IMG/VR virus record: IMGVR_UViG_3300042691_042257
Coordinates: 1-22,074 of that record
Direction: 5' to 3' (one strand)
Length of the DNA: 22,074 bases
Origin: a virus
Below, piece by piece: positions 1 to 22,074 of this stretch. The translations under genes and the position numbers were made by a program. The notes under the pieces are model-generated. The model did not search any database. It was not told the origin of the DNA and saw nothing but the letters and a program-made list of their open reading frames with translations. Positions within the stretch are counted from its first letter, which is position 1. Each line of letters starts with the position of its first letter.

Positions 1-208
1 TGGCATCGCAACGGCGCATGCCGACGGCCTTGATTTCGAGCTGGAAGACCTGGCCCTCGTCGGGCTCGGCCGCGGCGGCGACGCCACAGTCGAAAGCGGA
101 GAAGATCTTGCTGCGCTCGGCTCGATCGCGGGGGGCGAGCATGGAGGCGGTTTCGTGACGGTGGGCGGTGACGTCGAGGGAGGTGGCGGGAATGATGGCG
201 GTGGACAT
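1..208 (-). CDS. Hypothetical small protein, 3' part outside the window
   Basis: This open frame starts at the ATG on the minus strand at 208 and runs off the left edge without a stop, so only the first 69 residues are visible (begins MSTAIIPATSLDV). The visible part has no membrane segment and no motif I recognise; it is a soluble, mildly charged protein. It begins 26 bases after the stop of the neighbouring minus-strand gene, which makes it the next member of the leftward operon. In a transposable-type phage this arm would be expected to continue into replication or integration genes, but nothing in the visible residues shows that. Function unknown. Confidence 0.6.
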   Translation of the reverse strand, partial: MSTAIIPATSLDVTAHRHETASMLAPRDRAERSKIFSAFDCGVAAAAEPDEGQVFQLEIKAVGMRRCDA

Positions 209-234
209 GGGGCGGGAGAGGTGGGTGGTTGGAG

Positions 235-477
235 TCAGTTGGAGCCGGAGTGGAGGGGGTATCCGTTGAGGGGCTTTGCGGAGGTGGTGGGGTCGCCGCA
301 TTCGAGGCCCATGGACTGAAAGAGGCCGATCAGGGTGTAGGCCTGGTCGAGGCTGATGAGAACGGGAGTGCAGGGGGCGTTGAGGCGGCGGGCGTGGAGG
401 TCGGCGAGGTGGTTCTTGAGATGGGTGAAGATGCCTTCGAGGCGTTCGGTGGTGGTGGCGGGCGCGGTGGGGCTCAT
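235..477 (-). CDS. Hypothetical 80-aa protein of the leftward operon
   Basis: An 80-residue protein starting MSPTAPATTTERLEGIF. Its ATG overlaps the TGA of the upstream LysR-like gene as ATGA, a sign of translational coupling and good support for the start. The middle (about residues 10-57) looks helical and amphipathic; the C-terminal 20 residues contain a CGDP and an SAKPLNG stretch typical of a loop. There is no transmembrane segment and no catalytic motif. I do not recognise the family. It is most likely a small early phage protein expressed with the HTH genes around it. Confidence 0.6.
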   Translation of the reverse strand: MSPTAPATTTERLEGIFTHLKNHLADLHARRLNAPCTPVLISLDQAYTLIGLFQSMGLECGDPTTSAKPLNGYPLHSGSN

Positions 478-839
478 GCAGGGACTTTCTTGCTGTAGGT
501 GGTGAGGTCGGAGAGGGCGTTGTCGCGGAGGGCGCGGTGCTCGAGGTCGTCGAGCTGGGCGAAGAAGGGGGCGGCAACGCTGACGAGACGACGGGCGGCG
601 GGGGTGAGGCGATCGGGCCGGGGCAGGATGGCGCGCTGCTTGACGCGGCCGAGGAAGGAACAGGGCCAGTCGCTGCGGTGGAAGAGCGGGGTGCCGAGTT
701 CGTCTTCGAGCTTGCGCAGATTGTAGATGACGGCACGGCGTTGCGTGCTGTGGGCGGCGGCGACGCGGTCGAGATCGAAGTTGTGATAAACGAGGGAGAC
801 GAGGAGGTAGAGGCGTTCGAGGTTGATGCGCTTTTTCAT
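474..839 (-). CDS. LysR-type winged-helix protein without effector domain
   Basis: A 121-residue protein beginning MKKRINLERL. Residues 10-55 match the DNA-binding half of LysR-type regulators: an HTH followed by the hallmark run LRKLEDELGTPLFHR. A later LTPAARRL stretch corresponds to the LTPAG(R/K) wing and linker helix of that family. Normal LysR proteins are about 300 residues with a periplasmic-binding-like effector domain; here nothing follows the linker helix except a short tail, so this is a stand-alone DNA-binding module. The open frame extends upstream to 1232 but that part is the antisense of the neighbouring gene, so I take the ATG at 839. It overlaps the next gene by four bases. 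Likely role: DNA-binding regulator or architectural protein of the phage; target unknown. Confidence 0.7.
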   Translation of the reverse strand: MKKRINLERLYLLVSLVYHNFDLDRVAAAHSTQRRAVIYNLRKLEDELGTPLFHRSDWPCSFLGRVKQRAILPRPDRLTPAARRLVSVAAPFFAQLDDLEHRALRDNALSDLTTYSKKVPA

Positions 840-857
840 GGGATGGGCGGGAGAAAA

Positions 858-879
858 AATCATGCGGGGTGAAATCATG
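858..879 (+). repeat. AATCATG paired repeat, copy A
   Basis: Two AATCATG heptamers 15 bases apart (858-864 and 873-879), separated by a G-rich spacer ending GGGGTGA. The same arrangement recurs at 2904, 5196 and 7935. This copy sits in the 46-bp gap between two minus-strand genes and is therefore inverted relative to their transcription, whereas the other three run with their genes. It looks like a dispersed intergenic element rather than a coding relic. Confidence 0.75.
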
Positions 880-885
880 CAGGGG

Positions 886-1470
886 TCAGCGAGGGAGGGC
901 GGCGAGTTGGGATTGGAGGCGGAGCAGTTCGGATTCCTTGGCGGTGATGGCGGCCTGGACTTCGGCGCGGCGCTTGGCGCGCTCGGCGGGGGCGAGGCGG
1001 ACGCCGCTGGACTGGCTGGCCCACGACTGCTCTTCCAGATTGGCCTTGGTGCGCCATTCGTTGAGGACGCGCTTGGCATCGTCGATCTGGCTTTCGAGGG
1101 CGGCGCGGCGGACGCGAAGGGCCGCGGCCTCGGTGCCGGGATCGACAACCGGGGCCGCGGCGGGTGCGGGACGCGTCGGGGCGGGGATGGAAGGGGCGAC
1201 GGAAGGCTGGGGCGCGGCGGTGGGGATGGCATCGAGGCGGGCTTCGAGTTCGTCGATGAGCTTGGTGAGGCCGTCCATTTCGCGCTGGGCGGATTCCAGC
1301 TCGGCGAGGGTGGTCTCGTATTCGTGTTCCAGCGGTTCGAGCCGGGCGAGGTGGGCGGTCTTGAGGGCGGTGATCTCGGCGTCGTGGGTGGCGCGGAGTT
1401 GGCGGATCTGGCCCAGGTGCCAGACGTAGGAGGCGACGGCGAGGACGAGGATGACGATGGCGGATTTCAT
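886..1470 (-). CDS. Membrane-anchored coiled-coil protein, function unknown
   Basis: A 194-residue protein. Residues 2-17 form an uncleaved signal-anchor type hydrophobic helix (SAIVILVLAVASYVW). Residues 20-82 are a charged, Leu/Glu-rich coiled coil. Residues 83-112 are a Pro/Ala-rich linker, and 113-194 form a second coiled coil ending in LRLQSQLAALPR. This one-TM plus periplasmic-coil layout resembles inner-membrane spanins in outline only; no lipoprotein partner gene is embedded in or beside it, and it lies in the leftward arm, far from the lysis genes. It is preceded by a 75-bp spacer containing a copy of the 38-bp control element shared with the rightward arm, so it may be switched together with the rightward genes. 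Function not recognised. Confidence 0.65.
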   Translation of the reverse strand: MKSAIVILVLAVASYVWHLGQIRQLRATHDAEITALKTAHLARLEPLEHEYETTLAELESAQREMDGLTKLIDELEARLDAIPTAAPQPSVAPSIPAPTRPAPAAAPVVDPGTEAAALRVRRAALESQIDDAKRVLNEWRTKANLEEQSWASQSSGVRLAPAERAKRRAEVQAAITAKESELLRLQSQLAALPR

Positions 1471-1503
1471 GAGGCGATGTGGTTGGTTTGGGTTTGGGGA
1501 GAA

Positions 1504-1541
1504 TGTTCTACTCGCGTAGAGAAATTGTCAGTTTGAACAGG
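1504..1541 (-). promoter_or_regulatory. Copy of the 38-bp control element, leftward orientation
   Basis: Read on the minus strand, this stretch matches 2233-2270 of the plus strand at 34 of 38 bases, including 25 identical bases in a row (1504-1528 against 2246-2270). It contains a palindromic core TCTAC-N4-GTAGA (1507-1520) and a degraded LexA-type site, TGTTC-N4-TGACA (1526-1539), with one half-site intact and two mismatches in the other. It ends 34 bases upstream of the minus-strand gene that starts at 1470. A CTGACA and a GAACAT flanking 17 bases could serve as weak -35 and -10 boxes, with the palindrome in the spacer. Confidence 0.65.
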
Positions 1542-1545
1542 TTGG

Positions 1546-1767
1546 TTAGTTCTGGCCAATGCCGGATTCCTGGTCGGCGAGGAGGCCTTCGACGGCGAGG
1601 CGGTCGATGAGAGACTTGCTGACGCGGTCGCCGCGAAGGACGTAGAAAAGGTGGGGCTTGGTGCAGCCCACGACGGCCGCGGCTCGGCCGTAACTGACGC
1701 CATCACGGAGACGGTGGGGCGGCTCGGGGGTCCGATTCATCTTGCCTTTTGGGCGGATTTCTGTCAT
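1546..1767 (-). CDS. Small Cro/Ner-like helix-turn-helix protein
   Basis: A 73-residue protein. Residues 25-45 (SYGRAAAVVGCTKPHLFYVL) form a helix-turn-helix: a small-residue helix, a VGC turn and a recognition helix ending in the FYVLRGDR run typical of Cro-like proteins. The N-terminal 20 residues are basic and proline-rich; a second ATG at 1740 would shorten the protein to 64 residues without touching the HTH. It is the first gene of the leftward arm and is divergent from the XRE repressor across a spacer with four operator-like palindromes. That is the standard position of a lambda Cro or Mu Ner protein, which shuts down the opposing promoter during lytic growth. The role is inferred from fold and position. 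Confidence 0.7.
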   Translation of the reverse strand: MTEIRPKGKMNRTPEPPHRLRDGVSYGRAAAVVGCTKPHLFYVLRGDRVSKSLIDRLAVEGLLADQESGIGQN

Positions 1768-1801
1768 AGGGCGGGAAAGGTGAATGTTCAGAGGTTGAAT
1801 T

Positions 1802-1892
1802 TTTCCAGATCTGGAAACCGTTACTAGGAACGGTCCAGATTTGTAACTGTTCCACGTTTGGAACGCAACAATTATTTTTCCGAAAATGGAAA
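1802..1892. promoter_or_regulatory. Divergent operator array with four 16-bp palindromes
   Basis: The spacer between the two divergent HTH genes holds four related 16-bp inverted repeats of the form (G/T)(T/G)TCC-N6-(G/T)(G/T)AA(C/A): 1802-1817 (TTTCCAGATCTGGAAA, perfect), 1832-1847 (GGTCCAGATTTGTAAC, weaker), 1849-1864 (GTTCCACGTTTGGAAC) and 1877-1892 (TTTCCGAAAATGGAAA). The last one contains the repressor start codon at 1886. A further 6-bp inverted repeat, ACCGTT/AACGGT, lies at 1817-1834. A possible leftward promoter, TTGCGT (1868-1863) and TACAAA (1845-1840) with a 17-base spacer, would be covered by sites 2 and 3; this promoter call is tentative. Confidence 0.7.
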
Positions 1893-2227
1893 TTTGTCCC
1901 GAAAAGGTCGGTCAGAGGCTCCGTCAATGTGCGGAGTCTCGTGGGCTGTCGCAGACGGAGGTCTGCCGCCTGACTGGCTTTGCCACCGGGACGATGTCGC
2001 GGTATTTCAACGGAGCGTCTCTCCCGAAAAGCCAAGAGCTGCTGGAGCTCGCTAAGTTCTTCGAGGTCTCGATGGAGTGGCTTCTGACGGGAGAATCGCG
2101 GGATCCGGGGGTGCTTCGCGTGCGGGAGGATGCCGTGGCCTACGACGTGCAAAAGCGGAGAACGCTGGAGACGGCCGCGAAGGAGCTGGAGGAGATTGTG
2201 AAAACGCTTCGGGAGATGGACTGCTGA
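1886..2227 (+). CDS. XRE-family phage repressor (CI/C-like), no peptidase domain
   Basis: A 113-residue protein. Residues 7-66 are a full HTH_3/XRE domain: VGQRLRQCAESRGLSQTEVC, then a recognition helix around residues 34-44 (TGTMSRYFNG), then the SLPKSQELLELAKFFEVSMEWLLTG continuation that is highly typical of this family. Residues 86-111 form a short charged helix suited to dimerisation. Self-cleaving repressors are about 200-240 residues with an S24 peptidase domain; that domain is absent here, so RecA-stimulated autocleavage is not possible. The ATG lies inside the fourth operator-like palindrome and has no Shine-Dalgarno sequence, which suggests autoregulation by occlusion of its own start region. 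Likely the lysogeny repressor acting on the divergent array. Confidence 0.8.
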   Translation: MEICPEKVGQRLRQCAESRGLSQTEVCRLTGFATGTMSRYFNGASLPKSQELLELAKFFEVSMEWLLTGESRDPGVLRVREDAVAYDVQKRRTLETAAKELEEIVKTLREMDC

Positions 2228-2232
2228 TCGCG

Positions 2233-2270
2233 CCTGTTCCAATGAACAATTTCTCTACGCGAGTAGAACA
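2233..2270 (+). promoter_or_regulatory. 38-bp control element, rightward orientation
   Basis: This block begins six bases after the repressor stop codon and combines an exact LexA-type box (2235-2248) with the palindrome TCTACGCGAGTAGA (2254-2267). It is the plus-strand partner of the minus-strand copy at 1504-1541 (34/38 identical). The next plus-strand gene starts at 2344. The conservation of the whole block, rather than only the palindrome, suggests a shared promoter-operator unit. Confidence 0.65.
2235..2248. promoter_or_regulatory. LexA box, Verrucomicrobia type (TGTTC-N4-GAACA)
   Basis: The sequence TGTTCCAATGAACA is an exact match to TGTTC-N4-GAACA, which I recall as the published 14-bp LexA-binding motif of Verrucomicrobia. 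It lies between the end of the repressor gene and the first rightward gene, placed to repress a rightward promoter until DNA damage inactivates LexA. The match is seen directly; the binding is inferred. Confidence 0.65.
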
Positions 2271-2292
2271 ATCGCGATGTAGGAACGCAAGC

Positions 2293-2306
2293 TCTACGCG
2301 CGTAGA
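2293..2306. promoter_or_regulatory. Third CTAC-type palindrome, operator-like
   Basis: TCTACGCGCGTAGA is a perfect 14-bp palindrome and a third copy of the core found at 1507-1520 and 2254-2267, followed by the same AAC. Its centre is 39 bp from that of the second copy. It lacks the LexA-type half of the 38-bp element. Two copies in tandem before the rightward genes and one before a leftward gene suggest a dedicated regulator other than the XRE repressor, whose putative sites have a different sequence. Confidence 0.6.
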
Positions 2307-2343
2307 ACTTGCTCCCCCTCCCCCATCCTGCTAAGATCGCGCC

Positions 2344-2517
2344 ATGTTCCTCGGCATCCCCAAACAAGCTTGGTTGGTCTTCGGAATCTTGGCGGCCTTT
2401 ATCGGCGGCATGTTTCTCTGGGCGGTGTGGAACGTGGAGCGCAGCAACGCGAACCTTCGCAAGGAGCGGGAACGGGGTTGGGACGGCAGTTATCTCTACG
2501 GCGATCCGAAAAAGTGA
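2344..2517 (+). CDS. 57-aa single-pass membrane protein
   Basis: A 57-residue protein, MFLGIPKQAW at its start. Residues 10-30 form one hydrophobic helix (WLVFGILAAFIGGMFLWAVW), followed by a positively charged stretch with RKERER and a short polar tail ending YGDPKK. It is the first gene downstream of the LexA box and the CTAC palindromes, so it should be the first product of the rightward transcript. Size and topology would suit a small holin-like or regulatory membrane peptide, but no family is recognised and the true function is unknown. The frame is closed by a TGA at 2515-2517. Confidence 0.55.
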   Translation: MFLGIPKQAWLVFGILAAFIGGMFLWAVWNVERSNANLRKERERGWDGSYLYGDPKK

Positions 2518-2566
2518 CGGCTCTTTTGACGCTTGACGCGTGGAAAGGCGCGGCAATCGTTTGAAC

Positions 2567-2896
2567 ATGGTCGGACCCGTTCAGGGGGATCTCTTTCGCG
2601 GGCTGCGGCTCCATACGGAGCCGTCGGGCAAACTGCGGCTGGAGGGCACGGTGAACCTCGCCGCGGCCTACACGGGTCTCTCGCGCCAACAGATCTACGA
2701 ATACATCGAGCAGGGCGAGATTACGGCCCGGTCGCCGGGGGAGGAAACAAAGTTGGCGCTGACGAAGGATGTGCGTGGACGGCGGCGCGGGTTCAAGAAA
2801 TTTCTGGACATGCGGGATGTGTTTCGCATCGCGTATGGGGAAGAGGAGGCGCGGAAGATGCTGAAGCAACTCGGGGTCGATCCTGGCTTGAATTGA
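2567..2896 (+). CDS. Helix-turn-helix (MerR/excisionase-like) DNA-binding protein
   Basis: A 109-residue protein from the ATG at 2567; a GTG at 2540 in the same frame would add nine residues. Residues 28-55 (TVNLAAAYTGLSRQQIYEYI, then EQGEITAR) match the HTH_17/MerR-type fold of excisionases and phage activators: a short helix, AAAYTGLS turn, recognition helix with QQIYEYI, then the EQGEI wing. A basic segment GRRRGFKK follows at 71-78, then a helical C-terminus. It lies between the SOS-controlled promoter region and the lysis/late genes, so a role as late-gene activator, antirepressor or excisionase is plausible. It is the best candidate in this arm for a protein binding the CTAC palindromes, but nothing proves that. 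Confidence 0.7.
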   Translation: MVGPVQGDLFRGLRLHTEPSGKLRLEGTVNLAAAYTGLSRQQIYEYIEQGEITARSPGEETKLALTKDVRGRRRGFKKFLDMRDVFRIAYGEEEARKMLKQLGVDPGLN

Positions 2897-2903
2897 GGGA
2901 CAG

Positions 2904-2925
2904 AATCATGGGGGGTGGAATCATG
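2904..2925 (+). repeat. AATCATG paired repeat, copy B
   Basis: AATCATG at 2904-2910 and 2919-2925, spaced by a G-rich octamer, preceded by GACAG. It starts seven bases after the stop codon of the HTH gene. The 166-bp spacer 2897-3062 also contains CGCGGATTG twice (2957-2965 and 2967-2975); I see no clear promoter or terminator in it. Confidence 0.75.
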
Positions 2926-3062
2926 GGGAAGGTGGACTGAGGCGAACGATGATCTGCGCGGATTGACGCGGATTGTTTTCGGAACGGCGGTTTTTGTCTG
3001 TGGTCTCTGCTCTGTCGGCGGGGGCTTTGTCAATGGGGGGATGGGTGTGGTTTGCTGCACCC

Positions 3063-3617
3063 ATGTCCGAGGAAGCACCGGAGAAAAAGCGCAACCCGTT
3101 CGCCAACCTGGCGCGGGTCCTGATCGGGGCGGGTCTGCCTGCGATCGGCACGGCGGTGGCGGGTCCGGCCGGTGGCATCGTCGCGGCGACGGTGGCTCGC
3201 CAAGTCTTCGGCCGCGAGGACGTGGAGCCGGATGCGGTGGCCTCGGCGGTGGCGAGCGGCGCGGCCCCGGAGGCGATCGTGAAGCTCCAGGAGATCGAGG
3301 CCCGGCTGAAGGAGAAGCAGCTCGAGGCGATGACGGCGGAGTCGGCGGAAGTGACGCGCCGGCATGAGATCGACATGGCGAGCGATTCGAAGCTGTCGAA
3401 GACGGTCCGGCCGGGCGGGCTGTGGCTGCTGGTGGTGGCCTTCGTGCTTTTCGTGTTCATCGCGGCGTTTCTTGGTGCGGTGGAGAAGGCGGAGGATTTC
3501 CGATTCTACGCGGAACTGCTGAAAGAAGCGGTGCTGTGGTGGGGCTCCATCTATGTGGGCGTCCGCACGACGGAGCGCCTCGCGCCGGTCTTCAAGATGG
3601 GAGGGGGCAAGGCATGA
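3063..3617 (+). CDS. Holin, GTA-type three-TM family
   Basis: A 184-residue protein with three hydrophobic segments: residues 18-44 (ARVLIGAGLPAIGTAVAGPA), 118-140 (GGLWLLVVAFVLFVFIAAF) and 150-168 (LLKEAVLWWGSIYVGV), the last followed by RTTERLAP. A charged helix at 70-105 lies between the first two. This layout and the GG-Y-GxRTxE-like end fit the 3TM holin family first described for gene-transfer agents. Such proteins permeabilise the inner membrane so that endolysin reaches peptidoglycan. The frame continues upstream to a TTG at 2973, but the ATG at 3063 gives the normal N-terminus. The next two genes overlap it in series (ATGA junctions) and end with the endolysin, which supports a lysis role. 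Confidence 0.7.
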   Translation: MSEEAPEKKRNPFANLARVLIGAGLPAIGTAVAGPAGGIVAATVARQVFGREDVEPDAVASAVASGAAPEAIVKLQEIEARLKEKQLEAMTAESAEVTRRHEIDMASDSKLSKTVRPGGLWLLVVAFVLFVFIAAFLGAVEKAEDFRFYAELLKEAVLWWGSIYVGVRTTERLAPVFKMGGGKA

Positions 3618-3814
3618 ACGAGGTCCTCTTCCTGACGGCGGGGCTGGGTGCTCTGGTGATCGCGTTCGCGGCGGGCTTCGTGACGCGATCGGGTCGCGAG
3701 CGGCGGCTGAATGAAGTGACGGAGCTGGCCTTCCAAGAACTGGCGCGGCGTGACGAGGAGGCGCGGCGGCGCATCTCGGCGCTGGAGCGCCAACTGCAAC
3801 TTTCCAACGAATGA
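3614..3814 (+). CDS. 66-aa one-TM coiled-coil lysis-cassette protein
   Basis: A 66-residue protein with a hydrophobic helix at residues 3-23 (EVLFLTAGLGALVIAFAAGF) and a strongly charged helix from 28 to 63 (RERRLNEVTELAFQELARRD and onward). Start and stop overlap the holin and the endolysin by four bases each, so the three are translationally coupled. The topology is that of an i-spanin-like or accessory holin protein, but it is much shorter than usual Rz proteins and no outer-membrane partner was found. I call it a lysis accessory protein by position. Confidence 0.6.
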   Translation: MNEVLFLTAGLGALVIAFAAGFVTRSGRERRLNEVTELAFQELARRDEEARRRISALERQLQLSNE

Positions 3815-5184
3815 GCGACGAACCCCAACAGGTGCTCGGGGAAATCCCGGGTCTGGTGGACTGGCTCCTGGCGGAGGCGGCCCGGCGCGATGCGCTGATC
3901 GCCTCGCTGATGGCGCGAGGCTACGGGGTCAGTGCGCCGAAGGCTAAAATTGTTGAGGCTGCTGAGGCGGTAGCCCAACCCAGGGAGAAAGCGGCCCCGG
4001 CCGTGGAGCCCGACGAGGTCGAGGCGGTTGCTGGTTCCTCCGCATCCCTCATCGCGGCGATGAAGCGGCTGGGGCATTCTCTCTTTGAAAGCGACGCGAA
4101 ACCCTACAATCTGAATATCGTGGCGGTGCGCGACACGTCGCCGACGCTGGACGCGTATGGATGCCGTCTTTATGTGCTGTGGCGCGAGGCGGGGAAATGG
4201 ATGTCGCGCGACTGGGCAATCACGACCTACCCGGGATCCCATTACCTGATCCGGCGTCTGCTGTCGCGCAAGGGCTGCGCAATCCTGAAGGAAGGCCAGT
4301 ATCGCGGGGCGTATGCGATCGATCTGCACCGCGAGCTGTATCGCGCCCTGTGCCAGCGGCTCGGGTCGGTGACGGTCTACCGGGACGGGAATCGGAACCG
4401 GACCTTTGATCTCGATCCGGCAAAGACGGAAACGGGCATGTTCGGAATCAACGTCCATGCGCCGGTGACGCTGGGCGCGGGGGTGAGGAACTACGTGGAC
4501 AACCTGGTGGACTCGTCGAGCGCGGGGTGTCTGGTCTTCCGCGCGGTGCGGGAGTTCGAGGAATTCATGGGGCTGGTGACTGAGGCGGCGAAACACTGGG
4601 GCAATGCCTTCACGCTGACGCTGATCAAGGACACGGATCTCGTCGCGCGGCCGGTGGAGACGAAGCCCTTCACGGTGGGGCCGGATGGGATCGCGCTGGT
4701 GAAACATTTCGAAGGATGCCTGGAGCCGGTCGGCAATGGCACGTTCAAGGCCTACGCGGATCCGGCCCACGGGTGGAACGTACCGACGATCGGCTGGGGC
4801 ACGATCGCCTACGAAGACGGGCGCAAGGTGCGGCGCGGCGATGTGATCACGCAGGACCGCGCCGATGAGCTGCTGGCGTGGGAGCTGAGCCAGAAGGCGG
4901 CGGAGGTGAAGCGGCTGGTGACGGTGCCGCTGAACCAAGGGCAATTCGATGCGCTGGTGTCGTTCGCCTACAATCTGGGCGGGGGCAATCTGCGGGAATC
5001 GACGCTGCTGCGGAAACTGAACGCGGGAGACGTCGTGGGCGCGGCGGAGGAATTCCCGAAGTGGAACAAGGCCGCGGGGCGCGAGCTGCTCGGCCTGACG
5101 CGGCGACGGATGAGCGAGCAACGGCTCTTTCGAGGAGAGCGGCCGTTCATCGTGACGCTCGATGAGGTGAAGCGGCTGGACTGA
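3811..5184 (+). CDS. Two-domain endolysin: H/C hydrolase-like domain plus GH24 lysozyme
   Basis: A 457-residue protein. Residues 288-457 are a phage lysozyme of family GH24: E301 in HFEG, D317 in YADP and T326 in PTIGWGT form the expected catalytic set, followed by PLNQGQFDALVSFAYNLGGG, a hallmark run. This domain cleaves the glycan backbone of peptidoglycan. Residues 95-275 are a second domain with GMFGINVHAP (H216) and SSSAGCLVF (C240). The H followed by S-x-GC resembles the active site of L,D-transpeptidase/YkuD-like and related phage proteins, so a second activity on the peptide or crosslink is possible. Residues 1-75 are a helical linker region. Most GH24 endolysins are 150-180 residues, so this one is unusually long. 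It is coupled to the holin cassette by an ATGA overlap. Confidence 0.85.
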   Translation: MSDEPQQVLGEIPGLVDWLLAEAARRDALIASLMARGYGVSAPKAKIVEAAEAVAQPREKAAPAVEPDEVEAVAGSSASLIAAMKRLGHSLFESDAKPYNLNIVAVRDTSPTLDAYGCRLYVLWREAGKWMSRDWAITTYPGSHYLIRRLLSRKGCAILKEGQYRGAYAIDLHRELYRALCQRLGSVTVYRDGNRNRTFDLDPAKTETGMFGINVHAPVTLGAGVRNYVDNLVDSSSAGCLVFRAVREFEEFMGLVTEAAKHWGNAFTLTLIKDTDLVARPVETKPFTVGPDGIALVKHFEGCLEPVGNGTFKAYADPAHGWNVPTIGWGTIAYEDGRKVRRGDVITQDRADELLAWELSQKAAEVKRLVTVPLNQGQFDALVSFAYNLGGGNLRESTLLRKLNAGDVVGAAEEFPKWNKAAGRELLGLTRRRMSEQRLFRGERPFIVTLDEVKRLD

Positions 5185-5195
5185 GGGGGAGACAA

Positions 5196-5217
5196 AATCA
5201 TGGAGGGTAGAATCATT
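5196..5217 (+). repeat. AATCATG paired repeat, copy C
   Basis: AATCATG at 5196-5202 and AATCATT at 5211-5217, 15 bases apart, starting twelve bases after the endolysin stop. It is followed by a T-run and directly by the 8-bp tandem repeat at 5224. Confidence 0.75.
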
Positions 5218-5223
5218 TTTTTT

Positions 5224-5250
5224 GAACCACTGAACCACTGAACCACTGAA
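5224..5250 (+). repeat. 8-bp tandem repeat GAACCACT x3
   Basis: Three perfect head-to-tail copies of GAACCACT (5224-5231, 5232-5239, 5240-5247) plus a partial GAA. The array ends three bases before the start codon of the Gam-like gene, so it occupies the place where a ribosome-binding site would be. Copy-number slippage here could alter leader length. Confidence 0.85.
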
Positions 5251-5253
5251 TTG

Positions 5254-5763
5254 ATGAACGACATCGCTCCCTCTCCCCAATCGGTCGCGGCCTGGAAGGC
5301 TCGCGCGGACAAGATCATCTCGATGAATGCGGCGATGGGGCTCGCCCAGGCGGAACTCGAGGCGAAGCTGAAACCGATCCGCGAGGCGCATGAGCCTGAG
5401 ATCGAGAAACTCAAGGCGGAGCTGAAGAAGCTGACGGCGGAGTTTGAGGCGTTCGGGATCGAGAACGCGGATGTCCTTTTTGCGGACGGGTCGGAGATCC
5501 GGACGAAGATCGCGGTGATCACGGGCAAGGTGAACCCGCCGTCGGTGGAGATGGGCGAGGGATGGACCGAGGCCGAGGTGATCGAAAAGCTCGAAGGCCA
5601 CAAACACACCCGCGGCTTTGTGGCGGTGAAGAAGTCTCTCGACAAGGCGGCGCTGAAGAAGGCGCTCAGCTCGGGCACGGTGATGATCTGCGACCTGCTG
5701 CTGCAATGCGGGGTCGGCTTGCGCCAGGGCTTTTCGGTGAAGGTGACGGGCAAGGGCGACTGA
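5254..5763 (+). CDS. Mu Gam-like DNA-end-binding protein (host nuclease inhibitor)
   Basis: A 169-residue protein. Residues 15-68 form a long helical arm (KARADKIISMNAAMGLAQAE through KLTAEFEAFG). Residues 75-137 follow the Mu Gam pattern: LFADGSEIRTKIAVITGKV, then PPSVEM, a WTEAEVIEKLE helix, FVAVKKSLDKAAL. Mu Gam protects linear phage DNA ends from RecBCD and is related to bacterial Ku. The similarity to Mu Gam in the TG-x-V...PPSV...K-x-x-x-K-x-A region is clear by eye. In Mu, gam is an early gene; here it lies between the endolysin and terminase genes on the rightward transcript. The start is the ATG at 5254 (an in-frame TTG precedes it). Confidence 0.75.
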   Translation: MNDIAPSPQSVAAWKARADKIISMNAAMGLAQAELEAKLKPIREAHEPEIEKLKAELKKLTAEFEAFGIENADVLFADGSEIRTKIAVITGKVNPPSVEMGEGWTEAEVIEKLEGHKHTRGFVAVKKSLDKAALKKALSSGTVMICDLLLQCGVGLRQGFSVKVTGKGD

Positions 5764-5800
5764 GCCGGGCCGCACCGCTGCGAATCGAATCCTCGAACGA

Positions 5801-6400
5801 ATGGGACTGACCAAGACATACGCGACGAACATCCTCGCCCAGCTCCGCGGCCGGAAGTGGAACGGGGAGGATGCGGAGGTCTATCTCTACACCCGCCTCG
5901 AAGGCGAGGACGGGGAACCGGCCTGGACGCTGGAAGAGGCCTCGAAGCGGCTGCAAGGAAAGCTGCGCCGTCGCGTGATTCCCTCGGTGATCTCGAAGTG
6001 GCTGAAGGAAGAGCGCGCGAAGCGGCGGGCGAAGGATGATTACGAGTTCGTCCTGAATGCGACGCTGGCGTTTTTCAAGGACCGCGGCAGCTCGGTGACG
6101 GAGCTGGAGCAGATCGCGGACTGCACGGTGGTCCAGATGATCGCTCGGACGCTGAAGGAGGAAGGCGTGGAGGAAGCGGTGAAGGTGATCAATGCGATGA
6201 CGTCGTTCCTGAACGCGCTGACGAACCGAAGCGCGCTGCGCCAGCGGTCCACCGAATGGACGGAGCGCACGGAGAAACTGAAGGGCGAACTGGAAGCCCT
6301 GCGCAAGAAACTCAACAAACCCGGCGGATCGACGAACCCGAGCGATCACATGGACCAGGTGATCGGGTTGGTGGACCAAGTGATGGGCCTGGCGCGATGA
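5801..6400 (+). CDS. Terminase small subunit-like protein (Mu gp27-like)
   Basis: A 199-residue, highly helical and charged protein. Residues 40-75 contain a HTH-like stretch, TLEEASKRLQGKL...IPSVISKWLKEERAKR, suited to reading phage DNA, and residues 145-172 form a coiled coil (STEWTERTEKLKGELEALRK). It directly precedes the large terminase and overlaps it by four bases (ATGA at 6397). Size, HTH and position fit the small terminase subunit, by analogy with Mu gp27, which recognises the packaging site. I do not see decisive sequence hallmarks, so the name rests mostly on position. Confidence 0.65.
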   Translation: MGLTKTYATNILAQLRGRKWNGEDAEVYLYTRLEGEDGEPAWTLEEASKRLQGKLRRRVIPSVISKWLKEERAKRRAKDDYEFVLNATLAFFKDRGSSVTELEQIADCTVVQMIARTLKEEGVEEAVKVINAMTSFLNALTNRSALRQRSTEWTERTEKLKGELEALRKKLNKPGGSTNPSDHMDQVIGLVDQVMGLAR

Positions 6401-7929
6401 AACTTTTCCTGATCCTGATGGCAGCCGTCCTTTCATCTCCGAAGATCGACCGCGCGGAGCGCAGCGGTTACTTCCTGCCTTATCAGAAGGACTGGATCCT
6501 CTGTCACGAGCGGAAGGCTCTGTGTGAAAAGGCGGTGCGGGTGGGGTGGACGTTCGCGGATGCCTTCAAGCAGGTGCGCAAGCGGCTCCAGACTCCGAAG
6601 CGGGATTATCTTTTCGTGACGAAGGATCAGCCCACGGCCTTTGAATACGTGGACACGGCGTATCGCCATCTCCAGATCTTCAACCTGACCAGCTCGGTGC
6701 TGACGCACGGGACGGAGGAATGGAGTGTGCCGGTCTTCGGCGAGGATGGGAAGGACACGGGCTTTCAGGAAAAGGTGACGGTGGGCCTGATCAAGCTGGA
6801 CAACGGGAGCCGGATCATGGCCTTCAGCTCGAACCCGAACGCGGTCCGCGCCTACGGCGGGGACGTGGGATGGGACGAGGCGGCTTTCCACCCCAACGCT
6901 CGGAAGATGTGGGCGGCGCTCCAGGGCCGGGTGCGCTGGGGCTTCGACCTCGGGGTGTGGAGTTCGCACCACGGCGACGACACGTTCTTCAATCAGCTCT
7001 GCGAGGTGGCCCGGGATCCGGGGAATGGGTGGGCGTATTTCAAGTGCGACATTTACCGGGCGATTGCGGAGGGCCTTGTCGAGAAGATCAACGAGGTGAG
7101 CGGCACGGAGATGACTCGGGCGGAATTCCTCGAAAGCTGTCGGGCGGACGCGATCCTGCCGGAGATCTTCGCCCAGGAATACGAGCTGCAACCGATGGGC
7201 GGGCTCGACGCGGCGGTGGCGTGGGAGCGACTGGTGGCGTGCCGCGATGATTACACGATGCCAACGGCCCACATCGCGGACGCGCGGGTGGCGGATCTGT
7301 TCGGACGGCCCGGCGACCCGGGTCGCAAGAAAGCGGTGAGCCAGTGGCTGCGCCAGCAATTCCCGGATCTCTACGACCGCAGCCATGGCAAGGGCGGACG
7401 GCGCTGGCGAATCGGCTTCGACGTGGCGGCCTCGGGTCGCGGGCACCTCGCGGCGGTGACGGTGGTGCAAAAGGCGGGGCCGCGCTACGTGCCGCGGGCG
7501 ATGGTGACCTTTCAGACGGAGGACTGGGATGTGATGGAGTTCGTGGTGGCGTGCCTGCTCAGCGAGATCCCGGGCGAGGTCCGGGGCGCGGGGGACGAGA
7601 CGGGCCTCGGGCGTCAGATCTGCTGGCGGTTGGCGAGTCTCTACGGCCAGCAATTCGCGGGGGTGAATTTCTCGACGGCGAAGAAGGATCTGGGGACCTC
7701 GCTGATCGCGCATGTCACCGATGGGTCGCTGCGACTGCCGAAGGATCCGGACGCGCTGATCCATGACCTGCACGCGGTGCGGAAGGTGTTTTCGAACGGG
7801 CGGCTGGTGTTCCTCGAGACGAAGAACCCGGTCCTTCCAGAATCGCATTGTGACCTGGCCTGGTCGCTGATGCTGGCGATCCACGCGGACCAACGCGGGG
7901 TGGAGCCGTGGGTGCTGAGCCTGAGCTGA
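6397..7929 (+). CDS. Terminase large subunit (Mu gp28-like ATPase-nuclease)
   Basis: A 510-residue protein that powers DNA packaging and cuts the DNA. The N-terminal ATPase half has a deviant Walker A around residues 45-52 (KAVRVGWT, comparable to K-x-R-x-G-x-S/T in gp28 proteins) and a Walker B with D160-E161 in GGDVGWDEAAF. The nuclease half begins near 335 with RIGFDVAASGRG (D342), and has a second acidic site in GDETGLGRQ. LPYQKDWI near residue 30 is the usual adenine-binding Q motif. The start at 6397 is coupled to the previous gene but gives a hydrophobic MKLFLILMAAVL N-terminus that is odd for a terminase; an ATG at 6418 would remove most of it. Confidence 0.85.
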   Translation: MKLFLILMAAVLSSPKIDRAERSGYFLPYQKDWILCHERKALCEKAVRVGWTFADAFKQVRKRLQTPKRDYLFVTKDQPTAFEYVDTAYRHLQIFNLTSSVLTHGTEEWSVPVFGEDGKDTGFQEKVTVGLIKLDNGSRIMAFSSNPNAVRAYGGDVGWDEAAFHPNARKMWAALQGRVRWGFDLGVWSSHHGDDTFFNQLCEVARDPGNGWAYFKCDIYRAIAEGLVEKINEVSGTEMTRAEFLESCRADAILPEIFAQEYELQPMGGLDAAVAWERLVACRDDYTMPTAHIADARVADLFGRPGDPGRKKAVSQWLRQQFPDLYDRSHGKGGRRWRIGFDVAASGRGHLAAVTVVQKAGPRYVPRAMVTFQTEDWDVMEFVVACLLSEIPGEVRGAGDETGLGRQICWRLASLYGQQFAGVNFSTAKKDLGTSLIAHVTDGSLRLPKDPDALIHDLHAVRKVFSNGRLVFLETKNPVLPESHCDLAWSLMLAIHADQRGVEPWVLSLS

Positions 7930-7934
7930 GACAG

Positions 7935-7956
7935 AATCATGAGGGGTGAAATCATG
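7935..7956 (+). repeat. AATCATG paired repeat, copy D
   Basis: AATCATG at 7935-7941 and 7950-7956, spaced by AGGGGTGA, preceded by GACAG exactly as in copy B. It starts six bases after the terminase stop codon. Confidence 0.75.
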
Positions 7957-7978
7957 GAGAAAACGGAGGGGATGAAAA

Positions 7979-7998
7979 AAGGGCGGTTTTTCGCCCTT
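7979..7998 (-). terminator. Intrinsic terminator reading leftward
   Basis: AAGGGCG (7979-7985) and CGCCCTT (7992-7998) form a 7-bp stem with a six-base loop. On the minus strand the stem is followed by a run of six T residues, a standard Rho-independent layout; on the plus strand the stem is followed by TTGAAACC, which lacks a T-run. It lies in the 156-bp spacer between terminase and portal genes, where no leftward gene is seen. The rest of that spacer holds copy D and no other signal I can support. Confidence 0.5.
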
Positions 7999-8085
7999 GA
8001 AACCCCCTCTTGGCGGTCTCCACACCCGACCACCCCCACCGATCGCGTACAAACGCCTTTTTAACGCATTCTAACGCAACCCCGG

Positions 8086-10278
8086 ATGACGAAGACCTCC
8101 CCAGTCCGCCAATTTTTCCGAAACCCGGTGAAAACCGTCGGTTTCGCCCTCGCGGCGGCGGTCGCCAAGAGCGTGCCGAACAACTGGTTTCTCCGGGGCG
8201 ATGACGGCCCGTCGTCGGGGCCGGGGACGTCGCTGGGGGATCCGTATGCGGAAAGCTCCTGGGTGTTCGCGGCGCTGAACCTGATCGCGGACCCGATCAC
8301 CTCGGCCAAGCTGAAGATCCTGACGGCCCCCGGGGGCGAGCTGATCAATGACGCGACGCTGGACGCCTTCTGGACGGAGCCCGCGCGATCGGCTCATGAG
8401 AAGATGGGGATGGAAATGCTCCTCGCCCTGTCGGTGATGTGCCGGGGGGTCCATGGGCGCGCCTTCTGGGTGATGGATGATTCGTGGCTGGCGGCCTCGC
8501 CGATGCTCTACCAACCCCTGATCGTGGCGAGCGACAAGCAGATGTCGCCCCTGATGGACGGGCGCGAGCTGAGCGGGTGGATGTATCGCGGGGCGAACGG
8601 GGCGATGACGACCTTCCTGAAGGAACAGGTGATCAACCTGCGCCTGCCGAACCCCGGGGATCCGGACAGCCTCGACGGGGTGCCGCCCTGGAAAGCGGCA
8701 AAGACGGCGGCGGAGTCGGCAGTGGCCGCGGGGCAGTTTTCGAAGCGGACGATGGACCAGAACGGCGACCGAGGAATGATCGTGGTCGTGGAAGGCGGAG
8801 CGCCCACGCCGGAGCAGCGCATGGCCTTCATCCAGGAATTGCGCGAGCGGCGACGTGCGGCGGCGCGGGGAGAGTTTCGCGATTCGATCTTTGGCGGAAA
8901 CGTCCGGATCGAAAGCCCGACCCTGTCGGCGATCTCGGCGGACTTCCGCAGCCAGGCGGAGATGACGCGCGAAGAGATTTTCGTGACCTTCGGGGTGCCG
9001 CCATCGATGGCGTCGAAAGCGGCGAGCTACTCGGTCGGCGCGGCCTCGGACTGGTATCGGCTGATCACTGGCCCCTGTATGAAGGAGGCGCGGGCGCTGG
9101 CCTCGGCGGTGGCGCGGGTCAGTGATTACCTGCTGGGCAATCGCAGCCTGGCGCGCGAGATCGCGGGATCGGCGCGGGCGACGGGGCGCTGCTACGCGGA
9201 ATTCGACTTTTCGAATCACCCGGTGATGGCGACGGTCCGCGAGGAGCGGGTGAAGTCGCTCAAGGATCTGGTGACGATCGGGGTGCCGGTGTCGGTGGGG
9301 AATGAATTCCTCGCGATGGGCCTGCCGGAATTCGACGGATGGGACGAGCGGCTCCTGCCGATGTCGCTGCAACCCGTGGGCACGGACGAGCCCACCCCGG
9401 ACCCGGCCCCGGCGAAGGGCGCGGATCTGGAGACGCTGGTGCGCCAGTGGTCGGCGAAACGCCGCGGCCTGAGCGAGGCGGCGAAACAAAAGGCGCGGCT
9501 CGATCTGTGGAAGCAGGTCGACGGGGCGCGCAACGCGGACCGGGCGAAGGTGAAGAAGGTGGTGACGAAGCACCTGATGAAGGCGCGGGCGGAGACGCTG
9601 GCGAATCTGGCGAAGGTGGGCGATTCCCTGCCGAAGTCGGGAGTGCCCGACGCGGAGATGCGGGCGGGGGTGTTCGAGATCGTCTTCAATGTGGCGAACT
9701 GGGCGACGGGGCTGTGGAATGATCTCGGCAGCGTGATCGGGGCGATTTTTGGCAAGGCCGGGAAACAGGCGCAGGACGAGATCGGCGACGAGACGCCCGG
9801 CGACTTCGATCCCATGGACGAGACGGACCCGCGCGTGATCCAGCACCTGCGCACGCGGCAGAACCTGATCCGGCAATCGAGTGATGAGATTCACCAGGAT
9901 CTCATCCGCTCGCTGGAGGAAGGACTCCAGGAAGGCGAGACGCTCGATCAACTGACGGCCCGGGTGCGGGAGGTCTTCACGGGACTGGCGAAGCACAAGG
10001 CCGAGGTGATCGCGCGGACGGAGACCGGGGCGGCCTACGAGACGGCGCGCTACCTGACCTTCAAATCTGCGGGCATCCAGAAGAAGGGATGGCTGAGCGG
10101 CGGCGAGGACGGGGTGACGCGCGAGACGCACCAGGCGGCCGACGGACAGAGCCGGGGCATCGATGAATTTTTCGAAGTGGGCGCGGCCCGGCTGCTGCAC
10201 CCCCACGACCACGCGAACGGAGCGGCACACCCCGAAGAGCTGATCAACTGCCGCTGTGTCCTGACCGCCGAAGCCTGA
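8086..10278 (+). CDS. Portal protein fused to a MuF head-morphogenesis domain
   Basis: A 730-residue protein. The first 460 residues are an HK97-type portal: AESSWVFAALNLIADPITSA near the start, LPNPGDPDSLDGVPP (the loop before the central helices), then REEIFVTFGVPPSMASKAA and the WYRLITGPCMKEA helix. The portal ring is the DNA gate and head-tail joint. From about residue 610 to the end there is a Mu gpF-like domain: HKAEVIARTETGAAYETARY, KKGWLSGGEDG, and the terminal HPEELINCRCV, with the conserved NCRC close to the C-terminus. Residues 460-600 link the two and are helical. In many phages portal and MuF proteins are separate, adjacent genes; here one open frame with no internal stop joins them. 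MuF-type proteins are minor head proteins that may be ejected with the DNA. Confidence 0.85.
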   Translation: MTKTSPVRQFFRNPVKTVGFALAAAVAKSVPNNWFLRGDDGPSSGPGTSLGDPYAESSWVFAALNLIADPITSAKLKILTAPGGELINDATLDAFWTEPARSAHEKMGMEMLLALSVMCRGVHGRAFWVMDDSWLAASPMLYQPLIVASDKQMSPLMDGRELSGWMYRGANGAMTTFLKEQVINLRLPNPGDPDSLDGVPPWKAAKTAAESAVAAGQFSKRTMDQNGDRGMIVVVEGGAPTPEQRMAFIQELRERRRAAARGEFRDSIFGGNVRIESPTLSAISADFRSQAEMTREEIFVTFGVPPSMASKAASYSVGAASDWYRLITGPCMKEARALASAVARVSDYLLGNRSLAREIAGSARATGRCYAEFDFSNHPVMATVREERVKSLKDLVTIGVPVSVGNEFLAMGLPEFDGWDERLLPMSLQPVGTDEPTPDPAPAKGADLETLVRQWSAKRRGLSEAAKQKARLDLWKQVDGARNADRAKVKKVVTKHLMKARAETLANLAKVGDSLPKSGVPDAEMRAGVFEIVFNVANWATGLWNDLGSVIGAIFGKAGKQAQDEIGDETPGDFDPMDETDPRVIQHLRTRQNLIRQSSDEIHQDLIRSLEEGLQEGETLDQLTARVREVFTGLAKHKAEVIARTETGAAYETARYLTFKSAGIQKKGWLSGGEDGVTRETHQAADGQSRGIDEFFEVGAARLLHPHDHANGAAHPEELINCRCVLTAEA

Positions 10279-10286
10279 TTTACCCC

Positions 10287-11108
10287 ATGAGCACCGAAAC
10301 CCTTTCCCGAACCCTCGCCCCCGAGATCCGCGTGCTGAATGCGGAGAAGGGACTCGTCGAATACATCGCGAGCGACGAGACGCTCGACAGCTACGCGGAA
10401 ATCATCCGCGCGGCGGGCTGGCGATTCGACCAGCGGTTCACGAGCAACCCGGTCTTTGTCGATTCGCATTCCTACTGGGGGATCCGCGACGTGCTTGGCA
10501 AGGTGGTGGAGTGGAAGGTGGATGGGAAGAAGCTGGTCGAGGTGGTGCAGTGGGCCATCGACGTCAGTGAGAACGCGCTCGCGAAACTCGGCTTTGAAAT
10601 GACCGCGAAAGGGTATTTGAAGGCCGTTTCCGTGGGCTTCCTGCCGGTGCGATCGGTGCGGCGGGAGGACACGGACTTTACCCGGTGCTGCGATGAGATG
10701 GGCCTCGACCAGGGCGCGCGCGATTCGGTGCGGCGGATCTTCTGGGAGCAGCAACAGATCGAGCTGAGCGCCTGCGTCATCGGGGCGAACCCGGCGGCGC
10801 TGGCGAAGGCCTACGACGACCGCTCCATTGAACGCGGACTGTTCGACGGGGTCGGACTCGGCGGCGACGAGGGCGCCGAGGTGATCGGCGTCGCGGGCGG
10901 CATCTTCGAACGGCACCCCGATGAGGCGGTGCGAAAACTGGCGGCGCTGACTCTGCGCAGCTTCGCCACGGGACGACTTTCAGCGAAGGGACCCGGTGGC
11001 CGGGTCACTGACCAACCGGGCCGTGGGGGCGCGGGTCAGAAGGACCATCGCCCCCACGTAGACCGCCGCTGGATGAACAATGTCGCGCGAGAACTCGGCG
11101 TCATCTGA
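10287..11108 (+). CDS. HK97-type prohead protease (peptidase family U35)
   Basis: A 273-residue protein. Residues 22-120 follow the prohead protease pattern: LVEYIASDETLDSYAEII, NPVFVDSHSYWG with the catalytic H61, a VVQWAI strand, and LKAVSVGFLPV with the nucleophile S115. The rest is a helical region followed by a Gly/Arg-rich, likely disordered tail (220-262). It cleaves scaffold or delta domains from the capsid protein during head maturation. Gene order portal-protease-capsid is the standard HK97 order. The tail is longer than in minimal proteases and may act as scaffold. It starts eight bases after the portal stop. Confidence 0.85.
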   Translation: MSTETLSRTLAPEIRVLNAEKGLVEYIASDETLDSYAEIIRAAGWRFDQRFTSNPVFVDSHSYWGIRDVLGKVVEWKVDGKKLVEVVQWAIDVSENALAKLGFEMTAKGYLKAVSVGFLPVRSVRREDTDFTRCCDEMGLDQGARDSVRRIFWEQQQIELSACVIGANPAALAKAYDDRSIERGLFDGVGLGGDEGAEVIGVAGGIFERHPDEAVRKLAALTLRSFATGRLSAKGPGGRVTDQPGRGGAGQKDHRPHVDRRWMNNVARELGVI

Positions 11109-11150
11109 TCCATCAAACCCAACCCAACTGAAACCATCGAAAAACATCGT

Positions 11151-12662
11151 ATGAAACCCAACTCCATCGCCGCGCTTGACGCGGCTTCCCGTGATCGCCT
11201 GGCCAACGTGCGGAACTTCCGCCACGGCATCCTCGCGATCTGTGCCTTGTTCCTCCTCCTCCCCGTCATCGGATTGCTTTCGGCCTCGGCCTCGGTCAAT
11301 CCGGAGGCGGCCGGAGTCATGGCGGCCGGTCTGCCCTTCCTCGGGGCGATGACCTTCGGCCCGCTCCGCGACGAAACCAACGGCGACCCCGACGGGGCCG
11401 GGCTTGAGATGAAGATCCTCGAGGGGATCCGCGAGATCAAGACCGCTCACGAGAAGATCAACGGCCAGGTGGCCGAGATCCCTGAACTGAAGTCTGAGCT
11501 CGAAAAGATCGACAAGACGATCAAGAGCTTCGAGGGACTCAGCTCGGACGTGAAGGCGTTCCAGTCGCAGATGGCCAAGTATGAGGCCCGTCTCGCCGCG
11601 ATCCGCAAGGAGGAAAACGATCCGCTGAAGCGCATCACGAACGACGAGGAAATGCGGACGCTCGTCACCGCTCCCGCCCGCGTCGCCTACCTGCGGCACA
11701 ACAACAAGGTGGTGCCGAAGGAACTTCTCGACGCGGCGCAGCGATACGCCGAGATCGTGGAAGGCATGGCCTTGACCGGCGGTGCCACCCCCGGCTCGAT
11801 CGTGATCAACCAGGAACTCGTGAAGTCGATCTACCAGCTCGTGGCCAGTCACGGGAAGTGGAGCAACTTCGACGTGATCCCCGTCGGCACCCGGAACGTG
11901 AAGATCCCGGTGGACACCAGCGACCCGACCGCGGTCTGGGCGACGGAGGGCTCCGCCCCGTCCGAGGGCAGCTACGCGGGTAGCCAGGTCTCGCTCACCA
12001 TCGGCAAGATCCTCACCTGGATCGGGCTCAGCAACGACCTCCTCGAAGACGACGAGATTGGGCTGGCCAACCACCTGATGACGAAGTTCGCCCGGGCGAA
12101 CGCGCTGAAGCTGGACTTCTCCTGCTTCCGCGCGGACGGCGGCAGCGACACGACCGACGGCGGTTACACCGGGATCTTCGGCGGTGCGGGCACGGCCTAC
12201 GGCCTCGCCACCGGCGTGGACAACATCGCGGAACTGGACCAGGAGGACTTCACCGGCCTCATCGCCCAGTCCGACGACGCCCTCATCGGCCTCCCGTCGA
12301 GCCGGTGGTTCATGCACCCGCAGATCCTCGTGCAGCTCCTCGCGATCAAGGACCTCAGCGGTCGCTCGATCTTCCTCAACGCGCTGGAGGCTCCGACCGT
12401 CGGCGGGCTCGGCTCGATCCTCGGCTACCCGGTGATCACGTCGAACCAGTGCCCCAGCTCGGTGGCCGCCTCGACCGGCTTCCTCGCCTGGGGTGACGCC
12501 ATGGCGATGGCCGTCGGGGTTCGCACGGACTTCGAGATGGCCACCTCGACCGACGCGAAGTTCACCGAGGACCAGACCGTCTTCCGCTCCCGCATGCGTG
12601 CCGGCGTGAAGGTGAAGCTGGCCACGGCCTTCGAGGTGATGACCTTCGGCGCGGCCTCCTGA
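11151..12662 (+). CDS. Major capsid protein, HK97 fold, with hydrophobic N-terminus
   Basis: A 503-residue protein. Residues 86-155 form a coiled coil (KILEGIREIKTAHEKINGQV and onward), the delta/scaffold domain expected in HK97-type capsid precursors. From about 190 on the fold is typical: LVKSIYQLVASHGKWSNFDV, IPVDTSDPTAVWATEGSAPS, LLEDDEIGLANHLMTKFARA, FMHPQILVQLLAIKD, GSILGYPVITSNQCPS and the C-terminal FRSRMRAGVKVKLATAFEVM. Unusual is a hydrophobic segment at residues 26-45 (GILAICALFLLLPVIGLLSA) that looks like a membrane anchor or signal peptide. An ATG at 11409 would start just before the coiled coil and remove it, but the upstream codons are used like the rest of the gene. Cleavage by the neighbouring protease would also remove it. 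Confidence 0.85.
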   Translation: MKPNSIAALDAASRDRLANVRNFRHGILAICALFLLLPVIGLLSASASVNPEAAGVMAAGLPFLGAMTFGPLRDETNGDPDGAGLEMKILEGIREIKTAHEKINGQVAEIPELKSELEKIDKTIKSFEGLSSDVKAFQSQMAKYEARLAAIRKEENDPLKRITNDEEMRTLVTAPARVAYLRHNNKVVPKELLDAAQRYAEIVEGMALTGGATPGSIVINQELVKSIYQLVASHGKWSNFDVIPVGTRNVKIPVDTSDPTAVWATEGSAPSEGSYAGSQVSLTIGKILTWIGLSNDLLEDDEIGLANHLMTKFARANALKLDFSCFRADGGSDTTDGGYTGIFGGAGTAYGLATGVDNIAELDQEDFTGLIAQSDDALIGLPSSRWFMHPQILVQLLAIKDLSGRSIFLNALEAPTVGGLGSILGYPVITSNQCPSSVAASTGFLAWGDAMAMAVGVRTDFEMATSTDAKFTEDQTVFRSRMRAGVKVKLATAFEVMTFGAAS

Positions 12663-12691
12663 TCCCCGCCCTGAACCGCTAACCCGGGCGC

Positions 12692-12717
12692 TGGCAGACC
12701 GCCCCATCCGTCTGCCA
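12692..12717 (+). other. Stem-loop after the capsid gene
   Basis: TGGCAGAC (12692-12699) and GTCTGCCA (12710-12717) form a perfect 8-bp stem with a 10-base loop, 29 bases after the capsid stop and nine bases before the next start. There is no T-run, so it is unlikely to be a strong terminator. It may stabilise or delimit the abundant capsid mRNA, or reduce read-through. Confidence 0.5.
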
Positions 12718-12725
12718 CCCTCTCC

Positions 12726-12926
12726 ATGAAAAAAGCCGCGACGAAAAAGACCACGAGCCCGACGCCGGAGACGACCGCAGTCCCCGCGCCTGTCGCCGCA
12801 CCCGCGACCCTGACGGGGATCGCCAACCGCCATTTTCGCAGTCCCCAGGGATTCCACGCGCTCGGCTCGACCGTGACGCTGACGGGGGACGACATCGCCC
12901 GATACGGGCATTTCCTCAGCCGCTGA
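12726..12926 (+). CDS. 66-aa hypothetical head protein
   Basis: A 66-residue protein. Residues 1-28 are a Lys/Thr/Pro/Ala-rich, disordered, basic arm (KKAATKKTTSPTPETTAVPA); residues 30-66 carry a compact part, FRSPQGFHALGSTVTLTGDD. It lies between the capsid and head-tail connector genes, where many HK97-type phages encode a small head-decoration or connector-associated protein. I do not recognise a family. The basic arm could bind DNA or capsid. Its closeness to both neighbours (seven bases to the next start) supports expression in the head operon. Confidence 0.6.
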   Translation: MKKAATKKTTSPTPETTAVPAPVAAPATLTGIANRHFRSPQGFHALGSTVTLTGDDIARYGHFLSR

Positions 12927-12933
12927 ACCGACC

Positions 12934-13533
12934 ATGTTCCTCCACCTCTCACTGCTGAAAAAGCGCATCCTGCCGCCGGAGCTGGCGGAGGAAACGCGCT
13001 ACGACGAGCGCCTCGAGGCGATGGCCTCGGGCATCGCGCGGGCGTTCGAAAGCCAGTGTGGCCGTCTTTTCTCGCGGGTCGAGGATCAGGTGGAGGAGAT
13101 GCCGGGCGGCAATACCCTCTACAGTGTCGCACGCTACCCTCTTGAAGAGGTCGGCGCGGTCGATGTGCGGATCGGTCTGACGGGATCGTGGGACAGCTAC
13201 CTGGACGAGATCGCGCATCTCTCGAAAAGCTCGGGCCAGATCCTGATGGACGCCCCGCCCTGCACGGAATTCGACACGGTGCGCTTCACCTACACGGGCG
13301 GCTACCACATCGACCTGACCGAAGACCTCAGCGACTCGGCCCCGGAGGGAGCCGCGGCCCTGCCGGCGGACCTGATCGACGCGTGGTGCCTGCAATGCGA
13401 TCACGAGGCGCGCCTGCGCAAGATCTTCGGCGGCACCTCGGACGCGGACCTGTCCGCCCCCTTCGACATGGAGGCCTCCCTCTTTATCCCGCGCGTGGAC
13501 GCGGTGCTGCGACGCTACACGCGAATGGCATGA
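12934..13533 (+). CDS. Head-tail connector (HK97 gp6-like adaptor)
   Basis: A 199-residue protein at the place of the head-tail adaptor. Residues 1-45 are helical (LHLSLLKKRILPPELAEETR, with a following SGIARAFESQCGRLF helix), as in gp6-like proteins that dock under the portal. A beta part follows with ARYPLEEVGAVDVRI and FDTVRFTYTGGYH, and then a long helix (LPADLIDAWCLQCDHEARLR). The AxxxxESxxGRxF and ...YTGGY patterns are typical of adaptor proteins. It ends with an ATGA overlap into the next gene. Assignment is by motif and synteny. Confidence 0.65.
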   Translation: MFLHLSLLKKRILPPELAEETRYDERLEAMASGIARAFESQCGRLFSRVEDQVEEMPGGNTLYSVARYPLEEVGAVDVRIGLTGSWDSYLDEIAHLSKSSGQILMDAPPCTEFDTVRFTYTGGYHIDLTEDLSDSAPEGAAALPADLIDAWCLQCDHEARLRKIFGGTSDADLSAPFDMEASLFIPRVDAVLRRYTRMA

Positions 13534-14069
13534 GTAACGGCACGAACAGAATCGGATTGCAGATCCGGCTCCCCGAGGAGTTCGAGCGGCTCCGTGCGGC
13601 CTACGATCCCGCGACGATGGAGCGCAGTCTGTGCCGGGCCATCGCGGCGGGGTTGGACAAGGCGAACGTCATCGTGCTGTCCACGATCTCGCGCGACCGA
13701 TTCAATGGCGTCGGCCCCTTTCCCGTGGCGGCGCAAAAGCTGGGGCATCGTTCTCGTCGGCTCGTCCGCAGTCTCTCGGCCTCGCGCGCGGTTGTGAAGG
13801 CTCCGGCGAATCTCGACGTGCGGACCGGGCTGGGGTCGAATGTCCGTTACTTCGGCGTCCACGAATTCGGGCACAACGGCCCCGTGAAGGTGCCCGCGCA
13901 CGATCGCGAGCTGAAAGACGGCCGCCGCGTCAAGGTCAAGGCCCACGAGCGCCTCCTCCGCATGCCCGCCCGCCGCCCGATGCGGGCCGGGCTGGGCGAG
14001 CAGAAGAACCAAGAGACCTACCTCGCCTTCCTCTGGGACGAAATGAAGCCCGTCCTCCTTGGCACATGA
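13530..14069 (+). CDS. Virion morphogenesis / tail completion protein (Mu gpG-like)
   Basis: A 179-residue protein. Features that fit the phage virion morphogenesis family are VLSTISRDRFNGVGPFPVAA followed by KLGHRSRRLVRSLSAS, a strand region NVRYFGVHEFGHNG (the typical Y-A-x-I-H-x-F-G of neck proteins) and a C-terminal KPARRPMR-like stretch (ARRPMRAGLGE). Such proteins sit at the head-tail joint or help tails mature. The start overlaps the connector stop by four bases and the stop overlaps the next gene by four, placing it in a tightly coupled neck block. Confidence 0.65.
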   Translation: MSNGTNRIGLQIRLPEEFERLRAAYDPATMERSLCRAIAAGLDKANVIVLSTISRDRFNGVGPFPVAAQKLGHRSRRLVRSLSASRAVVKAPANLDVRTGLGSNVRYFGVHEFGHNGPVKVPAHDRELKDGRRVKVKAHERLLRMPARRPMRAGLGEQKNQETYLAFLWDEMKPVLLGT

Positions 14070-14794
14070 GCATCGCCGCGGACAACCTCCTGATCCGTGC
14101 GAAGACGGACGTCTACCATCGCCTCCTCGGCGACGAGGCGCTGGCGTCGGTCTCGGTGCTGCTTGACGACGAGCACAGCCCGGCGATGCGCGATCAGGTG
14201 AAGATGGGGCCGAAGAACCGCCGCGGCGGAAAGTCGGGGGCCTGCGTCATCGTGCGCGCCGTCGGCATCCTCGGGCTGGACAGCGGGGAGACGCCCACGC
14301 CCCTGATGCAGATGGCGATCGTTTGCGACGTGGTCGAGGACGTCCTCATCAACGCGGGCGCGGACGGCACGGGGTGGAATGCGGGCGAGATCGTCGCGCG
14401 CCTCGTGCAAACGCTGCACCAATCCCATTATGACGAGCGTTTCACGGGCCTGCGACTGAGCGCGAGCGCCCCCGTCGTGGAGCTGGAGGACGAGCAGCCC
14501 GGCCGCCGCGGCTTCATGGTGACTTTCGCAGCTAGCCAAATGCAGTTCGACGTCGTCGCGACGTGCCAGAGCGTCTCGATCGCGGACAGCTCGGGCACGA
14601 TCACCCTCACCTGTGGCACCTCGGGGGCCACGATCTACTACACCACCGACGGCAGCTACCCGGGGTCCGGGAATGCCGAGGCCACCGCCTACACGACGGC
14701 CTTCGAGGTGGACGCGGGCACCGTGATCCGGGCCGCCGCGGAAAAGACGGGGCTGAACCCCAGCAAATACATCGCCCAGGCAATCGCCACCTGA
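14066..14794 (+). CDS. Neck/tail terminator-like protein with chitobiase-type C-terminal domain
   Basis: A 242-residue protein. Residues 1-165 look like a tail-terminator or neck protein: an N-terminal helix, a strand GACVIVRAVGILG, a DVVEDVLINAG helix, and a strand VTFAASQMQFD at the end. Residues 169-240 match the CHB_HEX_C_1 domain found at the C-terminus of chitobiases and many surface proteins: SGTITLTCGTSGATIYYTTD, DGSYPGSG, then TAFEVDAGTVIRAAAEKTG. That domain is a small beta-sandwich, often a binding or spacer module. Its fusion to a neck protein suggests a decoration exposed outside the virion. It overlaps the previous gene (ATGA). The major tail protein follows after 33 bases. Confidence 0.7.
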   Translation: MSIAADNLLIRAKTDVYHRLLGDEALASVSVLLDDEHSPAMRDQVKMGPKNRRGGKSGACVIVRAVGILGLDSGETPTPLMQMAIVCDVVEDVLINAGADGTGWNAGEIVARLVQTLHQSHYDERFTGLRLSASAPVVELEDEQPGRRGFMVTFAASQMQFDVVATCQSVSIADSSGTITLTCGTSGATIYYTTDGSYPGSGNAEATAYTTAFEVDAGTVIRAAAEKTGLNPSKYIAQAIAT

Positions 14795-14827
14795 CCCCTT
14801 TACCCAACCCAACCCAAGTAACACGCC

Positions 14828-15775
14828 ATGGCATTCGACCGCACCACCCTCATCCAGGAGCCGGGTCTCGTGACCTTCGGCTCGTCCTACTTCTACTCGG
14901 TCGGACCGATCACGGTTGACCTCGTCGAGGAGCGCAGCCCCATCCCCAGCGACGCCTTCGGCGAACTGGACGAGCGCGTCATCGACCGACGCATCGAGGT
15001 GAAATTCACCCCCATCGGCGAGTTGGAGGCGCTCGCCACGCTCTTCCCCCACGGGGGCAAGACGCTCGGCGCGTCGCTCTTCGCCTCGGACGATGCCGCC
15101 TGCGTCATCGACACCCCGAGCGGGAAACGGCTGACGATCCACAACGCGGCCGTCACGACCCAGCCGACCCTGATCATGGGGCACGACAAGACCCTCTTCG
15201 GCGAGGTCACCATCACCGGCCTGATCCGGAAGGACTACGAGCCGAACGCGGCCGCGGCCTACTACACCTACGCCACCGGCCAGAGCTACCCGGGCGACGC
15301 GAACATCTCCGTGTCGGCGATCAAGACGCTCGGCTACAAGGCGGCCTGGGGCGCGTCCTCGCCGTGGGATGAGTTCTACAGCCAGGCGGGCTTCACCCTG
15401 ACCACCGATCTCTCGACCGAGTCGGTGATGGTGGACGGCCACGGCACGGTCGACATCCGCCTGACGAACCTCGTCGCCAGCATCGCCGCGGTGCCGGTCG
15501 GGATCTCCGTCAGCGACATCCTCACCAAACGCGCCTTTCAGGGCAGCGGCAACGAACTCGGCGCGCGCCGGACGAGCGGGGACGATCTCGTGATCACGAA
15601 CCAGCTCGGATCCCTCCAGCTCCACGTGCAGCTCTACGGGGCTCTCATCCAGGACACGCCGCTACGCTTCAGCAATCAGCAGATCGGCAACGGCGAGGTG
15701 ATCTGGCGCGCGAGCCGCGAGTTCGCGACCGGCACCCCGGTGGCGCTCTACTACGTCGGCACGACGGCCCCGTGA
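14828..15775 (+). CDS. Major tail (tube) protein, putative
   Basis: A 315-residue, beta-rich protein. Its position after the neck block, its even mix of strands (for example GPITVDLVEERSPIPSD, RIEVKFTPIGELEALATLF and VTITGLIRKD), and the GYKAAWG...GFTLTTDLSTESVMVDGHG segment suit a siphovirus tail-tube subunit. No sheath gene follows. The C-terminal strand-rich end (LQLHVQLYGALIQ, EVIWRASREFATGTPVALYY) could form an outer domain. I recognise the role from position and fold-like features, not from a diagnostic motif. Confidence 0.65.
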   Translation: MAFDRTTLIQEPGLVTFGSSYFYSVGPITVDLVEERSPIPSDAFGELDERVIDRRIEVKFTPIGELEALATLFPHGGKTLGASLFASDDAACVIDTPSGKRLTIHNAAVTTQPTLIMGHDKTLFGEVTITGLIRKDYEPNAAAAYYTYATGQSYPGDANISVSAIKTLGYKAAWGASSPWDEFYSQAGFTLTTDLSTESVMVDGHGTVDIRLTNLVASIAAVPVGISVSDILTKRAFQGSGNELGARRTSGDDLVITNQLGSLQLHVQLYGALIQDTPLRFSNQQIGNGEVIWRASREFATGTPVALYYVGTTAP

Positions 15776-15777
15776 TC

Positions 15778-15805
15778 GGTAATCGGTAATCAGTAAACGG
15801 TGAAC
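15778..15805 (+). repeat. 7-bp tandem repeat, four units
   Basis: Four consecutive heptamers, GGTAATC twice, then AGTAAAC and GGTGAAC, fill almost all of the 35-bp gap between the tail-tube stop and the next start codon at 15811. It resembles the GAACCACT array at 5224 in lying directly before a start codon where no Shine-Dalgarno is seen. Confidence 0.75.
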
Positions 15806-15810
15806 AGAGA

Positions 15811-16542
15811 ATGAGGCTACTGACGACAGTGTTTCCAGCGGACCACGGGGGCGAGGATCTCGATCGCCTCGTGGCGGTGCTGGAGCATTCGGTGCGGCTT
15901 CATTCGCCGATGACGCCGCTGACGGTCCACCGGGAGCAGGCCAACACGGGCGGCGATTCGCGCGGGCGATGGCTCGCCAATGTGGCCGAGTGCAGCCGCC
16001 GCACCCGGATCTGGCGCGAGGCGGTCGATGCCCTTCCGGATGGCGAGGTGCTCGGCCTGATCGATGCGGACACCTGCGTCCTCGGCGACTTGACGGAGAT
16101 CGAGCTGCGGGCCTTCGACGTGGCCTACACGGTGCGGCCGAACTGGGCGCGCTATCCGCTCAATGGCGGCGTCGTCTTCGTCCGGGGCGGGGAGCGGGCG
16201 CGGCAGTTCTTCCGCGACTGGGTCGAGCTGGATGCTGAACTGCAACGCGGCGACGTGCCCGAGCTGCTCGACGCCTACGGGGCGATCGATCAGGCGGCGC
16301 TGAGTCATCTCGTGAACTTCTCCACGCAAAAGGCCCGCGTCATCGCCCTGCCCTGTGCGGTGTGGAATTGCGAAGACTCGACGTGGGCTCAGTTCAGCGA
16401 CCATACGAAGATCCTCCACATCAAGGGCAACCTCCGCCGCTGCTGCCTCGGCCATCGTGAGCCGGGCGAGACCTACGAGCGCGTCCACGCCGCCTGGGCC
16501 GCGGTCGAGCGCGATCTTTCCAACACCCTCCAACCCGCATGA
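15811..16542 (+). CDS. Glycosyltransferase-like protein (GT-A fold, DAD motif)
   Basis: A 243-residue protein resembling small nucleotide-diphospho-sugar transferases. Residues 77-94 (DGEVLGLIDADTCVLGDL) carry a D85-A-D87 motif that in GT-A enzymes binds the metal and sugar nucleotide. LNGGVVFVR (117-125) and IDQAAL (159-164) are the next hallmarks, as in GT8-like enzymes, and HIKG (203-206) near the end corresponds to the usual terminal H-x-x-G. There is no membrane segment. In the middle of tail genes it may glycosylate a tail protein, or modify host surface sugars; which one is not visible. It is coupled to the small membrane protein gene by an ATGA overlap. Confidence 0.7.
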   Translation: MRLLTTVFPADHGGEDLDRLVAVLEHSVRLHSPMTPLTVHREQANTGGDSRGRWLANVAECSRRTRIWREAVDALPDGEVLGLIDADTCVLGDLTEIELRAFDVAYTVRPNWARYPLNGGVVFVRGGERARQFFRDWVELDAELQRGDVPELLDAYGAIDQAALSHLVNFSTQKARVIALPCAVWNCEDSTWAQFSDHTKILHIKGNLRRCCLGHREPGETYERVHAAWAAVERDLSNTLQPA

Positions 16543-16790
16543 GCCGCATCGTGACCTGGACGAAAGAGACCGCGATCCCCATCAGCCTCGGCCTGCTGTT
16601 CATGCTCGTCGCCGGGGTCTTTGCCTTGGCCATGCGGATCGCGGGATGGGAGCGGAAGCTCGACGAAGCCGTCTCGAATCGCTGGACCTACTCGATGGAG
16701 AAGGACAGCTGGCACGAATTCGCCCGCAGCAATCCCGACATCAAGGTGCCGAACATCCAAGCCATCAAGACCGACAACGGCCACAACTGA
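16539..16790 (+). CDS. 83-aa single-pass membrane protein
   Basis: An 83-residue protein with one hydrophobic helix at residues 13-35 (PISLGLLFMLVAGVFALAMR) and a polar C-terminal domain with WERKLDEAVSNRWTYSMEKD, WHEFARSNP and a VPNIQAIK end. Similar small anchored proteins with an NRW...ME...W pattern occur near tail-fibre genes of many phages as I recall; some are called holin-like, but their role is not settled. It overlaps the glycosyltransferase-like gene by four bases. A second membrane-acting lysis or superinfection factor is possible, unproven. Confidence 0.6.
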   Translation: MSRIVTWTKETAIPISLGLLFMLVAGVFALAMRIAGWERKLDEAVSNRWTYSMEKDSWHEFARSNPDIKVPNIQAIKTDNGHN

Positions 16791-16791
16791 C

Positions 16792-17175
16792 ATGCGCATC
16801 ACAATCGGCAACGCCCTCCTCGGAGACTACAGCGGCGACAACATCCCCGTCGGGGGATTTGTCGCGTCCGCGACGGGCGACACGCAGCGCGGCCGGGGGA
16901 CCTGCACGGGGCTGGCCCGCCTCCGCATGCGCGGCGGGGTGGTGGCGTCCTTCACCGTGCCGACCAAACGGACGTTCACCACCGTCAGCGACGCCCAAAA
17001 ATGGATCTGCGAAACGGCCAAGGTCGGCGGATACGAGGGCCTGCTGCGGTTCGTCTACGCGAGCGGGGCAGAGACCCGTTTCGACTGGGCCGTGGCCCGT
17101 CCCTCCAATCTCAGCCATCAGGGCGTCCTCGTCACCGCTGTGTGGGCGATCGAGGCCGGTCGCCCCCTCACCTGA
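16792..17175 (+). CDS. 127-aa hypothetical tail-region protein
   Basis: A 127-residue protein from the ATG at 16792, one base after the previous stop. It has alternating strands (SFTVPTKRTFTTVS, GLLRFVYASGAETRFDWA, GVLVTAVWAIEAGRP) and one helix (SDAQKWICETAKVG), suggesting a compact alpha-beta or beta-sandwich domain. There is no signal peptide, coiled coil or catalytic motif. Its position between the tail-tube region and the fibre genes suggests a minor tail protein. No family recognised. No slippery heptamer for a programmed frameshift was noticed at its end, so it is not obviously a tail assembly chaperone. Confidence 0.6.
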   Translation: MRITIGNALLGDYSGDNIPVGGFVASATGDTQRGRGTCTGLARLRMRGGVVASFTVPTKRTFTTVSDAQKWICETAKVGGYEGLLRFVYASGAETRFDWAVARPSNLSHQGVLVTAVWAIEAGRPLT

Positions 17176-17208
17176 TCCGCCAACCGTTTACCGCCCCGAT
17201 CTGCGCCC

Positions 17209-18651
17209 ATGGCCTCCATCACTTACCTACGAGTCGATAAATCGAAGCAGCGCAGCGTGCGCATCACCGTCCAGGGATCGGGCGATACGCCGAGCTGCTT
17301 CCGAGGCAATGCGCAAACCTACCGCGTCGCGGTTTTCGACCCGTCGGGGAATGTCCTCGACCTGTCCGACCATTCGTCCCTGAATCTCGCCTACATGCCC
17401 AGCTCCCGCACTGGAGCAGCTTTCGCCAGCAAGACCGACGCCATCGTCAACGCCACCTTTACCGAGGCGCAGTGGGAGGCGGGCACGCATTACCACGCTG
17501 AGTTTGTCTTTGAGGAGGCGGACATGAATCCCAGCCTCGACGGGGCGCTCACGAAGTCGTTCTGGATGGTGTGCTTTGGCATCCTCACCGCCACCGGCGA
17601 GGAAGACACGCACGGCGGGAACACTTTTACGATCGAGGAGGACGGCACCGCGAACACCGTCACGCCGCCGAGCGCGCCGGCCGTCGGCATCACCTCCGCC
17701 CAGGCCGCGGCGCAGATCGACGCCAGCGCGGTGCGCTATGATGCCGCTCAGCCCCTCGACGCCGGGGAAAAAGATCAGGCCCGGCAGAATCTCGGCCTGC
17801 CGAAAAACAAGCTCGACGCCACCGCCGCCCCCACCACCGGCGACGACAGCGGCGACGGCTACAGCGTCGGGTCGGTCTGGATCAATGTGACGGCTGACAC
17901 CGTCTACCAATGCGCCGACGCCACCGTGGGCGCGGCGGTGTGGAAACAACTGGACGGCGGCGGCGGCGGATCCGGCGACGTCGTCGGCCCGGCCTCGAGT
18001 GTCAACAATCAGGTGGCGCTTTTCGACGGCACCACCGGGAAGCTCCTGAAATCTTCCGGCACCACCCTCGGCGATGCCGCCGCGAAAAACACCGGCAGCA
18101 CCGCGGGCACCCTCTGCGCCGGGGACGACAGCCGTCTCAGCAACAGCCGCACCCCCACCACCCACGCCAGCAGCCACCAGAGCGGCGGCAGCGACGCCAT
18201 CAAGCTCGACGACCTCGCCACCCCGGACGACAACACCGACCTGAACGCCACCACCGGCCGCCACGGACTGCTGCCGAAGCTCGGCGGCGGCACGTCGAAC
18301 TTCCTTCGCGCTGACGGCACGTGGGCGGCTCCGCCCGGTGCTTCGCCGGTGCCTTCGGCCGTCGTCACCTATTCCACGAGCAGCCCGACCCTGAGTTCCA
18401 GCGACAAAGGCAAAATCATCCACGTGGATACCAGCTCCAACTCGGTCACCGTGACTCTGCCAACCGGAACGGCAGGGGATTACTTCTGGATGGTGAAAAA
18501 GTTCAGCAACAACGTCGCGACGATGGCGCGCGACAGCGGGGTCGCGCTCTTCCACCAGGGCAACGATGCCGACATCACGATGGAGAATTTCAAGACCTAT
18601 TTCTTCTGGAACGAAGGCTCGGGGACCTACCGGGTTTTCTCGATGAACTGA
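17209..18651 (+). CDS. Tail fibre / receptor-binding protein
   Basis: A 480-residue protein. Residues 1-150 are a beta-rich virion-binding domain, comparable in outline to baseplate-upper type proteins (KQRSVRITVQGSG, then YRVAVFDPSGNVLDLSDHSS). After a Pro/Ala linker comes a fibre module with PLDAGEKDQARQNLGL (a signature of many fibres), a Gly-rich hinge with GGGGGSG, then trimer-type repeats such as DDSRLSNSRTPTTHASSHQS and LPKLGGGTSNFLRADGTW. The last 110 residues (from SAVVTYSTSS) form a beta-rich tip ending in TYRVFSMN. The role is host recognition; the receptor is unknown. It is the longest of the fibre block. Confidence 0.75.
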   Translation: MASITYLRVDKSKQRSVRITVQGSGDTPSCFRGNAQTYRVAVFDPSGNVLDLSDHSSLNLAYMPSSRTGAAFASKTDAIVNATFTEAQWEAGTHYHAEFVFEEADMNPSLDGALTKSFWMVCFGILTATGEEDTHGGNTFTIEEDGTANTVTPPSAPAVGITSAQAAAQIDASAVRYDAAQPLDAGEKDQARQNLGLPKNKLDATAAPTTGDDSGDGYSVGSVWINVTADTVYQCADATVGAAVWKQLDGGGGGSGDVVGPASSVNNQVALFDGTTGKLLKSSGTTLGDAAAKNTGSTAGTLCAGDDSRLSNSRTPTTHASSHQSGGSDAIKLDDLATPDDNTDLNATTGRHGLLPKLGGGTSNFLRADGTWAAPPGASPVPSAVVTYSTSSPTLSSSDKGKIIHVDTSSNSVTVTLPTGTAGDYFWMVKKFSNNVATMARDSGVALFHQGNDADITMENFKTYFFWNEGSGTYRVFSMN

Positions 18652-18667
18652 TCACCGCCCCCTCCAC

Positions 18668-19039
18668 ATGGCCGACTACACCGTAGACATCACCCTGCCC
18701 GATTGGAAGCTCGGCGACGCCTGGCCGTCGATCACCTTCGGCCCGATCACCGTGGACGGCAGCACCCCGGCCCAGACCCTCGCGCGGGTGCGGATGCAAT
18801 TTCGCCAGCGTGCCCGCGTCTACACCCTCGACAGCGCCACCGGCGACCGCGACGCCCCCATCACCATCAGCAACGCCGCCACCTGGGTGGCCACCATCGC
18901 CGAGCTGACCACCTTCCTCCCCACCGCGGGGAAGTGGGAGTGGGATGCCGAATTCTACCGCACCGGCGTGGCCGCCCCGTGGACCCTCTACAAGGGCGTC
19001 CTCACCGTCCACCCGCAGGTCACCAAACCCGCCGCCTGA
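18668..19039 (+). CDS. 123-aa fibre-associated beta-domain protein
   Basis: A 123-residue protein with the layout of a single immunoglobulin-like or BppU-like domain: [40 protein letters not shown], then [20 protein letters not shown] and a final strand LTVHPQVTK. This resembles the N-terminal domain of the preceding fibre in general pattern (a modifier/property strand order ending in a tail-like strand) and may attach the collagen-like fibre encoded next to the same site. The start codon lies 16 bases after the fibre stop. Function by position only. Confidence 0.6.
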
Positions 19040-19043
19040 TTCC

Positions 19044-19850
19044 ATGAGTCTGACCATCACCCCCATCACCATCGACGCCCCGGTCACCTTCGGCTACACG
19101 GGACCCGCGGGGCCGACGGGTGCCACCGGGCCGACGGGTCCGACCGGGGCGACCGGGGCGACCGGGCCAGCCGGTGCCACGGGGCCAGCGGGTCCGACCG
19201 GAGCGACCGGGCCACAAGGCCCGGCCGGGGCCACGGGTGCCACCGGCGCGACCGGCCCGGCGGGTCCGAATCAGATCACGACGGGCACGGCCTCGAACAT
19301 CACCGGCGCGATCTGGGGCACCGGGACAGGGATCCGGGCGGGGGTGGCGGGCACGGATTTCGTCGCGCCGAATACGACGCCGACGTTCACGGGGGCGAAC
19401 ATCAACGGCAATGTTTCGTATGGCGCAGGGGAGCGCACCATCACGGGCAACTTTTCAAGAAGTGGGTACGAGTATTACGGGACGGGTTCGATTGGGATCG
19501 GAAACTTGGTCGGCGTCCAAGAGTTTGCCATCGGGGTCAACCATCGAATTCGGTTTCTCGCGTCCTCGACAAATGTGTTTGTCGGTGGCGGCGCTTGCCT
19601 CCAACCAAAAACGGACGGCGTCGAAATCAACAATGGCACCCGTGATGTTTACCGGGACGTTTGGGTCCGGGATGTCATCGCATCCCAATACCTCCGCGCA
19701 GGCTCTTTTACTGTCGCCGCGGCCAATGCCCTCTCATCCCCTCCCGAAGGCGCGCTCATTTACGTCTCCAACGAATCCGGCGGAGCCTGTCACGCCTACC
19801 GCCGCGGCTCGTCGTGGCTGCGCGTCGCGGACAATGCAACGATTTCCTGA
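19044..19850 (+). CDS. Collagen-like tail fibre protein
   Basis: A 268-residue protein. Residues 1-16 form a short N-terminal part. Residues 17-76 are 20 uninterrupted Gly-X-Y triplets, mostly GAT, GPA and GPT, a collagen-like triple helix rich in threonine. Then comes a beta-rich shaft ([20 protein letters not shown]) and a C-terminal domain with [39 protein letters not shown] and a tip ending in [18 protein letters not shown]. Phage collagen-like fibres are trimeric rods. The DNA encoding the C-terminal half (about 19430-19690) has lower GC and different codon preference than its flanks, suggesting that the tip was swapped in from elsewhere. Confidence 0.8.
19092..19271 (+). repeat. Gly-X-Y coding repeat tract
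   Basis: A 180-bp low-complexity tract of 9-bp-periodic units, with runs such as GGGGCGACC and GGTGCCACC variants, encoding 20 collagen triplets. It is in frame and uninterrupted. Such tracts expand and shrink by slippage or recombination, changing fibre length. Confidence 0.85.
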
Positions 19851-19862
19851 TCGACCCATCTC

Positions 19863-20321
19863 ATGCAAACCATCGAACCCTATTCCCTGCTCCTCCTCTG
19901 GAAAGACGGAGCCATCACCGCCGCCCAACGCGAAACGAAAACCGTCATCCGCGACGAGGCCGGAGTCATCGTGGCCGAGCGGCCGAATCCCGCCGAGCCC
20001 ATCCCCCTCGATCTCGGCAGCGAGATCCTCGGCGAGGTCAACGCCGGCCTCCTCGCCCGAATCGCGGAACTCGAGGCGGAACTCGACACCCTGCGCAATC
20101 CGCCCGCACCCGCCACCCCGCCGGTCCTCACCGTGCTCGGCGACGACTACGCGGCCCTCCCGCCGGAGATCCAGGTCGCCTTCGCCCCGGCCTTCGCCAT
20201 CGTGCGGACGCTCGTGCAGGGCGGGCGGAACGATCTCGCCGCCGCCTACGTCGCAGGGCTGGACGTGCCCGAGGGCCTCATCGCCACCCGCGACGCGATC
20301 GTCGCCACCCTGCGCGCCTGA
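19863..20321 (+). CDS. 152-aa putative tail fibre accessory protein
   Basis: A 152-residue protein. Residues 1-50 contain a strand-rich part, PYSLLLLWKDGAITAAQRET, followed by VIRDEAGVIVAERPNP, similar in style to small fibre-associated or fibre-assembly proteins. Residues 55-78 are a short coiled coil (NAGLLARIAELEAELDTLRN), then a Pro/Ala linker and a helical end (EIQVAFAPAFAIVRTLVQGG). It follows the collagen-like fibre by 12 bases and precedes the tape-measure-like gene. A tail assembly chaperone would also be expected at this position, but there is no second overlapping frame. Function uncertain. Confidence 0.6.
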   Translation: MQTIEPYSLLLLWKDGAITAAQRETKTVIRDEAGVIVAERPNPAEPIPLDLGSEILGEVNAGLLARIAELEAELDTLRNPPAPATPPVLTVLGDDYAALPPEIQVAFAPAFAIVRTLVQGGRNDLAAAYVAGLDVPEGLIATRDAIVATLRA

Positions 20322-20366
20322 CCCAACAGGGTCAAGTCCCCCACCTGACCCTCTTCACTCCACCCC

Positions 20367-21872
20367 ATGGCCGACAAGCGCGTCGAGATCCAAGTCGGAA
20401 CCACCGGAGACACTTCCGGCCTCAAGGACGTGTCGAAGGAACTCGACAACGTCGCCGAGTCCGCGAAGAAGGTCACGGTCGAGACGCAGCAATCCTTTAC
20501 CCAGCGATTTTTCCCGACCTTCTCCAAGGGCATCAAGCTCGTCGAAAGCGCCCGCGAGTCCCTCGATGAGATGGGGAAAAAGGTCGGCGGACTGACCGGG
20601 ATGATCATGCAGGGGCTGGCGAATCCGTGGGCCGCCGCCTCGGGCATCGTCACCACCGCCGCGCTCGGGATCATCCAGGCCTTCCGCGATGTCCAGCAAG
20701 CGGAGAAAGACGTGCTCGAAATCGCGGGCGAGTCGTGGAAAAAGCAGAAGCTGGCCGTCGATTCCTTCCTCCCCTCGCAATCGGCCCTCGTCACCTCGCT
20801 GAATGCCTCGGCCACGGCCGTGGGCCAGATCACGGAGCGCCTCACCGCCAACGAAAGCGCCATCGCGAAAGCCATCGCCAGCGAGACCGCCCTCGCGGAA
20901 TCGGCCAAAGCCCTGGCACTGGCCCGCATCCAGCTCGCCGAGGCCGAGGGCCGCCTCTCGCAATCCGACGCCGCCCGCCAGCGGGCCATGATCGAGGCGA
21001 CCACGGCGGAGGAGGCCTTCACCCGGCAAACCGACGCGGCCAACGCCGTCCTCCAAGCCCGCCGCGATGCGCTCGCCCAGGTCACCGCCGAAATGGAGAA
21101 ACTCCAGACTCAGCGCGATGCGATGATGGCCGATGCCGCCGCCGCCGACACCGGCAGCGTGCGGGACAAAGGCGCGGCGATCGATCCGGTGCTGAACGCG
21201 AATGTCGATCAGGCCCGCGCCGAGGTGCAGGCCGCCCTGCGTGATGCCACCGTCACGTGGGAGGAGTATGTCATGGGATTCGTCGAGGCGATCAAAGCCT
21301 CTCCGAACCTCAGCTTTTCCGTGGCCGGTCTCGGCATGGCTTTCAAACAAGGCAAGGATCAGATCGACGCCCGCGTCGAGGCGGCCAAGGAAGACGAAAA
21401 GAAACGGACTGCGGAGCTGGAGGCCGCCATCGACGCCCGCGTCCAAGCGATCGACCGCAACGCCGCGGCGAGTCGCGACGCGATCAACGCCGTCACCCAG
21501 CAACTCGACGCGGCCACGGTGCGGCTCGAAGAGGTGAAGCGCCAAGCCGCCGAGGCGCAGGCCGCCGCGGATTCACTGGCCCCGGGTGGCACGGCCAACC
21601 AGATCTTTCAAAACAAACAGGCTGTCGGCGGAGTCGGCACCATGGTGGCCGGATCGACGCCCATCACCCCCGCCGATGTCGCCGATGCCGCGGACTCCAC
21701 CGCCCGGCGCGAATTCCTCGCCGCCATCGCCGACGGCATCCAGCAGCGCGAACTCGTCTTCCTCGACCAGCTCCTCGCGATCATTTCCACGGAGAACACG
21801 GGCAACAATTCGCTACAGCAACGCCTCAAGCGTCTCGAAGAACAAATCGCCGTCCTGCGCACCGGCCTCTGA
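20367..21872 (+). CDS. Tape-measure-like tail protein
   Basis: A 501-residue protein that begins like many tape measures (DKRVEIQVGTTGDTSGLKDV, then SKELDNVAESAKK). Residues 74-106 are hydrophobic (GGLTGMIMQGLANPWAAASG, ITTAALGII-like), the expected membrane-interacting part. Residues 107-290 and 345-425 are long Ala/Gln/Glu-rich helices predicted to form coiled coils. It ends with a helix SLQQRLKRLEEQIAVLRTG. Tape measures set tail length at roughly 1.5 angstrom per residue, which would give about 75 nm, a short siphovirus tail. It is shorter than most tape measures, and a minor tail protein is an alternative. It lies directly before the tail-tip gene, as expected. Confidence 0.6.
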   Translation: MADKRVEIQVGTTGDTSGLKDVSKELDNVAESAKKVTVETQQSFTQRFFPTFSKGIKLVESARESLDEMGKKVGGLTGMIMQGLANPWAAASGIVTTAALGIIQAFRDVQQAEKDVLEIAGESWKKQKLAVDSFLPSQSALVTSLNASATAVGQITERLTANESAIAKAIASETALAESAKALALARIQLAEAEGRLSQSDAARQRAMIEATTAEEAFTRQTDAANAVLQARRDALAQVTAEMEKLQTQRDAMMADAAAADTGSVRDKGAAIDPVLNANVDQARAEVQAALRDATVTWEEYVMGFVEAIKASPNLSFSVAGLGMAFKQGKDQIDARVEAAKEDEKKRTAELEAAIDARVQAIDRNAAASRDAINAVTQQLDAATVRLEEVKRQAAEAQAAADSLAPGGTANQIFQNKQAVGGVGTMVAGSTPITPADVADAADSTARREFLAAIADGIQQRELVFLDQLLAIISTENTGNNSLQQRLKRLEEQIAVLRTGL

Positions 21873-21875
21873 CCC

Positions 21876-22074
21876 ATGCCGACCTATCAATTCAAGCTCG
21901 GCGGCTCCACCCTCTGCTCCCTCAATCTCGAGCAGGCCCGCCTCGAACTCCGCGCCGGGGGGCCGGATCGGCTGAATCTCGTCTACAATGCCGACATCGA
22001 CGGCACCGCTCCGCACGCCATCCATGCCGAACTGACCCTCACCTGCGAAACCACCAGCGACACCGGCACACTCA
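21876..22074 (+). CDS. Tail-tip protein, 5' part only
   Basis: The visible 66 residues begin MPTYQFKLGGSTLCSLNLEQ and run off the right edge without a stop. The pattern of short strands, ARLELRAGGPDRLNLVYNAD and AIHAELTLTCETTSDTGT, is beta-rich and would suit a distal-tail or hub-type protein, which normally follows the tape measure. It starts three bases after the previous stop. Too little is present for a firm call. Confidence 0.55.
   Translation, partial: MPTYQFKLGGSTLCSLNLEQARLELRAGGPDRLNLVYNADIDGTAPHAIHAELTLTCETTSDTGTL

Follow-up and report, generated by a model that had tools for sequence, protein, structure and literature searches.

The switch of a Mu-like phage of Verrucomicrobia is flanked by an inverted repeat in which each outward arm, leftward behind a Cro-like gene and rightward behind a repressor gene, carries one copy of the same intercistronic unit. 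The best available reading, held tentatively, is that this unit is a regulatory element acting at the RNA level, with translational occlusion of the gene at 2344 in the rightward arm. The reading draws on the observed homology, orientation and spacing of the two spacers, the folding of the right leader, the absence of the dyad elsewhere, and hairpins in related prophages. The coordinates of all features are collected in Table 1.

The window analysed comprised 22,074 bases, which is the whole virus record. The phage is Mu-like, with a Gam-like protein, a Mu-F domain fused to the portal, and an HK97-type capsid, and the window stops short of any transposase. The phage has a single near relative, a 12-kb contig with 99.99% identity across 11,992 bases. 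Among the genome loci found with the prohead protease of the phage, 15 of 16 are titled Verrucomicrobiota and 1 of 16 Desulfobacteraceae. One related prophage, L049, has the architecture of the window: its leftward arm closes with MuB-like and MuA-like genes, so named by inference and from size and order, and an XRE repressor opens its rightward arm. The Cro/Ner-like leftward family (1546-1767 in the window; L199, L202-L207) recurs opposite an XRE repressor in many verrucomicrobial loci and has the pattern G[WV]-[ST]-Y/I...A...LGV...H...VL.G.R.S. Elsewhere in the window, a collagen-like Gly-X-Y gene and its neighbour (18945-20321) match a pair in a Luteolibacter prophage (L090, 9015-9703), where the pair sits between portal and protease, a genome position different from that in the window.

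Table 1. Features of the switch region of the window and of the post-stop hairpins in related prophages.
Feature	Coordinates	Strand
Second leftward gene; N-terminal hydrophobic segment and coiled coil, weakly spanin-like	886-1470	-
3' half of left unit; matches third dyad and CTCCCC on the right	1496-1520	-
Left copy of 38-bp unit (41 nt, 1501-1541, at 88%); begins 4 nt past Cro-like stop codon	1504-1541	-
Dyad 1; leftward RNA UCUAC-GCGA-GUAGA; 36 nt ahead of ATG 1470	1507-1520	-
Cro/Ner-like HTH protein, 73 aa; first gene of leftward arm	1546-1767	-
Operators of TTCCA-N4-TGGAA type, central switch; family distinct from dyad	1803-1891	
XRE-family repressor; first gene of rightward arm	1886-2227	+
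Right copy of 38-bp unit; begins 5 nt past repressor stop codon	2233-2270	+
TGTTCCAATGAACA; exact match to lineage LexA box; as a 5-bp hairpin it keeps the register of the relatives' post-stop hairpin	2235-2248	+
Dyad 2; RNA UCUAC-GCGA-GUAGA	2254-2267	+
Predicted leader RNA structure; 2273-2278/2336-2341 and 2279-2284/2326-2331 paired, palindrome enclosed, ending 2 nt short of ATG 2344	2273-2341	+
Third dyad (core 2293-2306), widened to 26-nt near-perfect palindrome	2287-2312	+
Second rightward gene; 57-aa protein, one hydrophobic segment; the structured stretch is its leader	2344-2517	+
A7TTTAG and CGGG hairpin	L172 8470-8509; L049 5375-5414; L202 1810-1849; L203 1837-1876	
A7TTTAG and CGGG hairpin	L201 1810-1849; L208 1473-1512; L242 about 1501	

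The two copies of the 38-bp unit are identical at 34 of 38 positions, including a run of 25, as the first-pass annotation had reported; among 40 shuffled versions of the window, the longest such run, exact and within 1.2 kb, was 15. The dyad TCTAC-N4-GTAGA occurs exactly three times in the 22 kb against an expectation of 0.06 (one mismatch or fewer allowed), and no one-mismatch version is present in the window, where the next best sites carry two mismatches. Both the inverted repeat and the dyads are genuine and far beyond chance. The third core, also listed in that annotation, proved exact and is the centre of the longer palindrome; its flanks are unlike those of the other copies, and the difference lengthens the stem by 5 pairs. 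It was likewise correct that the core differs from the repressor operator family, since the dyad arms read TCTAC/GTAGA against TTCCA-N4-TGGAA and cannot be classed with those operators. No dyad was found inside the central switch region, where Cro or the repressor would have to act.

The likeness between the arms continues past the 38-bp unit, with left TCTACGCGAGTAGAACATTCTCCCC aligning to right TCTACGCGCGTAGAACTTGCTCCCC at a score of 17.5 against a shuffle maximum of 15.5, so that the two spacers are homologous almost end to end. The spacer behind the leftward Cro-like gene (75 nt) corresponds to the one behind the rightward repressor gene (116 nt), which has about 39 nt more and includes a second hairpin. 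The left dyad and the third, right-hand dyad have a downstream flank in common (TCTACGCG[A/C]GTAGAAC...CTCCCC), and these outermost dyads lie 36 and 37 nt, respectively, ahead of the next ATG. Both units are in sense orientation and begin 4-5 nt past the stop codon of the switch gene. The spacer pair presumably arose by duplication. That this was a recent inverted duplication with no selected function is very improbable, even though the arrangement is found in no relative and the phage is known from one lineage, given that the four differences are clustered and all fall outside the 25-nt identical core, and that in the third copy the core is retained but the flanks have diverged to form a longer stem. 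The sequence CTGCT(AA)GATCGCGCC(A)TGTTCC is directly repeated at 2221-2240, where the repressor gene ends, and at 2328-2350, where gene 2344 begins; regional shuffles did as well and the repeat was dropped.

Folding of the leader of gene 2344 (2270-2343) gave z scores of -3.6 to -3.8, which none of the shuffles equalled, and the 14 other start-codon leaders of the window gave z scores of -1.6 to +2.0. Because the palindrome alone would yield strong folding, it was held fixed while the flanks were shuffled, and 5 of 300 sequences were then equally stable (z -2.5); with the palindrome excised, 1 of 300 shuffles was equally stable (z -3.4). By these predictions the leader is unusually structured as RNA, beyond the palindrome itself. 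Only modest folding was obtained for the leader on the left and the first hairpin on the right (z about -1.5 to -1.6). A search of Rfam returned nothing significant. Since the window is represented by one sequence and an almost identical sister contig, its structure is without covariation of its own.

Covariation was found at the corresponding place in seven related prophages, which have a hairpin in constant register past the repressor stop codon. The element consists of A7TTTAG and a 6-bp stem, separated from the A run by 11 nt and closed by a CGGG loop. Compensatory changes occur at 5 of the 6 pairs, with a covariation score that none of the shuffles attained; the prophages were collected partly by repressor profile and partly by sequence pattern and are for that reason not an unbiased sample. 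The covariance model of these relatives (R1) gave no match in the window, which has neither the A7 run nor the CGGG loop, and membership of the window in the A7/CGGG hairpin family was rejected, only the register being in agreement. In the relatives, translation of the post-repressor stretch in the -1 frame would add a tail similar to NLAxx[VF][AT]G. The A run may therefore be a site of programmed frameshifting or transcriptional slippage, which is taken only as a lead because the base preceding the run is not conserved.

The register also bears on the LexA-like box of the right unit. The LexA consensus of the lineage was rebuilt from 22 Akkermansiaceae lexA loci, and TGTTC-N4-GAACA stands upstream of lexA at 12 of the 22. 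The description of a LexA box intact on one side and decayed on the other holds as sequence, the right copy being exact, where 0.01 such matches are expected in the window, and the left copy having two mismatches. Control of the right unit by LexA as an SOS promoter element, with the dyad incidental or tuning, would account for the exact box; it is nevertheless improbable, given the decayed left copy, the dyads that it leaves unexplained, and the register of the box with the relatives' post-stop hairpins, among which L202 and L203 have TGTTC/GAACA arms wrongly spaced for LexA. The TGTTC-CAAT-GAACA hairpin of the window has a stop-to-loop distance of 12 nt, equal to that of the relatives. Because of this exact register with the covarying hairpin of related repressors the box may have another origin, and the comparison suggests descent from a post-stop hairpin of the relatives' type.

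The phage and the host lineage were searched for TCTAC-N4-GTAGA, as the first-pass annotation had proposed, and beyond the three copies in the window no Akkermansiaceae regulon emerged. Any match was present in 73 of 195 Akkermansiaceae genomes, mostly one or two per genome and generally no more than in the reversed control, and in 2 of 15 genomes carrying related prophages; the dyad is not an unselected host-wide repeat. An exact-pattern search of the viral collection returned only the sister contig and one chance match in coding DNA of an unrelated contig. Phages that encode homologous repressor, Cro-like or HTH_17 proteins lacked the dyad in their switch regions, and no comparable inverted repeats flank the switch in 12 related loci. 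No promoter-like (sigma-70-like) site was found at either unit. An intrinsic terminator was rejected, there being no U tract and no terminator-like site at the units. A Rho-utilisation signal in the C-rich, G-poor stretches past both units was set aside, since many of the phage's genes have leaders of this kind, for example those at 839(-), 14828 and 20367.

These searches weigh on the reading of the dyad as a DNA operator, in which a dimeric regulator (Cro-like, HTH_17 or an undescribed host factor) would control a promoter for the second gene of each arm. Three exact dyads with no near-misses, confined to the switch flanks, are what such an operator would leave, as are the perfect palindrome of the third (near-perfect over its 26-nt extension) and an adjoining TGTTC-N4-GAACA that fits the lineage LexA consensus; the missing promoters, the dyad-free central switch, the homologues that occur without the dyad, and the lack of a regulon across the 195 genomes make this reading rather doubtful. 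The earlier proposal that both arms answer to the same regulator survives in part. An element common to both arms is present, and the DNA site for an undescribed regulator is not supported, because the central switch has no dyad, phages with homologues of the regulators lack it, host BlaI-type operators differ, and the third copy lies in an RNA leader that folds beyond the palindrome itself.

An RNA-level element is preferred to that operator, though still with reserve, because the leader at 2270-2343 is structured beyond its palindrome and a covarying hairpin is present in seven prophages. Further reasons are that the 5-pair stem extension of the third dyad is not needed by a 14-bp operator, and that the units combine sense orientation and regular stop-codon and ATG spacing with no promoter-like site. 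Against it, a DNA operator would likewise look like a symmetric dyad in three copies, folding is modest in the left leader and in the first of the right hairpins, the R1 model does not match, and short distances to a stop codon are common in compact phage genomes anyway. In the proposed mechanism, a regulatory spacer is placed once per arm of the Cro-like/repressor switch and acts most likely in RNA. Transcription would run through both spacers, and each outward transcript would form the UCUAC-GCGA-GUAGA hairpin past the switch-gene stop codon, leading into the next gene. The rightward spacer would have gained its additional 39 nt or so together with the second, longer hairpin. The predicted outer helix on the right closes 2 nt ahead of the gene 2344 start codon, and a repressor transcript would therefore keep gene 2344 poorly translated; the leftward leader would remain open. 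The unit may also have a role in lysogeny.

The hairpins could also serve as binding sites for a protein. The loop on the 5-bp stem is GCGA, of GNRA type, in 2 of the 3 copies and GCGC in the third. In a nut-like antitermination system, an RNA-binding phage protein would bind the GNRA-type hairpin of each early transcript, in the manner of lambda N at nutL and nutR. Both outward transcripts do have the same sense-orientation hairpin past the arm's first gene, and three nut sites in one phage are also on record, mEp021 having a three-site nut variant (PMC11893012). This explanation is unlikely to hold, since no boxA lies upstream of the hairpin (4 of 9 positions mismatched in the best match), the third loop is GCGC, no intrinsic terminators occur at the units, and Mu-like relatives are without the element. 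No clear candidate for an N-like arginine-rich antiterminator was found among the seven switch-region genes of the incomplete record. About equally unlikely is control of both arms by the duplicated RNA element and a dedicated RNA-binding protein unrelated to lambda N, whether by antitermination or at translation.

The control of lysogeny is barely known for phages of Verrucomicrobiota. If the spacers are RNA leaders, this would be a phage switch with one post-transcriptional element common to both arms, and with a simple means of silencing downstream genes during repressor transcription. A further product of the comparison, the covarying hairpin that seven related prophages carry past the repressor stop codon, is directly testable.

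Among known systems, the CTAC-N4-GTAG spacing of the dyad is similar to that of the mec operator; BlaI/MecI operators were rejected because lineage sites near blaI-family genes read ACTACA-NN-TGTAGT, unlike the dyad. Those Akkermansiaceae sites (L129 about 1327-1365; L111 1902) resemble classical BlaI operators. The verrucomicrobial LexA box upstream of lexA is matched exactly at 2235-2248, but not by the left copy, and the dyads that relatives have at this position are not of LexA type. Stoperators are repressor-bound asymmetric sites scattered genome-wide. Those of Cluster A mycobacteriophages resemble the dyad in being short, in lying in intergenic gaps and in following the direction of transcription; the dyad, by contrast, occurs only at the switch and is unlike the repressor operators. 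They are mentioned in a study of Cluster K mycobacteriophages (PMC3203893), whose extended start-associated sequences are intercistronic inverted repeats upstream of start codons, of unproven function, with many per genome, accompanied by a 13-bp start-associated sequence. The window likewise has repeated intercistronic inverted repeats ahead of start codons, but only three dyads beside one switch. Compared with lambdoid nut sites, the window has no boxA, a third loop that is not of GNRA type, no N-like protein found, and a Mu-like phage as its setting; the likeness lies in near-identical hairpin elements, in opposite orientation, on two early transcripts that flank the immunity region.

What the first reader, a model, noticed from the sequence alone, without database searches (positions are those of the whole stretch)
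2235..2248. Exact Verrucomicrobia-type LexA box next to a repressor that cannot self-cleave
TGTTCCAATGAACA fits TGTTC-N4-GAACA exactly, eight bases after the stop of a 113-aa repressor with no S24 peptidase domain. A temperate phage with a non-cleavable repressor needs another SOS input; a host LexA box controlling the rightward lysis/late arm would supply it, as LexA-controlled antirepressors do in coliphage 186 and some Salmonella prophages. It also points to a Verrucomicrobiota host.
Basis: partly seen in the sequence, partly recalled or inferred. Interest (0 to 1): 0.75.

Follow-up and report, generated by a model that had tools for sequence, protein, structure and literature searches.

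The report
LexA-type box inside duplicated phage promoter-operator
A virus of Verrucomicrobiota bacteria carries, beside its repressor gene, a perfect copy of its likely host's DNA-damage (LexA) switch site, but that site is one end of a control element the virus repeats at both of its outward-facing promoters, so it may be a damage sensor or only part of the virus's own switch.

Summary
In detail: TGTTCCAATGAACA is at 2235-2248, seven bases after a 113-aa HTH repressor without an S24 domain, with about 0.01 exact matches expected per window. Both copies hold the dyad CTCTACGCGnGTAGAAC, which occurs a third time at 2292. The region has seven 5-N4-5 dyads (0.38 expected), so the geometry is not special to LexA. 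The sister copy reads TGTTCAAACTGACA, not a full box. The host inference is supported: the terminase is 41-45% identical to prophages of one bacterial class in the phylum of a Lentisphaeria genome, against about 26% for annotated phages. In those genomes TGTTC-N4-GAACA precedes lexA, recA, dnaE2 and ssb. None of 26 relatives has an exact box upstream of terminase; several have their own, different dyads just after the repressor. Best reading: matched PL/PR promoter-operators around a non-cleavable repressor, with a host LexA site at PR that is plausible but unproven (about 50%). No antirepressor was identified.

The parts
2235..2248 (+). TGTTCCAATGAACA, exact TGTTC-N4-GAACA (LexA-type box), outer part of the PR element
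2233..2273 (+). PR copy of the 41-bp promoter-operator element
   Evidence: 36/41 identical, inverted, to 1501-1541
1501..1541 (-). PL copy of the 41-bp element; its box position reads TGTTCAAACTGACA (2 core mismatches)
1506..1521 (-). dyad CTCTACGCGAGTAGAA in PL (read on the minus strand)
2253..2268 (+). dyad CTCTACGCGAGTAGAA in PR
2292..2307 (+). third dyad CTCTACGCGCGTAGAA; centre of a 26-bp palindrome at 2287-2312
1803..1816 (.). TTCCAGATCTGGAA, second dyad family TTCCA-N4-TGGAA, in the hth73/repressor intergenic
1850..1863 (.). TTCCACGTTTGGAA, same family
1878..1891 (.). TTCCGAAAATGGAA, same family, 1 mismatch, overlaps the repressor start
1546..1767 (-). 73-aa Cro-like HTH protein; homologues divergent from the repressor in relatives
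1886..2227 (+). 113-aa Cro/CI-type HTH repressor without an S24 domain
886..1470 (-). 194-aa ORF, first gene after the PL element
   Evidence: only a weak hit
2344..2517 (+). 57-aa ORF with one apparent transmembrane stretch, first gene after the PR element
   Evidence: no family
2540..2896 (+). 118-aa HTH_17-like protein (below the Pfam cut-off)

Best explanation
The site is the outer part of a 41-bp promoter-operator that this transposable-type (Mu/B3-like) temperate phage carries twice, facing outward from its repressor module: PL at 1501-1541 before the leftward operon and PR at 2233-2273 before the rightward arm. A phage HTH regulator (the 113-aa repressor or the 73-aa Cro-like protein) most likely shuts both promoters by binding CTCTACGCGnGTAGAAC, which sits between the putative -35 (PL CTGACA, PR TGAACA) and -10. 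The other regulator most likely uses TTCCA-N4-TGGAA between the two regulator genes. The TGTTC-N4-GAACA palindrome overlaps the putative -35 of PR. The host clade uses this very motif for LexA, so about as likely as not host LexA is a second repressor of PR and gives the phage an SOS input without a cleavable repressor. Shown: the repeats, the dyads, the exact box, the motif in host-class genomes, the lack of conservation. Inferred: promoter positions, which protein binds which dyad, LexA binding.
For: Inverted 41-bp repeat, 36/41, E 7e-12 (I1). Dyad CTCTACGCGnGTAGAAC three times, at PL and PR only (one shorter CTACnCGnGTAG match in coding DNA at 11972); in IMG/VR only the same virus has three copies. 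Seven 5-N4-5 dyads against 0.38 expected, 0 of 2000 shuffles as many. Relatives keep the divergent Cro-like/XRE pair, and some have their own dyads right after the repressor stop: L184 3x TGTCCACTGTGGACA, L141 CGTCACGGGTGACG, L188 TTCCCACTGTGGGAC. For LexA: exact box; host class; motif before lexA, recA, dnaE2, ssb; the two best windows of an 8-site host matrix in the 22 kb are PR and PL.
Against: The -10 hexamers are weak (3 of 6) and the consensus scan reports no promoter at PL or PR. Four of the five differences between the copies fall in the 14-bp box (Fisher p 0.04), so the box is the least conserved part of the element. PR flanks score below all eight host SOS sites (-7.4 against 1.5 to 16.5). 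No exact box upstream of terminase in 26 relatives, and 4 one-mismatch sites against 3.2 expected. Which protein binds which dyad is untested.
Confidence: 0.62

Rival explanations
1. Functional host LexA box at PR: LexA represses the rightward arm during lysogeny and SOS releases it, giving SOS inducibility without a cleavable repressor.
For: Exact match, 0.0005 expected in control intergenic DNA; host class fits; motif stands before lexA/recA/dnaE2/ssb there; PR has the palindrome where PL has a better -35 (CTGACA); precedents: LexA-controlled antirepressors of Gifsy phages and direct LexA control of GIL01.
Against: Not conserved in relatives; sister copy degenerate; flanks unlike host sites; region rich in dyads of the same geometry; no antirepressor identified.
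Confidence: 0.48
2. Chance: the palindrome is a phage-protein site, or promoter sequence, that happens to equal the LexA motif; host LexA plays no part.
For: Seven dyads of 5-N4-5 geometry in this region; an exact TGTTCN4GAACA also occurs inside a 1394-codon open frame in genome G092, so chance matches exist; least conserved part of the duplicated element.
Against: By my estimate only about 0.3-1% probability for this exact sequence given the number of dyads; the match is to the motif of the independently inferred host class.
Confidence: 0.48
3. The 41-bp inverted repeats are recombination sites that let the repressor module (1501-2273) invert.
For: Inverted repeats flank the module at 691 bp distance.
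Against: No recombinase seen among the window ORFs scanned; the 99.99% identical contig L003 has the same orientation; a third dyad copy lies outside the repeat.
Confidence: 0.04

Closest known systems
PL/PR operator pairs of lambdoid phages
   Same: Repressor gene lies between two outward promoters that share repeated dyad operators
   Different: Different repressor and operator sequences; second dyad family between the two regulator genes; a LexA-type palindrome at one promoter; Mu/B3-like virion genes
Gifsy-1/-3 prophages with LexA-controlled antirepressors (PMC3121763)
   Same: Repressor not cleaved; a LexA-type box in the phage
   Different: Here the box is at the promoter next to the repressor, not at an antirepressor gene outside the immunity region; no antirepressor identified
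GIL01, directly controlled by host LexA (PMC4551915)
   Same: Host LexA motif at a phage promoter
   Different: GIL01 relies on LexA with phage gp7; here a phage repressor and its own dyads are present
Mu/B3-like transposable siphophages (e.g. Sinorhizobium phage StopSmel)
   Same: Related terminase, portal and capsid genes, a Mu F-like domain and a Gam-like gene
   Different: Terminase only 26% identical; host class different; no transposase within this fragment

Membership tests
Host LexA (SOS) box of Verrucomicrobiota | TGTTC-N4-GAACA core | tested here: met
   exact
Host LexA (SOS) box of Verrucomicrobiota | motif used at SOS genes of the inferred host class | tested here: met
   before lexA, recA, dnaE2, ssb
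Host LexA (SOS) box of Verrucomicrobiota | flanks resemble host SOS sites | tested here: not met
   flank score -7.4 against 1.5 to 16.5 (only 8 sites, not a strict defining feature)
Host LexA (SOS) box of Verrucomicrobiota | conserved at this place in related phages | tested here: not met
   0 of 26 relatives; relatives are distant
Host LexA (SOS) box of Verrucomicrobiota | LexA binds, and transcription is damage-inducible | not testable with these tools
   needs EMSA and RT-qPCR
LexA-controlled antirepressor system | repressor without S24 peptidase domain | tested here: met
LexA-controlled antirepressor system | antirepressor gene downstream of the box | tested here: inconclusive
   first genes are a 57-aa ORF with no family and an HTH_17-like protein; antirepressors are poorly conserved
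PL/PR paired phage operators | same dyad repeated at two outward promoters flanking the repressor | tested here: met
   (the dyads and their places; promoter activity not tested)
Mu/B3-like transposable phage | DDE transposase A and B proteins | not tested
   none seen in the 22-kb fragment, which is incomplete; Gam, Mu F and terminase similarity only

The most novel reading that the evidence does not exclude
A Verrucomicrobiota transposable-type phage has layered the host LexA site onto one copy (PR, weakly PL) of a duplicated promoter-operator, coupling lytic transcription directly to SOS without a cleavable repressor or an antirepressor. It would be an SOS-wired Mu-like phage in this phylum.
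Probability: 0.3. Interest if true: 0.6.

Novelty: new variant of a known kind. Interest (0 to 1): 0.42.

Why it matters
Little is known here about how phages of Verrucomicrobiota are induced. If the box works, it is a compact way to make a phage with a non-cleavable repressor SOS-responsive, and it shows host LexA motifs being taken up inside a phage's own duplicated operators. If it does not, the case shows how dyad-rich phage control regions can mimic LexA boxes, a caution for box-based predictions of prophage induction such as PSOSP (PMC12527982).

Tried and rejected
Repressor and portal searches of IMG/VR returned only the same virus (L002/L003, 99.99% identical), so no close relative informs the control region. 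A terminase alignment with distant phages gave only 23-29% relatives; an alignment with sibling prophages gave 21 better ones (40-47%). The dyad as a DNA pattern gave single scattered hits besides the same virus. An exact box 21 kb downstream of a sibling terminase in G092 lies inside a long coding frame and was set aside as chance. The box as an intrinsic terminator was rejected: weak stem, no T run, fold z -0.96. The paper defining the Verrucomicrobia LexA motif (Erill et al. 2016) is not held; it is known here only from a reference list and from memory, so the motif was tested directly in genomes.

Full report
OBSERVATION. TGTTCCAATGAACA is at 2235-2248 and is the only match to TGTTC-N4-GAACA in the window at up to one mismatch. 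A first-order model gives 0.011 exact matches in 22 kb and 0.0005 in the 309 bp of control intergenic DNA. The 113-aa ORF at 1886-2227 has Cro/CI-type HTH domains only and no S24 peptidase.

The box is the outer part of a 41-bp element, CCTGTTCCAATGAACAATTTCTCTACGCGAGTAGAACAATC (2233-2273), which recurs inverted at 1501-1541 as CCTGTTCAAACTGACAATTTCTCTACGCGAGTAGAACATTC, 36/41 identical. The copies stand upstream of the leftward operon (ORF 886-1470) and of the rightward arm (ORF 2344-2517), with both regulator genes between them. The strictly kept core is the dyad CTCTACGCGnGTAGAAC, present a third time at 2292-2307 inside a 26-bp palindrome. A second dyad family, TTCCA-N4-TGGAA (1803, 1850; 1878 with one mismatch), fills the intergenic between the 73-aa HTH protein and the repressor. 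In all there are seven perfect 5-N4-5 dyads against 0.38 expected, and no shuffle of 2000 had as many. The 14-bp, 5-N4-5 shape of the box is therefore typical of this region and not diagnostic of LexA. Four of the five differences between the 41-bp copies fall in the box (Fisher p 0.04).

HOST. The window is an IMG/VR record without taxonomy. Its terminase is about 26% identical to annotated phages, the best being Mu/B3-like such as Sinorhizobium phage StopSmel. The only hit in the genome-contig scan is a Lentisphaeria genome (32%). In those host genomes exact TGTTC-N4-GAACA sites are few (1-7 per 4-6 Mb) and stand before lexA (G244, G092, G638), recA (G244, G638), dnaE2 (G216) and ssb (G638), identified by reading the encoded N-termini. 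The motif is thus the right one for this host class.

RELATIVES. An alignment of window and sibling terminases found 21 further IMG/VR relatives (40-47%). Profiles built from the two regulators show that many relatives keep a leftward Cro-like HTH gene divergent from a rightward XRE gene; Pfam found no S24 domain in the seven tested. None of 26 relatives with at least 4 kb upstream of terminase has an exact box, and one-mismatch sites are at chance level (4 against 3.2). Several instead have their own dyads directly after the repressor stop: L184 three copies of TGTCCACTGTGGACA plus three of GTGTCCACATTGAGACAC, L141 CGTCACGGGTGACG, L188 a 29-bp palindrome; others (C183, L142, L185, L199) show none there. 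What recurs at this place, where anything does, is a phage-specific dyad and not a LexA box. These relatives are distant, so absence of the box does not exclude a lineage-specific LexA site.

MECHANISM. The leader between the PL element and the ATG at 1470 is about 30 nt, so transcription probably starts near 1497 with -35 CTGACA (1531-1526) and -10 GAACAT (1508-1503), and the dyad CTCTACGCGAGTAGAA between and over them. PR would be the same with TGAACA (2243-2248) and GAACAA (2266-2271). These hexamers are weak and the consensus scan does not report them, so this is inference. A phage HTH protein binding the dyad would block both promoters. At PR the TGTTC-N4-GAACA palindrome overlaps the -35, where LexA would also block. 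An 8-site matrix from host SOS genes ranks PR first (12.2) and PL second (10.5) in the window, with the third at 6.0, although PR's flanks score below every training site; PL and PR are homologous, so their two ranks are not independent.

WEIGHING. For LexA: exactness, correct host motif, promoter position, precedents, and box-based surveys that find LexA-dependent prophages common in Gammaproteobacteria. Against: duplicated phage element, degenerate sister, dyad-rich surroundings, no conservation, unlike flanks, no antirepressor identified. I put LexA binding at about one half and SOS control of lytic growth at about 0.3.

Noticed in passing
L184 4675-4950: Relative with three 36-bp tandem units of TGTCCACTGTGGACA starting right at the repressor stop, then three 24-bp units of GTGTCCACATTGAGACAC: striking operator-like or iteron-like arrays.
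   Followed up: partly
window 2287-2312: 26-bp near-perfect palindrome GCAAGCTCTACGCGCGTAGAACTTGC; as RNA it folds far better than shuffles (z -3.9).
   Followed up: partly
window 14081-14791: Protein with C-terminal chitobiase/Fn3-associated domain (PF13290/PF13287) in the tail gene region.
   Followed up: no
window 15811-16542: 243-aa ORF resembling a glycosyltransferase by eye, within the tail region; no Pfam hit.
   Followed up: no
window 3811-5184: 457-aa endolysin: long N-terminal part similar to phrog_3000 fused to phage lysozyme.
   Followed up: no
window 5251-5763: Mu Gam-like protein next to the lysis genes and before terminase, in the rightward arm, unlike Mu where it is in the early region.
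   Followed up: no
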